Of a stretch of 54,900 nucleotides of DNA, positions 1-54,900 are shown piece by piece (within the stretch, counting starts at the first letter, position 1; each line of letters starts with the position of its first letter). Position numbers and translations under genes: made by a program. This DNA is from Eubacteriaceae bacterium. GTDB taxonomy: Bacteria > Bacillota > Clostridia > Eubacteriales > Anaerofustaceae. A model generated the notes under the pieces. It saw only the letters and a program-made list of their open reading frames with translations. It did not search any database and was not told where the DNA came from. Location of the stretch: NCBI GenBank assembly GCA_017531485.1, contig JAFXKY010000011.1:1-54900 (forward strand), given 5' to 3'.

Positions 1-81
1 CAAGCCTTTTTTGATAAAAAGTCAAAATTTCTATATGTGATATGTGGTCGTAACATATTCGCAGAACAGCTTTTTTACGCG

Positions 82-113
82 AAAAAAAGAAGCATATACT
101 TTCTGTATATGCT
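82..113 (-). terminator. dnaJ operon terminator
   Basis: On the minus strand a 9-bp stem (AGCATATAC pairing with GTATATGCT, positions 91-113) with a 5-nt loop is followed by a run of T residues. It lies about 30 nt past the dnaJ stop, so it would end the hrcA-grpE-dnaK-dnaJ transcript. Nothing else is seen in positions 1-81. Confidence 0.8.
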
Positions 114-142
114 CCAAAATGTATATCATTTTATTTTGGTTT

Positions 143-1276
143 TCAGTCGAAAAGATCCTTCACTTTACCCCAGAATCCCTTTGACTGCGTATTGCTTTCC
201 GGCGTCAGTTCGTCAAACGCCCTGAGTGCATCTTTCTGTTTTTCCGTGAGTTTTTTCGGGACCTCAACGTTGACCGTGACGTACTGATTGCCCTTTCCGA
301 AACCGTTTGCGGACTGGATGCCCTTGCCTTTGAGTTTGAAGGTTGTTGCGGTCTGCGTTCCTTCGGGTATCTTCATCTTCACAGTGCCTTCAAGCGTCGG
401 AACTTTGATCTCATCACCAAGCGCCGCCTGTGCGAAGGTAATGGGGATGTCGATATAAACGTCATTGCCTTCCCTTTCGAAAAGGTCATGGGGCTTGACG
501 TTGATGTATACGTAAATATCCCCGTTTCTGCCGCCCTGAGTTCCGCAGTTGCCTTCTCCGCGGAGAGGGAGAACGCTTCCCGTATCAACGCCTGCGGGGA
601 TGTTGACTGTGATTGTGCGCTTTTTGTTTATTGAGCCCGTGCCGCCGCATTCTTCGCAGGGTGTGTCGATGATCTCACCCGTGCCACCGCACTTATCACA
701 AGCGCGGACTGTCTGCGTGATGCCGAAAGCTGTTCTCTGAGAGATGCGTATCTGTCCTGTACCGCCGCATTTGTCACATGTGTGTGCGCTGCTTCCCGGA
801 GCCGCTTTCGTTCCGTCACATGTGGGGCAGGTTTCTTTCCTTGTCAGGCTGATCTTCTTTTCGCATCCGAAAGCCGCTTCTTCAAATGTAAGATCGAGAT
901 TTACTCTCAGATCCGCGCCTTTCATAGGGCCTGATCTCTGGGAAGTGAATCCGCCACCGCCGAACATATTGAAGATATCTCCGAAAATGTCGCCGAAGTC
1001 ACCGAAGCCGCCTCCTCCGAAACCACCGCCGCCGAAGCCGCTCTGCTGATCGAATGCTGCGTGTCCGTAACGGTCATAAGCCGCTCTCTTGTCCGCATCG
1101 CTGAGGATCTCATACGCCTCGTTTACTTCCTTGAACTTTTCTTCTGCCGCCTTGTCGCCCTGATTCTGGTCCTGGTGATATTTCATGGCAAGCTTACGAT
1201 ATGCTTTTTTGATCTGATCGTCTGTGGCATTTTTTTCAACGCCCAGCGTTTCGTAATAATCCTGTTTATTGCTCAT
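143..1276 (-). CDS. dnaJ: Chaperone DnaJ (Hsp40) with an altered HPD motif
   Basis: This is the J-protein co-chaperone that recruits DnaK to substrates and stimulates its ATPase. At 377 aa it has the normal class A layout: J domain (about 1-70), Gly/Phe-rich linker (about 77-115), a zinc domain with four CxxC repeats (about 150-215, the first degenerate as CPTCDGTK) and the C-terminal substrate domains. The striking feature is residues 34-36, which read H-Q-D rather than the near-universal H-P-D; the Gln codon is CAG, one base from the Pro codon CCG. It is the last gene of the heat-shock operon, 183 nt after dnaK. Family identity is certain. Whether the HQD protein can activate DnaK is an open question. 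Confidence 0.97.
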
Positions 1277-1361
1277 TAATAGTTTCCTCTTATATTATTT
1301 ATTACCGTGGAAAAATCCCTCCAAAAGGCATTTTTTCACGACAATATAAAACCATAAATAC

Positions 1362-1386
1362 CGCAGGGGGGATATTCCCCTCTGCG
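1362..1386 (-). other. Hairpin between dnaK and dnaJ
   Basis: A 10-bp GC-rich stem with one G-U pair (CGCAGAGGGG with CCCCCCTGCG read on the minus strand) closes a 5-nt loop in the dnaK-dnaJ spacer. No strong U-tract follows, so it may act as an mRNA stability or processing hairpin, or as a weak attenuator, setting dnaK above dnaJ. Confidence 0.5.
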
Positions 1387-1459
1387 ATAGTGAAATTTAT
1401 TTATTTTGTCTTTTAATTCTCGCCCCTGCCTGCCGCCGCGTCTGCGGATCCGGACAAGC

Positions 1460-3316
1460 TTAGTCCATTACTTCGAAGTCAGCGTCAACAATATTATCAT
1501 CATTTCCGCCGTTCTGCGCACCCTGAGCACCGCCGAAGCCTGCGCCGCCGTTGAATTCAGCACCCTGCTGAGCCTGAGCGTCCTGAGAGTAGAGTCTCTG
1601 AGCGATGGGGTAGAATGCTTCGGAGAGTTTTTCTGTGAGGTTCTTGATGGTTTCTGTGCTTCCGCCGTTCATAGCGCCTTTAAGATCGTTTACTGCTGCT
1701 TCAACGTTTGCTCTTTCTTCGCTTGTAACTTTGTCGCCGAGATCTTTAAGCTGTTTTTCAACCTGATAGATCATTGCGTCAGCATTGTTCTTTGTTGTGA
1801 TCTCTTCTTCTTTCTTCTTGTCTTCTTCAGCGAATCTTTCAGCATCTTTGATAGCCTGCTCAATTTCTTCGTTTGACATATTTGTAGAAGATTTGATTAC
1901 TACGTTCTGGATGTTGCCTGTTCCGAGGTCTTTTGCAGAAACGTTAACGATACCGTTAGCGTCGATGTCGAATGTTACTTCGATCTGCGGAACTCCTTTC
2001 GGAGCCATTGTGATTCCTGAAAGCTGGAAACGTCCGAGTGTCTTGTTGTCGTTTGCCATAGGTCTTTCACCCTGGAGAACGTGGATATCTACTGCTGTCT
2101 GGTTATCTGCAGCTGTTGAGAAGATCTGGGATTTCTTTGTGGGGATAGTTGTGTTTCTGTCGATAAGACGTGTGAATACTCCGCCGAGTGTTTCGATGCC
2201 GAGTGAAAGCGGTGTGACGTCGAGGAGAAGAACGTCTTTGACGTCGCCTGCGAGAACGCCGCCCTGAATAGCTGCGCCGAGAGCTACACATTCGTCCGGG
2301 TTGATGCCTTTGAATGCTTCTTTTCCTGTTACTTCCTTAACGAGAGCCTGAACTGCAGGAACACGTGTTGAACCGCCGACGAGGATAACCTTGTCAAGCT
2401 GACCTACGCTGAGTCCGCTGTCACGGATAGCATTCTGAACAGGGATCTTTGTTGCCTGAACGAGATCGTGAATGAGTTCTTCGAATTTAGCTCTTGTAAC
2501 AGTCATTTCGAAGTGAACCGGACCTTCGTCGCCTGAGGCGATGAACGGAAGATTAACGTCGCTTGTCATAGCGCTTGAAAGTTCGATCTTTGTCTTTTCA
2601 GCAGCTTCTTTAAGTCTCTGAACAGCCATTCTGTCCTGTGAAAGGTCGATGCCTGTCTGTTTTTTGAATTCGTTTACGAAGTAGTTCATGAGTCTTGCAT
2701 CGAAGTCATCTCCGCCGAGACGGTTGTTACCGTTTGTTGCGAGAACTTCAAATACGCCGTCGCCGAGTTCGAGGATAGATACGTCGAATGTACCGCCGCC
2801 GAGGTCGTATACCATGATCTTCTGGTTTTCGCCTTTTTCAAGACCGTAAGCGAGAGATGCTGCTGTCGGTTCGTTGATGATACGGAGAACTTCAAGACCT
2901 GCGATTTTGCCGGCATCTTTTGTTGCCTGTCTCTGAGAGTCTGTGAAGTAAGCGGGAACTGTGATAACAGCCTTTGTTACTTCTTCGCCGAGGTAGCTTT
3001 CAGCATCCTTTTTAAGTTTCTGAAGGATCATTGCTGAAACTTCCTGCGGTGTATATTCTGTTCCGTCGATGCTTACTTTGTAGTTAGTACCCATTTCTCT
3101 CTTGATTGAAGAGATGGTTCTGTCCGGGTTTGTTACTGCCTGTCTTTTAGCAACCTGTCCGATGAGTCTTTCGCCTGATTTTGTGAATGCAACTACTGAC
3201 GGTGTCGTTCTTGCGCCTTCAGCGTTTGCGATAACGACAGCTTCGCCGCCTTCCATAACTGCTACACATGAGTTTGTTGTACCAAGGTCGATACCGATGA
3301 TTTTTTCTTTTGCCAT
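1460..3316 (-). CDS. dnaK: Chaperone DnaK (Hsp70)
   Basis: This is the ATP-dependent cytoplasmic chaperone that binds exposed hydrophobic segments and cycles with DnaJ and GrpE. It has 618 aa, normal for the family. The nucleotide-binding domain (about 1-370) shows [14 protein letters not shown] at the start, the phosphate-2 motif [10 protein letters not shown] and the adenosine motif GGSTRVPAV. The substrate-binding beta domain and helical lid follow, with an acidic tail ending DADFEVMD. The start at 3316 has a strong SD (GGAGG). It is third in the hrcA-grpE-dnaK-dnaJ operon and so should be repressed by HrcA at CIRCE. Nothing in the sequence looks abnormal. Confidence 0.99.
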
Positions 3317-3439
3317 ATTATAAATTTCCTCCTGAAAGTTGTAGGTATGTTTGATTTATATTATTATGGGGTTATCTTTCGATTCCCTCATTGACGTGAT
3401 CGTCTGTGAGCCTGCCTGTATGAGTCAATGCAAACAAGC

Positions 3440-3958
3440 TTACTTCTGATTTACTTTGACCATTGCAGGTCTGATAACCTTGCCTTTGAAGAGATATCCT
3501 TCCTGCATAACTTCCACAATCTCGTTGTCTTCTTTATCTTCGATAGAATCCGTCATGACCGCATAATGGAAATTCGGGTCAAACTGCTCTCCGAGAGATG
3601 CGATCATCTCAAGTCCGAGACCGGAAAGAACATCATCAAGCTGCTTTGAAACCATCTTTACTCCGTTTGAGAACGGTGTTTCTTCCGTATTTGCGGAAAT
3701 GGCTCTTGCGAGGTTGTCTATAACGGGAAGAAGTTTTCCCATTACCTGCGCCGTCGCATCAGTATAGCTTTCAAGCTTTTCCTTTGCGGCGCGCTTTCTG
3801 TAATTGTCAAAGTCCGCATAAAGTCTTAAATAGCTCTCTTCTTTTTCTTTTAATTTTTCGTTGAGAATATCCACCTCTGTCTTTTGTGTATTTTCTTCAA
3901 CTGTATTCTCCGTAACTTCTTCGGTGAGTTCTTCTAAGTTCTCTTTTTCAACCGTCAA
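3440..3958 (-). CDS. grpE: Nucleotide exchange factor GrpE
   Basis: GrpE releases ADP from DnaK to restart the chaperone cycle. The 172-aa product has an acidic N-terminus, a long dimerising coiled coil (about residues 30-85, including LYADFDNYRKRAAKEK) and a beta-wing domain at the C-terminus (FDPNFHYAVM, then KGKVIRPAMVKV). The start codon is TTG at 3956-3958, supported by a GGGAGG SD 8 nt upstream; there is no nearby ATG in frame. It overlaps the end of hrcA by 11 nt, which implies translational coupling within the heat-shock operon. Confidence 0.97.
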   Translation of the reverse strand: MTVEKENLEELTEEVTENTVEENTQKTEVDILNEKLKEKEESYLRLYADFDNYRKRAAKEKLESYTDATAQVMGKLLPVIDNLARAISANTEETPFSNGVKMVSKQLDDVLSGLGLEMIASLGEQFDPNFHYAVMTDSIEDKEDNEIVEVMQEGYLFKGKVIRPAMVKVNQK

Positions 3959-4994
3959 GTCCGTTACCTCCCATTGTGTTGTTTATATGTTTACTCAGTT
4001 CGTTTGTCATGGCATTCAGCGCCGATACGCACTTGTCATAATCCATTCTCGTCGGTCCGATAAGCCCCACCGTTCCGATGGGCACGCCGTTGAGTTTGTA
4101 TGTTGCCGTAATAAGCGAACAGTCTTCAAGCTCGTTTACGTTATTTTCGCTTCCTATTTTAATGTCATAATCATCATCCGGCGCCGCAAGCAGCATACTT
4201 ATGAGTTCCTGCCTGTAAAGCGTGTCAAGGATCTGTTTTGCCTTCGCTGTATCCTGAAATTCCGGATGATTGAGAATTTCCGTCATTCCGTTGGAATATA
4301 TCTTCGTTTCGTTTGTGGAACTCAGAAGCATCCTTATTGCGGGAACGATCTGTGAAAGAATACGTTTTTCGCCTCTGTCAAGGCTGTCATATCCTGCGCT
4401 GAAGCTTCCCATTTCATACTCATTTCTCAGCTCCTTGCAGAAACTGAGGAAATTTCCGACCTTCTCAAGCTGTGAATTCGTCGGGATCAGATCAAGCTTC
4501 AGTTCCGCGCTCTTGACCATTCCCTGCATTGTTACGACGACGATGAGTATCCTTTCGCTCTCAATATGAATAAGGTGAACATCCCTTATATTGACTGCGG
4601 ATATATTCGGAGATGTGACGAGAGAAGTATAGTTCGTAAGCTTATTGAGGATCTCGCCTGTCTTCTCGATAGCGGCTTCAAGCTCCCCGAGATACTGCTC
4701 ATACTGATTCCTGACGCCTTCGCTGACATCCGGCGGCAGATCGAACACCTGCATATATCTGTCAACATAAAATCTGTAAGCCTTCTGCGTCGGAATTCTT
4801 CCGCTTGACGCGTGCGGCTGCATCAGATATCCCATATCTTCCAGATCCGCCATTTCATTACGGATGGTTGCGGAGGATATGCCGAGATTATATTTCTTTT
4901 CGAGAGTTCTCGAACCGACAGGCTCCGCCGTATGGATATAATCCTTTATTATCGCGTTGAGTATCTCATATTTCCTTTCATCATTCTTCGCCAT
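3948..4994 (-). CDS. hrcA: Heat-inducible transcription repressor HrcA
   Basis: HrcA binds the CIRCE operator and represses the class I heat-shock genes; its folding is known to depend on GroEL. The 348-aa product has an N-terminal winged helix (YEILNAIIKDYIHTAEPVGS) and a GAF-like dimerisation core. I chose the ATG at 4994 (MAKNDERKYEIL) rather than an in-frame ATG 45 nt upstream because an SD (AGGAAGG) sits just before it and family members start here. It is the first gene of the operon, downstream of a CIRCE element, so it represses itself. Confidence 0.97.
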   Translation of the reverse strand: MAKNDERKYEILNAIIKDYIHTAEPVGSRTLEKKYNLGISSATIRNEMADLEDMGYLMQPHASSGRIPTQKAYRFYVDRYMQVFDLPPDVSEGVRNQYEQYLGELEAAIEKTGEILNKLTNYTSLVTSPNISAVNIRDVHLIHIESERILIVVVTMQGMVKSAELKLDLIPTNSQLEKVGNFLSFCKELRNEYEMGSFSAGYDSLDRGEKRILSQIVPAIRMLLSSTNETKIYSNGMTEILNHPEFQDTAKAKQILDTLYRQELISMLLAAPDDDYDIKIGSENNVNELEDCSLITATYKLNGVPIGTVGLIGPTRMDYDKCVSALNAMTNELSKHINNTMGGNGLDG

Positions 4995-5084
4995 AAAATA
5001 CCTTCCTGTCTCCTGCAAAACGCTACAATATTTCAGCATTCCGGCAAGTTGTCAGTGCATATGTTCATTCGCACTTACTTTTTG

Positions 5085-5111
5085 TTAGCACTCACCGCCT
5101 TTGAGTGCTAA
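5085..5111 (-). promoter_or_regulatory. CIRCE operator (HrcA binding site)
   Basis: A perfect CIRCE inverted repeat: TTAGCACTC (5085-5093), a 9-nt spacer, and GAGTGCTAA (5103-5111). Both arms match the family consensus exactly. It lies just downstream of the operon's -10 box and about 90 nt upstream of hrcA. Confidence 0.98.
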
Positions 5112-5120
5112 CATGGTTAA

Positions 5121-5149
5121 AGTATACCCCCAAAAGGGTGATTTGTCAA
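5121..5149 (-). promoter_or_regulatory. SigA promoter of the heat-shock operon
   Basis: On the minus strand a perfect -35 box TTGACA (5144-5149) is separated by 17 nt from TATACT (5121-5126). Transcription would start just before CIRCE, so a bound HrcA would block initiation. Confidence 0.9.
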
Positions 5150-5212
5150 GACTTTCCGCTTTTTCTAATCTAAATTTAATAATTCCGCCTGTGATATTTT
5201 CCACAACAATAA

Positions 5213-5234
5213 AATCCCCCGTTTCCGGGGGAAT
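5213..5234 (-). terminator. Terminator of the tetR-type gene
   Basis: A stem of five C-G pairs (positions 5216-5231) closes a 6-nt loop and is followed on the minus strand by ATTTTATTG. It begins 3 nt after the stop of the regulator at 5237. Confidence 0.7.
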
Positions 5235-5236
5235 CA

Positions 5237-5791
5237 TCATTTTCCTTCATGAAAGATGCCGTATATTATCTCCGCCATAACCTCCTCATCTTCCTGCATT
5301 CCTTTTCGGAACCATTCATAAACTATTGTCCTCAGAGATGTGAGAAGGGCGATAAAAGTATAATACTCCTTTGCATCCGCACTTTTTTCATTTGCCGGGA
5401 TCTCCGGGAGTGAACTCATGATATATTTCCTCGGCACGTTTGCGTCCATGATAATGCTAAACGTGGACGGATCGGATTTTATGGCATGAAAAACATCCCT
5501 GTAAAAAAGCTTCGGATCGTTGAAATACGCTTCGTTTGCGATGACTTCCGAAAGTTTGCCCCGGATTTCCGCGCAGATATCCTGCATTACGTCTTCTTTT
5601 GAAGAATAATTTCTGTAAAATCCTGCGCGGGACACTCCCGAACGGTTTATTATAGCTGTCACGGTTATCTTATCGAACTCGCATCCTTTCATAAGCATAA
5701 GCAGCGCCACTCTGATACTCTCCCTTGTTATCTCCTTTGACTCCTTGTTAGACAGGCGTATTCCTCCTGTACGTGATGTGCCGTTACTCAT
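5237..5791 (-). CDS. TetR/AcrR family transcriptional regulator
   Basis: This is a 184-aa one-component repressor. The N-terminal TetR helix-turn-helix is clear (about residues 15-62: FDKITVTAIINRSGVSRAGF, then a Y-x-N-Y-S-S-K-E-D motif), followed by a C-terminal ligand/dimer domain whose effector cannot be read from sequence. I start it at 5791 (MSNGTSRTGG), which has a strong GGAGGG SD; the longer in-frame start at 5887 would lie inside the promoter/operator. It is divergent from two DegV genes, so it probably controls fatty-acid uptake or activation and itself. The ligand may be an acyl compound, but that is inference. Confidence 0.93.
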   Translation of the reverse strand: MSNGTSRTGGIRLSNKESKEITRESIRVALLMLMKGCEFDKITVTAIINRSGVSRAGFYRNYSSKEDVMQDICAEIRGKLSEVIANEAYFNDPKLFYRDVFHAIKSDPSTFSIIMDANVPRKYIMSSLPEIPANEKSADAKEYYTFIALLTSLRTIVYEWFRKGMQEDEEVMAEIIYGIFHEGK

Positions 5792-5863
5792 ATTTACCCT
5801 CCGATGATACAATTTTCTTTGTTTATGTCCACTCCGTCTGCGGATGTTTGCTTTGAGATAAAA

Positions 5864-5887
5864 ATGATGATACACTTGTATCGTCAT
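5864..5887. promoter_or_regulatory. Operator palindrome of the TetR-type regulator
   Basis: A 24-nt inverted repeat with half site ATGATGATACA and only one mismatched pair outside the centre. It sits directly at the expected transcription start of the tetR-type promoter. A further half site GATGATACAA (5803-5812) lies next to the SD of the same gene. Confidence 0.8.
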
Positions 5888-5892
5888 AGAAA

Positions 5893-5921
5893 ATTTTAAA
5901 CGATTTTCGCATTTTTGTCAA
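5893..5921 (-). promoter_or_regulatory. Promoter of the tetR-type gene
   Basis: On the minus strand TTGACA (5916-5921) is followed after 17 nt by TAAAAT (5893-5898). The 24-nt palindrome begins 6 nt beyond the -10 box, the classical position for autorepression. Confidence 0.8.
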
Positions 5922-5974
5922 TGCGCTGTTAATTATGGCCGGGTTTGGTAAAAATAACATCAATGGAGGGTAAC

Positions 5975-6856
5975 ATGAAAAAAATAGCCATCACCACCGA
6001 CAGCCACAGCGGAATTTCAAAAGAAGAAGCCGCTATGCTCGGTTTAACTGTCCTTCCGATGCCTTTTGACATCGAGGGAAAGACGTATTATGAAGACCTG
6101 GACATAACAAGAGAAGAGTTCTGTAATATTTTAAGAAAGGGCGCAAATGTTTCCACATCACAGCTCTCCCCCAAAGCTGTGTATGATATGTGGGATGAAG
6201 TATTAAAGGAATACGAAAGCCTTGTCTATATTCCCATCTCCTCAGGTCTCAGCGGATCTTATCAGACCGCCATGGCGCTGTCGGAGGAAGAAAAATATTC
6301 CGGCAGGGTATTCGTTGCAGACTGCGGCAGGGTTTCCACAACAATGCATATGTCGGTGCTTGACGCCGTGTCCCTGAAAAACAAAGGATATTCCGCAGAG
6401 GAAATAAGGAATGTCCTTGAAGAGTACCGTGGGAGAATGATAATGTACGTTTCCCTCTCCACCGTTGAATACCTCAAAAAAGGCGGCAGGATAAAGCCGG
6501 CAGTCGCAACAGTGGCGAATATATTATCAATAAAACCCGTGATGAAATTCGACGTGGGCGTTCTGGATGTGCATAAAAAAGTGCGCGGAATGAAAAAAGC
6601 GAGAGCTGAAATGCTCCGCGCAATAGAATATGAGATCGAAAATAACTTCAGAACCGAATACGACCGGGGAAGGCTTCGTCTTCTCGCCGCAACAAGCAGT
6701 GAAAAAGATATAACCGATGGCTGGGTCAGGGAGCTTGAGGAACATTTTTCCCTTCCTGTCATCTGCGATGGGCTCTCCCTCGGAGTATCATGCCATATCG
6801 GCCCTGATGCTCTTGGATGCGGACTGAGTGTGATCCCGAAAGAGGCAGCAGAATGA
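5975..6856 (+). CDS. DegV family fatty-acid-binding protein (first of a pair)
   Basis: DegV proteins bind a single fatty acid; in Firmicutes the studied members (FakB) present it to the kinase FakA for phosphorylation and entry into phospholipid synthesis. This 293-aa protein shows the family motifs near the start (IAITTDSHSGI), STSQLSP, and SSGLSGSYQTA, with the C-terminal GPDALGCG signature. The ATG at 5975 (MKKIAITTD) has a GGAGGG SD; an upstream in-frame ATG at 5945 lacks one. It overlaps the second degV by 4 nt and is divergent from a TetR regulator that probably controls it. No fakA kinase gene is in the window. Confidence 0.93.
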   Translation: MKKIAITTDSHSGISKEEAAMLGLTVLPMPFDIEGKTYYEDLDITREEFCNILRKGANVSTSQLSPKAVYDMWDEVLKEYESLVYIPISSGLSGSYQTAMALSEEEKYSGRVFVADCGRVSTTMHMSVLDAVSLKNKGYSAEEIRNVLEEYRGRMIMYVSLSTVEYLKKGGRIKPAVATVANILSIKPVMKFDVGVLDVHKKVRGMKKARAEMLRAIEYEIENNFRTEYDRGRLRLLAATSSEKDITDGWVRELEEHFSLPVICDGLSLGVSCHIGPDALGCGLSVIPKEAAE

Positions 6857-7701
6857 TAAAGATATTTGCCGACTCCACCTGCGACCTTACGGATGATGTG
6901 ATAAAAAAGTACGATATCCGCATCATCCCGCTTTACATCATCCTTTCCGACAAGGAATACCGCGACGGAACAGACATATCTCCCGATGAAATATATTCAT
7001 GGGCAGAAAAAAATCATCTCAGCCCCAAAACCGCCTCTCCGTCATCTACGGATGTTTACGACGCATTCATGCCGGATCTCAAAAACGGAGATGAGATAAT
7101 AGCCTTCTCCATTTCTTCCGAAATGTCAACTACCTATAACATATTTCAGATGATTGCGGAAGAAATGTCTGACCTCGGAAAGATCCACGTCATAGACTCC
7201 CGCAATCTCTCTTCGGGAGAAGGGCTTCTCGTCCTGAACGCAGCGGAAATGGCCGCGGAAGGATATTCTGCGGAGGAAATAATTTCAAAGACATATGAGC
7301 TGATCCCGAAAGTGCAGGCAAGCTTCGTCGTTGATACCCTTGATTATCTCCACCGCGGTGGCAGATGCAGCGGGATCGAAAAGCTTGCGGGAGGAATACT
7401 GAAGCTCCACCCGGTGATTTCCGTACATGACGGAAAGATGCACCCGACGAGGAAATACCGCGGCAAGATCGATTCTTCAATAATGCAATACCTGTCTGAC
7501 ATTCATGATTCTCTTCTTTCCGCAGACAGCAGGGCAGTTTTTATCACCCATTCGGGATGCGACAAAGAAACAATATCGGCCGTTTACGAAAAAATAAACA
7601 ACCTCTGTCATTTCGATAAAATTTATATCTCGCGTGCAGGCGGAGTGATCTCCTCGCACTGCGGACCGAAAACTCTGGGAGTGCTTTTCATTCAGTCATG
7701 A
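6853..7701 (+). CDS. DegV family fatty-acid-binding protein (second of a pair)
   Basis: This 282-aa paralogue of the preceding gene shows the same fold markers: IKIFADSTCDL at the N-terminus, TASPSSTDVYDAF, an SSEMSTTYN loop in place of the more usual SSGLSGT, LDYLHRGGRCSG, and a C-terminal SHCGPKTLG. Its ATG overlaps the stop of the first gene (ATGA), so the two are translationally coupled. Two DegV genes side by side suggest binding proteins of different acyl-chain preference, as with FakB1 and FakB2; that split of roles is inference. A terminator follows at 7732-7765. Confidence 0.93.
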   Translation: MIKIFADSTCDLTDDVIKKYDIRIIPLYIILSDKEYRDGTDISPDEIYSWAEKNHLSPKTASPSSTDVYDAFMPDLKNGDEIIAFSISSEMSTTYNIFQMIAEEMSDLGKIHVIDSRNLSSGEGLLVLNAAEMAAEGYSAEEIISKTYELIPKVQASFVVDTLDYLHRGGRCSGIEKLAGGILKLHPVISVHDGKMHPTRKYRGKIDSSIMQYLSDIHDSLLSADSRAVFITHSGCDKETISAVYEKINNLCHFDKIYISRAGGVISSHCGPKTLGVLFIQS

Positions 7702-7731
7702 CCTCGTTTCAAAGAAACAAATTAAGGAAAC

Positions 7732-7765
7732 AAAAAAAATGTGCCGCGCCAACGCACATTTTTTA
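7732..7765. terminator. Bidirectional terminator between degV pair and marR pair
   Basis: An A-run, the stem ATGTGC/GCACAT (7739-7744 with 7754-7759) and a T-run form a terminator that works in both directions between these converging units. Confidence 0.8.
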
Positions 7766-7783
7766 TGTTACAAAGTTTCCGTT

Positions 7784-8245
7784 TTAAAGTTCTGTTACCG
7801 CCTTCTCAAGAGAAGTTTCAAGAGTGTCGAGCGCCGAATTGAGATTGAGAAGATGTTCGTATCCGACAAGTGCCGTCATTGAAAGACCTGCTTTTTTCAA
7901 CTTCTCATTTGTTGAACCGACGATCTCTTTACCTGCATCCGTAAGTTCGAGATAGACGACTCTCTGGTCATAAAAGTCTCTGGACTTTTTAAGATAACCT
8001 GCCAGCTCGAGCTTTTTGCAGATAGGCGAGAGGTTAGATTTGCTCATATCAAGATCTTCACAAAGGGAGTTCATGGAAAGTCTTTCTTCGTTGTAAACCC
8101 TTGTGAGGACATCTGCCTGAGCAACGGAAATGGAGTGTTCCTTATAATACTCCTCTACGATGACGTCGATGAGCTTGGAGATGTGTTTGATCTTCTGTGA
8201 TACAGTGCCGTTAAGATCATCATTGAAATGAATGCTTCTGCTCAT
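7784..8245 (-). CDS. MarR family transcriptional regulator (downstream copy)
   Basis: A 153-aa winged-helix regulator. The core reads VAQADVLTRVYNEERLSMNS and then LCEDLDMSKSNLSPICKKLE as the recognition helix-turn-helix, followed by the wing (DQRVVYLELTDAGKE) and C-terminal dimerisation helices. The SD GGAGG precedes the ATG. It lies 38 nt downstream of a second MarR gene in the same direction and probably shares its promoter. No target gene sits beside them, so they may act elsewhere or on each other. The ligand is unknown. Confidence 0.92.
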   Translation of the reverse strand: MSRSIHFNDDLNGTVSQKIKHISKLIDVIVEEYYKEHSISVAQADVLTRVYNEERLSMNSLCEDLDMSKSNLSPICKKLELAGYLKKSRDFYDQRVVYLELTDAGKEIVGSTNEKLKKAGLSMTALVGYEHLLNLNSALDTLETSLEKAVTEL

Positions 8246-8283
8246 GTGTTCCTCCGTTTAGTATATATTTGCTTTGATCCCTG

Positions 8284-8748
8284 TCAGCCGCGCAGTACTC
8301 CTTCACAGCTTTCAAGGTAATCCACCATTTTTTCCGCAACCTTCAGGAATGTTTTCATATCTTCTTCGGAGATTCCTTCCGTCATCTTATTTGCCAGACC
8401 GTCGACGATATCCTGAGTTACACCGCGATGTTGCATTGCAAGCTCTGTCGGAACAAGCTTTTTAAGTCTCGCATCTTCACTTACAGATACCCTGTCGATA
8501 AGTCCGTGTTCTTCCATAGTCTTAAGAATAACAGATACAGTGGATCGTCTGATCTTGAAAGTGGACTCCACATCTTTCTGGAATATGTCGATATTTCTCT
8601 CATACATATCGTGGATGTATTCCAGGATCCCGATCTGAACACCCGTAAGGCATTCTACCCCGGAATTATTCGTACGATAATCCAGCTCCCTCTTCCAAAG
8701 ATTTGATAAAAGTCTGACAGCATGTCCCATCATTTTTCCGTATTCCAT
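8284..8748 (-). CDS. MarR family transcriptional regulator (upstream copy)
   Basis: A 154-aa winged-helix protein, clearly different in sequence from its neighbour. It shows FQKDVESTFKIRRSTVSVIL as the helix-turn-helix and then a MEEHGLIDRVSVSEDARLKK wing, matching the MarR pattern in which arginines of the wing contact the minor groove. It begins at the ATG at 8748 with a GAGG SD. A consensus promoter and a 14-nt palindrome lie upstream, so autorepression by one or both MarR proteins is likely. Confidence 0.92.
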   Translation of the reverse strand: MEYGKMMGHAVRLLSNLWKRELDYRTNNSGVECLTGVQIGILEYIHDMYERNIDIFQKDVESTFKIRRSTVSVILKTMEEHGLIDRVSVSEDARLKKLVPTELAMQHRGVTQDIVDGLANKMTEGISEEDMKTFLKVAEKMVDYLESCEGVLRG

Positions 8749-8836
8749 AAATACCTCGATTCTTTACGATGCAATAGATATACCTCACCCAAATGTGAAA
8801 TATAGATTATGCCAATACGCATTTGATAATATATTC

Positions 8837-8850
8837 ATTAGTATACTAAT
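8837..8850. promoter_or_regulatory. Palindromic operator for the MarR pair
   Basis: ATTAGTATACTAAT is a perfect 14-nt palindrome directly abutting the -10 box of the marR promoter, so a bound dimer would cover the transcription start. Size and AT-rich symmetry fit MarR-type operators. Confidence 0.75.
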
Positions 8851-8879
8851 ATTATAATACATACTTCCTGTCTTGGCAA
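8851..8879 (-). promoter_or_regulatory. Promoter of the marR pair
   Basis: On the minus strand TTGCCA (8874-8879), 17 nt, then TATAAT (8851-8856). Confidence 0.85.
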
Positions 8880-9157
8880 TACTTCAAAAGATGATTTATT
8901 ATTAAATATACATAAAATCGGTATAAAAATATAACTGTCAAACGTTGTATACGCGGATTTGAGGATAGTATATCACAGATTTCTTTCTCGTCAAACATAA
9001 AATTTAATAATAATGATTTTTATGTCTGACTTTATACTCAATATTGTATATTCGCGCTGTTATTCCATAATATATGTTTGTTTCGGAATTGTTTTTGTGC
9101 AAACTTTTAATGATACAATATATTCACGTATATATAATGGATTTTCCCCAAAACCAA
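8880..9157. other. AT-rich gap without a gene
   Basis: About 280 nt between the marR promoter and the tsaD terminator. It is AT-rich, and I see no open frame with an SD and no strong hairpin. Confidence 0.6.
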
Positions 9158-9191
9158 AAGCACTTCCCCGACATAAAACGAGAAAGTGCTG
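9155..9191 (-). terminator. Terminator of the t6A operon
   Basis: On the minus strand AGCACTT pairs with AAGTGCT (9159-9165 with 9184-9190) and is followed by TTTGGTTTT. It lies 8 nt past the tsaD stop. Confidence 0.7.
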
Positions 9192-9198
9192 CATTATT

Positions 9199-10206
9199 TT
9201 AACAACCGAGCTCAAGGGACGGGACTGCATTGAGTTTCAGATCCGAGAAATCCCCTTTGAGATACATATGATAAGCCTGAGATGCGATCATCCCCGCATT
9301 GTCCGAACAAAGAGTTGCATCGGGTATATAAAGCTCATAACCGTTTTTATCCGCAAGCTTTTTCAGCTCACTTCTGAGAAGGCTGTTGCATGCAACACCT
9401 CCGCACACGGCGATAGTCCCGATGCCTTCTTCTTTTGCGGCTTTTTCGAGCTTTGTAACGAGAATATCAACGACACTTCTGCGGAAAGATGCAGCAAGGT
9501 CTGCCTTATTGACCTCTTCGTTTTTCATCTTCGCTTTGTTTAAATAATTAAGGACTGCACTCTTCATTCCGCTGAAACTGAAATCATAATTGTCTTCTTT
9601 AATCATCGCTTTGGGAAGATCAATGGAATATTCATCTCCTTCAGCAGCGAGCTTGTCAAGCTTCGCTCCACCGGGATATGCAAGCCCCATGACCCTTGCG
9701 ACCTTGTCGAACGCTTCGCCTGCCGCGTCGTCACGCGTGGAACCGAGGATCGTGAAGTCCGTGTAATCATTGACTCTTACGATCATCGTATGCCCTCCGC
9801 TGACAACAAGACACAAAAACGGCGGCTTTGCGCCGAGGAGAAAGTTCGCACTGATGTGGCCTGCCATATGGTCAACTCCGATTATAGGTTTGTTTGCTGC
9901 CATCGCAAGTGCCTTGGCGTAAGAAACACCGATGAGGAGCGCACCGACGAGCCCCGGACCTCTTGTCACCGCAACAGCCGACATATCTTCAAGGGTATAT
10001 CCCGCGGTTTTGAGTGCCGTATCCACAACTGACGGAATCGCTTCAAGATGACTGCGTGAAGCGATCTCGGGAACAACGCCGCCGTAAAGAGCGTGGATGT
10101 CGATCTGAGTAGAGATGACATTTGATAAAAGCTCTCCGTCTCTTATTACTGCGGCGGATGTTTCGTCGCAGGATGATTCTATGGCAAGAATTTTAATATC
10201 ATTCAT
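9199..10206 (-). CDS. tsaD: tRNA N6-adenosine threonylcarbamoyltransferase TsaD
   Basis: TsaD transfers the threonylcarbamoyl group to A37 of ANN-decoding tRNAs, working with TsaB and TsaE. The 335-aa ASKHA-fold protein has [13 protein letters not shown] at the N-terminus, the metal-binding pair in [11 protein letters not shown] (about residues 106-116), the KAE1 stretch VSGGHTMIV and a C-terminal CSDNAGMIA with the metal-binding Asp. I prefer the ATG at 10206 (MNDIKIL), preceded by a GAGG SD, over the one 12 nt upstream. It overlaps rimI by 8 nt and is the last gene of tsaE-tsaB-rimI-tsaD. Confidence 0.97.
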
Positions 10207-10651
10207 TTTCAACCTCATAAAAGATGCTCATGATGAGTGCATCTTCATTTGTATCATTATAATAATTAGCCCTTGCGCCGACGATGACAAAGCCTTTTGA
10301 TTTGTAAAGGTTTATCGCATCCACATTTGATATCCTCACTTCCAGAGTAAGCATACAAAGCGGGAATTTTTCCGAGAGCTGCATCAGGCTCTTCATCATC
10401 ATTGATGCAACACCTTTTTTTCGATGATCCTTTTTAACGGCTACATTGGTGATATGGCCTTCATCAAACATTACCGCGAGTGCCGCAAAGCCGACCACCT
10501 CTCCGTCAACTTCCGCAACGACGACGATGGAACGGTCTTTTCTTATTTCCTGCAGGAGCATATCCGCGCTCCACGGATGATTAAAACATTCACAGGCTAT
10601 TGAATATACATCATTGATGTCTTCGGGAAGAGCTTCGCGTACTGTGATCAT
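10199..10651 (-). CDS. rimI: Ribosomal protein S18 alanine N-acetyltransferase RimI
   Basis: A 150-aa GNAT acetyltransferase. The acetyl-CoA loop is visible as [15 protein letters not shown] (about residues 72-86), after the beta-strand ITNVAV, and the C-terminal part has the [11 protein letters not shown] motif typical of RimI. It acetylates the N-terminal alanine of S18; in many Firmicutes it sits, as here, between tsaB and tsaD. It overlaps tsaB by 4 nt and tsaD by 8 nt, so translation is coupled. The S18 target is inferred from family and context. Confidence 0.93.
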
Positions 10652-11340
10652 TTTTTCAGATTCTCCTCTGCCTGCGCTTTTCTGATGTAGTTCAGTTCAA
10701 GGGAGTATGCACTTTCCCTTTTTCCGCTTGCAAGAGCCGCCTTCGCTGCGTATGCCGCATTGGGAAGCATCGTCACCATATCAGCGAAAGTCGCCTTTTC
10801 ACCCATAACGGAGACTATTTCTTCGCGGAATTTATAAACTCCGTCACCGAGAAACATCGCCTTTTTATTTCCGTCAAGTTTGGCCATAAGCTCCCTGCAG
10901 AGTTCTTCAAGGGCAACTGCGCGGTCTTCGGAAATTCTTACGGGCACATCGCCTTCATTAACAAACTCCGCCGTATATACCTGATTGCGCTGTGCATCAA
11001 GGATAGGGACGATTATGCCGTCAAAATTCGGCTGTGAATACGAAAGCGCCTCGAGGGTAGATATGGGGATGATGGGGCTGTTCAGTGCATAGGCGTATCC
11101 TTTGATAGTTGCCGCGCCGATCCTGAGACCGGTGAATGATCCGGGACCTGTCGTTACGGCAAAAGCATCCATATCCGAAAGGGACATATTTATTTCCTTC
11201 AAAAGTCCGTCCACAAGGGGAAGAAGCTTTTCCGAATGTTTGAGTTTATAGTTCGTATAATACATCCCATGCAGTTTATTTTCGTCCATGACCGCAACAG
11301 AAGCGGCAACGGTGGATGTGTCAATTGATAATATAAGCAT
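10648..11340 (-). CDS. tsaB: t6A dimerisation protein TsaB
   Basis: TsaB is the inactive ASKHA-fold partner that dimerises with TsaD in t6A synthesis. The 230-aa product starts LILSIDTSTVAASVAV and carries the signature TTGPGSFTGLRIGAATIKGYA (split about residues 63-83), then LDAQRNQVYTAEF. It lacks the TsaD metal-binding histidines, as expected. It overlaps tsaE by 20 nt upstream and rimI by 4 nt downstream. Confidence 0.96.
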   Translation of the reverse strand: MLILSIDTSTVAASVAVMDENKLHGMYYTNYKLKHSEKLLPLVDGLLKEINMSLSDMDAFAVTTGPGSFTGLRIGAATIKGYAYALNSPIIPISTLEALSYSQPNFDGIIVPILDAQRNQVYTAEFVNEGDVPVRISEDRAVALEELCRELMAKLDGNKKAMFLGDGVYKFREEIVSVMGEKATFADMVTMLPNAAYAAKAALASGKRESAYSLELNYIRKAQAEENLKK

Positions 11341-11806
11341 GAAGTGCCTCCGAAAGTTTATTGATCAGTATTTCGTCACCGGAAGAAATGCGGATGATTC
11401 GCTCGTCATATTCCTCCATGGATTTTTCTATATTAATATAAAGCGCATCTTCCGGCAAAACGTCACTTATGATCTCTGCCCACTCAATGAGCATTATCCT
11501 GCAGTTTTCCACCGCATCGTAATATCCGATGAAGTCAAGTTCATCGCTTCCCGTAAGGCGGTATGCATCCATATGATAAGCGGTTCCGTCGGTGGTTTCA
11601 TATTCATTGATAATAGTATAAGTCGGAGAAGTGATATGTCCGTTCACTCCGAGCTTACGAAGCGCGGAAGAAGAAAAGACGCTCTTTCCTGCGGCGAGAT
11701 CTCCGTCGAGAGCGACGACAGTACCTTCAGGAATGATTTCCGCGATCAGTTCCGCAAGATGTCTTGTCTGTTGTTCATTTATAGTCTTTACAGTTATCGT
11801 TTTCAT
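11321..11806 (-). CDS. tsaE: tRNA t6A ATPase subunit TsaE
   Basis: TsaE is the P-loop ATPase that resets the TsaB-TsaD complex after each t6A cycle. The 161-aa protein has the Walker A loop GDLAAGKS (about residues 35-42; most relatives read GxLGAGKT), then ITSPTYTIINEYE and LIEWAE. It leads the operon. No SD is visible before the ATG at 11806, and a TATAAT box ends only 8 nt upstream, so the mRNA may be leaderless. The remaining family features look intact. Confidence 0.93.
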   Translation of the reverse strand: MKTITVKTINEQQTRHLAELIAEIIPEGTVVALDGDLAAGKSVFSSSALRKLGVNGHITSPTYTIINEYETTDGTAYHMDAYRLTGSDELDFIGYYDAVENCRIMLIEWAEIISDVLPEDALYINIEKSMEEYDERIIRISSGDEILINKLSEALHAYIIN

Positions 11807-11814
11807 AGCATTTA

Positions 11815-11820
11815 ATTATA
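11815..11820 (-). promoter_or_regulatory. -10 box immediately upstream of tsaE
   Basis: TATAAT on the minus strand ends 8 nt before the tsaE ATG, which would place the transcription start at or next to the A of the start codon. No convincing -35 box is seen. Confidence 0.5.
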
Positions 11821-11940
11821 ACATAATATACAGCGGTGGAGACAAAAAAAGTAAAAATAGTGCGATTTTCCGCGTTTTTGCGTAAAGGTTGCAAAAGCAA
11901 CGGGAACATTCTCGTCCCTTCATCATTTCCGTCGCTTCCG

Positions 11941-12136
11941 CGCCCGCCCACCCGCCCGCCCACCCGCCGCAACCGATGCTTCGCATCGGTTCCCGAAGGC
12001 TCTGCCTTCGGGTGCAGACCGCCTCCGGCGGTCTGCGCGGCGCGCCGCCGCAGCGAAAGCTTCGCTTTCGCTGCAAAGAGCCGAAGGCTCTTTGCGCCCG
12101 TGCGGAGCACGGGCTGCGGCGGGGGCGGCGGGCGGG
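11941..12136. repeat. GC-rich multi-hairpin element, copy 1
   Basis: This element lies between the divergent tsaE and asd units. It has a C-rich left arm (11941-11970, six CCC runs spaced by one base), then six perfect hairpins with 3-nt loops laid end to end: stems of 9, 9, 10, 9, 10 and 8 bp at 11971-11991, 11992-12012, 12014-12036, 12052-12072, 12073-12095 and 12096-12114. The palindrome GCGGCGCGCCGC (12037-12048) is at the centre and a G-rich right arm (to 12136) can pair with the left arm. A seventh hairpin of the same design lies just outside (12150-12170). It is open in several frames only because of its high GC; I do not regard it as coding. The class is unknown to me. Confidence 0.85.
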
Positions 12137-12369
12137 AATGACAAAAGAAGCTTTGAGCTTTGCTCAAAGCAACATTATAAAACTCTCCGGGATAAGGGAT
12201 AAAGAATTTACAGCCCACTTCTCCATAAACCGGAAATTTGCCTTATCATTTTTTTATTTTTTCACCACAAACACTCCGTTTTTAAGGTAAATACGCAACT
12301 TTTCCCATTAAGTGTTTAAAAAAAATAAATTTTCTGTAAAAACCCCTTCCATTTTTTGTCCGTGTATGT
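12137..12369. other. AT-rich spacer upstream of the lysine riboswitch
   Basis: Apart from the hairpin at 12150-12170 this stretch holds T-rich sequence, with GATAAGG and CCTTATC as distant complementary pieces. No gene is visible. Confidence 0.5.
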
Positions 12370-12375
12370 TATAAT
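12370..12375 (+). promoter_or_regulatory. -10 box for the riboswitch-asd transcript
   Basis: TATAAT ends 15 nt before the conserved GGTAGAGGCGC start of the riboswitch. No good -35 box is visible at the usual spacing. Confidence 0.6.
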
Positions 12376-12384
12376 CAGCGAAAA

Positions 12385-12560
12385 CTTAAGGTAGAGGCGC
12401 GGTCGTCAATAGTAATCTGTCTGATTCGTCGGCAAACGAAAGCGATGGCAGACGAAAGGGTATACCGCCGAGAGAAATCATATGCCGGATGATTTTTCGG
12501 TGATGCGGTCAACAACCGTCTTACTGTCATCGAAAAGATGGAGAGCTGCTAAAGTCAAAG
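12385..12560 (+). ncRNA. Lysine riboswitch (L-box)
   Basis: The aptamer begins with GGTAGAGGCGC (12390-12400), followed by the AGTA loop-E element, a GCCGAGAGAAATC/GATTTTTCGGT arm, TTACTGTCA and the closing GGAGAGCTGCT. These are the conserved landmarks of the lysine riboswitch in their right order, and the gene that follows is asd. Lysine binding should favour the terminator at 12592-12618 and turn off asd. Confidence 0.93.
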
Positions 12561-12591
12561 ATGTAGGTTAACTATATTCTTTACCGTATGC

Positions 12592-12618
12592 AGCCGACCT
12601 GTGTCGGCTTTATTTTTT
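12592..12618 (+). terminator. Riboswitch-controlled attenuator terminator
   Basis: AGCCGAC (12592-12598), a 4-nt loop and GTCGGCT (12603-12609) are followed by TTATTTTTT. It is the expression platform of the lysine riboswitch and ends 19 nt before the asd start. Confidence 0.9.
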
Positions 12619-12636
12619 ACCTGTCGGAGGAAACAT

Positions 12637-13641
12637 ATGAAAAAGTATAATGTAGCAGTAGTAGGTGCAACGGGAGTAGTCGGAAGAAAGATGCTCCAGA
12701 TCCTTAAAGAGAAAAATATCCCCATTGAAAATCTCTACCCTATGGCTTCCAAGCGTTCAGCAGGCAAGACCATTGAATTCGGCGGCCGTGAGTGGGTCGT
12801 TGAAGAACTTACAGACAAATCATTCGAAAAAGATATCGATTTCGCTATCTTCTCAGCAGGCGGAGAAACATCAAAACGTTTCGCACCCGTTGCTGCAAAA
12901 TGCGGAGTAACGGTAATCGACAACTCATCCGCATGGAGAATGGACGAAAACGTTCCCCTCGTAGTGCCTGAAATAAACGGAGACGAAGCTCTCAAAAATC
13001 AGGGCATTATCGCTAACCCCAACTGCTCAACGATCCAGGCAGTAATGGCATTAAAACCGATCTATGACAAATTCGGACTCAAACGCATAATATATAGCAC
13101 ATACCAGGCTGTATCAGGAAGCGGCAGAGGCGGGATCCTCGATCTGGAAAACGGCGTAAAAGGCGAAGAAAACACTTTCTATCCGAAACCGATCGCTTAC
13201 AACGTCCTTCCCCATATCGACTCTTTCCTCGAAAACGGATATACCAAGGAAGAAATGAAGATGATCAACGAAACAAGGAAGATCCTTGGTGATCAGTCTA
13301 TCAGAATCACGGCAACGACCGTCCGCGTACCGGTATTCTACAGCCACAGTGAATCGATTAACATAGAAACAAACGAACCTTTCGAAATCGAGGATATCAA
13401 AAATCTTTATGTTGATTGTCCGGGCGTTGTTCTTATGGACGATCCTGAAAACAACGTTTACCCGACGCCGAAACTCACTTGTGACACAGACGAAGTTTAC
13501 GTAGGCCGCATCAGACGCGACTTCTCTACGGAAAACGGCCTCAATATGTGGGTAGTAGCCGATAACCTCAGAAAAGGCGCTGCCACAAACGCTGTTCAGA
13601 TCGCTGAGTATCTCATCAACAAAGGATATTTTGACAAATAA
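12637..13641 (+). CDS. asd: Aspartate-semialdehyde dehydrogenase
   Basis: Asd reduces aspartyl phosphate with NADPH to aspartate semialdehyde, the branch point to lysine, diaminopimelate, threonine and methionine. The 334-aa protein has the NADP loop VVGATGVVGRKM at residues 6-17, the catalytic Cys in IIANPNCSTIQ (about residue 131), the QAVSGSGRGG loop and the catalytic His in VPVFYSHSESINIE. The ATG at 12637 has a GGAGG SD; an in-frame ATG at 12601 lies inside the attenuator. It is controlled by the lysine riboswitch and followed by its own terminator, then dapA-dapB. Confidence 0.98.
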   Translation: MKKYNVAVVGATGVVGRKMLQILKEKNIPIENLYPMASKRSAGKTIEFGGREWVVEELTDKSFEKDIDFAIFSAGGETSKRFAPVAAKCGVTVIDNSSAWRMDENVPLVVPEINGDEALKNQGIIANPNCSTIQAVMALKPIYDKFGLKRIIYSTYQAVSGSGRGGILDLENGVKGEENTFYPKPIAYNVLPHIDSFLENGYTKEEMKMINETRKILGDQSIRITATTVRVPVFYSHSESINIETNEPFEIEDIKNLYVDCPGVVLMDDPENNVYPTPKLTCDTDEVYVGRIRRDFSTENGLNMWVVADNLRKGAATNAVQIAEYLINKGYFDK

Positions 13642-13652
13642 GACATTCTTAT

Positions 13653-13690
13653 ATGCCTCAGACCAAAGGTTGGTTTGAGGCATTTTTTTT
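13653..13690 (+). terminator. Terminator after asd
   Basis: ATGCCTCA (13653-13660) and an inner ACCAA pair with TTGGT and TGAGGCAT, followed by eight or more T residues. It separates asd from dapA-dapB, so these need read-through or a separate promoter. Confidence 0.85.
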
Positions 13691-13815
13691 ACTTCATACC
13701 CCTGCCTCTCTGTGGATACGATTCGCTTAACCTTCTTACATAAGAAGGTTGCGGGGAGCCGTCATCTCAGCCGCCCTGAGATACCATCCGGCAAACCGCA
13801 GGACAGTATATGAAG
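13691..13815 (+). ncRNA. Structured leader of dapA-dapB, class unknown
   Basis: The leader contains AACCTTCTTA pairing perfectly with TAAGAAGGTT (13729-13750). A second domain has GCGG (13751-13754) with CCGC (13796-13799), GCCG (13758-13761) with CGGC (13789-13792), and the hairpin ATCTCAG/CTGAGAT (13764-13782). CTGTGG (13710-13715) can alternatively pair with CCGCAG (13796-13801). Conserved-looking single-stranded runs (GGA, AAA, GATTCGCTTAA) lie between the stems. It resembles parts of known folate and glycine riboswitches but matches neither convincingly. It may be a cis-regulatory RNA for the lysine pathway. Confidence 0.5.
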
Positions 13816-13831
13816 AAAGGAAGTGGGAATA

Positions 13832-14710
13832 TTGCTGTTCAGAGGAGTTGCAACAGCTTTGATAACCCCGTTCGCAGACGGCAGGATAGACTATGACAGC
13901 CTGCATAAAATAATTGATCTTCAGATCAAAAGCGGGATCGACGCCCTCGTAATATCCGGCACAACAGGCGAATCATCAACAATCTGTGATAAAGAAAAAA
14001 GAGAACTTTTTCATAACGCATCAGAGATGATTGACGGCAGGGTTCCGTTTATCGCAGGAACAGGAACGAACGATACCCGTCACGTCATCAGGCTCTGTGA
14101 ATACGCACAAAATGCAGGCGCAGACGCCTTTCTCATAAGTAATCCTTATTACAACAAATCTTCCGACGAAGGCATTATCGCAAGCTTCACGGAAATCGCA
14201 GACAATGTGGATAAGGAAATAATTATGTATAACGTTCCGTCGAGGACGGGAAAAAATATGACAGCCGCACTTATGCTGCGACTTCTGGAACACGAAAAAA
14301 TAATCGCGGTAAAAGAAGCAAGCGGAGATATTTCTCAGGTTGCAAAACTGTGTGCAGAAATCCCGGAGAATAAAGCAGTATATTCCGGCAACGACGATCA
14401 GATTATTCCCGTGCTGTCCCTCGGAGGATGCGGCGTGATCTCAGTATTGTCAAATATCGCTCCGAAAATGGTCAAAGACATAACAGACCATTTCTTTGCC
14501 GGCGACATCATATCTGCAAGAGAGTGTGCAAAATATTCGCTTGAACTTGCACAGGCAATGTTTATGGAATGTAATCCCATTCCCGTAAAAGCAGCGATGA
14601 GCCTTCTCGGAATGTGCAGAAACGAACTCCGTCTCCCACTCGTTCCACTTGGCATATCATGCATAGAATTACTCAGGAATATAATGCAGAAATACGGCTT
14701 CGCAGTATAA
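13832..14710 (+). CDS. dapA: 4-hydroxy-tetrahydrodipicolinate synthase
   Basis: DapA condenses pyruvate with aspartate semialdehyde, the first committed step to lysine and diaminopimelate. The TIM barrel shows GVATALITPF at the start, the pyruvate-binding GTTGESSTI (about residues 42-50), the proton-relay Tyr in IMYNVPSRTG, and the Schiff-base Lys in AVKEASGD (about residue 160). I start it at TTG 13832 (292 aa), about 8 nt after AAAGGAAG; the GTG at 13823 lies too close to that SD. dapB follows after 25 nt. Confidence 0.96.
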   Translation: MLFRGVATALITPFADGRIDYDSLHKIIDLQIKSGIDALVISGTTGESSTICDKEKRELFHNASEMIDGRVPFIAGTGTNDTRHVIRLCEYAQNAGADAFLISNPYYNKSSDEGIIASFTEIADNVDKEIIMYNVPSRTGKNMTAALMLRLLEHEKIIAVKEASGDISQVAKLCAEIPENKAVYSGNDDQIIPVLSLGGCGVISVLSNIAPKMVKDITDHFFAGDIISARECAKYSLELAQAMFMECNPIPVKAAMSLLGMCRNELRLPLVPLGISCIELLRNIMQKYGFAV

Positions 14711-14735
14711 ATATATTATTTAAAAGAGGTATATA

Positions 14736-15506
14736 ATGAGAATAATCCTTGTCGGCTCATCGGGAACGATGGGCAGGAACATAATAAATTCATCGCGTCT
14801 TCGCGGACATGAGATCGTGGCAGGAGTTGACCGTTTTGATATAGGGGATCATTTTCCCGTATATGAACATATCTCCGACATAATGCTTCCTGCGGATGTG
14901 GTCATCGATTTTTCCCACCCGCATCTTCTCATCCCCACCATCGAATATTGCGAAAAACACCACCTCCCCCTTATTTACGGTACAACGGGCATAGGTGAAG
15001 ATGACGATGACAGACTTTTCGAGCTTTCACGCATTGTCCCCGTCGTCAGAAGCAGTAATTTTTCATTCGGGATGTGTGTTCTCAAGAACCTGCTGGCAAA
15101 AGCAACAAAGCTCCTGAAAAATAATTACGACATTGAAATAATCGAAATGCATCATCATAACAAAGCCGATGCACCAAGTGGCACGGCACATATGCTTTTC
15201 GACATAATAAACGCATGCTGTGACGACAACCTTACCCCCGTTTACGACCGCCATTCGAAATACGAAAAGCGTTCCCAAAACGAAGTCGGCATCTCGTCTG
15301 TAAGAGGCGGAAGCATTGTCGGTGAGCACGAAGTGGTATTTGCAGGTGATGACGAAATCATCCGCCTCTCACACAGCGCATACTCAAAATCCGTCTTCTC
15401 TACGGGCGCGCTCATTGCCGCCGAAACGATCATTTCAAAGGAAAACGGATATTACACCATGGACAACATCACGGATATGATCATGGATGATATGGGTGAA
15501 CTTTAA
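14736..15506 (+). CDS. dapB: 4-hydroxy-tetrahydrodipicolinate reductase
   Basis: DapB reduces the DapA product with NAD(P)H to tetrahydrodipicolinate. In this 256-aa protein the nucleotide loop is VGSSGTMGRNI (residues 5-15), the GTTGIG motif follows at about 84, and the signature EMHHHNKADAPSGTA with its catalytic His and Lys is at about residue 135. An AGAGG SD precedes the ATG. It forms a two-gene unit with dapA. No dapD, dapL, ddh or lysA is in the window, so the route onward is not shown. Confidence 0.97.
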   Translation: MRIILVGSSGTMGRNIINSSRLRGHEIVAGVDRFDIGDHFPVYEHISDIMLPADVVIDFSHPHLLIPTIEYCEKHHLPLIYGTTGIGEDDDDRLFELSRIVPVVRSSNFSFGMCVLKNLLAKATKLLKNNYDIEIIEMHHHNKADAPSGTAHMLFDIINACCDDNLTPVYDRHSKYEKRSQNEVGISSVRGGSIVGEHEVVFAGDDEIIRLSHSAYSKSVFSTGALIAAETIISKENGYYTMDNITDMIMDDMGEL

Positions 15507-15678
15507 TTCTTACGATCTGACAGATCCTTACTAACCCGCGAAAAACGTCGCACCTCGTATCGTCGTTGCAGGTTCTCCTGCTGTCCGGCCCAAGCTCGTA
15601 GACGCGCGGACAAAAGAAAAGACAGAGATCATTGACGATCCGAGAATATGATACTTTCCGCGCGGAAATATCCTCCTG
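15507..15678 (+). other. Unexplained block downstream of dapB
   Basis: This 170-nt stretch is more GC-balanced than other gaps. It contains GATC repeats, a TGTCCG/CGGACA stem and the perfect 14-nt palindrome TTTCCGCGCGGAAA (15655-15668). No open frame with an SD is seen. It may be a structured 3' UTR or the remnant of a lost gene. Confidence 0.5.
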
Positions 15679-15715
15679 AAACATTCCGTGCGGAGTCGGA
15701 ATATGTTTTCATTTT
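15679..15715 (+). terminator. Probable dapB terminator
   Basis: AAACATTCCG (15679-15688) pairs with CGGA and ATGTTT (15697-15708) with a 2-nt bulge, followed by TTTTCATTTTT. Confidence 0.6.
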
Positions 15716-15725
15716 TATTACCCCT

Positions 15726-15766
15726 AAAAAATCAAAGTCCACCCTTTCACGGGCGGACTTTGATTT
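15726..15766 (-). terminator. Terminator of the methyltransferase gene
   Basis: AAATCAAAGTCC pairs perfectly with GGACTTTGATTT (15729-15740 with 15755-15766), with an extra CCC/GGG inside, and T residues follow on the minus strand. It may also catch plus-strand transcripts. Confidence 0.85.
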
Positions 15767-15806
15767 CAGATGAAAAGGAATTTTTCTTTATAAAAAACTC
15801 CGGTTT

Positions 15807-16568
15807 CTATTTTTGTGCCACGATCATATATCTGTGGATCTTCCCTGAAACTTTTCCCGTATTTCTTATTATTTCCTCTGCAGAGAGTACATTTTCAAAA
15901 TATTTTTCAACGGAAAAACCGGGGAATTCCCATTCGATGATCTTTGCAAACCATATAAGGGCGCCTGTATCATAAAACTCGATGGGAAGGAAGTTTTCTC
16001 CCGATTCGAGAATCACAAAGCCTGCATCTTCGAATGCTTTCTTCTGAACCGTAAGGTTCATTCCGGGATAAGGTTTCGGAAGATCACCCATAAGGATCTT
16101 TACGAGCTCCCTGTCGTTATCTTCACCGACCTGCTGAGTAATGAAATGTCCGCCGCGCTTTAAGATGCGGTATATTTCTTCTGCGTTGAACGAACCGTGG
16201 CGGTTTATGACAATATCGAATGTTTCATCATCAAACGGAAGTATTCCGTCAGCAGATGCGTCATAAACTTTGATTCCTAGCGGTTCAAGGCGCTGTCTGC
16301 AAAGCTCTACGTTCGGCGGATAACTTTCCGTAACGCTGATGAGTTTATTTTCATGTCCGAGACCGAGAAGGAATTCTCCTCCGCCTGTATCCATATCCAG
16401 AAGGATGTCTGCCGGGGAAAGATATTTCACTATAAGATCTTTATAATCCCACTGCATAAGTTCGTCCGCTTCGTAATACCTGCCGTCTATATATGAAAAA
16501 TCCCAGCCCGTTATCTTTGCATTTTTTTCTTCCTCAAGCCATTTTTCTCTTAATTCGTTTTTGTTCAT
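15807..16568 (-). CDS. Class I SAM-dependent methyltransferase
   Basis: A 253-aa protein with the Rossmann-type SAM fold. Motif I reads LLDMDTGGGEFLLGLG (about residues 56-71), where the acidic residue of motif II and the IVINRHGSFN strand (motif IV, about 120) also fit, followed by RILKRGGHFITQQVGE (motif V). The substrate is not evident: the N-terminal WLEEEKNAKITGWDFSYIDG region resembles small-molecule methyltransferases of unknown role. It is a single-gene unit with its own GGAG SD and terminator. The window gives no functional context. Confidence 0.85.
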   Translation of the reverse strand: MNKNELREKWLEEEKNAKITGWDFSYIDGRYYEADELMQWDYKDLIVKYLSPADILLDMDTGGGEFLLGLGHENKLISVTESYPPNVELCRQRLEPLGIKVYDASADGILPFDDETFDIVINRHGSFNAEEIYRILKRGGHFITQQVGEDNDRELVKILMGDLPKPYPGMNLTVQKKAFEDAGFVILESGENFLPIEFYDTGALIWFAKIIEWEFPGFSVEKYFENVLSAEEIIRNTGKVSGKIHRYMIVAQK

Positions 16569-16667
16569 AATAATCTCCTTTTGGTGATTATATCACGTGA
16601 ATATGTCGCCGTAAAGCGGATTTAAATTTGTTTTACAGCAAAAACTGTTATATTACCTTTCCTTTTC

Positions 16668-16677
16668 ACATATATGT
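16668..16677. promoter_or_regulatory. Palindrome ACATATATGT, upstream copy
   Basis: A perfect 10-nt palindrome in the URO-D gene's upstream region. An identical copy lies 53 nt downstream. Confidence 0.5.
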
Positions 16678-16720
16678 CCAAAACGCCCTTGAAAAATTAC
16701 CACAAGTTTGTATTGATGTT

Positions 16721-16730
16721 ACATATATGT
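16721..16730. promoter_or_regulatory. Palindrome ACATATATGT, downstream copy
   Basis: Second identical copy, 17 nt upstream of a TATAAT box (16747-16752). The 53-nt spacing is close to five turns of the helix, so the two sites lie on one face. Confidence 0.5.
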
Positions 16731-16746
16731 TTTGAAAATTCTTTAG

Positions 16747-16752
16747 TATAAT
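16747..16752 (+). promoter_or_regulatory. -10 box of the URO-D family gene
   Basis: TATAAT in the sequence TAGTATAATATAAAT. The expected -35 region falls in and beside the downstream ACATATATGT palindrome and has no TTGACA match, which would suit an activated or repressed promoter. Confidence 0.55.
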
Positions 16753-16831
16753 ATAAATACATAAAGAGTGCTGCACGGCAGCGGCACTTTTGGCAATAAA
16801 ACTAAGTAAAATATTAATAAGGAGAACAGAA

Positions 16832-18085
16832 ATGACAAATCAGGCTAAGTATAACGAAAGACTTAATCGTATCAATGATGCCATCGCGTTAAAAGAAGGC
16901 GATGTACCTCTTATTCCTATCATTCAGTGCTATCCGTATCTTCAGGCAGGCTATACAATGGCTGAAATCCTTTACGATACAGAAGTAACAAAAGCAAGAG
17001 AAAGTATCTTCAAATATCTCGACACATATGAGCCAGACGCACTTATGGGTCATGCATATGTAAACATCGGTCAGGGTCCCATGATGGAACTTGCAAACCC
17101 GCACACAACACGCTGGGCAGGTATGCCGGGAAATATCATCGACAAGAACTCAATCCATCAGTGGATCGAATTCCCGTTCCTCGAAGACGACGAATTTGAA
17201 ATGTACTTCAACAACCGCACAGACTGGGCCCTCAACTACGGTATGCCCCGTGGTGCAGGAATCCTTGAACCGTTCAAGACTGTAAACTTCGGCGCAATGG
17301 GCGCAAACGGTGCTTACAACGCAATGGCAGGCTTCTTCTCAAGACCTGACGTTAAAGACATGATCGAAAAACTCTGGAAGATCAACGAAATGAGCGCAGC
17401 ACTCAATCCTAAGATGGCTCAGCTCGACATCGACGTAGAAGCTTACGGTTACCCGATCCTCGCAAAAGGTTTCGCAGGAGTACCGTTTGACGGTTACAGC
17501 GACTTCCTCCGCGGAACACTCGATGCTATGGCAGACCTTTACGAAAGACCTGAAGATGTAATGCGTTATTGCGAAGAAGTTCTTCCGGGAACACTCGAAA
17601 TGATCAAGATGCAGGGCAAGATGATCCCGGGCAAACACGTATTCATGGCACTCCACAAAGGCATGGACGGATTCATGAACGACGAACAGTACCGTAAATT
17701 CTACTGGGAACACCTCCAGCTCATCATCAACACTATCATTGATGCAGGCATGGTACCGTACATCTATACAGAAGGCCCGTACACAACACGCCTTGACTGC
17801 CTCAAAGAAGTTCCCAAAGGCAAAGTTGTTTACCACTTCGAAGAAGTTGATATCGTTAAAGCTAAGGAAGCGCTCGGAGATGTTGCGACAATCGCAGGTG
17901 CATTCCCCGTATATCTCCTTGACTACGGCACAAAAGACCAGGTTGTTGACGAAATCAAACGTATTATCGATGTCTGCGCACCGGGCGGCGGATATATCTT
18001 CGAAACATCATGCGGTATGGACTATGCTAAACCTGAAAACGTTGAAGCCATGGTTGACACAGTCCGTACATACGGTAAAAAATAA
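16832..18085 (+). CDS. Uroporphyrinogen decarboxylase (URO-D) family protein
   Basis: A 417-aa member of the URO-D superfamily, which includes haem-pathway HemE and the methyltransferases (MtaA, MtbA, CmuA) that move methyl groups between corrinoid proteins and coenzyme M. HemE proper is about 340-360 aa and carries an N-terminal arginine motif not seen here, so a methyltransferase-like or unknown role is more likely. The C-terminal barrel shows YIYTEGPYTTRLD and APGGGYIFETSCGMD. The ATG at 16832 follows AAGGAG; an upstream in-frame ATG at 16790 lacks an SD. Codon use is strongly biased, suggesting high expression. No corrinoid protein gene is nearby, and the reaction is unknown. Confidence 0.85.
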   Translation: MTNQAKYNERLNRINDAIALKEGDVPLIPIIQCYPYLQAGYTMAEILYDTEVTKARESIFKYLDTYEPDALMGHAYVNIGQGPMMELANPHTTRWAGMPGNIIDKNSIHQWIEFPFLEDDEFEMYFNNRTDWALNYGMPRGAGILEPFKTVNFGAMGANGAYNAMAGFFSRPDVKDMIEKLWKINEMSAALNPKMAQLDIDVEAYGYPILAKGFAGVPFDGYSDFLRGTLDAMADLYERPEDVMRYCEEVLPGTLEMIKMQGKMIPGKHVFMALHKGMDGFMNDEQYRKFYWEHLQLIINTIIDAGMVPYIYTEGPYTTRLDCLKEVPKGKVVYHFEEVDIVKAKEALGDVATIAGAFPVYLLDYGTKDQVVDEIKRIIDVCAPGGGYIFETSCGMDYAKPENVEAMVDTVRTYGKK

Positions 18086-18100
18086 TATAGCATAAAATAA

Positions 18101-18115
18101 GGATACATGGTATCC
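18101..18115. other. Short inverted repeat after the URO-D gene
   Basis: GGATAC, a 3-nt loop and GTATCC, in the 3' UTR 16 nt past the stop. It has no T-run, so it is not a terminator by itself. Confidence 0.4.
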
Positions 18116-18162
18116 TGAATGTCTTAAAGCAGAATTTACCTTCTTTTCTTTTTCATATACTA

Positions 18163-18210
18163 AAACACATATCCCGTCATGCTTTGCGCTGATGGGATAT
18201 GTGTTTTTAT
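18163..18210 (+). terminator. Terminator of the URO-D family gene
   Basis: AAACACATATCCC (18163-18175) pairs perfectly with GGGATATGTGTTT (18194-18206), followed by TTAT. Confidence 0.85.
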
Positions 18211-18258
18211 AATACAATACGCAGTTATTTTCTTTCCATTCGTCTTCGTTTCTGTAAT

Positions 18259-18427
18259 CCCCGCCCGCCTCCCCCGCGCCGCAAGCCGGAAGCTGCTCTT
18301 CCGGCTTGCCTGCCGGTTCCCGGCAGGCTGCGGCTGTGCCTTGCACAGCCGCGCGGCGCGGCGGGACTTACGGCAGAGCCGTAAGCCGCATCGTGCAAAG
18401 CACGATGCGGAGGGGGTGGGTGGCGGG
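18259..18427. repeat. GC-rich multi-hairpin element, copy 2
   Basis: The left arm starts CCCCGCCCGCCTCCCCC (18259-18275), as in copy 4. Hairpins follow at 18281-18309 (12 bp, 5-nt loop), 18308-18328 (9 bp, loop TTC), 18330-18352 (10 bp, loop CTT), then a GCGGCGCGGCGGG centre, 18367-18385 (8 bp, loop AGA) and 18386-18410 (11 bp, loop AAA). The G-rich right arm (18411-18427) can pair with the left arm. It lies between the URO-D terminator and the DUF134 promoter. The third stem, GCGGCTGTGC, is identical to one in copy 3, but the loop differs. Confidence 0.85.
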
Positions 18428-18582
18428 AAGGGCAGATGTGTAAATCAGGAAAGAAAACATACCTCACCACAAATATTAAAACCGACACTTTACTAATTTC
18501 ATATTTTTATCATTTTCCCCTGAAATTCACTTGTAATATCCCGTTTTTGATAAAATTTGAATAGTAAAAAACGCTTTTTTTA

Positions 18583-18610
18583 TTGACATATGACACAAAC
18601 GGGGTATAAT
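18583..18610 (+). promoter_or_regulatory. Promoter of the DUF134-Mrp unit
   Basis: TTGACA (18583-18588), 16 nt, TATAAT (18605-18610). Confidence 0.85.
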
Positions 18611-18638
18611 GAAATATATGAAGCTAAGGAGGAGCAAA

Positions 18639-18995
18639 ATGGGCAGACCGAGAAAATACCGCAAAGTATGCAAAAAACCGGGCTGTACGCAATTCGGCCC
18701 TATGGGTATGAAAGACCCTGCGGAAGATGTCGTCATGAGCGTTGATGAATATGAAGTTTTGCGCCTCATAGACTTTAACAATATGACTCAGGAAGAATGC
18801 GCAAGACAGATGAATATTGCACGCACCACTGTGCAGAAAATGTATGATGAAGCGCGTTTCAAACTTGCCAAGTTTATCGTCGAGGGGTCCTCTCTCCGTA
18901 TCGAGGGCGGCGAGATCGAATATTGCGATAAGACGGAATGTATGTCCAGAGGCGGCAGACCTTGCAGATGCATGAAAGGGCAGACGAACGAGTAA
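18639..18995 (+). CDS. DUF134 family DNA-binding protein
   Basis: This 118-aa protein starts MGRPRKYRKVC, as DUF134 members do. It contains a sigma-factor-like helix-turn-helix (about residues 45-75: QEECARQMNIARTTVQKMYD), and has Cys residues near both ends (CKKPGC, CDKTEC, CRC) that may bind a metal or Fe-S centre. The ATG at 18639 follows AAGGAGGAG. DUF134 genes commonly neighbour Mrp-type ATPases and NifX/NifB-related genes in anaerobes, and here the Mrp gene starts 60 nt downstream. A regulator of Fe-S or metal homeostasis is plausible but unproven. Confidence 0.9.
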   Translation: MGRPRKYRKVCKKPGCTQFGPMGMKDPAEDVVMSVDEYEVLRLIDFNNMTQEECARQMNIARTTVQKMYDEARFKLAKFIVEGSSLRIEGGEIEYCDKTECMSRGGRPCRCMKGQTNE

Positions 18996-19055
18996 TTCCC
19001 ATTCTTAGGAATGAGAATATATAATCAGGAATAATTATAATCATAAGGAGTTAAT

Positions 19056-19877
19056 ATGAGCGAAAAATGTACAAGTAACTGCAAAACTTGCGATAAGTCA
19101 GATTGCGGCGATCGCAATGATTTCAGAGAAGCATTAAATAAAGACAGCAGTGTTAACAAAGTTATCGGCGTTGTAAGCGGAAAAGGCGGCGTAGGTAAAT
19201 CACTTATCACATCTCTCAGCGCAGTAGCAATGAGAAGACTCGGTGCAAACGTAGCTATCCTCGATGCTGACATCACAGGTCCGTCAATTCCTCAGGGATT
19301 CGGTCTCCACTGCCAGGCAGACGTTGAAGACAACACAATTATCCCCGTAAAAACAGACACAGGCATCAAAGTTATGTCTATCAACCTCCTTCTTGCAAGC
19401 GAAACAGCTCCCGTTGTATGGCGTGGACCGGTTATCGCAGGTGCTGTAAAACAGTTCTGGACAGACGTAAGATGGGGCGATGTTGATTATATGTTCGTGG
19501 ACATGCCGCCGGGAACAGGCGACGTTCCCCTTACAGTATTCCAGTCACTTCCCGTTGACGGCATCGTAGTTGTTGCATCTCCGCAGGACCTCGTAGGTAT
19601 GATCGTTGCAAAAGCTGTAAACATGGCTGAAAAGATGAATATCCCCGTTCTCGGTATCGTTGAAAATATGGCTTACTTCCGTTGCCCCGACTGCGGAAAA
19701 GATCACTACATCTTCGGTGAAACACACGTTGACGAAGTTGCTCAGGAATTCGGACTCAAAGTTCTTGCAAGACTTCCCATCGATCCGGCTGTTGCAGCTG
19801 CATATGACGCAGGTATGATCGAAACAGTTGGCACAGAAGTTATGGAAGACGCTATCGACGTGTTCAAAAACCTTTAA
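19056..19877 (+). CDS. Mrp/NBP35 family Fe-S carrier P-loop ATPase
   Basis: A 273-aa deviant-Walker ATPase of the Mrp/NBP35 group, which carries and delivers Fe-S clusters in the cytoplasm. It has a Cys-rich N-terminus (CTSNCKTCDKSDC), the deviant P-loop VVSGKGGVGKSLITS (about residues 40-54), the switch region ADITGPSIPQGFG, DMPPGTGD, and the cluster-binding CxxC in YFRCPDCGKDH (about residue 210). The SD is AAGGAG. It is co-directional with DUF134 and followed by a strong terminator. The Cys-rich N-terminal extension resembles NBP35 more than short bacterial Mrp proteins. Confidence 0.95.
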   Translation: MSEKCTSNCKTCDKSDCGDRNDFREALNKDSSVNKVIGVVSGKGGVGKSLITSLSAVAMRRLGANVAILDADITGPSIPQGFGLHCQADVEDNTIIPVKTDTGIKVMSINLLLASETAPVVWRGPVIAGAVKQFWTDVRWGDVDYMFVDMPPGTGDVPLTVFQSLPVDGIVVVASPQDLVGMIVAKAVNMAEKMNIPVLGIVENMAYFRCPDCGKDHYIFGETHVDEVAQEFGLKVLARLPIDPAVAAAYDAGMIETVGTEVMEDAIDVFKNL

Positions 19878-19886
19878 TTTAAACGA

Positions 19887-19915
19887 AAACAGAGCTTTAA
19901 AGGCTCTGTTTTTTA
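19887..19915 (+). terminator. Terminator of the DUF134-Mrp unit
   Basis: AAACAGAGC (19887-19895) pairs with GCTCTGTTT (19903-19911) and a T-run follows. Confidence 0.9.
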
Positions 19916-20042
19916 TTGCATTGTATGTACAGTGCAGCTATAATAAAAACAAAAACGGGAGGGCTGTTTGAAAAAGACATACGGTAAAACGGAGATTGTT
20001 TTTTAGTCATTCTAAATCTCAAATAAATCGGAGGAGAAGACA

Positions 20043-21110
20043 ATGACTGAAAACTATACGTTTGATACACACTATAAAAATTTATCAGAAGACTACAACA
20101 CACAAAACAACACTACACTCACCCTCGCAAGAGTAATATCACAGTACAAGGGAATGTATCTTATCTCAACAGAAAATAAGACCATGAACGCCGTTATTTC
20201 CGGCAGGATGCGCTTTGACGCCATTTATCCGCAGGATCTTCCTTCTGTGGGGGATTTTGTCATGGCAGACACAACCGATGACGTTACCGCCGTTATTCAC
20301 GCAGTGCTTGAAAGACGGACCGTATTTATCAGAAAAGCCGCAGGAACCTCAAAAGACTCTCAGCTCATCGCCGCAAATGTGGATACGGTCTTTATTTGTA
20401 TGTCCCTCGGAGAAGACTTCAACATAAGGCGACTTGAAAGATATCTCGCTGTAATGAATCAAAGCGGTTCCGACAGCGTGATCGTCCTGACAAAAGCGGA
20501 CTCTGCAAATGACGTAGTATCAAGGCTCTCGGAACTTACGGTCTTTGGAGACAAATACCCTGTAGTAATATCCTCAGCATACGACGAAACGGGACTTGAT
20601 AAACTGAAAAAATACATCATTCCCGGAAAAACCATCGCGTTCACCGGTTCTTCCGGCGTCGGTAAGTCCACTCTTATAAACAAGCTTCTCGGTGAAGACA
20701 TTCAGAGAACAAACGCTCTTCGCGACGACGAAAAAGGCAGACACACAACCACAAACCGTGAGATCTTCACTCTCCCCGGCGGAGCATACCTTATGGACAC
20801 TCCGGGCATGAGGGAAATGGGGATGTGGACGGATTCCTCAGGGCTTCAGGATGTCTTTTCGGATATAGAAGAACTCATTTCCTTATGCCGTTTTTCCGAC
20901 TGTTCTCACACCGTCGAAAAAGGATGTGCAGTTCTCAGTGCCATAAAAAGCGGAGAACTTGACAAAACGCGCTGGGAAAATTATCTCAGACTGAACAAGG
21001 AAATTTCCTATGCGAGGGATTCGGAAGATTATCTTGCAAAAAAAGAACAATGGAAAAAAGAGATTTCCAGAAAAAACAAGGCTATGAAGAAAAACAAAAA
21101 TAGATTTTGA
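20043..21110 (+). CDS. rsgA: Ribosome small-subunit-dependent GTPase RsgA
   Basis: RsgA (YjeQ) is the circularly permuted GTPase that checks late 30S maturation. Over 355 aa the order is an OB-fold domain (about 40-110), then G4 (VLTKADS, about 155) before G1 (GSSGVGKSTLIN, about 200) and G3 (DTPGMRE, about 255), which is the permutation typical of the family, and a C-terminal zinc domain (CRFSDCSHTVEKGC). A lysine-rich tail follows. The SD is GGAGGAG. It is a single-gene unit. Confidence 0.97.
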   Translation: MTENYTFDTHYKNLSEDYNTQNNTTLTLARVISQYKGMYLISTENKTMNAVISGRMRFDAIYPQDLPSVGDFVMADTTDDVTAVIHAVLERRTVFIRKAAGTSKDSQLIAANVDTVFICMSLGEDFNIRRLERYLAVMNQSGSDSVIVLTKADSANDVVSRLSELTVFGDKYPVVISSAYDETGLDKLKKYIIPGKTIAFTGSSGVGKSTLINKLLGEDIQRTNALRDDEKGRHTTTNREIFTLPGGAYLMDTPGMREMGMWTDSSGLQDVFSDIEELISLCRFSDCSHTVEKGCAVLSAIKSGELDKTRWENYLRLNKEISYARDSEDYLAKKEQWKKEISRKNKAMKKNKNRF

Positions 21111-21121
21111 TTCAGCCTGAA

Positions 21122-21156
21122 AAGCTCCTCCCCGTCAATCACGGGGAGGAGCTTAT
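21122..21156. terminator. Bidirectional terminator between rsgA and the aldo/keto reductase
   Basis: A 14-bp perfect stem (AAGCTCCTCCCCGT, 21122-21135, with 21141-21154) and a 5-nt loop lie between two converging genes. Confidence 0.9.
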
Positions 21157-21163
21157 TTAAAAT

Positions 21164-22267
21164 TTATTTACTGAAATACTTCGATATTTCATCCATTCTG
21201 CTTTCCTGCTTTACTGAGAACGGACAACGGCTCTCACAATGTCCGCAGTGCATACAATCATCGGCATTTACCGACAACTTCGTATAATGATTTGCGGCTA
21301 TCGTATCTCCTGCAAGCGCAAGGTCGTAATATTTATTCACAAGCCCGATGTCAATTCCTGCGGGACATGGCTGACAATGGTTGCAGTATACGCATGTGCC
21401 TGTGATCGTATCGGCGGTAAAAGTGCCGATAACGGAATAATCCTTTTCCTCATCAGTTGCGGTGAGGAATTTCAATAATGTGTCAAGATGTTCCATTGTC
21501 TGAACTCCCGGAACAGCAACCAGAACACCGGGACGGTCAATGGCATATTGCAGGCACTGATTATGTGTGAGTGCAGAACCGAACGGTGACTGATCCGCGG
21601 TGAGAAGCTGACCTGCAAAGAACGGCTTCATAACAGAAATGCCGACACCTTCCCTTTCACATCTTCTGAAAAGTTCAAAACGTTCGCTCACAGATCCGAT
21701 ACCGTATTCATCGCCCTTTTCAAAATCGTACGCAGGGTTTATTGAAAACATCATCATATCTACCACTCCCGTATCGAGAATGCGGTTTGCAACGCTGGGA
21801 GTGTGTGATGAAAAGCCGATGTGTCGAACGATGCCCTGAGCTTTTAATTCTTTGATATAATCAAAAACTCCGATCTCGCAAAGCTTGTCATAATCCTCAT
21901 CATCGTCCACACAATGCAAAAATCCGAAATCAACATAATCCGTTCCGAGAGTTTCAAGCTCCCAGAGGAACGTTTTTTTGATCACATCAAAGTCCCTGCA
22001 CCAGCCGTATTCACCGTCTTCGTCATATACTGCGCCGAAATGCACCTGTAAAAATACTTTATCGCGGCAATCACATATAGCCCTTCCGAGAGGCGCATAA
22101 GTTGCCCCTGCAGTACAAAGGTCAAAGAAGTTGATGCCGTTTTCTATTGCTTTTCTGATTATCGCTTCTATCTCATCGACAGGTGTCTTGCCGATACCTC
22201 CAAGACCGAGTCCGAGTACACTGAATTTTTCATTTTCATTTCCGTGGGGAAGTCTTCTGTATTCCAT
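21164..22267 (-). CDS. Aldo/keto reductase with C-terminal ferredoxin-type domain
   Basis: A 367-aa fusion of an aldo/keto reductase barrel (about 1-285) and a 4Fe-4S ferredoxin-type segment (CVYCNHCQPCP, then CMHCGHCESRCP). Members may pass electrons between NAD(P)H, Fe-S centres and a carbonyl substrate. In the barrel the catalytic Asp (NFFDLCT), Tyr and His (DFGFLHC) can be placed. Where most family members have a Lys (xTKxG), this protein has LQVHFG, so that Lys is apparently replaced by His. I chose the ATG at 22267, preceded by GGATGG. The substrate is unknown. Confidence 0.9.
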   Translation of the reverse strand: MEYRRLPHGNENEKFSVLGLGLGGIGKTPVDEIEAIIRKAIENGINFFDLCTAGATYAPLGRAICDCRDKVFLQVHFGAVYDEDGEYGWCRDFDVIKKTFLWELETLGTDYVDFGFLHCVDDDEDYDKLCEIGVFDYIKELKAQGIVRHIGFSSHTPSVANRILDTGVVDMMMFSINPAYDFEKGDEYGIGSVSERFELFRRCEREGVGISVMKPFFAGQLLTADQSPFGSALTHNQCLQYAIDRPGVLVAVPGVQTMEHLDTLLKFLTATDEEKDYSVIGTFTADTITGTCVYCNHCQPCPAGIDIGLVNKYYDLALAGDTIAANHYTKLSVNADDCMHCGHCESRCPFSVKQESRMDEISKYFSK

Positions 22268-22306
22268 ATTCACCATCCGTTTACTGTTTATATTACTATC
22301 CATAAA

Positions 22307-22318
22307 TTATACGTATAA
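22307..22318. promoter_or_regulatory. Candidate operator of the aldo/keto reductase gene
   Basis: TTATACGTATAA, a perfect 12-nt palindrome located about 10-20 nt downstream of the expected transcription start. Confidence 0.45.
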
Positions 22319-22333
22319 CCCGTACTTATTTAT

Positions 22334-22362
22334 ATTCTACCACACATACATTTTTATCTCAA
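22334..22362 (-). promoter_or_regulatory. Promoter of the aldo/keto reductase gene
   Basis: On the minus strand TTGAGA (22357-22362), 17 nt, TAGAAT (22334-22339). Confidence 0.75.
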
Positions 22363-22389
22363 CAACCCTGTTTGCCCGCGCATAATTTG

Positions 22390-22905
22390 TCACTTCAATC
22401 CGCATTGACTGTACAGTTCCTCAATACAAGGCGATTTGTATCTGATATACTCATCAATATCATCACAATACAACTTTGCCGCCTCTTCTTTTACAGCGCT
22501 GTATTTTCTGACCGCATCCGGATTATTTCTCAGAAAATCCCTGAAGGTTATATGACGGTGCAGTTCTGCTGAATACTGCGGACATACATACAGATGATGT
22601 GTCATAAGATGCTCTTTTCCCGAATAGGCGAATGCCTCTCTGTCTTTGATCCCGAGATCACCTTCGTGCAAATAGCCTATGTCCTCGAGCTTATTGACGA
22701 CGTCATCGAATATATCATAATCTTTTATTATTACATCAATATCAATGCACGGCTTCGCGGACATTCCTTCGACGGATGTGATGCCCACGTGTTCAATGCC
22801 AATAATTAAATTTCCGATCACGCCTTCGATCTCTTTTCTGATCGCTTCAAAATCTTCTTTCCACGATGCGTCATAAGGCAGGACGATTACTTTTGTTGTT
22901 CTCAT
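22390..22905 (-). CDS. GrpB family protein (nucleotidyltransferase-like fold)
   Basis: A 171-aa GrpB/UPF0157 protein. The family has a nucleotidyltransferase-like fold and no firm function. Typical pieces are VLPYDASWKEDFEAIRKEI, IGIEHVGITSVEGMSAKPCI with the acidic DIDVII, and HHLYVCPQYSAELHRHITFR. It has a good AAGGAG SD and follows the class V aminotransferase by 37 nt. It may modify a product made by the kinase and PLP enzyme upstream, but that is only context. Not to be confused with GrpE. Confidence 0.88.
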   Translation of the reverse strand: MRTTKVIVLPYDASWKEDFEAIRKEIEGVIGNLIIGIEHVGITSVEGMSAKPCIDIDVIIKDYDIFDDVVNKLEDIGYLHEGDLGIKDREAFAYSGKEHLMTHHLYVCPQYSAELHRHITFRDFLRNNPDAVRKYSAVKEEAAKLYCDDIDEYIRYKSPCIEELYSQCGLK

Positions 22906-22942
22906 ATGATCTCCTTAAAAACAAATTACTGGATTTCGATTG

Positions 22943-24130
22943 TTATCTTCTCTTCGCTGTTTTGTATTTTTCAACAGTTTCCACAAACTTTTCGATGTCA
23001 GTTTCATTATTATAGTAATGTATGCTGAGTCTTATGATACACTTACCATCCTCAAAAGACGCATTGACAAACACGTCATTTTCAGTCAGATATTCTCCAA
23101 AACATTCGTCAACATTTTCAACGATAATTTTGACTATCTGTGAACGATTTATATCGGAAGGATCATACTGCAATTTCATAACACTGCTTTTTCTCACCTT
23201 TTCGCGAATGCGATCCGCAAGATACAGGACATAATCCTCTATATTTTCTCCGCCAAGTGACATATATTTTTCAGCCGCAAGTGCCAGAGAAAATATTCCC
23301 GGAGCGTTTGGATAACCGTATTCAAATCTGTCAGCACCTGAGGAGAGTTTTATATCACCATCGTGGGAACCGAATTTCTCCGCGGCACCGAACCATCCTG
23401 CACCGGGCTGAGGAAGGATCTCAAGACATCTGTCGGAAATATACGCGTATCCCGTTCCGCAAAATCCCTGCATCCACTTATAATCGCCGCCAATGAGATA
23501 ATCTATGTTCATTTTCCTGACGTCTACCCTCAGAACACCCATTGACTGCATCCCGTCAACGAGCAGGATGATTCCGTTTTTCTTGCAGAACTCTCCGATC
23601 TTTATTATATCATGACGATAACCTGTGTTATTTTCAACATGACATATTGATATCACTTTCGTATTCTCATCAGCTGCTCCGATCACTCTGTCTGCTGATA
23701 CTTCACCGTTTTCCATCGGAATAAAACGCATCTCAAAACCTTCGGACTTCTGTTTTTCTTTCCACGCCATGTGAGAAGAAATAAATGTGTCTTCGGGAAT
23801 GATGATGTTATCGCCTTTGCCGAGAGTTATCCCGTTTATAAATATATTAAGCATCCTTGAGGAATTATCTCCAAAACAGATATTCTTCCCGTCCGCATTG
23901 ATCATCTTTCCGATGCTCTCCCTTGCCCTCAAAAGCATACTTCCCGTTCCGACGCCATCTTCACCCCATGCTGCATCGCCACCAATAAAGTATCTTCCGT
24001 CCATGTATTTCAGATATGCTTCGTATATATCTTTCCCCACAAGCCCTGTTGCGGCGCTCATGAGATAAGCTCTGCCATTTGTCGCAGGGTAAAACTGTCT
24101 TTGTTTTCTTATTTCTTCAAATCTGTCCAT
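22943..24130 (-). CDS. Class V aminotransferase-fold PLP enzyme
   Basis: A 395-aa PLP enzyme of the class V (cysteine desulfurase/isopenicillin epimerase-like) group. It carries the cofactor-binding stretches SICHVENNTGYRHDI and ILLVDGMQSMGV (Asp to the PLP nitrogen) and the Schiff-base Lys in IGGDYKWMQGFCG (about residue 220). No conserved desulfurase Cys loop is evident, so sulphur transfer is less likely than transamination or C-N lyase chemistry. It lies 22 nt after an APH-type kinase gene, and the two probably act in one pathway on an unknown small molecule. Confidence 0.88.
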   Translation of the reverse strand: MDRFEEIRKQRQFYPATNGRAYLMSAATGLVGKDIYEAYLKYMDGRYFIGGDAAWGEDGVGTGSMLLRARESIGKMINADGKNICFGDNSSRMLNIFINGITLGKGDNIIIPEDTFISSHMAWKEKQKSEGFEMRFIPMENGEVSADRVIGAADENTKVISICHVENNTGYRHDIIKIGEFCKKNGIILLVDGMQSMGVLRVDVRKMNIDYLIGGDYKWMQGFCGTGYAYISDRCLEILPQPGAGWFGAAEKFGSHDGDIKLSSGADRFEYGYPNAPGIFSLALAAEKYMSLGGENIEDYVLYLADRIREKVRKSSVMKLQYDPSDINRSQIVKIIVENVDECFGEYLTENDVFVNASFEDGKCIIRLSIHYYNNETDIEKFVETVEKYKTAKRR

Positions 24131-24152
24131 ATTCTCACCTGTTCATTAATTA

Positions 24153-25139
24153 TTATTCCGCCAATACTTTGTCAAAGTCTATCTCTACATACGGACTCCG
24201 GCTTATTATCCTGTCAATATGCCAGTCAAGATACCGTTTTGTCCTCTCGCACGGATCTTCATCATAAAAGAACTTCGCCGCAAAGTATTCATCTATCATC
24301 TGATAACGCATGAAAAGACCGATATTTTTAATTTCTTCTCTGTCAGCGGTTCTGTAACGCAAATACCCTTTGAGATACTGCGTCAGAGCATTTTCCGCAT
24401 AAATCGTGCGTCTGTTTTCGTCCACGGTTTCACTCAGAGGGATTCCTCTCTGAACAATGAAGAACAACGCGCTTTCAACATCCGCCATATAGAAATTATA
24501 CTGACACGCATCAAAATCAATAAGCGTAATATCATTTCCGTCCACAAGGAAATTATCCGTATGTATATCAAAGTGGACTATGCCGTAATTTGTCTGCGTA
24601 ATCGGCATCCTCATAAGTTCTCCGAGCATCTCCTTTTCCGCCTCGGCGACGCGTTTATCTTCTATCTTCATTCCGAATCGCCAGCAATGCGGACCGTTCC
24701 ATTTAAATTCTTCAAGTGAAGCATCTGTATGATACGCTTGCGTCAATTTATGCATTTGTCCCATAAGGCTTCCGAGATTAAAAAAGAGATCATCACTTTT
24801 ATCCCCGTAATTATAAAGATCTATATTCTGTCCGCGAGCCCTTTCCTGCAGGGAAAGAATGTATTTCTGCGTACCGTTTCCAATAATTTCATACAAATTT
24901 CCCGCTTTACTCCGCAAAGGCTTTACGATCCCTTTCATTCTCAGAGATAAATATTCCATCCACTCCGATGAAAAATTAATATGGGAGAGTTTTTTATCAG
25001 AATAACCACTCAGGCGAAGGATCATCTTACTTCTATCATCCCCGACAAGAAATACTTTATCTCCCGAATACCCGCCATGTATTTCTGATATTATATTTGC
25101 GCCGTATAGCTTTTCGACTTCTTTTTTAATATATTCCAT
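24153..25139 (-). CDS. APH-family phosphotransferase
   Basis: A 328-aa aminoglycoside/homoserine-kinase-like enzyme. The N-lobe has the glycine-rich region EIHGGYSGDKVFLVG, the catalytic loop is VHFDIHTDNFLVDG (His-x-Asp with downstream Asn, about residues 205-218), and the metal-binding Asp is in TLIDFDACQYNF. The family phosphorylates small alcohols such as choline, homoserine, fructosamine or aminoglycosides, and nothing in the sequence points to drug resistance. It is the first gene of an operon with a PLP enzyme and a GrpB protein. An SD GGGAG precedes the ATG. Confidence 0.88.
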   Translation of the reverse strand: MEYIKKEVEKLYGANIISEIHGGYSGDKVFLVGDDRSKMILRLSGYSDKKLSHINFSSEWMEYLSLRMKGIVKPLRSKAGNLYEIIGNGTQKYILSLQERARGQNIDLYNYGDKSDDLFFNLGSLMGQMHKLTQAYHTDASLEEFKWNGPHCWRFGMKIEDKRVAEAEKEMLGELMRMPITQTNYGIVHFDIHTDNFLVDGNDITLIDFDACQYNFYMADVESALFFIVQRGIPLSETVDENRRTIYAENALTQYLKGYLRYRTADREEIKNIGLFMRYQMIDEYFAAKFFYDEDPCERTKRYLDWHIDRIISRSPYVEIDFDKVLAE

Positions 25140-25225
25140 TTACTGCTCCCGAAAGAATAACTGTCAGATGTCGCCTGTAACCGATGTTATTTTATCATAA
25201 TAATACAGGAATATAAACACCGGAA

Positions 25226-25255
25226 CATAAAAAAGACCCGGTATAAACCGAGTCT
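25226..25255 (-). terminator. Terminator of rplM-rpsI
   Basis: On the minus strand AAGACTCGGT pairs with ACCGGGTCTT (25232-25255), followed by TTTTTATG. It lies 20 nt past the rpsI stop. Confidence 0.85.
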
Positions 25256-25274
25256 TGGATTTGATTCGTGGTAA

Positions 25275-25661
25275 TTATCTCTTTGAGAACTGCGGTGCTC
25301 TTCTTGCTTTCTTGAGACCGTATTTTTTACGTTCAACCATACGTGAGTCACGTGTGAGATATCCTGCTTTTTTGATTTCCGGTTTGAGAGCCGGTTCTGT
25401 CATAACGAGAGCTCTTGCGAGACCCTGTCTAATAGCGCCTGCCTGACCTGTTGTGCCGCCGCCGTAAACATTTACGATAACATCATATTTTTCTTCTGTC
25501 TGTGTAAGTGTAAGGGGCTGTTTAGCGATTTTAATAAGTGTACCTAAACCGAAGAATTCTGTAATGTCGCGTTTGTTAACCGTAAATTTGCCGCTGCCCG
25601 GTCTTACGATAACTCTTGCAACTGCTTTCTTTCTTCTGCCTGTTGCCATTTTCTGTTCCAT
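25275..25661 (-). CDS. rpsI: 30S ribosomal protein S9
   Basis: S9 lies in the head of the 30S subunit, and its C-terminal tail reaches the P-site tRNA. The 128-aa product has [18 protein letters not shown] near the start and the invariant basic end [21 protein letters not shown] precedes the first Met ([10 protein letters not shown]), so I keep the 4-residue extension over the shorter MATGRR form. It follows rplM by 12 nt, the universal L13-S9 pair. Confidence 0.98.
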
Positions 25662-25673
25662 CTATACTCCTCC

Positions 25674-26117
25674 TTATCCTCTGAGAACGTATACTTCAGG
25701 ATTCTGTGCCTGATGTTTGTGTTCCGGACCTGCGTAAACTTTAAGTTTCTTACCCTGTGCTCTGCCAAGCTTGTTCTTCGGAAGCATTCCTTTAACAGCT
25801 TTTTCGATTACGAGTTCAGGTTTTGTTGCGATAAGGTCTTTATACTGTGTAGCTTTGAGACCACCCGGGTAACCTGAGTGTCTGTAGTAGTACTTATCAG
25901 TAAGTTTTTTACCTGTTAAAACGATCTTTTCAGCGTTGATTACGATTACAAAATCCCCTGTATCAATATTCGGTGTATAGCAAGGTTTGTTTTTACCTCT
26001 GAGAATTGAAGCGATTTCGCTTGCAAGTCTACCGAGTGTCTGACCTTCTGCGTCAATAACATACCATTTCTTTTCGATGTCCTGGGGTTTTGCTGTCAGT
26101 GTTGATTTTGTCAGCAT
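25674..26117 (-). CDS. rplM: 50S ribosomal protein L13
   Basis: L13 is an early assembly protein of the 50S subunit. The 147-aa protein shows [30 protein letters not shown] and the [13 protein letters not shown] segment. The ATG at 26117 (MLTKSTLTA) follows GGAGGAAATC; a Met 12 nt upstream has no SD. It is the first gene of the L13-S9 pair with its own promoter and a structured leader. Confidence 0.98.
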
Positions 26118-26138
26118 GATTTCCTCCAAATATTCTAA

Positions 26139-26184
26139 GATGATACTCTTGTCCGGGGGCTAGTCGAACAAGCGATACCTCATC
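26139..26184 (-). promoter_or_regulatory. rplM leader hairpin (possible L13 autoregulatory leader)
   Basis: Read on the minus strand, GATGA (from 26184) pairs with TCATC (to 26139) and an inner CTTGTTCG pairs with CGGACAAG. The position, right behind the promoter and before the SD, fits the L13 leader known in Firmicutes, but I cannot confirm the match to that RNA family. Confidence 0.55.
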
Positions 26185-26185
26185 T

Positions 26186-26214
26186 ATTCTATAAGACAAA
26201 GTGCCTTTTGTCAA
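26186..26214 (-). promoter_or_regulatory. rplM-rpsI promoter
   Basis: On the minus strand TTGACA (26209-26214), 17 nt, TAGAAT (26186-26191). Confidence 0.9.
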
Positions 26215-26380
26215 TCTTTTTTTGCTTATTTATCAATTTTTTTACTGTTTTCCATGCAATGATAAGTGAGGATTGCCGAGGAGTTCTGAATTCGGAATAT
26301 TGATTCAGCTATTCTTCAAATCCTTTTTCCTTCGCCCGGATCTGCGCCGTACGCTTCCGCGCCCTTTGCAGACTGCTCCC

Positions 26381-26510
26381 CGCTTCGCGCCACCGCGCCC
26401 GACCCCGCCTTCGCGCCGCAATCCAAAGCGAAGCTTTGGATTCGCCCGCAGGGAACCTGCGGGCTGCGGCTGTGCAGAGCACAGCCGCGCGGCGCGGGCG
26501 GGTGGGCGGG
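26381..26510. repeat. GC-rich multi-hairpin element, copy 3 (half-length)
   Basis: After a C-rich left part (to 26419) come three abutting hairpins: 26420-26442 (10 bp, loop GAA), 26444-26464 (9 bp, loop GAA) and 26466-26488 (10 bp, loop AGA). A G-rich right arm ends in GGGCGGGTGGGCGGG (26496-26510), a textbook G-quadruplex pattern. The right-hand set of hairpins seen in copies 1, 2 and 4 is missing. A further 9-bp hairpin with loop AAG (26522-26542) lies outside it and overlaps the truA stop codon. The left boundary is uncertain. It sits between truA and the rplM promoter. Confidence 0.8.
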
Positions 26511-26541
26511 ATGCCATCAAAGATTTGCGCAAGGTGCAAAT

Positions 26542-27294
26542 CTACATCTTCAAATCATCAGTATTATAATAAACTTCCTTCATGTAAAGACCGCATGCAG
26601 GGGCAGTTATCGCTCCTGTCGTCCTGTCAAGATTATCAAATAATGCACACAGTTCTTCTTCCGTCATCTTGCCACAGCCTATATACATCAGATTTCCGGC
26701 GATTATCCTCACCATGTTATATAAAAAACCGTTTCCCTTTACGGTAATGGTAATGATATCTCCATCCTTTTTAATATCCACACTGTATACTGTCCTGACT
26801 GTGTCCTTCACCTGACTTCCGCTTGCCATAAATGCTTTGAAGTCGTGCGTTCCTTCGATTATCTTTGCCGCAGAAATTACCTTGTCCATATCCACATCAT
26901 AATCGAACCGCCATACCCTGTCTTTATAAAAAGGTGACGGAGTTCTGGAATTATGGATCTTGTATTCATAACATTTTCCTACAGCATCGAACCTTGAATG
27001 GAACATTGTGTCCGCTTCGTATGAGTAGTTTATTACTATATCTTCCGGCAGATAGTGATTTATTGCATTTGCAAACTTCTCCGCAGGAATATTTGTATCA
27101 ATATGAAAATTAGCGACCTGACCGTATGCATGAACGCCTGCGTCAGTTCTTCCGGATCCATGCAGTTTTACGGTCTTTCCCGTAATTTTCTTTATTGCAT
27201 TGATTATCTCTTCCGCCACACTTACCGCATTCGGCTGAACCTGCCAGCCGCAGTAGTTTGTGCCGACATATGCTATGTTGAGTACTACGTTCAT
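26542..27294 (-). CDS. truA: tRNA pseudouridine(38-40) synthase TruA
   Basis: TruA makes pseudouridine at positions 38-40 of the tRNA anticodon arm. The 250-aa protein has LNIAYVGTNYCGWQVQPN, the catalytic Asp in GSGRTDAGVHAYGQVANF (about residue 52), and the C-terminal NGFLYNMVRIIAGNL. The ATG at 27294 overlaps the ecfT stop by one base (TGATG), so the start is translationally coupled; longer in-frame starts run inside ecfT. The order ecfA1-ecfA2-ecfT-truA-rplM-rpsI is common in Firmicutes. Confidence 0.97.
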   Translation of the reverse strand: MNVVLNIAYVGTNYCGWQVQPNAVSVAEEIINAIKKITGKTVKLHGSGRTDAGVHAYGQVANFHIDTNIPAEKFANAINHYLPEDIVINYSYEADTMFHSRFDAVGKCYEYKIHNSRTPSPFYKDRVWRFDYDVDMDKVISAAKIIEGTHDFKAFMASGSQVKDTVRTVYSVDIKKDGDIITITVKGNGFLYNMVRIIAGNLMYIGCGKMTEEELCALFDNLDRTTGAITAPACGLYMKEVYYNTDDLKM

Positions 27295-28103
27295 CAGAAT
27301 GGCAACCCAATATATCCACTGCCTACCATGACAGCAAAGAATAAAAATCCTATTACATACGCGACTGCATCGCGTTTTGTATATTTGAGGACTTTCATTT
27401 TCGTTCTTCCTTCCCCGCCGCGGTAACATCTCGCTTCCATTGCCATAGCAAGCTCTCCTGCCCTCTGGAATGCACTTACAAAAAGCGGCACAAGGATCGG
27501 AAGCATGGCTTTCGCTTTCTGGACAATATTTCCCGAATCGAAGTCCGCGCCGCGGCTCTTCTGCGCTTTCATGATCCTGTCTGTTTCTTCCTGAAGGGTC
27601 GGAATGAATCTGAGTGCAATACTCATCATCATTGAAATATCATGAGCAGAGTTTTTCAAAAACGGAACCTTTCTCATGAGCATTTCCATACCGTCTGTAA
27701 GGTCGATTGTAGAAGTTGACAACGTCATTATTGACGTCGTACTGACGAGGAGCATAAGCCTTACGCCCATTTTTGCCGCAACAACAACACCTTCTGCGTA
27801 CACCTTGATGAATCCGATGCTGAAAAGCAGGTTTCCACCTTTTGTCCAGAGAATGTTGATCACTATGGTCAATGTCACGATAAACGCAACGGGTTTAAGT
27901 CCCTTGATGATATATTTTACGGGAATCTTGCTGAACATTATCGCCATTACAAGGAATAAAAACGCAACTGCATATCCCACGACACTCTTTACCATAAATA
28001 TAAAGAGAATATATAACAAAGTCAGCATTATCTTCGTTCTCGGATCAAGCTTGTGCACAAACGAATCCGCAGGATAATATTGACCGATCGTCATTTCGCT
28101 CAT
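27294..28103 (-). CDS. ecfT: ECF transporter transmembrane component EcfT
   Basis: EcfT is the membrane scaffold that couples the EcfA1A2 ATPases to interchangeable substrate-binding S components for vitamin and metal uptake. The 269-aa protein has several hydrophobic helices, starting with IMLTLLYILFIFMVKSVVG. It also has two Ala-Arg-Gly type coupling motifs (KAQKSRGADFDSG and AMEARCYRGGEGR) in the C-terminal cytoplasmic region. It overlaps ecfA2 by 4 nt. No S component gene is adjacent. Confidence 0.96.
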   Translation of the reverse strand: MSEMTIGQYYPADSFVHKLDPRTKIMLTLLYILFIFMVKSVVGYAVAFLFLVMAIMFSKIPVKYIIKGLKPVAFIVTLTIVINILWTKGGNLLFSIGFIKVYAEGVVVAAKMGVRLMLLVSTTSIMTLSTSTIDLTDGMEMLMRKVPFLKNSAHDISMMMSIALRFIPTLQEETDRIMKAQKSRGADFDSGNIVQKAKAMLPILVPLFVSAFQRAGELAMAMEARCYRGGEGRTKMKVLKYTKRDAVAYVIGFLFFAVMVGSGYIGLPF

Positions 28104-28954
28104 TTCTTTCCTCCCACAACACGGATTATTTCTTCAATAGCGTCCCTTGTTCTGAAAAGTGACGTATCCACATCAATTCCCTTTTCTTTCAGTCCGAGCA
28201 GGACCTTCTTGGAATCCGGAACAGTCAGTCCGATCTTTTCGAGTTCATCAACGTCGGAGAACACTTCCTTCGGCGTATCAAACTTTACAAGGCGACCTTT
28301 TGAGAATACCATTACTTTATCCGCAAAATCAGCAACGTCATCCATATTATGCGAAACGAGAAGTATACATATTCCAACCTCTTTGTTAAGCTTGTTTATG
28401 TATCCAAGAATCTCGCTTCTGCCCATCGGGTCAAGACCGCTTGCCGGTTCATCGAGAATGAGTATCTGCGGTTTCATCGCAAGAACACCTGCAATAGCCA
28501 CCCTTCTCTTCTGTCCGCCTGACATATCAAACGGAGAAACATCCTTCACTTCATCAAAATCAAGCCCTACGAGCTCTATGGATTCCCTTACGGTCTTTTC
28601 GATCTCTTCTTCTGAAAATCCGATGTTTTTCGGTCCGAATGCGACGTCTTTATATACTGTTTCTTCAAAGAGCTGATATTCCGGGTACTGAAATACGATG
28701 CCGACGCGCTTTACTATTTCTTTCATAGGCATCTCTTTGTTGATATCCTTGCCGTTTATAATGACGCTTCCCGTCGTCGGCTTTAAAAGTCCGTTAAGAT
28801 GCTGAATGAGTGTGGATTTTCCGCAGCCGGTATGTCCGATGATACCGATAAAATCTCTCGGGCCCACAGAAAAATCAATGTCTTTCAACGCTGTGTGTTC
28901 AAAGACTGTTCCGAGAGAATAAACATGACTGAGATTTTTTACTTCAATTGACAT
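28100..28954 (-). CDS. ecfA2: ECF transporter ATPase EcfA2
   Basis: One of the two ATPases that power group II ECF vitamin transporters. The 284-aa ABC protein has Walker A (GHTGCGKSTLIQ, about residue 37), the Q-loop, the signature FDMSGGQKRRVAIAG, Walker B (ILILDEPASGLD) and the switch His. The C-terminal extension is typical of EcfA proteins. It overlaps ecfA1 by 16 nt upstream and ecfT by 4 nt downstream, so the three are expressed together. Confidence 0.96.
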   Translation of the reverse strand: MSIEVKNLSHVYSLGTVFEHTALKDIDFSVGPRDFIGIIGHTGCGKSTLIQHLNGLLKPTTGSVIINGKDINKEMPMKEIVKRVGIVFQYPEYQLFEETVYKDVAFGPKNIGFSEEEIEKTVRESIELVGLDFDEVKDVSPFDMSGGQKRRVAIAGVLAMKPQILILDEPASGLDPMGRSEILGYINKLNKEVGICILLVSHNMDDVADFADKVMVFSKGRLVKFDTPKEVFSDVDELEKIGLTVPDSKKVLLGLKEKGIDVDTSLFRTRDAIEEIIRVVGGKK

Positions 28955-29775
28955 ATCGCTTCCACCAGATCTTCCTTCGTAAGTACATTATGGGAAATAT
29001 TCATTCCCGCCTTTCTCAGCCCGTCTGCAAGTTCTACTGTTTCAGGAACATTAAGACGCAGCTTTTTCAGTTCATCCGTGTCGGAGAATATCTCCACAGG
29101 AGTACCTTCTTTATAGTAACTTCCGTCGTTCATGATAATTATTCTGTCAGCATCAATAAGCTCTTCCATGTAATGCGTTATGAATATGATCGTGACGCCG
29201 TCTTCTTTGTTCAGCTTGTGCATCTGTGAAAGAACTTCGCTTCTGCCCACAGGATCAAGCATCGCCGTAGATTCATCAAAAACGATGCATTTCGGTTTCA
29301 TGGCAATGATTCCTGCAATGGCGATTCTCTGTTTCTGTCCTCCTGAAAGCTGATGCGGCTTCTGACCTTTAAATTCAAACATATCGACTGCCCTGAGTGC
29401 ATCTTCGACAACTCCGCGGATCTTTGACTGCTCAACGCCAAGGTTTTCAACGCCGAACGCAACATCTTCTTCCACGATCGTCGCTACCATCTGGTTATCC
29501 GGATTCTGGAATACCATTCCAACCGTCCTTCTCACATCAATGAGAGAGTCTTCGTCTTTTGTGTTCATGCCCATTACGAATACATCGCCCTGAGTCGGAA
29601 GCAAAAGTCCGTTAAACATCTTTGCCAGGGTAGATTTGCCCGATCCGTTATGCCCGACGATGCCGACAAACTCCCCTTCCCTGATTGAAAGGCTTACGTT
29701 TTCAAGGGCCTTCTTGTCCGGCTCATCACTGTCGTAAGCAAAAGATAGATTTTTCACTTCTATTATATTATTCAT
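28939..29775 (-). CDS. ecfA1: ECF transporter ATPase EcfA1
   Basis: Partner ATPase of EcfA2. The 278-aa ABC protein shows Walker A (GHNGSGKSTLAK), a Q-loop in VFQNPDNQMV, the signature HQLSGGQKQRIAIAG and a Walker B segment IVFDESTAMLD. Here the residue after Asp-Glu is Ser (DES) where EcfA2 has DEP, as is usual for EcfA1. An SD GGGAG precedes the ATG. A terminator separates it from rplQ, so read-through or a separate promoter in 29776-29900 must drive it. Confidence 0.96.
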   Translation of the reverse strand: MNNIIEVKNLSFAYDSDEPDKKALENVSLSIREGEFVGIVGHNGSGKSTLAKMFNGLLLPTQGDVFVMGMNTKDEDSLIDVRRTVGMVFQNPDNQMVATIVEEDVAFGVENLGVEQSKIRGVVEDALRAVDMFEFKGQKPHQLSGGQKQRIAIAGIIAMKPKCIVFDESTAMLDPVGRSEVLSQMHKLNKEDGVTIIFITHYMEELIDADRIIIMNDGSYYKEGTPVEIFSDTDELKKLRLNVPETVELADGLRKAGMNISHNVLTKEDLVEAICQLK

Positions 29776-29889
29776 TACGCCTCTCCCATTAACAGGTATA
29801 CTGACTGAGTTTTACTTCTGCGGTATTAATTATATACCACTTCTATTCTTTACCCTTTATTTTATAACAAATTCACTCAAAACACAAGC

Positions 29890-29931
29890 AAATATAAAAA
29901 ATAGCTGAGGATACATATGAGAATCCTCAGC
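29890..29931 (-). terminator. Terminator after rplQ
   Basis: GCTGAGGAT pairs with ATCCTCAGC (29904-29912 with 29923-29931), with A-runs and T-runs on both sides. It closes the main ribosomal operon before ecfA1. Confidence 0.85.
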
Positions 29932-29987
29932 ATATTTTTTTACAGTTATTCAAGCTTGTATAACTTACCTTACGGTAGTGGTAACAA

Positions 29988-30338
29988 TTAGTCTTCAACG
30001 AGTGAAATGATAGCCATTTCAGCTCCGTCTCCTCTTCTTGCAGGGAGTTTGAGAACTCTTGTGTAACCGCCGTTACGGTTAGCGTATTTCGGTGCGATTT
30101 CCGCAAATAATTCATGAACTACATCTTTATCGTAAATGTAGCTAAGTGCCTGACGACGAGCGTGAAGGTCACCCTTCTTGCCAAGTGTGATCATTTTATC
30201 AACGAGCTTCTGAGTTTCTTTAGCTCTGTAAAGAGTCGTCTGCACTTTGCCATGTTTGAGTACTTCAGTTGTAAGACCGCGAAGCATAGCGATTCTCTGA
30301 TCTGTCGGTCTGCCTAACTTTCTGTATCCTGATGACAT
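29988..30338 (-). CDS. rplQ: 50S ribosomal protein L17
   Basis: L17 sits near the exit tunnel of the 50S subunit. The 116-aa product begins [20 protein letters not shown] and has the compact bacterial length, with [20 protein letters not shown]-like sequence at the end ([15 protein letters not shown], then RRGDGAEMA). It follows rpoA by 29 nt, the usual rpoA-rplQ order, and is the last ribosomal gene of the operon before a terminator. Confidence 0.98.
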
Positions 30339-30367
30339 TGCATTCCTCCTGAAATTTTATCGTGTAA

Positions 30368-31318
30368 TTATTTGTCGTCGCTTGATTTAAGTGACAACCC
30401 GATTTCGGTAAGTTTCTTCTTAATTTCGTTAAGTGATTTCTTACCGAGATTACGAACTTTTGACATTTCTTCTTCCGTACGAGAAACGAGCTGTTCAACA
30501 GTGTGAATATCTGCTCTTCTCAGGCAGTTTGAAGAACGAACGGAAAGTTCCAACTCTTCGATGGACATTTCCAGAACTCTTTCCTTTTCACATTCTTCTC
30601 TTTCAACCATAACTGACATGTTTTTCATGTTTTCATTAAGGTCGATGAAGAGCTGGAAGTGATCGTTGAGAACTCTGCTTGCGAGTGAAACAGATTCTTC
30701 CGGAGAGATCGTTCCGTTTGTCCATACTTCCAAGATAAGCTTATCATATCCGATGTCACCGCCAACACGGCAATCTTCAACCTTGAAGTTTACTTTGCGT
30801 ACCGGTGAGAAGATAGAGTCTACCGGGATAGTTCCGATAGGAAGTTCTTCACGGTTATGTTTTTCACTCGGTGTGTATCCTCTGCCGGATTCAACCGTAA
30901 GCGTCATGTTCAGCTCAGCGCCTTTCATGAGAAGGGCAATGTGCTGATCCGGATTAAGGACTTTAATGTCGCTGTCAACGATGATATCGCCGGCAGTAAC
31001 TTCCTTTTCTCCTGTGGCCTGGATGAATACAGTCTTCGGACCGTCTTCGTACATTTTGAAAACTACTCTTTTAAGGTTGAGGATGATTTCAAGTACGTCT
31101 TCCGCAACACCGTTTACCGTAGAGAATTCGTGCTGTACTCCATCGATCTTGATGCTTGTTACTGCAGCACCGGGAAGAGATGAGAGCATGATCCTGCGAA
31201 GTGAGTTACCAAGTGTTGTTGCGTAACCTTTTTCGAGAGGTTCCACAACAAACTTTCCGTAGGTCTTGTCAGCCGAACGGTCAACTATGTCAATGTTCGG
31301 TTTCTGGAATTCTAACAT
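30368..31318 (-). CDS. rpoA: RNA polymerase alpha subunit
   Basis: Alpha dimerises to nucleate RNA polymerase assembly and contacts UP elements and activators. The 316-aa protein has the N-terminal assembly domain (about 1-230: GYATTLGNSLRRIMLSSLPG) and the C-terminal domain with SSNCLRRADIHTVEQLV and VRNLGKKSLNEIKKKL. The ATG at 31318 (MLEFQKP) follows GGAGGTTAGT, so I reject a Met 12 nt upstream. It sits between rpsD and rplQ. Confidence 0.98.
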   Translation of the reverse strand: MLEFQKPNIDIVDRSADKTYGKFVVEPLEKGYATTLGNSLRRIMLSSLPGAAVTSIKIDGVQHEFSTVNGVAEDVLEIILNLKRVVFKMYEDGPKTVFIQATGEKEVTAGDIIVDSDIKVLNPDQHIALLMKGAELNMTLTVESGRGYTPSEKHNREELPIGTIPVDSIFSPVRKVNFKVEDCRVGGDIGYDKLILEVWTNGTISPEESVSLASRVLNDHFQLFIDLNENMKNMSVMVEREECEKERVLEMSIEELELSVRSSNCLRRADIHTVEQLVSRTEEEMSKVRNLGKKSLNEIKKKLTEIGLSLKSSDDK

Positions 31319-31372
31319 ACTAACCTCCATTATTTATCCGATTAAGCGGACTCTGAATTCGTCAAAACATTC

Positions 31373-31386
31373 ACCGCAGATGCGGT
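31373..31386. other. Small hairpin in the rpsD-rpoA spacer
   Basis: ACCGCA, 2 nt, TGCGGT: a perfect inverted repeat in the 127-nt untranslated gap upstream of rpoA. A second short stem (TCCG/CGGA) lies close by. It may be a leader structure, perhaps an S4 site, but no specific match is claimed. Confidence 0.35.
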
Positions 31387-31445
31387 ATTTTGCCGACAAG
31401 CGCGATAAAAATCTATGCACGCTGTAGTGAAGTGTATGAAGATTA

Positions 31446-32072
31446 TTATTTGGAATAGAGCTCAACGATTAAGTTGTCCTTAATAGCGATTTCAGCGTGT
31501 TCTCTTGTGGGCTGAGAAATAACTGTTGCGCTCATGTTTTCAAAGTCAACTGTGAGGTAACCCGGAATAACTTTTGCTGAGTTGTTTTCGATGATTTCAG
31601 CAAATTTCGGGCTCTTCTTGCTTCTGTCTTTAACTTTGATAACCTGACCAGCTTTGATGCGGTAAGAAGGAATGTTGCATTTCTTTCCGTCTACTGTGAA
31701 GTGGTTGTGTGTAACGAGCTGTCTTGCTTCTTTACGAGAGTTAGCAAAACCCATCTGGTATACAACGTTGTCAAGGCGTGATTCAAGGATCGCGATAAGG
31801 TTGTCACCTGTTACGCCCGGTTTTCTTTCAGCGATTTCAAAGTATTTTCTGAACTGTTTTTCAGAAACACCGTAAATTCTCTTTGCTTTCTGCTTTTCTC
31901 TGAGCTGAGTACCGTATTCACTCATCTTGCCAGCTTTTTTACCGTGCTGACCGGGAACAGTGCCTCTCTTTGTTACAGGGCATTTGTCTGTGTAGCACTT
32001 CGGTCCTTTGAGGAAGAGTTTTTCTCTTTCTCTACGGCAGAGTCTGCAAGAAGCATCAGTATATCTTGCCAT
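31446..32072 (-). CDS. rpsD: 30S ribosomal protein S4
   Basis: S4 is a primary 16S rRNA-binding protein and, in many bacteria, a translational repressor. The 208-aa protein has an N-terminal zinc-type Cys set (CRLCRRE, then CYTDKC, residues about 9-31) and an S4 RNA-binding domain (ESRLDNVVYQMGFANSRKEA, then QLVTHNHFTVDG). The four-Cys form is one of the two S4 types found in Firmicutes. A GGAGG SD precedes the ATG. It is in the rpsM-rpsK-rpsD-rpoA-rplQ block. Confidence 0.98.
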   Translation of the reverse strand: MARYTDASCRLCRREREKLFLKGPKCYTDKCPVTKRGTVPGQHGKKAGKMSEYGTQLREKQKAKRIYGVSEKQFRKYFEIAERKPGVTGDNLIAILESRLDNVVYQMGFANSRKEARQLVTHNHFTVDGKKCNIPSYRIKAGQVIKVKDRSKKSPKFAEIIENNSAKVIPGYLTVDFENMSATVISQPTREHAEIAIKDNLIVELYSK

Positions 32073-32106
32073 TTATCTATTTTCCTCCGTGTAGTTAATT
32101 TTCCGA

Positions 32107-32502
32107 TTAGACGCGTCTCTTCTTCGGCGGACGGCATCCGTTGTGCGGGATAGGTGTTACGTCTTTGATTGATGTAACTTCGAGACCGCATGCAGCGAGA
32201 GCTCTGATAGCAGCTTCTCTGCCTGAGCCGGGTCCTTTTACGAATACATCAACTGTTCTGAGTCCATGTTCCATAGCTCTCTTAGCAGCTTCTGTAGCAG
32301 CTGACTGAGCAGCATACGGAGTAGATTTTCTTGAACCTTTGAATCCAAGTTCACCTGCACTTGACCATGAAAGTACGTTTCCGGCAGTATCGGAAAGGGT
32401 AACTATCGTATTGTTGAAAGAGGAGCTGATATGTGCCTGGCCTCTTTCTATATTCTTCTTGACTTTCTTTTTGCCTCTTCTGATTGTCTTTTTAGCAGCC
32501 AA
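32107..32502 (-). CDS. rpsK: 30S ribosomal protein S11
   Basis: S11 forms part of the 30S platform near the mRNA exit. The 131-aa protein shows the basic N-terminus, [49 protein letters not shown] and the end [15 protein letters not shown], all diagnostic. It follows rpsM by 24 nt with a good SD and precedes rpsD. Confidence 0.98.
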
Positions 32503-32526
32503 AGTATTTCCTCCTTAGTCTATGGG

Positions 32527-32898
32527 TTATTTCTTGGATTTTCTGCCCACAGTCTTTTTCGGGCCCTTGCGTGTTCTTGCATTTGTCTTAGAACGCTGTC
32601 CACGAACGGGTAATCCTCTTCTGTGTCTTAAACCTCTGTAGCAGCCGATTTCCATAAGACGTTTGATGTCTAATGCTACCTGTCTCTTAAGGTCGCCTTC
32701 TACAGTATAAGATTCATCGATAATTGCACGCAGCTTGTTGATTTCAGCTTCTGTAAGATCTTTAACTCTTGTGTTCGGATCTACTTCTGCCTGAGCCAGG
32801 ATCTTGTTTGATGTGACTCTGCCGATGCCATAAATATAGGTAAGACCTATTTCAATGCGTTTGTCTCTTGGCAAATCTACGCCAGAAATTCTTGCCAT
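32527..32898 (-). CDS. rpsM: 30S ribosomal protein S13
   Basis: S13 lies in the 30S head and contacts P-site tRNA and the 50S subunit. The 123-aa protein begins [20 protein letters not shown] and contains the [19 protein letters not shown] motif and a Lys/Arg-rich C-terminal tail. A GGAGG SD precedes the ATG. A 101-nt spacer with an inverted repeat separates it from rpmJ. Confidence 0.98.
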
Positions 32899-32948
32899 GA
32901 ATACCTCCGTTTGGTTAATGGTTTAGTGAAATATATATTTATAAACAC

Positions 32949-32981
32949 AGGAAAAGTAATTTAAACAGCCGCACTTTTCCT
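32949..32981 (-). other. Inverted repeat in the rpmJ-rpsM spacer
   Basis: AGGAAAAGT and ACTTTTCCT (32949-32957 and 32973-32981) are perfect complements with a 15-nt loop. It lies where an S13-operon leader or an mRNA processing site could be. No T-run follows. Confidence 0.4.
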
Positions 32982-32999
32982 AATTACGAGAGGGTCGGA

Positions 33000-33113
33000 T
33001 TAACCTTGTCTCTGTTTATGTTTGGGGTTCTCACAAATCACCATTATTCTGCCTTTTCTTTTGATGATTTTGCATTTTTCACAAATTGGTTTAACGCTCG
33101 GTCTAACTTTCAT
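33000..33113 (-). CDS. rpmJ: 50S ribosomal protein L36
   Basis: The smallest 50S protein, 37 aa, and shorter than most gene-finding cut-offs. The translated sequence begins [15 protein letters not shown] and contains the zinc ligands CxxC near residues 11-14, then CENPKH (Cys 27, His 32), matching the C+ form of L36. A GGGAGG SD precedes the ATG. It lies between infA and rpsM, its standard place. Confidence 0.97.
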
Positions 33114-33128
33114 TTGTGTACCTCCCTT

Positions 33129-33353
33129 TTATTTTCCTTTATCGCGCCAGGTAATTCTGCCTTTTGTCGGATCATAAGCTGAAAGATCTAACTTGACTTT
33201 ATCTCCGGGCAGGATCTTAATGTAGTTCATTCTGAGTTTACCGGAAATGTTTGCCGTTACGACAAATCCGTTATCCAGCTGAACTTTGAATGTTGTGTTC
33301 GGAAGTGCTTCTATAACTACGCCTTCCACTTCGATATAATCACTTTTGCTCAT
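33129..33353 (-). CDS. infA: Translation initiation factor IF-1
   Basis: IF-1 is a 74-aa S1/OB-fold protein that binds the 30S A site during initiation. The sequence reads [20 protein letters not shown], then [21 protein letters not shown], both diagnostic. The start at 33353 ([11 protein letters not shown]) has an AAGGGG SD. It overlaps the preceding KOW gene by 14 nt, and rpmJ follows 15 nt later. Confidence 0.97.
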
Positions 33354-33660
33354 CTTTGACCCCTTTATTTTTATTAGGATTGTTGAACTCGCTGAGCGCA
33401 TTTCTTATCCTTTTGTCGGTTATCGCATCCGTCTTTATCATTTCAGCGACATCCGCCAAAATCGTATTTGTTTTTGATACGTGTTTTATCTTTTTTTTCT
33501 TGGGAGAAATAAATTTTCTTGTCTGCCCGTCTGTGAGAAGGACGTATTCATCGCCTTCAAAACCACAAACGACCATAAACAAACCTTTTTCCCTTCCGGC
33601 ATTTGCCCGGACGACCTGTCCGATGCTCAGACCGGAGAAATTTTTACTTACTTCACGCAT
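33340..33660 (-). CDS. KOW-domain RNA-binding protein
   Basis: A 106-aa basic protein with an N-terminal KOW motif ([20 protein letters not shown], residues about 12-31) of the L14e/L27e type, then a Lys-rich segment [11 protein letters not shown] and an alpha-helical tail. Genes like this occupy the map-infA interval in Clostridia. A role in ribosome or RNA binding is inferred from KOW and context, and no specific function is established. It overlaps infA by 14 nt and begins 7 nt after map. Confidence 0.85.
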
Positions 33661-33667
33661 ATCTTCC

Positions 33668-34417
33668 TCACAGCTCCGTAAGAAGTATCGGTTCGCCGTC
33701 AGTAATGGCCACTGTATGCTCGAAGTGAGCTGAAAGTGAACCGTCCTGTGTCTTTACCGTCCATCCGTCCGGCATGACTTTCGTCTTGTAAGTTCCGATG
33801 TTGATCATCGGCTCGATTGCGATTGTAAGTCCCTTATTCAGGCGTACCCCTCTGCCGGGCTTTCCATAGTTCGGAACGCTCGGTTCCATGTGCATCTGCT
33901 GTCCGATTCCGTGTCCTACGTAATCTTTGACGACTCCGTAACCGCGGCTTTCGGCATAATCTCCGATGGCTGCCGAAACATCTCCGAGTCTGTGTCCTTC
34001 CTTGCAGAACTCAAGTCCTGCGAAGAATGAGTTTCTCGTGACCTCGATGAGCTTTTTCGCTTCATCGCTGATGTTTCCTACTCCCACCGTGTCTGCATTA
34101 TCACCAACGTATCCTCCCCAGATCGCTCCGACGTCGATCGAGATGATCTGTCCTTCTTCAAGGATCCTGTCAGCTCGGGGAATACCGTGAACGATCTCAT
34201 CATCCACTGAAGCGCAAATGGAATTTGGATATCCATTGTAATTGAGAAACGCAGGGATGGCGCCGTTTGACTTTATGACGTCGTAAGCGATCATGTCAAG
34301 CTCCAGTGTTGAAACACCGGGCTTAACACTCTTTCTTACTGCATCAAGAGCCATCTGGGAAATTCTTCCCGCCTGTCTCATTATCTCAATTTCACGATCG
34401 CTTTTTAAAATGATCAT
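33668..34417 (-). CDS. map: Type I methionine aminopeptidase
   Basis: Map removes the N-terminal Met from new proteins. The 249-aa pita-bread enzyme has the metal ligands in IISIDVGAIWGGYVGDNADT (Asp, Asp), in YVGHGIGQQMHMEPSVPNYG (His), in TIAIEPMINIG (Glu) and in the final SAHFEHTVAIT (Glu), plus the conserved CASVDDEIVHGIP. It lacks any zinc-finger extension. It lies between adk and the KOW gene, as in most Firmicutes. Confidence 0.98.
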   Translation of the reverse strand: MIILKSDREIEIMRQAGRISQMALDAVRKSVKPGVSTLELDMIAYDVIKSNGAIPAFLNYNGYPNSICASVDDEIVHGIPRADRILEEGQIISIDVGAIWGGYVGDNADTVGVGNISDEAKKLIEVTRNSFFAGLEFCKEGHRLGDVSAAIGDYAESRGYGVVKDYVGHGIGQQMHMEPSVPNYGKPGRGVRLNKGLTIAIEPMINIGTYKTKVMPDGWTVKTQDGSLSAHFEHTVAITDGEPILLTEL

Positions 34418-34421
34418 CGCT

Positions 34422-35072
34422 CTACCTGTAATCGTCCAATACTGAATAGATATCGTTTGTTACTTCGTTGATATCTTTCTGGCCGTTTACTTCTCTTAAA
34501 ATGCCCTTATCTTTGTAGTAGTTAATAAGCGGCAAGGTCTTTTCGTCATACTCTTCAAGACGTGTAACAACTGTTTCTTCTTTGTCATCGTCTCTCTGAT
34601 AGAGTTCGTTACCACATTTATCACAGATGCCTTCCTTAGCGGGAGGATTGAATGTTACGTGATAAGATGCTCCGCACTTGCAGAGTCTTCTGCCGACTAT
34701 TCTTTCTGTCAGAAGCTTATAATCAACTGTAATCGCCAGTGCGCAATCAAGTTTTTCGCCCTTTTCAGAAAGCATTTCGTCAAGCGCGCTTGCCTGGTTA
34801 AGTGTTCTCGGGAATCCGTCAAGCATATATCCGTTAGCTTTAACATCTTCCTGTTCGAGTCTGTCTTTAACCATTTCTACGGTAAGATCATCCGGAACGA
34901 GGAGACCTTTGTCCATATATTCCTTTGCTTTCTGTCCAAGCGGTGTGTTGCCCTTGAGGTTAGCACGGAAAATGTCGCCTGTTGAAATGTGTACGATACC
35001 GTACTTTTCTACGATTTTTTCTGCCTGAGTGCCTTTACCGGCGCCCGGAGGTCCTAAAATTATCAGTTTCAT
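34422..35072 (-). CDS. adk: Adenylate kinase
   Basis: Adk interconverts AMP plus ATP and two ADP. The 216-aa long-form enzyme has the P-loop [16 protein letters not shown], the AMP site [22 protein letters not shown], and a lid domain with four Cys (CKCGAS, then CDKCG, about residues 129-152) that binds structural zinc, as usual for Gram-positives. The secY-adk-map order is standard. Confidence 0.98.
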
Positions 35073-35086
35073 TATTTTCTCCTAAA

Positions 35087-36343
35087 CTATTTCAAGAAGC
35101 CTCTGTAGTTTCTCATGATGAGGTGCTGTTCGAGCTGTTTAACCGTTTCAAGCGCTACGCTTACAACGATGAGAAGGCTCGTTCCGCCAAACTGAATGTT
35201 CAGGCCAAGGATGTTACCTGAAATGATCGGAATGAGGGAGATAATGCAGAGGAATACGCCACCTGCAAACACCAATCTGTTGAGAATCTTGTTGATATAA
35301 ATGACTGTCGGTTTACCCGGGCGAATACCCGGAATGTAACCGCCGTACTGCTGAATGTTTTCAGCAACTTCTACCGGATTGAATGAGATCGTTGTGTAGA
35401 AGTAACCGAAAGCGATGATGAGTACGAGGTATACAAGTGTTGTCCAGAAGGAACCCCATGAGAAGATGCCTGCGAATCCTGTCCAGAACTTGCTGTTCGG
35501 GAAGAACGAAGCGATCGTAGACGGTGCCATAGCTATCGTCTGAGCGAAGATAACCGGCATAACGCCTGACTGGTTAACTTTAAGGGGAAGATGTGTGTTT
35601 CTTCCGCCCATCTGTTTTCTTCCTACAACGCGTTTAGCGTACGTGATGGGGATCTTTCTTGTACCTTCCTGAACTGCTACAACACCCATTACTGTTACGA
35701 GAACAAACGGAACGATGAGGATAGCAACCCAGATCGGGAAGTTACCTGCGATAACACCTGTAACGAGCGTTGAGATAGCACCCGGAATACCTGATACGAT
35801 ACCGATGAAGATGAGAAGTGAGATACCGTTGCCGATGCCTTTTTCTGTGATCTGATCACCGATCCATACGAGGAGTGCTGTACCTGCTGTTACAACCAAT
35901 ACTACCGTTGCGATAGCATACCATGAGTCATTTGTCATAAAGCCTTCAAGTGTGAACGCAAGTCCAAGTGCCTGAACGAGCGCCAGACCGATAGCCGCAT
36001 AGCGGGTGTACATGGTAATCTTTTTCTTACCTTCTTCACCCATTTTAGAAAGCCTTTCAAGAGCCGGAATCGCAATCGTCAAGAGCTGCAGGATGATTGA
36101 TGCTGTGATATACGGTTGTATAGACATTGCAAAAATCGAGAAGTTCTTGAAGTTATCACCTGAGATGACGTTGAACAGTCCTAATACGCTGTTTCCTGAT
36201 ACAAGTGCTGATAAAACAGTCTTGTCGATGAACGGAACTGCGATGAAAGAACCGAAACGATATACCAGGAGCATGAGAAGTGTGAATAAAATTCTCTTTC
36301 TCAGCTCAGGGATTTTCCATGCATTCTTGATGGTCTCTATCAT
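35087..36343 (-). CDS. secY: Preprotein translocase subunit SecY
   Basis: SecY forms the protein-conducting channel. The 418-aa product begins IETIKNAWKIPELRKRILFT and has ten hydrophobic segments. The signature QPYITASIILQLL lies in TM2, and the cytoplasmic loop QEGTRKIPITYAKRVVGRK (between TM6 and TM7) contacts the ribosome and SecA. The SD lies within the last codons of rplO, so the two are coupled. Confidence 0.98.
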   Translation of the reverse strand: MIETIKNAWKIPELRKRILFTLLMLLVYRFGSFIAVPFIDKTVLSALVSGNSVLGLFNVISGDNFKNFSIFAMSIQPYITASIILQLLTIAIPALERLSKMGEEGKKKITMYTRYAAIGLALVQALGLAFTLEGFMTNDSWYAIATVVLVVTAGTALLVWIGDQITEKGIGNGISLLIFIGIVSGIPGAISTLVTGVIAGNFPIWVAILIVPFVLVTVMGVVAVQEGTRKIPITYAKRVVGRKQMGGRNTHLPLKVNQSGVMPVIFAQTIAMAPSTIASFFPNSKFWTGFAGIFSWGSFWTTLVYLVLIIAFGYFYTTISFNPVEVAENIQQYGGYIPGIRPGKPTVIYINKILNRLVFAGGVFLCIISLIPIISGNILGLNIQFGGTSLLIVVSVALETVKQLEQHLIMRNYRGFLK

Positions 36344-36344
36344 A

Positions 36345-36818
36345 TTAGTTTTCCTCTGTTTCTGTTTCTACAGCTTCAATTTTTCCGCCGGCTGCTGTGA
36401 TCTTTTCAGCTGCTGTTGCGCTTACTTTGTCAACTTTAACTGTGAGAGCTACGTTGATTTCGCCTTCGCCGAGGATCTTGACCATGTCGTATTTATTCTT
36501 GATGATGCCCATTTCTTTGAGCGAATCAATTGTAACTACGCTGCCTGCTTCGAATACTTCGAGTCTGTCAAGATTGATAACTGCATATTCTTTTTTAAAT
36601 CTGTAGTTTGAGAATCCTCTTTTCGGAACTCTTCTTGTAAGGGGCATCTGGCCGCCTTCAAAGCCCGGTCTTACTCCGCCGCCGCTACGTGACTTCTGGC
36701 CGTCCTGACCTCTGCCTGCAGTTTTACCTCTGCCTGTAGCTGTACCTCTACCTTTTCTGATAGGGTCTTTTTTGCTGCCCGGAGCCGGTGAAAGATTGTG
36801 AAGTTTTAAACTTGCCAT
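36345..36818 (-). CDS. rplO: 50S ribosomal protein L15
   Basis: L15 is a late assembly protein of the 50S subunit. The 157-aa protein has KLHNLSPAPGSKKDPIRKGR, GKTAGRGQDGQKSRSGGGVR and the C-terminal NVALTVKVDKVSATAAEKI. The ATG at 36818 (MASLKLHNL) lies 8 nt after GGAGGC; an upstream Met overlaps that SD and is rejected. A negatively charged C-terminus (VETETEEN) is slightly longer than typical. Confidence 0.98.
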   Translation of the reverse strand: MASLKLHNLSPAPGSKKDPIRKGRGTATGRGKTAGRGQDGQKSRSGGGVRPGFEGGQMPLTRRVPKRGFSNYRFKKEYAVINLDRLEVFEAGSVVTIDSLKEMGIIKNKYDMVKILGEGEINVALTVKVDKVSATAAEKITAAGGKIEAVETETEEN

Positions 36819-36833
36819 TTTCTCTGCCTCCAA

Positions 36834-37019
36834 TTACATTTCTTCGACTTTAAGCATAAAGCCGATCTTCTGGATGATACCGCGTGTTGCTGCATCATCG
36901 TTTCTAACAACGCTTGTGCCGATCTTTGTAAGGCCAAGAGCCTTAACGATCTTTCTCTGCTGTTCGTTTCTGCCAATCAAACTCTTAACGAGTGTGATTT
37001 TGAGCTGTTTGTTTTCCAT
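36834..37019 (-). CDS. rpmD: 50S ribosomal protein L30
   Basis: A 61-aa protein with the L30 ferredoxin-like fold: LKITLVKSLIGRNEQQRKIV, then a LGLTKIGTSVVRNDDAATRG stretch that identifies it. An AAGGAG SD precedes the ATG. It lies between rpsE and rplO, its usual place. Confidence 0.97.
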   Translation of the reverse strand: MENKQLKITLVKSLIGRNEQQRKIVKALGLTKIGTSVVRNDDAATRGIIQKIGFMLKVEEM

Positions 37020-37035
37020 TAGTCACACTCCTTAA

Positions 37036-37536
37036 TTATCCTAAGATTTCTTCTACAGTCTTGCCTCTCTTAGCTGCAACTGTTTCTGCATCTACGAGTT
37101 CTGCAAGGCCTGCGATTGTAGCTTTAACAAGGTTTGTTGCGTTGCCGCTGCCGATTGATTTCGCACGGATGTCTGTGATACCAGCGAGTTCGAGTACGCT
37201 TCTTGCAGGACCGCCTGCGAGAACGCCTGTACCTTTTACAGCCGGCATAAGGATAACTTTACCAGCGCCGAATCTTCCGATTACTTTGTGCGGGATTGTC
37301 GTTCCTCTTCTTGCAACTGTTACCATGTTCTTTTTAGCATCTTCGATGCCTTTTCTGATAGCTTCCGGAATTTCGATTGATTTTCCGATACCTACGCCAA
37401 CATGGCCATTTTCATCTCCGACAACTACGAGGCAGCTGAAACGGAAGTTTTTACCACCTTTTACTGTCTTAGATACTCTATTGATAGCAACTACTTTTTC
37501 TTTTAATTCCAGACCAGCCGGATTGAATTTAGTCAT
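37036..37536 (-). CDS. rpsE: 30S ribosomal protein S5
   Basis: S5 takes part in decoding accuracy, mRNA unwinding and 30S assembly. The 166-aa product has [20 protein letters not shown] at the N-terminus (double-stranded-RNA-binding fold), [20 protein letters not shown] and the ribosomal S5 C-terminal [17 protein letters not shown]. An SD overlaps the end of rplR. No abnormal residues are noted. Confidence 0.98.
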
Positions 37537-37550
37537 CGCTAAGTCCTCCC

Positions 37551-37913
37551 TTAGAATTCTAAGCCGGCTTCTCTTGCCGCATCAGCGAGAGCAGATACTC
37601 TGCCGTGATACACATAGCCGCCTCTGTCGAAAACAACTTCTTTATATCCTTTTTCGATTGCTCTTTCAGCTACTGCTTTACCAACAGCTTTAGCAGCTTC
37701 GATATTTGATGTGCTTTCGAGTGTTTCGCCAATTGTCAATGTTGAAGCTTCTGCTACCGTAACGCCGTTGAGGTCGTCAATGAGCTGAGCATACATGTGC
37801 TTGTTGCTTCTGAAAACATTGAGTCTCGGGATCTGCGGAGTGCCGATGATGTGATTGCGAATACGTCTGTGTCTTTTTACTCTGATTTTATTTTTCTCAG
37901 GTTTACTAATCAT
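37551..37913 (-). CDS. rplR: 50S ribosomal protein L18
   Basis: L18 brings 5S rRNA into the 50S subunit together with L5. The 120-aa product has the basic N-terminus [34 protein letters not shown] and the C-terminal [20 protein letters not shown] typical of the family. It lies between rplF and rpsE. Confidence 0.98.
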
Positions 37914-37934
37914 TTCTCAATCTCACTCCTTTAA

Positions 37935-38474
37935 TTATTTCTTACCTGATTTGCCTTCTTTAAGTTTGATAACTTCGTCGGCATATCTGATACCTTTACC
38001 TTTGTACGGTTCAGGCTGTCTTACTTTTCTGATGTTTGCAGCGTACTGGCCTACAGCACATTTGTCGATACCTTTAACGATGATCTTGTTTGTGCCTTCA
38101 ACAACTGTTTCGATGCCTTCCGGATCGATCATTTCAACGGGGTGTGAATAACCAACGTTGAGAACGAGTGTGTTGCCGTTTTTCTGTACTCTGTAACCAA
38201 CACCGATAACTGAAAGTTCCTTCTGGAAACCTGCGCTTACGCCTGTTACCATGTTAGAGAGGAGCTTTGTTGTAAGTCCGTGTAAGCTCTTGTGCTGTTT
38301 GCTGTCTGACGGGCGTGTTACTGTGAGCACTCCGTTTTCGATAGCAATTGTCATATCTTTACTGATTTCCTGTTTGAGTTCACCTTTGGGGCCTTTAACT
38401 GTAGCGAGTCCGTTTTCTACTGTTACTTCTACGCCTGCGGGAACATTAACGGGCATTCTTCCGATTCTTGACAT
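37935..38474 (-). CDS. rplF: 50S ribosomal protein L6
   Basis: L6 sits at the base of the L7/L12 stalk near the sarcin-ricin loop. The 179-aa protein has [16 protein letters not shown], the repeated alpha/beta domains and the end [19 protein letters not shown]. The ATG at 38474 follows AAGGAGG; an upstream in-frame start would run deep into rpsH. Standard length and order. Confidence 0.98.
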
Positions 38475-38493
38475 TGAATGTGCCTCCTTATTA

Positions 38494-38892
38494 TTACCAG
38501 ACGTAGCAGAGAACTTCTCCGCCAACGTTTGCCTTGCGGGCCTGTTTGTCTGTCATGATACCCTTAGATGTTGAAATGATAGCGATTCCAAGACCGTTGA
38601 GTACCTTCGGGATTTCATCTTTAGCAGCATAGATTCTGAGACCCGGTTTAGAAATTCTCTTAATACCTGAGATAACTTTTGAATCGTGCTTTCCGTATTT
38701 TAATGTGATTTCGATCAATCCCTGCTTATTATCTTCAATGAACTTAACATCACTGATGTAACCTTCGTCGAGCAAGATGTTAGCGATAGCCTTCTTAACG
38801 TTTGAAGAAGGAATGGTTACTGAAGTGTGTTTAGCATTGTTTGCATTTCTGATCCTTGTGAGCATATCAGCAATAGGGTCAGTCATTACCAT
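38494..38892 (-). CDS. rpsH: 30S ribosomal protein S8
   Basis: S8 binds helix 21 of 16S rRNA and is a translational repressor of the spc genes in some bacteria. The 132-aa product starts [17 protein letters not shown], continues with [14 protein letters not shown] and ends [10 protein letters not shown]. The first of two Met codons (38892) lies 8 nt from GGAGG and is preferred. Confidence 0.98.
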
Positions 38893-38921
38893 ATCGACGT
38901 CCTCCTTATAATATCTTTAAC

Positions 38922-39107
38922 TTACCAGCTTGCTTTCTTTACGCCGGGGATTTCGCCCTTATAAGCAAGTTCTCTGAAACAAATTCTGCAGATGCCGTAT
39001 TTTCTGAGGTAAGCATGCGGTCTTCCGCAAATTTTGCAACGGTTGTATGCTCTGGTAGAGAATTTCGGTTCACGCTGCTGTTTAGCGATCATTGATTTCT
39101 TTGCCAT
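38922..39107 (-). CDS. rpsZ: 30S ribosomal protein S14, zinc type
   Basis: The 61-aa short form of S14 (type Z, also named rpsN). It has the zinc site CKICGRP and CRICFRE (about residues 24-43) and a C-terminal end [11 protein letters not shown]. The ATG at 39107 ([10 protein letters not shown]) follows a GGAGG SD; a longer in-frame start would overlap rplE. This form is usual in Gram-positive bacteria. Confidence 0.97.
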
Positions 39108-39117
39108 GTCTTCCTCC

Positions 39118-39663
39118 TTATTCCTGTGCGAACGGCATTCCGAGAAGCTTGATGAGTTCATAAGCTTCTTCGTCTGTTTTAGCAGTAGTAACGAAAATTA
39201 CGTCCATACCACGGATTGATTCAACCTGGTCATAGCTGATTTCCGGGAACATGATCTGTTCCTTTACGCCGAGTGCGTAGTTACCTCTGCCATCAAAGCT
39301 TGAAGCGGGAACACCACGGAAGTCACGGATACGCGGAACTGCGATGTTGATGAGCTTGTCAGCAAATTCATACATTCTGTCGCCGCGGAGTGTAACCTTA
39401 GCGCCGATATCCATACCTTTACGGAGTTTGAAGTTAGAAACTGATTTCTTAGCCTTAACTACTACCGGTTTCTGACCAGCGATGAGGCCGAGTTCCTTAA
39501 CTGCTGCTTCCATAGCTTTCGGGTTATCTTTGCAATCACCGAAACGCATGTTGATTACGATCTTTTCGAGTTTCGGAATCATCATTACGTTCTTGTAATT
39601 GAATTTTTCCTGTAATCCGGGGACTGCAACTTCTTTATATAATTCCTGTAATCTTGTTGTCAT
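39118..39663 (-). CDS. rplE: 50S ribosomal protein L5
   Basis: L5 binds 5S rRNA in the central protuberance and contacts P-site tRNA. The 181-aa product shows [40 protein letters not shown], the KEQIMFPEI segment and the end [13 protein letters not shown]. It lies between rplX and rpsZ. Confidence 0.98.
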
Positions 39664-39677
39664 TGTTTACTCCCCTA

Positions 39678-40016
39678 TTATTTGTCTAATGTTTCGCCGC
39701 ATTTTTTGCAAACGCGAACTTTTTTATCGCCAACCATAGCGCTGCCTGTTCTTACGCCTTTACCGCACTTCGGGCAGTAAATAAGAACGTTTGAAGCGTG
39801 GATTGAACCTTCGATTTCGATGATGCCGCCCTGCTGGATTGTTGTAGTCGGTTTCATGTGTTTCTTTCTGAGGTTTACGCCTTCAACAACTACTCTGTTC
39901 TGTGCAGGGAGTACTTTTAAAACTTTACCTGTTACTTTACCGTCTTTAGCGTTTTTGTAATCTTTTTCGCGTGCGCCGGCAATAACTTCTACGATGTCAC
40001 CTTTTTTAACGTGCAT
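39678..40016 (-). CDS. rplX: 50S ribosomal protein L24
   Basis: L24 initiates 50S assembly. The 112-aa product has the KOW motif HVKKGDIVEVIAGAREKDYK at the N-terminus and GVNLRKKHMKPT. The C-terminal part carries CPKCGKG and CKKCGETL, the zinc-type Cys pairs of many Firmicute L24 proteins. It follows rplN by 9 nt with an AGGAGG SD. Confidence 0.98.
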   Translation of the reverse strand: MHVKKGDIVEVIAGAREKDYKNAKDGKVTGKVLKVLPAQNRVVVEGVNLRKKHMKPTTTIQQGGIIEIEGSIHASNVLIYCPKCGKGVRTGSAMVGDKKVRVCKKCGETLDK

Positions 40017-40025
40017 GTCTTCCTC

Positions 40026-40394
40026 CTAAAGTACTTCCGGTGCGAGAGAAACGATCTTCATGAACTGTTTTTCTCTTAATTCACGTGCTACCGGTCCGAA
40101 AATACGTGTTCCTCTCGGCTGTCCGTCATCTCTGATGATAACAGCTGCGTTCTGGTCGAATTTGATTTCGCTACCGTCCGGGCGTTTAATAGAGTTAACT
40201 GTTCTTACTACTACAGCTTTAACTACATCACCCTTCTTAACTGTGCCACCCGGTGCTGCTGATTTTACAGCACAGATGATTACGTCACCAACGCTTGCGT
40301 ATCTTCTCTTTGTACCGCCGAGAACTCTGATACACAAAAGCTCTTTAGCTCCGGTATTGTCGGCAACTTTTAAACGTGTTTCCTGTTGTATCAT
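40026..40394 (-). CDS. rplN: 50S ribosomal protein L14
   Basis: L14 forms an intersubunit bridge. The 122-aa product begins [20 protein letters not shown], contains [11 protein letters not shown] and ends [12 protein letters not shown], all diagnostic and of standard length. It lies between rpsQ and rplX. Confidence 0.98.
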
Positions 40395-40418
40395 TTTTGA
40401 ATCTCCTTAATACCGAAA

Positions 40419-40676
40419 TTATTTTGCCTTTTCGACGATTTCAACGAGTCTCCAGCGTTTTCTTTTGCTGAGAGGTCTTGTTTCCATGATCTTTACTGTA
40501 TCGCCGATGCCGCATTCGTTCTGTTCATCGTGAGCCATGAACGTTGTTGTTTTCTTAACTCTCTTCTGATAAAGCGGATGATTTTCCATTGTTTCTACTG
40601 CTACAACGATGCTCTTATCACCTTTGTTAGAAACAACTTTGCCGATTCTGGTCTTTCTGTTAGCTCTTGTTTCCAT
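40419..40676 (-). CDS. rpsQ: 30S ribosomal protein S17
   Basis: S17 is a primary 16S rRNA-binding protein of the 30S body. The 85-aa OB-fold product has [35 protein letters not shown] and the signature [20 protein letters not shown] (about residues 55-74). An SD precedes the ATG 12 nt after rpmC. Confidence 0.98.
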
Positions 40677-40688
40677 TTATACCTCCGC

Positions 40689-40892
40689 TTATGCCTTTGC
40701 AGCGCTAAGTTCTTTTTCTCTTAACACTGTTTTGATTCTTGCATAATCTTTTTTAACTTCTTTGATTCTGAGAGGGTTTTCGAGCTGGCCTGTTGCGTGC
40801 TGGAAGCGAAGATTGAAAAGTTCTTCTTTAAGGCTCTTGAGCTCGTTATTTAACTCTTCAGCTGTTCTGTTTCTGAGTTCTTTGGCTTTCAT
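40689..40892 (-). CDS. rpmC: 50S ribosomal protein L29
   Basis: A 67-aa helical hairpin protein at the exit tunnel, close to the SRP and trigger factor docking site. It shows [20 protein letters not shown], then [19 protein letters not shown], typical of L29. The ATG shares one base with the rplP stop, so the two are coupled. Confidence 0.97.
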
Positions 40893-41320
40893 TAGTTTTC
40901 ACCACCCACTTCTTTTTCCTTGACAATGAATTTTGTCTTGATCGGGAGTTTGTGCTGTGCGAGTCTCATAGCTTCTCTTGCTGTTGCTTCATCAACACCG
41001 CTGAGCTCGAACATTACTCTGCCGGGCTTAACTACTGCTACCCAGTATTCCGGTGAACCTTTACCGCTACCCATACGAGTTTCAGCAGGTTTCTTTGTTA
41101 CCGGTTTGTCGGGGAAGATTTTGATCCAAACCTTACCACCTCTTTTGATATATCTTGTCATAGCGATACGAGCTGCTTCGATCTGGTTTGATTTTACCCA
41201 GCCCGGTTCAGTTGCCTGAATCGCGTAATCGCCATAAGAGATTGTGTTACCTCTCATAGCTTTACCCGTCATACGGCCTCTGTGAACTCTTCTACGCTTT
41301 ACTCTTTTAGGCATTAACAT
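40892..41320 (-). CDS. rplP: 50S ribosomal protein L16
   Basis: L16 organises the A site of the 50S subunit. The 142-aa product has the basic start [60 protein letters not shown] and [15 protein letters not shown]. The first Met (41320) lies 10 nt from GGAGG; a second Met (MPKR) two codons in is an alternative. Confidence 0.98.
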
Positions 41321-41349
41321 AGTTTTGTTTCCTCCTTACAAAATCCGAA

Positions 41350-41988
41350 TTACTTCCTTGTCGGAAGGACTTCGCCTTTGTTGATCCATACTTTAACACC
41401 GATCTTGCCGTATGTTGTGTCAGCTTCTGCTGTAGCATAATCAATGTTAGCTCTGAGTGTGTGAAGCGGAACGTTACCTTCACTGTAAGATTCGCTTCTT
41501 GCGATTTCAGCACCGTTAAGTCTGCCTGAGCATGTTGTCTTGATGCCTTCAGCGCCTGAACGCATTGCTCTTGCGATAGCATTCTTCATAGCTTTACGGA
41601 ATGCGATTCTCTTTTCGAGCTGCTGAGCGATGTTTTCAGCTACGAGCTGTGCGTCACAGTCAACGTTTTTAACTTCCATAACGTTAATGTTGATCTGTTT
41701 GCCTGTCATCTTAACGAGGGCTTTTCTTAACTGATCGATGCCTGATCCGCCTTTACCGATAATTCTGCCCGGTTTTCCTGTGTAGATGAAGAGTGTGACT
41801 CTGTTAGCACTTCTTTCGATTTCTACTCTTGAAATACCTGTAGCATACTGTGTTTTCTTGATATATTCTCTGATCTTGTAATCTTCTACGAGGAGATCAC
41901 CGAATTCTTTATCTTTAGCGTACCATCTTGAAGACCAATCTTTGATAACACCGACTCTTAAGCCGTGAGGATTTACTTTCTGACCCAA
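41350..41988 (-). CDS. rpsC: 30S ribosomal protein S3
   Basis: S3 forms part of the mRNA entry channel and helicase. The 212-aa protein has [20 protein letters not shown], a KH domain with the loop [13 protein letters not shown] (about residues 74-86), and the C-terminal [13 protein letters not shown] and [15 protein letters not shown]. It lies between rplV and rplP. Confidence 0.98.
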
Positions 41989-42000
41989 AGTGATACCTCC

Positions 42001-42357
42001 TTAATTTCTTTCTCTGAGAACTACGCTCAGGTGAGAACTTCTCTTAAGAATGATAACGCCTCTGCCGTGAGAGAGAGCTTTCATTCTCTTCATTGACGGA
42101 CCCTGATTTGCCATTACCTGGTGAACATAAAGTTTATCAACGTCCATGTTGTGGTTATTTTCTGCGTTAGCTGCTGCTGAACGAAGTACCTTTTCCATAG
42201 CTCTTGCCGGTTTGTTGCCGTTGAGTCTGCAAATTACGATAGCTTCGTCAACGCTTTTTCCTCTTACGAGGTCAGCAATTCTTCTTGCTTTAAGCGGAGA
42301 TACTCTTACGTACTTAGCAATAGCTTTAGCTTCTTTGATATTTTCCTGCATCTGCAT
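42001..42357 (-). CDS. rplV: 50S ribosomal protein L22
   Basis: L22 lines the exit tunnel. The 118-aa protein has AKYVRVSPLKARRIADLVRG, then KPARAMEKVLRSAAANAENN and the tunnel loop QGPSMKRMKALSHGRGVII. The MKR..hairpin loop is intact. An AGGAGG SD precedes the ATG. Confidence 0.98.
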   Translation of the reverse strand: MQMQENIKEAKAIAKYVRVSPLKARRIADLVRGKSVDEAIVICRLNGNKPARAMEKVLRSAAANAENNHNMDVDKLYVHQVMANQGPSMKRMKALSHGRGVIILKRSSHLSVVLRERN

Positions 42358-42373
42358 AACTTCCTCCTAAAGA

Positions 42374-42652
42374 CTATCTTCCGCCGGTTTTCTTTTCTCC
42401 GGCATGTCCTCTGAACGTTCTTGTAGGAGCGAACTCGCCGAGTTTGTGTCCTACCATGTCTTCTGTTACGAATACGGGAACGTGTTTTCTTCCGTCATGC
42501 ACAGCGATTGTGTGGCTTACCATTTCAGGGTAAATCGTGCAATCTCTTGACCATGTTTTTACTACTTTCTTTTCGCCGCCGTCGTTCATCTCAATGATTC
42601 TGTTGAGAAGTCTTTCATCGACATATGGGCCTTTTTTAGCAGATCTGCTCAT
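42374..42652 (-). CDS. rpsS: 30S ribosomal protein S19
   Basis: S19 lies in the 30S head and contacts S13. The 92-aa product starts [18 protein letters not shown], contains [20 protein letters not shown] and ends [13 protein letters not shown]. It lies between rplB and rplV. Confidence 0.98.
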
Positions 42653-42677
42653 GAATTATTTCCTCCGTTTCCCGTTA

Positions 42678-43514
42678 TTATTTCGCATTACGTCTTCTTA
42701 CAATGTACTTGTCAGAAGGTTTGTTTTTCTTACGTGTCTTGTAACCGAGTGCCGGTTTGCCCCACGGTGTAGCCGGGCCACTTCTACCGATAGGCGCCTT
42801 ACCTTCACCACCACCGTGCGGATGGTCGTTCGGGTTCATTACAGAACCACGTACTGTCGGACGGATGTTCATGTGTCTCTTTCTTCCGGCTTTACCGATG
42901 TTGATGTTGCCGTGATCGAGGTTGCCAACCTGGCCGATTGTAGCTCTGCATTCTTTTCTTACCATTCTCATTTCGCCGCTGGGGAGTCTGAGAGTTACGT
43001 AGTTACCTTCTTTAGCCATTAACTGAACGAATGAGCCTGCGCTTCTTGCGAGCTGTGCGCCCTTGCCTGCTTTAAGTTCGATGTTGTGGATGATTGTACC
43101 TACAGGGATGTTTTCGAGCGGAAGTGCGTTTCCTACACGAATGTCTGCCTGCGGACCTGACATTACTTCGTCGCCGACTTTAAGATCGTTCGGAGCGATG
43201 ATGTAAGCTTTTGTTCCGTCTACGTAGTAGAGAAGAGCGATGTTAGCGCTTCTGTTCGGGTCATATTCGATAGCCTTTACTTTAGCGGGAACGTTGTCTT
43301 TGTTTCTCTTGAAATCGATTACTCTGTATTTCTGTTTTGTACCGCCGCCCTGGTGACGAACAGTAATTCTTCCTGTATTGTTTCTTCCTGCTTTTTTGGA
43401 TTTAGAAGCGAGAAGTGTTTTTTCGGGACCTTTAACAGGTGTTAATTCTTCAAAAGTTGAAACCGTCATTCCTCTGAGACCGGGAGTAGTCGGTTTATAC
43501 TTTCTGATACCCAT
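42678..43514 (-). CDS. rplB: 50S ribosomal protein L2
   Basis: L2 is essential for subunit association and the peptidyl-transferase centre. The 278-aa protein begins [20 protein letters not shown], contains [20 protein letters not shown] and the C-terminal [20 protein letters not shown] region with the conserved His. Standard length. rplW precedes it by 52 nt. Confidence 0.98.
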
Positions 43515-43566
43515 AGTTTGTTTCCTCCTTGAGTTTTATCGGGTACGAGCCAAAAGGCTTTGCTAA

Positions 43567-43857
43567 TTACATTCCTTCAAAGAACTGGATTTCTTTGCTT
43601 TCCGGTGCTACGATTACGATAGCTTTTTTCCAATCCGGACGTTTTCCCGGGTTGAAACGGCCTACTCTTTTAACTTTGCCGTCATAGTTCATTGTGTTAA
43701 CACGAAGAACCTTTACACCGAAGATAGCTTCTACAGCATCTTTGATCTGATATTTGTTAGCGTTTTTATTTACCTGGAATGTGTATCTTTTTTCCTGAGC
43801 GTCCATCATAGATTTTTCTGTGATGATCGGTTTAATGATGATATCGTACGGATTCAT
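43567..43857 (-). CDS. rplW: 50S ribosomal protein L23
   Basis: L23 is the tunnel-exit docking site for trigger factor and SRP. The 96-aa product has [56 protein letters not shown] and [11 protein letters not shown]. Its SD (GGAGGTG) lies within the last codons of rplD, and its ATG overlaps the rplD stop by one base. Confidence 0.98.
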
Positions 43858-44474
43858 TATGCATACACCTCCTGAATTTTTTCGAGAGCAGCTGTTGTGA
43901 TGATCATGTCATCGCAGTTAAGCATATCATAAACGTTAAGTGTGTTTACGAGTGTGCAGTTAGCTGTCGGGATATTTCTTACTGATTTAACAACGTTTGC
44001 GTCGTTTTCAGCGATAACTACGAGAGTTTTCTTGCAGTTGAGGTTTGAAAGAACCTGAACCATTTCTTTTGTTTTCGGTGCTTCGAATGTGAGAGCATCG
44101 ATGAATTTGATTTCGCCTTCAGATGCTTTTGAAGAGAATACAGACTTCATAGCGAGTCTTCTCATTTTCTTATTGAGCTTCTGATCGTAATCTCTCGGTT
44201 TCGGAGCGAAAGCTACGCCGCCGTGGTACCATACGGGGTTACGTTTTGTACCAACTCTTGCACGGCCTGTGCCTTTCTGTCTCCAGGGTTTCTTGCCGCT
44301 TCCTGAAACTTCAGCCTTAGTTTTTGCAGACTGTGTACCCTGTCTCTGATTTGCAAGGTATGCTACAACTGCCTGGTGAACAACGTAAGGTTTCGGTTCG
44401 ATAGCGAATATATCTTCGTTAAGTTCAACGCTGCCAACAACAGCGCCTTCTCTGTTTAATACATCAGCTTTCAT
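43857..44474 (-). CDS. rplD: 50S ribosomal protein L4
   Basis: L4 reaches into the exit tunnel and, in some bacteria, represses the S10 operon. The 205-aa protein has [40 protein letters not shown] and the [20 protein letters not shown] loop. Its leader-binding role in this organism is unproven, though the operon does have a long structured leader. Confidence 0.98.
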
Positions 44475-44500
44475 CTATATGTGTCCTCCTTCTTGCGATA

Positions 44501-45160
44501 TTACTTCTTTAAGGAATCGACAATTGTAATTATCGAACCATTAGCACCCGGAACAGCGCCTTTAACAAGGATCATGTTGAGTTCAGCATCAACTTTAACT
44601 ACTGTAAGATTCTGAACTGTAACTTTTTCAGCACCCATGTGACCCGGAAGTTTCTTACCCTTGAATACTCTTGAAGGATCTGAAGAACCGCCCATAGAAC
44701 CTACTGCTCTGTGATATTTAGAACCGTGAGCCATCGGTCCGCGAGACTGTCCGTGTCTCTTGATGTTACCCTGGTAACCTTTACCTTTGCTTGTGCCGCT
44801 GATATCAACTTTATCACCTGCTGCAAAGATGTCAGCTGTTACTGTATCGCCAAGGTTGTATACGCTGATGTCTTCAAGGCGGAATTCTTTAAGATTTCTC
44901 TTCGGAGCAACGCCTGCTTTTGCGTAGTGGCCCTTGATCGGTTTAGCGATGTTGGATACTTCTTTACCTTTTGATTTGGTAATTTTTTCTCTTTTTTCGC
45001 CGAAGGAAAGCTGGATCGCGTCGTATCCTTCTTTTTCAACTGTTTTGATCTGAACGACATCACACGGACCAGCTTCGAGTACTGTTACCGGGATGAGTTC
45101 ACCTGTTTCGGCAAAAACCTGTGTCATGCCGACCTTTTTAGCTATAATAGCTTTTTTCAT
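44501..45160 (-). CDS. rplC: 50S ribosomal protein L3
   Basis: L3 is an early assembly protein close to the peptidyl-transferase centre. The 219-aa protein begins [19 protein letters not shown], contains [35 protein letters not shown] and [19 protein letters not shown]. The ATG at 45160 follows GGAGGTAAAC; a Met 12 nt upstream is not used. A 99-nt structured spacer precedes it. Confidence 0.98.
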
Positions 45161-45172
45161 GTTTACCTCCAT

Positions 45173-45259
45173 TAGCGGACCGGGAAAACCCAGTCATAAT
45201 AATTCACAGGAGTGTCCTCCTGCTAAGCTTCACAAGATTGGCGGAAGCCTTTAAATCAA
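45173..45259 (-). promoter_or_regulatory. Structured rpsJ-rplC spacer
   Basis: On the minus strand CAGGAG pairs with CTCCTG around GACA (45207-45222), a GGCTTC/GAAGC stem precedes it, and GACTGGG pairs with CCCGGTC around TTTT just before the rplC SD. It could modulate rplC translation, but no known leader is claimed. Confidence 0.45.
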
Positions 45260-45565
45260 TTACTTAATTTCGATATCGATACCTGCCGGTAAATCGAGAT
45301 GCATAAGAGCATTGATTGTTTCCGGTGTCGGATTGATGATTTCGATAAGTCTTTTGTGAGTTCTCATTTCGAACTGTTCTCTTGAGTCCTTGTATTTGTG
45401 AACTGCACGAAGGATCGTTACGATTTCTTTTTCTGTCGGAAGGGGGATCGGACCTTTTACTTCCGCACCGCTTCTTTTAGCTGTTGCAACGATCTTTGCT
45501 GCTGACTGATCCATCACATTGTGATCGAATGCCTTAAGTTTGATTCTCATTTTTTGATTTGCCAT
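45260..45565 (-). CDS. rpsJ: 30S ribosomal protein S10
   Basis: S10 is a head protein of the 30S subunit and, as NusE, part of antitermination complexes. The 101-aa product has [20 protein letters not shown], then [20 protein letters not shown] and [15 protein letters not shown]. The ATG at 45565 (MANQKMR) follows GGAGG; the frame stays open for 76 codons upstream, but that is the leader, not protein. It is the first gene of the ribosomal supercluster, and no tuf or str-operon gene precedes it. Confidence 0.98.
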
Positions 45566-45910
45566 TACCAAAACCTCCATTGTTTTTATGCGTGTCTCGG
45601 CGGTTGGCACACGCACTACGTTCCGGGTGTTCCTGTTACCTCTTTCCGCAAATTTTCTCCTTCCGAAGTGAAATTCCTCACCCCTTCGTCGGTCTTGCGG
45701 ATCGCGGAAACATTCTTCCCAAAACTTCTGCGTTACCGCCCCATTCATGATGGTGACTTGCTCCGCGGAAATTCCCCGAGCATACCCCGGCAACCTCCCG
45801 CATCATAGCCGGCTGCCAATCAGAATTTGCCTTATTATCGCGCTTTTTAACCGGAACTCGATGGCTTAAAAGCGCAACTCAAAAGCCCACTGCTGTACGG
45901 CAGCTTGTAT
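45566..45910 (-). promoter_or_regulatory. Long structured 5' leader of the S10 operon
   Basis: The transcript has about 340 nt before rpsJ. Read on the minus strand, TTTCCGC pairs with GCGGAAA around an inner CCGA/TTCGG and GTGA/TCAC stem, and GCGTGT pairs with ACACGC just before the SD. The base composition is unlike the AT-rich gaps nearby. It is a candidate site for L4- or other r-protein-mediated control, as the S10 leader is in enterobacteria. Confidence 0.6.
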
Positions 45911-45939
45911 AGTATATACCATTATTGATATTTTTGCAA
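45911..45939 (-). promoter_or_regulatory. Promoter of the S10 ribosomal operon
   Basis: On the minus strand TTGCAA (45934-45939), 17 nt, TATACT (45911-45916), preceded by A/T tracts. Confidence 0.85.
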
Positions 45940-45953
45940 GCTTTTTTTGACGT
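45936..45953. repeat. 18-nt direct repeat, copy A
   Basis: GCAAGCTTTTTTTGACGT, identical to 46115-46132. Copy A overlaps the -35 box of the S10 promoter. Confidence 0.8.
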
Positions 45954-46000
45954 TTTTTAAAACTTTTTTGCACTTTTTTTGCCTTTATTTAAGCCATTTT

Positions 46001-46054
46001 TTAAGTCGAAAAATATTCAAAATCTGTCGGGATTTTCATTGAATTTTCTGTCAA
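46001..46054 (-). CDS. Possible 17-aa micro-ORF upstream of the S10 promoter
   Basis: A TTG-started frame, MTENSMKIPTDFEYFST, sits 6-7 nt after GGAGGAG. A second SD-led micro-ORF lies just upstream (46070-46099). The SD match is strong but the peptide is short and matches nothing I recognise, so this is weak evidence for a gene. Confidence 0.25.
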   Translation of the reverse strand: MTENSMKIPTDFEYFST

Positions 46055-46069
46055 TTCCGAACTCCTCCG

Positions 46070-46099
46070 TCAAAGAAGCTCACCCGGATATTTTACCAT
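46070..46099 (-). CDS. Possible 9-aa micro-ORF upstream of the S10 promoter
   Basis: ATG-started frame MVKYPGELL preceded by CCGGAGGAGTT. The same SD context (CGGAGGAGTT) recurs before the next micro-ORF. It could be a leader-peptide pair or a gene remnant. Confidence 0.2.
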   Translation of the reverse strand: MVKYPGELL

Positions 46100-46114
46100 T
46101 TTTCAACTCCTCCG

Positions 46115-46132
46115 GCAAGCTTTTTTTGACGT
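46115..46132. repeat. 18-nt direct repeat, copy B
   Basis: Identical to copy A at 45936-45953. The repeats bracket the two micro-ORFs, 179 nt apart. Confidence 0.8.
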
Positions 46133-46164
46133 CATGACAAAGACATAAAATAATTATTTTTCTG

Positions 46165-46189
46165 AAAAATGTACACAATGTACATTTTT
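46165..46189. promoter_or_regulatory. 25-nt perfect inverted repeat
   Basis: AAAAATGTACA, CAA, TGTACATTTTT: an exact 11-3-11 inverted repeat. It may be an operator, or an AT-rich terminator since T-rich sequence follows on the plus strand. Between it and the MATE gene is a further 9-1-9 repeat (46274-46292, arm ATGAAGAAA). Confidence 0.5.
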
Positions 46190-46291
46190 ATTTTTTCGTC
46201 TGATTTTGTCTGTTTTCAGTATAAGAGCCTTAAAAATACACTGCCCGCACAATACAGTGCCCCTGATTTGGGCATGAAGAAAATTTCTTCA

Positions 46292-46330
46292 TAAAAAAAG
46301 TTGTCACCCGGCATTTTCGGATGACAACTT
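46292..46330 (-). terminator. Terminator of the MATE gene
   Basis: On the minus strand AAGTTGTCA and CCG pair with CGG and TGACAACTT (46298-46330), followed by seven T residues. Confidence 0.9.
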
Positions 46331-46345
46331 ATTATATTACTTATT

Positions 46346-47722
46346 TTAAGAAATAATATTATTAACCCATACTCTCTTTACAAGAAGCACCGTACCGATA
46401 GCGGCCTTGATAAGGCTCGTCGCTTCCACCGCGATATACATCTGCACCATTGTCAGATCAGTAAATCTTGAAAGCACATACGCTGTCGGGAATGACACGA
46501 GACAGGTAAAGACACTGTCGAACAGGAAAGTGATGAACGTCTTTCCGCCGGAACGCATCGTGAAGTACGTGCAGTGTGTGTATGACATAAGCGGGAAGAA
46601 GAATGCTGCTGCTGTCATAATGCCCGTAGCGATCTCTTTGGTTGAGGGATCGGTCTTGTAAAGCTGAACGATAAACGGCGCTGCAAGGATAAGCGCAATA
46701 CCCATCACGACCGAACCCATAAGGCCCGTCGCAATAAGTTTTCTGTCCGTATCAACAGCCCCTTCCATATCTCCCGAGCCGAGCTGCTGACCAACGAGGA
46801 TCGCAACAGCGTTACCCATTGTCATGAACGACATGGTAAAGAGATTATTGATCGTGTTTGCAATGCTGAATGCCGCAACTGCTTCAAGTCCCCTTGTTGA
46901 ATACGCCTGATTGATAAGCGTCATTCCCAGCGACCAGAAAACTTCATTGCAGATAAGCGGGAAACCTTTCTTCAGGACTCCGAAAGTAAGTTCTTTCGGA
47001 ATGGAGAGTTTTTTGAATACGCCTTTAGTAAAGTCGTACCCCTTATCCTTTGAAGTATGAGCTCCGATGGCAGCAATGAGAATTTCCACAAATCTTGAGA
47101 TGACCGTTGCGATGGCCGCACCGGCAACTCCGAGGGCAGGCGCACCGAACTTACCGAAAATGAGTGTGTAGTTAAGAACAACGTTCGTTAAAACCGCAAC
47201 AACACCGCTTATCATCGGCAGGAACGTCTTGTTGCATTCCTTCATCGTGCTCGTATATACGTTGGTAAATGAGAACGGGATAAGACCTATAAGCATTATA
47301 TACATATACTGCTTCGCAAGCTTTGCCGCAAGCGCGATATCCGCACCTTCACTACTCGTCATAAATGCTGAAATGAGCTGATCATCAAATGTTACGAATA
47401 CCGTAACACCTACCGTTACCGCAATTGTGCAGAACCACAGTTTCCATCGGAATGTGTTTTTTACACCTTCATCATCGCCGTTTCCGAAAAACTGTGCCGT
47501 AAAAATTCCCGCAGCACTCGATCCGCCGAAAATAAGAAGGTTGAATACCATAAAGATCTGATTGGTAACCGCAACAGCCGCAATGCTCTCAGTTCCGAGA
47601 CTTCCTACCATGAGATTGTCAACTAAACTTACAAGGCTCGTGATGGCTGACTGAATGATCATGGGAACAACAAGCCTGAATACTGTCCTGTAAAACGCTT
47701 TATCGCCTATAAACTTTTTCAA
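46346..47722 (-). CDS. MATE family efflux transporter
   Basis: A 458-aa protein with about twelve hydrophobic segments, typical of MATE exporters that move cationic drugs or metabolites in exchange for Na+ or H+. Typical segments are LVVPMIIQSAITSLVSLVDN (TM1), AVAVTNQIFMVFNLL, LGVAGAAIATVISRFVEIL and VGQQLGSGDMEGA. The start is TTG at 47722 after GGAGG. It is a single-gene unit. The substrate cannot be told from sequence. Confidence 0.95.
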   Translation of the reverse strand: MKKFIGDKAFYRTVFRLVVPMIIQSAITSLVSLVDNLMVGSLGTESIAAVAVTNQIFMVFNLLIFGGSSAAGIFTAQFFGNGDDEGVKNTFRWKLWFCTIAVTVGVTVFVTFDDQLISAFMTSSEGADIALAAKLAKQYMYIMLIGLIPFSFTNVYTSTMKECNKTFLPMISGVVAVLTNVVLNYTLIFGKFGAPALGVAGAAIATVISRFVEILIAAIGAHTSKDKGYDFTKGVFKKLSIPKELTFGVLKKGFPLICNEVFWSLGMTLINQAYSTRGLEAVAAFSIANTINNLFTMSFMTMGNAVAILVGQQLGSGDMEGAVDTDRKLIATGLMGSVVMGIALILAAPFIVQLYKTDPSTKEIATGIMTAAAFFFPLMSYTHCTYFTMRSGGKTFITFLFDSVFTCLVSFPTAYVLSRFTDLTMVQMYIAVEATSLIKAAIGTVLLVKRVWVNNIIS

Positions 47723-47839
47723 AATTATTCCTCCATATGTAAAAACATGCTAATCGTCAGTATACATCCATGAAATTTAATTGTCAACACAAAAATACCT
47801 TTTGCTGTCAATATATCACACATTATAAATTCACAATTT

Positions 47840-47860
47840 AAAAGCCCCGAAAAGGGGCAG
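47840..47860 (-). terminator. Terminator of the lipoprotein gene
   Basis: GCCCC pairs with GGGGC (47844-47858) around GAAAA/TTTTC, followed by TTTT on the minus strand. Confidence 0.75.
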
Positions 47861-47867
47861 TAAAACT

Positions 47868-48707
47868 CTAATTAAGCACATGCTCGATAACATCATCTAT
47901 ACCCGGCTTCCACGGAGAACCCATACTGACCCATTCCTGAAACTTAAGATTAAAATACGCATCTCTGTCAGGCCTGTCTGTTATGGCTTCTTTTGTATAT
48001 ATGCCGAGTTCTATCCTTCCCGCGTCCGTAAGTTTCTTTTCATCGCGGGTCGCGGAGACTGATGCTTTCCGGGCATAATATATTATAGCATAATCATAAT
48101 CCGTTTGTTTAAACACATCCTCAGGTACGTCTGTCGCACCCGTAAGCGGAACTTCACCGTCAAGAACTTTTCCGTCCTTTATGAAATAAACAATTTCCGT
48201 AACCGCATTCTTATCATCATCTTTCGGGTAAATATATCCTCCAAGCGTTTCTCTCAGCTCAAGATGGGGCGTTCCTGCAATATCTGTAAGCGAATTTTCC
48301 ACAGTGTCGGCAGCTTCGGCAAAGATCTTATCGATCTTTTTATAATTATCCGTAGGCTTTACCAATTCAAGCATTGCGTTCATATTGATGTAATAAAGCT
48401 CGTCGCCTTTGTAATACATAAAAATGTTGACAGGGTATCCGCAGAGCCCAATGCCCCCGTCAGGCATCGCATCAACTTCATAATAATCCCATTCCTGAAT
48501 CACTCCGTCGGCGCTGAGCGATTTTCTGTCAAGAATATCGGATCTGATGAATTCTTCAAAGCTCATTCCAAGAGTCAGACCGTAAAGCGATCCGTTTTTT
48601 ATATCCAGCTGAAGCTCAGAAGCTTTTCGCTCTCCTTTCACATCCCCACACCCGAAAAATGAAATGATCAGCACCGCCGTAAGCACTAAACACAGTAATT
48701 TTTTCAT
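47868..48707 (-). CDS. Hypothetical lipoprotein
   Basis: A 279-aa exported protein of unknown function. The N-terminus has a Lys pair, a hydrophobic stretch (LLCLVLTAVLIISFF) and a lipobox-like FFGC with the Cys at residue 20, so it is probably lipid-anchored to the outer membrane face. The mature part contains GLTLGMSFEEFI, GIGLCGYPVNIFMYYKGDEL and alternating acidic/aromatic stretches; I recognise no domain. GAGGAGG precedes the ATG. It has its own terminator and no clear partner. Confidence 0.8.
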   Translation of the reverse strand: MKKLLCLVLTAVLIISFFGCGDVKGERKASELQLDIKNGSLYGLTLGMSFEEFIRSDILDRKSLSADGVIQEWDYYEVDAMPDGGIGLCGYPVNIFMYYKGDELYYINMNAMLELVKPTDNYKKIDKIFAEAADTVENSLTDIAGTPHLELRETLGGYIYPKDDDKNAVTEIVYFIKDGKVLDGEVPLTGATDVPEDVFKQTDYDYAIIYYARKASVSATRDEKKLTDAGRIELGIYTKEAITDRPDRDAYFNLKFQEWVSMGSPWKPGIDDVIEHVLN

Positions 48708-48804
48708 TTTCTGCCTCCTCTAATAATATATTTACAGTTCAAGCATAAACTACCCCCCCCGAAAAAATCAAGAAATTTAATCAGATTTTAATAATTCATA
48801 TTAA

Positions 48805-48830
48805 AAAACGGCATTTTACTGCCGTTTTCA
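48805..48830 (-). terminator. Terminator of the NifX-like gene
   Basis: AAAACGGCA pairs with TGCCGTTTT (48805-48813 with 48820-48828), followed by T residues on the minus strand. Confidence 0.85.
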
Positions 48831-48841
48831 TAAAATCTCAT

Positions 48842-49240
48842 TTAATGCTCGTGGTTGCAGCTTTCGCAGCCGTCTTCATGTTCGCCGCAGTTTTTGCAGT
48901 CGCCGCCGCAGGAATCGCTTCCGCCGCAGCCGGAGAGTTTGCCCTGAGCGTACATATTTGCGATCTCGATTGCCGGCTGTGTGAATCCTCCGACGATTGT
49001 GATGCCGTATGCGCCGAGAGTTACTCTTTCAACGCCGTTGAATTTTTCACACATAACAACGTCAGCTTTCAATCTGTGAAGAACTTCAGCAACAGCTCCG
49101 ATGTCTTCACATAATTCGCCGATGCCGATCATCTTCGATTCCACGATCTCGCCATCCAGGATCTCATATGTGTAAAAGATCTGTGCACCGTTTAAAGGAA
49201 TGGCTTTTCCGCCGATATTTGTAGGAATTGCAATTTTCAT
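48842..49240 (-). CDS. NifX/NifB-like Fe-Mo cofactor-binding domain protein
   Basis: A 132-aa protein with the dinitrogenase iron-molybdenum cofactor-binding fold (KIAIPTNIGGKAIPLNG, then ADVVMCEKFNGVERVTLGAY and GITIVGGF). The C-terminal 30 residues are a Cys/His-rich tail (CGGSDSCGGDCKNCGEHED, then CESCNHEH) that looks like a metal or Fe-S site. Such orphan proteins occur in non-diazotrophic anaerobes together with Mrp-type ATPases and DUF134, both present 30 kb away here. No other nif gene is in the window, so nitrogen fixation is not implied. Confidence 0.88.
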   Translation of the reverse strand: MKIAIPTNIGGKAIPLNGAQIFYTYEILDGEIVESKMIGIGELCEDIGAVAEVLHRLKADVVMCEKFNGVERVTLGAYGITIVGGFTQPAIEIANMYAQGKLSGCGGSDSCGGDCKNCGEHEDGCESCNHEH

Positions 49241-49254
49241 ATTTTCCTCCCATT

Positions 49255-49512
49255 TTTTTCTTTATATGTTGGTTGTGGGCATTCGCCCGTAAGTTTGTGA
49301 TTGACAGTGTTACTCTCTCAGTCGCCTATGGCGCTACACCCCATCCGTTCCTGCCCGAGCTTTGCGACAACAGAGCATCCACCTCAGATCAAGCGCAGGA
49401 TAAATCGTCATAGGCGGGTGCGGCTTTTACGACGGCGGATGGCGCATACTTGCAGCTACGCAACCGACAACGGAGTAAAAACAATCCCGGATATGGTGAT
49501 TTATACAATCCC
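49255..49512. other. Unexplained block between prfA and the NifX-like gene
   Basis: About 250 nt of unusually GC-balanced sequence. It has a GGGC/GCCC hairpin (49277-49288), complementary CGCCTATG (49323-49330) and CATAGGCG (49409-49416), and further TGCAGCTACGCA-type symmetry. Frames are open on the plus strand but have no SD and no recognisable product. It may be a structured RNA or a decayed insertion. Confidence 0.5.
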
Positions 49513-49514
49513 GC

Positions 49515-50573
49515 TCAGGCCTTCATCTTTTCTGCCTGATCCGCAGTAATAAGCGCATCTATAAACTCATCAATGCCGCCGTCCATTACGTCGTCAAGCT
49601 TATAGAGAGTGAGGTTGATTCTGTGATCACTTACACGACCCTGAGGGAAGTTGTATGTTCTGATTCGTTCACTTCTGTCACCCGAACCGACCTGACTTCT
49701 TCTGTTTTCAGCAATAGCGTCAGCCTGTTTCTGCTGTTCGATCTCGTAAAGACGTGCTTTGAGGATCTTCATAGCTTTTTCTTTGTTCTTGAGCTGTGAT
49801 TTTTCATCCTGACAAGCGACAACAAGACCTGTGGGAAGGTGTGTGATACGGACTGCGGAGTCTGTTGTGTTTACGGACTGACCGCCGTTGCCTGAAGAAC
49901 GATAAACGTCAACACGAAGATCGTTCTGATTGATTTCGATTTCTACGTCCTCTGCTTCAGGAAGAACCGCTACAGTTGCGGCTGAGGTGTGGATTCTGCC
50001 GCCGGATTCAGTTTCCGGAACACGCTGAACGCGGTGTGTGCCACTTTCGTATTTGAGTTTGGAATAAGCGCCCTGACCTGCAATAAGGAAGATCGCTTCT
50101 TTATATCCGCCGATACCGATTTCGTTCACTGAGAGCATTTCCACTTTCCAGCGGTTTCTTTCGGCATAACGGATATACATTCTGAGAAGATCTCCTGCGA
50201 AAAGTGCTGCTTCGTCACCGCCGACACCGGCTCTGACTTCCACGATAACGTTCTTGTCGTCATTGGGGTCCTTCGGAAGAAGGAGGATCTTTAATTCATG
50301 CTCACATTCTTCGATCTGTGCATTGAGCGAAGATATTTCTTCGAGGATCATGTCTTTGAAGTCATCATCCGCATCTGAGAGCATTTCCTTGTTTTCCGCA
50401 AGCTGTTCTTTGCATGAACGGTATTCTTCATATTTAAGAACGATGGGTTCCAGGTTAGCCCTTTCCTTGAGTATTTTTGTATATTCCTTCTGATCTCCCA
50501 TAATTTCGGGATCGCTGATCTTTTCGGTTAAAATATCGTATTTTTCTTTAAGTCCCTGTAATTTGTCTAACAT
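49515..50573 (-). CDS. prfA: Peptide chain release factor 1
   Basis: RF1 terminates translation at UAA and UAG. The 352-aa protein has the recognition PxT-type loop in [20 protein letters not shown] (about residue 185), then the catalytic GGQ in [17 protein letters not shown] (about 233), and the C-terminal [18 protein letters not shown]. The order and spacing match RF1, not RF2, and there is no RF2-type frameshift site. GGAGG precedes the ATG. No prmC (release factor methyltransferase) follows, although it often does. Confidence 0.98.
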
Positions 50574-50790
50574 GACGTACCTCCGAATGTAAATTATATA
50601 TTATAATAAGCACGATATGCAAGAGTGAATTTGTTTTTTCTTTATATTTCGGGATTTTTCCTTTCATCACAGCGCGCGAAACATATTTTACGGATGCCTG
50701 CGTGTGATATAATAAAGTCAGCTGCACTGCCTCACCACGAAACAGCTGCATTAAAGCCGCTTTCAGATACCGTGGATGCTGAACAAATAA

Positions 50791-50814
50791 AAATACCTGC
50801 AAATAGCAGGCATT
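50791..50814 (-). terminator. Terminator of the 26-aa membrane peptide gene
   Basis: AATGCCTGC, TATTT, GCAGGTATT on the minus strand (50792-50814), then TTTATTTG. The stem overlaps the stop codon. Confidence 0.8.
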
Positions 50815-50893
50815 ACTTGATCAGTTCGTAGATGATTAAAAACGGGAAAAACAAGATCATGAATACGATCTTTATAATCTGTAACGCTATCAT
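50813..50893 (-). CDS. Small hydrophobic membrane peptide, 26 aa
   Basis: Encodes MIALQIIKIVFMILFFPFLI followed by IYELIK, with one hydrophobic segment flanked by Lys and a charged end. It is too short for usual gene finding, but every part of a gene is present: promoter TTGATT-17-TATACT (50929-50957), SD GAGGGAG, ATG, stop and terminator. The transcript would be about 130 nt. Function unknown: single-pass peptides like this include type I toxins and small regulators of membrane complexes. I saw no antisense RNA promoter that would make a clear toxin-antitoxin pair. Confidence 0.7.
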   Translation of the reverse strand: MIALQIIKIVFMILFFPFLIIYELIK

Positions 50894-50928
50894 ACTTCTC
50901 CCTCTTTACAATTATCTTATTCAATGTC

Positions 50929-50957
50929 AGTATATACAATTGTAAACAAAAAATCAA
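50929..50957 (-). promoter_or_regulatory. Promoter of the 26-aa peptide gene
   Basis: On the minus strand TTGATT (50952-50957), 17 nt, TATACT (50929-50934). TTTACAATTGTA within the spacer is nearly palindromic. Confidence 0.8.
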
Positions 50958-51016
50958 GTGTTTTGCGAATAATTTTACTGCGAGGAAAGTTCCTCCATAC
51001 GATGAATAAAAAAAAT

Positions 51017-51047
51017 TGTAACGAAACGATACTTACGGTGACTAATA
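51017..51047 (+). promoter_or_regulatory. Candidate ECF-type promoter upstream of the sigma factor
   Basis: TGTAAC (51017-51022), then 16 nt, then TGACTAAT. The AAC in the -35 box is typical of ECF sigma factors, and no SigA boxes are present, so the sigma factor may drive its own operon. Confidence 0.55.
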
Positions 51048-51065
51048 AGACGAAAGGAGCCGCTT

Positions 51066-51569
51066 ATGAAGAGATTACTCGAGACATTATTCAAAACTTA
51101 TTATCGCGACGTCGTGAATTATCTGTATTCTCTTTCCCGCGACATCGCCCTTTCGGAAGATATGGCTATGGATGTATTTGTTGAGGTGGTTAAATCCGTA
51201 CATAAGTTCCGCGGAGAAAGCGACATCAAGACATGGCTTTTCTCCATCGCAAGACATAAATGGTTCAATTATCTCAGAAAGAAAAACCGTACTCCCGCTA
51301 CGGAAGCTCTTTCGGAATTTCTTCCGTCGGAAGAAAGCCCCCTCGAAGAGAGTGTGTATGAAAAAGCTCTGACAGAGAGAATATACTCTCTCATCGACGA
51401 AGAACCGCAAAGGACAAAAGATATAATCCTTTCGCGCCTTGAGGGATTGTCGTTTTATGAGATCTCGAAACAACACGACATATCCGAATCTTCCGCAAGG
51501 GTAATCTTCTTTCGGGCAAAGACAAAGATAAAAGAAAAATTAATAAAGGAGGGTTATGAAAATGAATAA
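51066..51569 (+). CDS. ECF-type sigma-70 family RNA polymerase sigma factor
   Basis: A 167-aa two-domain sigma factor. Region 2 covers about residues 9-75 (FKTYYRDVVNYLYSLSRDIA, AMDVFVEVVKS, KTWLFSIARHKWFNYLRKKN) and region 4 about 105-160 (IILSRLEGLSFYEISKQHDI, then SESSARVIFFRAKTKIKEKL). Region 3 is absent, as in ECF types. AAGGAG precedes the ATG. It overlaps the anti-sigma gene by 14 nt, a typical coupled pair, and heads a five-gene unit. Confidence 0.95.
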   Translation: MKRLLETLFKTYYRDVVNYLYSLSRDIALSEDMAMDVFVEVVKSVHKFRGESDIKTWLFSIARHKWFNYLRKKNRTPATEALSEFLPSEESPLEESVYEKALTERIYSLIDEEPQRTKDIILSRLEGLSFYEISKQHDISESSARVIFFRAKTKIKEKLIKEGYENE

Positions 51570-52083
51570 CATTTCCTGCGACGTCATAAGGGACCTTATC
51601 CCCCTTGTAAAAGACAACATCGCAAGCGAAGACAGCATAAAGGCTGTCAATGAACATATCATTACCTGCGAAGAGTGCAGAAATATTTTCGGAAAAGAAG
51701 AAAAGACCGAAAACATCATTGATCTGACAAGATCATTCAGCAAATTTCAGAATAAGCTGAGAATATCCGCCGCAATGGTGATGATGTTCGGGATATTTTT
51801 CGGACTCAGCTTCACCGCAACAGACATGATATTTTACAACACCGTCATCATGCCGGCCATCGGAGCTCTCGGATATATCATCTTCGGGTGGAAAGTATCT
51901 TTCATCCTGCCCATAATCCTCTTCGCGACACATTACCTCACCAACTTCTCCGGCATCCTCACGGGAACGGAGCACCTTCAGATCATGGAACTTGTAATGT
52001 GGACAGCGATCTATACGGGCTTTGCGCTCCTCGGCTCCGTCATCATGGGACTGTTGCACTTCGCGTTCAGTAAAAAGGAATGA
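51556..52083 (+). CDS. Membrane anti-sigma factor with zinc-finger (zf-HC2) domain
   Basis: A 175-aa partner of the sigma factor. The cytoplasmic N-terminus starts CDVIRDLIPLVKDNIASEDS and has NEHIITCEEC, the His-x3-Cys-x2-Cys zinc anti-sigma motif (about residues 33-41). Three or four hydrophobic segments follow (ISAAMVMMFGIFFGLSF, MIFYNTVIMPAIGALGYIIF, SFILPIILFATHYL, IYTGFALLGSVIMGLLHFAF). It should hold the sigma factor at the membrane until a signal releases it. Either of two close Met codons (51556, 51562) fits the GGAGGG SD. It overlaps the next gene by 4 nt. Confidence 0.92.
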   Translation: MKMNNISCDVIRDLIPLVKDNIASEDSIKAVNEHIITCEECRNIFGKEEKTENIIDLTRSFSKFQNKLRISAAMVMMFGIFFGLSFTATDMIFYNTVIMPAIGALGYIIFGWKVSFILPIILFATHYLTNFSGILTGTEHLQIMELVMWTAIYTGFALLGSVIMGLLHFAFSKKE

Positions 52084-52913
52084 TGGAAAAGAAATTAAAA
52101 GGGATATGTATCTTCCTTATCGTATGGTTTTTCATTCCCGGGATACCGAACCCACTATCCCATTTAGTTGTCGGGGCGGCAGCGGATATGTATATTCAGA
52201 AGAATTATCCCGGAGAGAGCTTGCGTATTGATGAAATCAATTATAACTTTACCGATGGAGTATACAGTGCACACATCACCAGATCCGGTTCTGTAGATTC
52301 TGACTTTATCATAAGCATCGAAACGTGGGGCCGCGTTATTAATGATGGATATGAAGACAATGTAAAAAACGGACAGAACACGGCACTTCGCCTGACAAAG
52401 CAATATTATGACACAGTTCGTGAAATATTCCCCGACAGAACATATCACGATGGAGGATATCTGTATATTCACGGAGATATTTCTTACTCAAGCAGAGATT
52501 CGATTTCACCAATGGAAGAACTCGACGCAATTAATCCGTATTACTCTTTCATAACAGACGATGCTGTCATTGATTATGAGTACGATATAAGTACACTCGG
52601 CTCCGGACACGGGACACTCGGTATAGATTATACAGGCCCCAATATAAGCTATCAAAAATCCGCAGAAATCCTTTTATGGGCAAAAGAAGAGATGGACAAA
52701 GCGGGAATCGGATTTTATGCGGTAAATTTATCGCTCAGGGTTCCGCCGTCAGGCGAACACGGGGAAAGACTGCCGTCAGATGCTTCGATATACATTATCT
52801 CGTTTCCGTATTCCGAAATCTATCCGGAAAGACTGGAAAAAAGGATCGAATACTCTTACAAAGAACTCTACGAATACTGGAACGAACCAATTACATATCT
52901 CGGGGAGGAATAA
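52080..52913 (+). CDS. Membrane-anchored YfjL-like protein, tandem copy 1
   Basis: A protein of about 277 aa with one N-terminal membrane segment (GICIFLIVWFFIPGI) and a long extracytoplasmic part. It shares with the next two genes NPxS after the membrane segment, a QKNYPG-like motif, YNFTDGVYSAHI, a D-x-x-F-x-I-x-I strand, then DYEYDISTLGSGHG, AEILLWAKEEMDKAGIGFYA and PPSGEHGE. The pattern resembles the YfjL-like family of Firmicutes, whose function is unknown. Its ATG overlaps the anti-sigma stop, with an alternative ATG at 52083, so it belongs to the sigma operon. Confidence 0.8.
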   Translation: MMEKKLKGICIFLIVWFFIPGIPNPLSHLVVGAAADMYIQKNYPGESLRIDEINYNFTDGVYSAHITRSGSVDSDFIISIETWGRVINDGYEDNVKNGQNTALRLTKQYYDTVREIFPDRTYHDGGYLYIHGDISYSSRDSISPMEELDAINPYYSFITDDAVIDYEYDISTLGSGHGTLGIDYTGPNISYQKSAEILLWAKEEMDKAGIGFYAVNLSLRVPPSGEHGERLPSDASIYIISFPYSEIYPERLEKRIEYSYKELYEYWNEPITYLGEE

Positions 52914-52920
52914 ATGAACA
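52893..52920 (+). repeat. 28-nt junction repeat, copy 1
   Basis: Identical to 53745-53772. It encodes the Y-L-G-E-E stop of one protein, the SD GGGGAGG and the start of the next. Confidence 0.9.
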
Positions 52921-53765
52921 AGAGAACAAAGAAAATATTAATCATTATTTCAATAATACTGATAATTTACCTTCTCATTCCCTTCTGCAAAAATCCCGTT
53001 TCTGATTTTATAACAAGAAGAGAAGTCGAAAATTATCTTCAGGAGAATTATCCCGGCATGGGTTATGAAATCATCAGCTCGGGATTTAACTTCCTCGAAT
53101 CTCATTACCGTTATACGGTGGCAATTCCCGGAAGCAAGGATGATCACTTCGACATTCACATAAAAAAATACGGCGGAATCTATCTCGACGGATATAAGAC
53201 CGCACAGAAATTTAATATTTACGAAGCACAGATCAACGCCGCACAAAGGTTATATACCGAATACGACCGAATCGTCGAATCCGCCCTCGATATAAATGAG
53301 ATCCTTTCGGATGGCAGCCACGGCACTGTTTACGGCACGTTTGAATTCGCAACAAGGAAAGAATATGAGGAGCACAACGACATTCCCGTATATGCATACT
53401 TTTATGATGATCTTGTTGCCGATAAAGAATATGACGTAAAAGAAATGGGCAGAGATCATGGACGGGTAATCATTTCCGTACAACATGAAGAAAACATAAG
53501 TTACAGACGCGTTGCTGAAATTATTCTGTGGGCAAAGGAAAAGCTTGAGGATGCAGACATCGGCTGTTACTGCATCTACGTTTCAATCTCTTCTCCGCCA
53601 TCAGGTGAAGACGGCTCAGCACAGTATATGGATCCGTACATAGCGGTAAATGATCTTCCGTATACGGAAATAACGGAAGAAAATCTTGTAAAAAAGGTTG
53701 AAGAAAACTACAAAGCATATCTTGAGTCAACGGGAGATCCGCTGACATATCTCGGGGAGGAATAA
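52914..53765 (+). CDS. Membrane-anchored YfjL-like protein, tandem copy 2
   Basis: A 283-aa paralogue of the preceding gene, with the N-terminal membrane segment ILIIISIILIIYLLIPF, then NPVSDFITRREVENYLQENY, DDHFDIHIKKYGG and a C-terminal domain with DKEYDVKEMGRDHG, AEIILWAKEKLEDADIGCYC and SSPPSGEDG. It starts immediately after the stop of copy 1, with its SD inside the final codons of that gene, and ends with the same T-Y-L-G-E-E. Divergence from copy 1 is large, so the duplication is not recent. Confidence 0.8.
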   Translation: MNKRTKKILIIISIILIIYLLIPFCKNPVSDFITRREVENYLQENYPGMGYEIISSGFNFLESHYRYTVAIPGSKDDHFDIHIKKYGGIYLDGYKTAQKFNIYEAQINAAQRLYTEYDRIVESALDINEILSDGSHGTVYGTFEFATRKEYEEHNDIPVYAYFYDDLVADKEYDVKEMGRDHGRVIISVQHEENISYRRVAEIILWAKEKLEDADIGCYCIYVSISSPPSGEDGSAQYMDPYIAVNDLPYTEITEENLVKKVEENYKAYLESTGDPLTYLGEE

Positions 53766-53772
53766 ATGAACA
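53745..53772 (+). repeat. 28-nt junction repeat, copy 2
   Basis: Second identical copy of the gene-junction sequence, between paralogues 2 and 3. Confidence 0.9.
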
Positions 53773-54653
53773 GAAAGAAAATATTAAAAATAACGGCGCT
53801 TATCGTGGCGCTTGTGCTTCTTGGCGGTCTCGCGTGGTTTGCAAACGGAATGATCGGAAATCCCATATCAAGGCATCTCGCAACGAAGACGGCAACAAAA
53901 CATCTTGAAGCAAACTATAGTGACACGACATACAAAATCGACGAAGTCATATACTCCTTCAAAGACGGACATTATTACGCAAGAGTCTCTTCTCCCGACA
54001 GCATTGACGGAGATTTCAGCATCGAAATAAATATGCTCGGAAAGCTCATTGATGATCATTATGATACGTATGTGGCAGACGGAACAAACACCGCCCGCCG
54101 TCTTGACATGGATTACCGTCAGCTTGTCGACAGTGTATTTCAGAGTGACACATTCCCTTACGTTTCGGAGATAGATTACGGAACTCTCGAGTTTATTCCG
54201 CAGAGTTACTTCACGGATGAAAAGATCCACAATGAGGTAAAGGACCTTCATGACATCCCGTGGTACGGAATAATTTACGAAGACCTTATCATCGACGGAG
54301 TTTATGATGTACGCGAGCTCGGAAAGAAAGCAGGGCACATAATTTTATACGTCGATACAGATGATGTTACTGTCGATAACGCATGTGAAGTACTTCTGAA
54401 CGTAAAAGAAATGCTCGACAATGCAGGCATCGGATTTTACTGCATAGATCTTGTCCTTGAATATCCGCGGACTTCGGATGAACACCCCGTCAGAAAAGAA
54501 GGACGGGTTGAAGTCGAATCTTTCCTGTACACAGACATTTACGAAGACGGGCTTTTTGACAGAGTATCAGAAGCCAACGAAAAGATTGCCGCGTGGCACG
54601 CAGAGCAGGACAAGCTTTACAAGGACTTCATTCCCGAAAACACAGAAGAATAA
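53766..54653 (+). CDS. Membrane-anchored YfjL-like protein, tandem copy 3
   Basis: A 295-aa paralogue with membrane segment LIVALVLLGGLAWFANGM, then NPISRHLATKTATKHLEANY, YSFKDGHYYARVSSPDSIDG, DGVYDVRELGKKAGHIILY and AGIGFYCIDLVLEYPRTSDE. It is the copy closest to the general YfjL-like pattern as I recall it. It ends with an acidic tail (PENTEE) instead of YLGEE and is followed by a terminator, closing the five-gene sigma operon. Confidence 0.82.
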   Translation: MNRKKILKITALIVALVLLGGLAWFANGMIGNPISRHLATKTATKHLEANYSDTTYKIDEVIYSFKDGHYYARVSSPDSIDGDFSIEINMLGKLIDDHYDTYVADGTNTARRLDMDYRQLVDSVFQSDTFPYVSEIDYGTLEFIPQSYFTDEKIHNEVKDLHDIPWYGIIYEDLIIDGVYDVRELGKKAGHIILYVDTDDVTVDNACEVLLNVKEMLDNAGIGFYCIDLVLEYPRTSDEHPVRKEGRVEVESFLYTDIYEDGLFDRVSEANEKIAAWHAEQDKLYKDFIPENTEE

Positions 54654-54664
54654 GGCCAATACCC

Positions 54665-54709
54665 AAAAGTGCGGTGGAACATCTTATTTCCCCGCACTTT
54701 TCTTTTTTT
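54665..54709 (+). terminator. Terminator of the sigma/YfjL-like operon
   Basis: AAAAGTGCGG (54665-54674) pairs with CCGCACTTTT (54692-54701) and a run of seven T residues follows. Confidence 0.9.
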
Positions 54710-54714
54710 CAACT

Positions 54715-54900
54715 CCCCGCCCGCCTCCCCCGCCGCCGAGCCGTGCTGCGCACGGCTCGCAAAGAGGCTTCGCCTCTTTGCCGCGAAAGCATCGCTTTCT
54801 CGCGGCGGCGGCCGCGCCGCGCAGGCAGCCGCAGGCTGCCTGCACCCAAAGGCAAGCTTTTGGGAACCGATGCGAAGCATCGGTTGCGGCGCGGAGGGCG
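54715..54900. repeat. GC-rich multi-hairpin element, copy 4 (runs off the window)
   Basis: The left arm CCCCGCCCGCCTCCCCC (54715-54731) matches that of copy 2. Six hairpins follow: 54738-54758 (9 bp, loop TGC), 54759-54781 (10 bp, TTC), 54781-54805 (10 bp with a 2-nt bulge, loop ATC), a GCGGCGGCGGCCGCGCCGC centre, then 54821-54843 (10 bp, GCA), 54845-54864 (9 bp with G-U, 2-nt loop) and 54865-54885 (9 bp, GAA). The G-rich right arm begins at 54887 and is cut by the window end. Read in reverse, the six stems match copy 1 in order. Confidence 0.85.

Follow-up and report, generated by a model that had tools for sequence, protein, structure and literature searches.

Dispersed intergenic DNA elements built as tandem cloverleaves, with covarying hairpin arms, in the genome of an Eubacteriaceae bacterium

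We identified about 60 loci of a short, palindromic, non-coding element between the genes of the 2.17 Mb draft genome (81 contigs) to which the 54,900-nt stretch analysed here, referred to as the window, belongs; the number is a hand count over BLAST, outer-stem pattern and model searches, and in some cases a single copy that is broken at contig ends may have been counted twice. Nearly every complete copy parses by script as two tandem cloverleaves, the arms of which differ from copy to copy mostly by paired changes. The explanation that we favor, to which we assign a probability of about one half, is that these are non-autonomous REPIN- or MITE-like DNA elements of a new cloverleaf type, which would be recognised as folded DNA and whose stems would be rewritten by template switching. 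An earlier note, made from the letters of the window, had described two of the copies; its observation is right, and larger in extent than stated.

Copy 1 (11938-12136, plus strand) is a double cloverleaf; on one side of it lies a tsaE-like gene, and on the other the lysine riboswitch that precedes an asd-like gene. Its unit A spans 11964-12043, with arms at 11971-11991, 11992-12012 and 12014-12036, and scored 84 bits with model R1, which was built from 28 A units, while unit B spans 12045-12122. Copy 2 (18258-18430, plus strand) has its unit A at 18276-18359, followed by two more hairpins, which represent a degraded second unit, and a G-rich flank; copy 3 (26398-26502, plus strand) is a single cloverleaf (26413-26495) between a truA-like gene and rplM. 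The lysine riboswitch (12384-12556), at which the downstream ORF is aspartate-semialdehyde-dehydrogenase-like, and an S10-Clostridia leader (45736-45814) were the only Rfam matches in the window, and no Rfam family matched at the elements in that search.

Copy 4 (54716-54900, minus strand) is a double cloverleaf in inverse orientation to copy 1 and is cut by the end of its contig (C80), which is 54900 bases long. Unit A (54814-54892, minus strand; 80 bits with model R1) has the outer stem GCGCCGC/GCGGCGC and the arms GCAGGCAGCC (54821-54843), CCCAAAGGC (54845-54864) and AACCGATGC (54865-54885). Unit B (54730-54811, minus strand) has the outer stem CCGCCGCC/GGCGGCGG and the arms GAGCCGTGC (54738-54758), GCAAAGAGGC (54759-54781) and CGCGAAAGC (54782 to about 54804), the last of which carries one extra base on one side only. 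A terminator-like hairpin, AAAAGTGCGGTGGAA...TTTCCCCGCACTTTT, followed by a T tract (54665-54709, plus strand; from inverted repeat I14 and the sequence), stops just short of the copy. At 52914-54653, two neighbouring genes both carry YfjL_N domains, apparently a tandem duplication.

With copy 1 as the BLAST query, copy 4 showed 85% identity (E 5.5e-49). The six hairpins that the earlier note had read in both copies, in the same order and with copy 4 inverted, are all present, and its statement that stem differences are mostly compensated is borne out by the nine positions that differ, seven of which changed on both sides to another Watson-Crick pair and two of which are broken. Slot 1 is identical in the two copies; the two-sided changes fall once in slot 2, twice in slot 3, once (at the outermost pair) in slot 4, once in slot 5 and twice in slot 6, and the broken positions are a G-C to A.C change in slot 2 and the extra base of copy 4 in slot 4. 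Copy 1 contains six and copy 4 five hairpins of at least 8 bp, against a maximum of three and a mean of 0.6 in 200-base sequences simulated from the element's own dinucleotides (400 runs). Thus, the hairpin density of both copies far exceeds chance for their composition.

The same note had placed a centre between the two sets of stems. The sequence of this centre, GCGGCGCGCCGCC, is indeed there; a hairpin at this place is, however, not obligatory, as an alternative pairing exists. GCGGCGCGCCGCC equally forms the 3′ half of one outer stem and then the 5′ half of the next, so that two cloverleaves in tandem are the best reading of each copy. In the minimum-energy DNA fold of copy 1, the C-rich end closes on the G-rich end and the centre is a hairpin, whereas the RNA fold of copy 4 (-129.9 kcal/mol, z -6.9) consists of two cloverleaves, so that either conformer may be the actual one.

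BLAST with copy 1 gave 37 matches in the genome, and other queries recovered further families of the element. Model R1 gave 56 matches when both strands were counted, and the outer-stem pattern matched 30 times on the forward strand vs once in the control. The cloverleaf finder demands pairing and is biased to that extent; nonetheless, the loci that were selected purely as BLAST matches to copy 1 also parse as hairpin arrays. From the C-rich flank, the first unit runs GCGCCGC, arm 1, arm 2, a single t, arm 3 and GCGGCGC, and the second runs CCGCCG(CG), arms 4, 5 and 6 and (CG)CGGCGG, followed by the G-rich flank. Each outer stem brackets about 65 nt with three arms of 8-11 bp and loops of 2-3 nt. 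The arms almost always close as GC-nnn-GC, with a C-G closing pair in 183 of 193. Two alternative arm sets occur in the second unit, and some loci, such as L013 and L018, combine arms from different families. By hand count, an element of this kind lies within about 250 bp of at least about 33 of the assembly's 162 contig ends.

A small palindrome, TATCCCCCTTAC-n2/3-GTAAGGGGGATA, adjoins truncated cloverleaf elements, where it seems to stand in for their C-rich or G-rich ends (L005 1422-1450, reverse strand; L018 at about 1684-1710; L021 at about 1473-1500). Related motifs, CCCCTTATCC, are present in L061 and L147. Possibly, this palindrome is another hairpin element that inserts beside the cloverleaf elements.

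Covariation among aligned copies, which had been proposed as a check of the paired changes, was strong in the alignment (A1) of 28 first cloverleaves (A units). Paired cells made up 97.3% vs 82.0% in 500 shuffles; 20 of 35 pairs had a double change (11.4 in shuffles), double-change cells numbered 143 (44.4 in shuffles) and the covariation score was 0.379 (0.107 in shuffles), with none of the 500 shuffles attaining these values. When the 3′ partner was slid, the paired fraction dropped to 30-44%. In A1, the outer stem is almost invariant and is uninformative for or against structure. Random, unpaired differences between arms, which would have counted against the claim, were looked for and were not what we saw, since 49 of the 57 distinct one-pair contrasts among oriented arms were double and paired, and eight were single or broken. 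Among these 49 one-step swaps, 15 were of the transition type, which can be reached through G-U, and 34 were of the transversion type, which cannot; chance would give about two thirds of the latter type, which is nearly what was seen, so that the changes show no preference for a G-U route.

Such covariation is also expected of structured RNA, and we considered that the elements may be parts of 3′ ends, or bidirectional terminators and protectors of mRNA ends, with the stems conserved through selection on the transcript. Their position fits this reading: the elements lie in intergenic gaps (31 co-directional, 9 convergent and 7 divergent in three genomes), mostly downstream of genes, and the T tract of a terminator hairpin faces the element on 26 of 67 element sides. 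The arms are terminator-like as well, with an A-rich 5′ side and a T-rich 3′ side (371 A-T vs 160 T-A pairs), and copy 4 folds stably as RNA. On the other hand, many elements start after the terminator T tract, past the expected end of transcription, and G.T pairs are about five times rarer in the arms (35 of 2057, 1.7%) than in 156 terminator-like hairpins collected by the same rule from the same two genomes (134 of 1430, 9.4%). The whole unit has no strand polarity, as for many elements model R1 gave matches of similar score on the two strands; for the B units, the model preferred the inverted reading for several of one arm set and the direct reading for the other set. There are no conserved unpaired bases, and the loops are found in both orientations. 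Thus, the covariation of a structured RNA is present, while its tolerated G-U pairs and its strand polarity are not, and together with the absent preference for a G-U route this makes a role as RNA unlikely.

The loops point rather to DNA. Hairpins of the type d(GCGNAGC) are exceptionally stable in DNA, and 109 of 155 triloops in the arms have the form GNA or TNC, vs 10 of 51 triloops in terminators. The identity of the first loop base goes with that of the third (G..A 57, T..C 47, T..A 3 and G..C 0; Fisher 3e-27), so that loops switch as blocks between GNA and TNC. Loops vary freely among copies that share a stem. Their polarity differs between the units, with 42 TNC and 16 GNA in unit A and 5 TNC and 41 GNA in unit B. 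The arrangement of TNC in the 5′ cloverleaf and GNA in the 3′ cloverleaf, on either strand, holds for window copies 1 and 4 and for the copies of the genome generally.

Template switching between inverted repeats is known to homogenise the arms and to invert the spacer or loop (PMC8794818, PMC8604942), and both outcomes are seen among the paralogous copies; the suggestion that it operates here rests on these copies and not on observed events. The earlier note had left the choice between selection on the hairpin and a mechanism that corrects one arm from the other. Because wobble pairs are few, swaps are of the transversion type and loops invert as blocks, we favor folding at the DNA level with arm-to-arm copying over selection on an RNA. 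Selection on the folded DNA would still be required, as the outer stem is fixed and the loop type is restricted; these features and the loop polarity call for some constraint, with which selection is compatible. We infer that the rarity of wobble pairs, the transversion-type swaps, the matches on both strands and the block switching of loops reflect template switching on DNA, together with a need to keep the shape of the folded DNA.

Perhaps template switching at inverted repeats is all there is, perfecting and reshaping hairpins that have neither function nor mobility. Arm homogenisation and loop inversion are its known products (PMC8794818, PMC8604942), and in related copies of the congener described below (elements on C13, C66 and C83) stem tips have been replaced as blocks. 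Such a mutational by-product would leave unexplained why the same six arms recur in one order at roughly 60 scattered loci, the outer stem that stays constant across about 65 nt, and the restriction of loops to GNA and TNC with their polarity between units, and we regard it as improbable. The isolated hairpins maintained by template switching described so far (PMC8794818, PMC8604942) resemble the present ones in having perfect stems through arm-to-arm copying and inverted loops, including GAA/TTC spacers, but they stand in rRNA or coding genes, whereas here a whole dispersed family is concerned.

The same architecture is present in the single other genome of the genus in our comparison (G001), at which 24 three-armed cloverleaves were detected in 1.67 Mb. 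Its own outer-stem pattern gave 22 forward matches vs none in the control. The outer stem, GCCGCAGGC/GCCTGCGGC, is constant in the congener, while the arms are different in almost every copy, yet nearly perfectly paired, and the stems of the two species are almost entirely different. In another genus of the family (G007; L101, L107 and L124), we found four cloverleaves whose outer stems pair perfectly over 26-35 bp, each copy being surrounded by an inverted repeat of its own. Model R1 independently recovered the elements of the congener, as well as two of the four in G007.

Beyond these genomes, an order-wide search of 67 genomes with model R1 matched, at E 0.01, only the two genomes of the genus, and in genus g3, which belongs to the same family, outer-stem patterns found none in three genomes. 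No cloverleaf was detected in 80 loci (1.4 Mb) of other bacteria, in 414 kb of Markov-simulated sequence or in 400 kb of element-like composition; reversed sequence was dropped as a control because reversal preserves hairpins. The exact pattern of hairpin 1 had no match in 84,980 species genomes, a set that may lack near-identical genomes. A phage or plasmid origin was rejected, as no match was found in phages, plasmids or viral contigs. Our literature search returned nothing on such elements in Anaerofustis, nor on bacterial cloverleaf DNA elements.

At three orthologous places in the congener, the truA-rplM gap (the site of copy 3) and the sites of L147 and L063, the element is absent, and at the L147 site the genes are only 7 bp apart; this absence could also be due to loss. 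Of 16 gene pairs that flank an element, 4 are neighbours in the congener; the figures are 11 of 14 for pairs separated by other gaps longer than 120 bp (Fisher p 0.009) and 49 of 51 for pairs with short gaps. Elements are thus found at synteny breaks more often than other long gaps are, in a small sample in which one of the 16 pairs (copy 3) is a contig break in the congener. Between elements L006 and L007, the segment C15 43-47.5 kb is inverted in the congener (C61 55-64 kb) relative to its right-hand neighbour. Synteny breaks may, instead of resulting from the elements, attract their insertion. No target-site duplication was seen, nor is one resolvable at this divergence.

These comparisons also bear on the view that the elements serve the host chromosome, as sites for a nucleoid, junction-binding or gyrase-like protein, and have been spread and kept through that use. 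Like a binding site, the outer stem does not change within a given genome, in contrast to the arms; three arms and an outer stem make a four-way junction, and the copies are regularly dispersed between genes. However, copies are absent at the orthologous places in the congener, the stems are wholly different between two species of one genus, which is unlike a conserved host function, and none were found with outer-stem patterns in the three g3 genomes. We therefore consider it quite unlikely that host use accounts for the elements.

In anatomy, the elements are closest to REPINs and MITEs. As with REP, REPIN and BIME sequences, they are short, intergenic, high-copy and palindromic, their units are often paired, as most complete loci have two units, and the ability to form hairpins is critical; compensatory changes such as those seen here have also been reported for REPINs. 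The differences are that three arms stand on a common stem instead of a single hairpin, with two such units in tandem, that the arm feet of 64 units carry no constant GTAG/CGTC tag (GTAG or its complement in 1 of 64 units, CGTC or its complement in 10 of 64), and that no cognate RAYT (Y1 HUH transposase) was found in this genome. Since both the tetranucleotide tag and the cognate HUH transposase are missing, we did not class the element as a REPIN. In common with MITEs, they are small, non-coding and intergenic, with an outer inverted repeat formed by the C-rich and G-rich ends and the outer stem; here, on the other hand, neither a parent transposon nor a target-site duplication was found, and the internal perfect hairpins are elaborate. 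Mobile double-hairpin elements and GC-rich palindromic repeats are also known from the organelle genomes of fungi and algae. Those are likewise GC-rich, tightly looped, dispersed between genes and prone to rearrangement, whereas the present elements lie on a bacterial chromosome and have six arms in a fixed order with cloverleaf junctions.

No intact HUH Y1 transposase was detected in the genome, an absence that is not absolute as the assembly is 95% complete. The sole ORF with a Y1_Tnp (IS200-like) domain (L053 1090-1872, minus strand; 31.6 bits) adjoins an mcsA-like gene and has ILPDRANFLI at the expected place of the HUH motif; the protein looks like a domesticated or inactive member. We rejected a RAYT or IS200-type mobiliser, as this degenerate ORF is the only one here and, in the family as a whole, Y1 abundance shows no correspondence with the elements.

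Under the reading that we favor, the working feature would be a folded single strand or a cruciform, in which the outer stem and three tight-looped arms make a cloverleaf with a four-way junction, usually as two cloverleaves in tandem between C-rich and G-rich ends. Copies would spread within the genome in the fashion of REPINs and MITEs, through a putative enzyme that acts in trans and reads the folded DNA. In resident copies, DNA polymerase may switch template at the hairpins and copy one arm onto the other, sometimes inverting the loop, so that the sequence would drift while the pairing stays perfect, and selection for foldability would purge copies that lose the shape. Several points count against this reading: no mobilising enzyme was found in the genome, nor did Y1 content in the family follow the elements; no target-site duplication was seen; the missing copies in the congener may have been lost there; and the loop polarity, with TNC in unit A and GNA in unit B, is not predicted by free loop inversion.

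More tentatively, and with doubt outweighing confidence, these elements may represent a new kind of bacterial DNA, either mobile or used by the host: cloverleaves with a four-way junction that are recognised by shape, in which nothing but the outer stem and the type of loop stays fixed within a genome, and whose copies mark or cause chromosomal rearrangement. Because hairpin-templated copying would change both arms at once, the arm sequences would be replaced entirely from one species to the next. If these ideas are right, the elements would be a natural system that inherits shape while its sequence is rewritten, and they would make testable whether compensatory changes in hairpins stem from selection or from hairpin-templated copying. 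For this question, each genome offers dozens of paralogous copies, the free loop keeps a record of inversions, and the congener supplies the same architecture with different stems. The elements would also indicate that some enzyme or host protein reads the junction of the folded DNA, and they would suggest a reason why synteny, and assemblies of gut metagenome bins, break.
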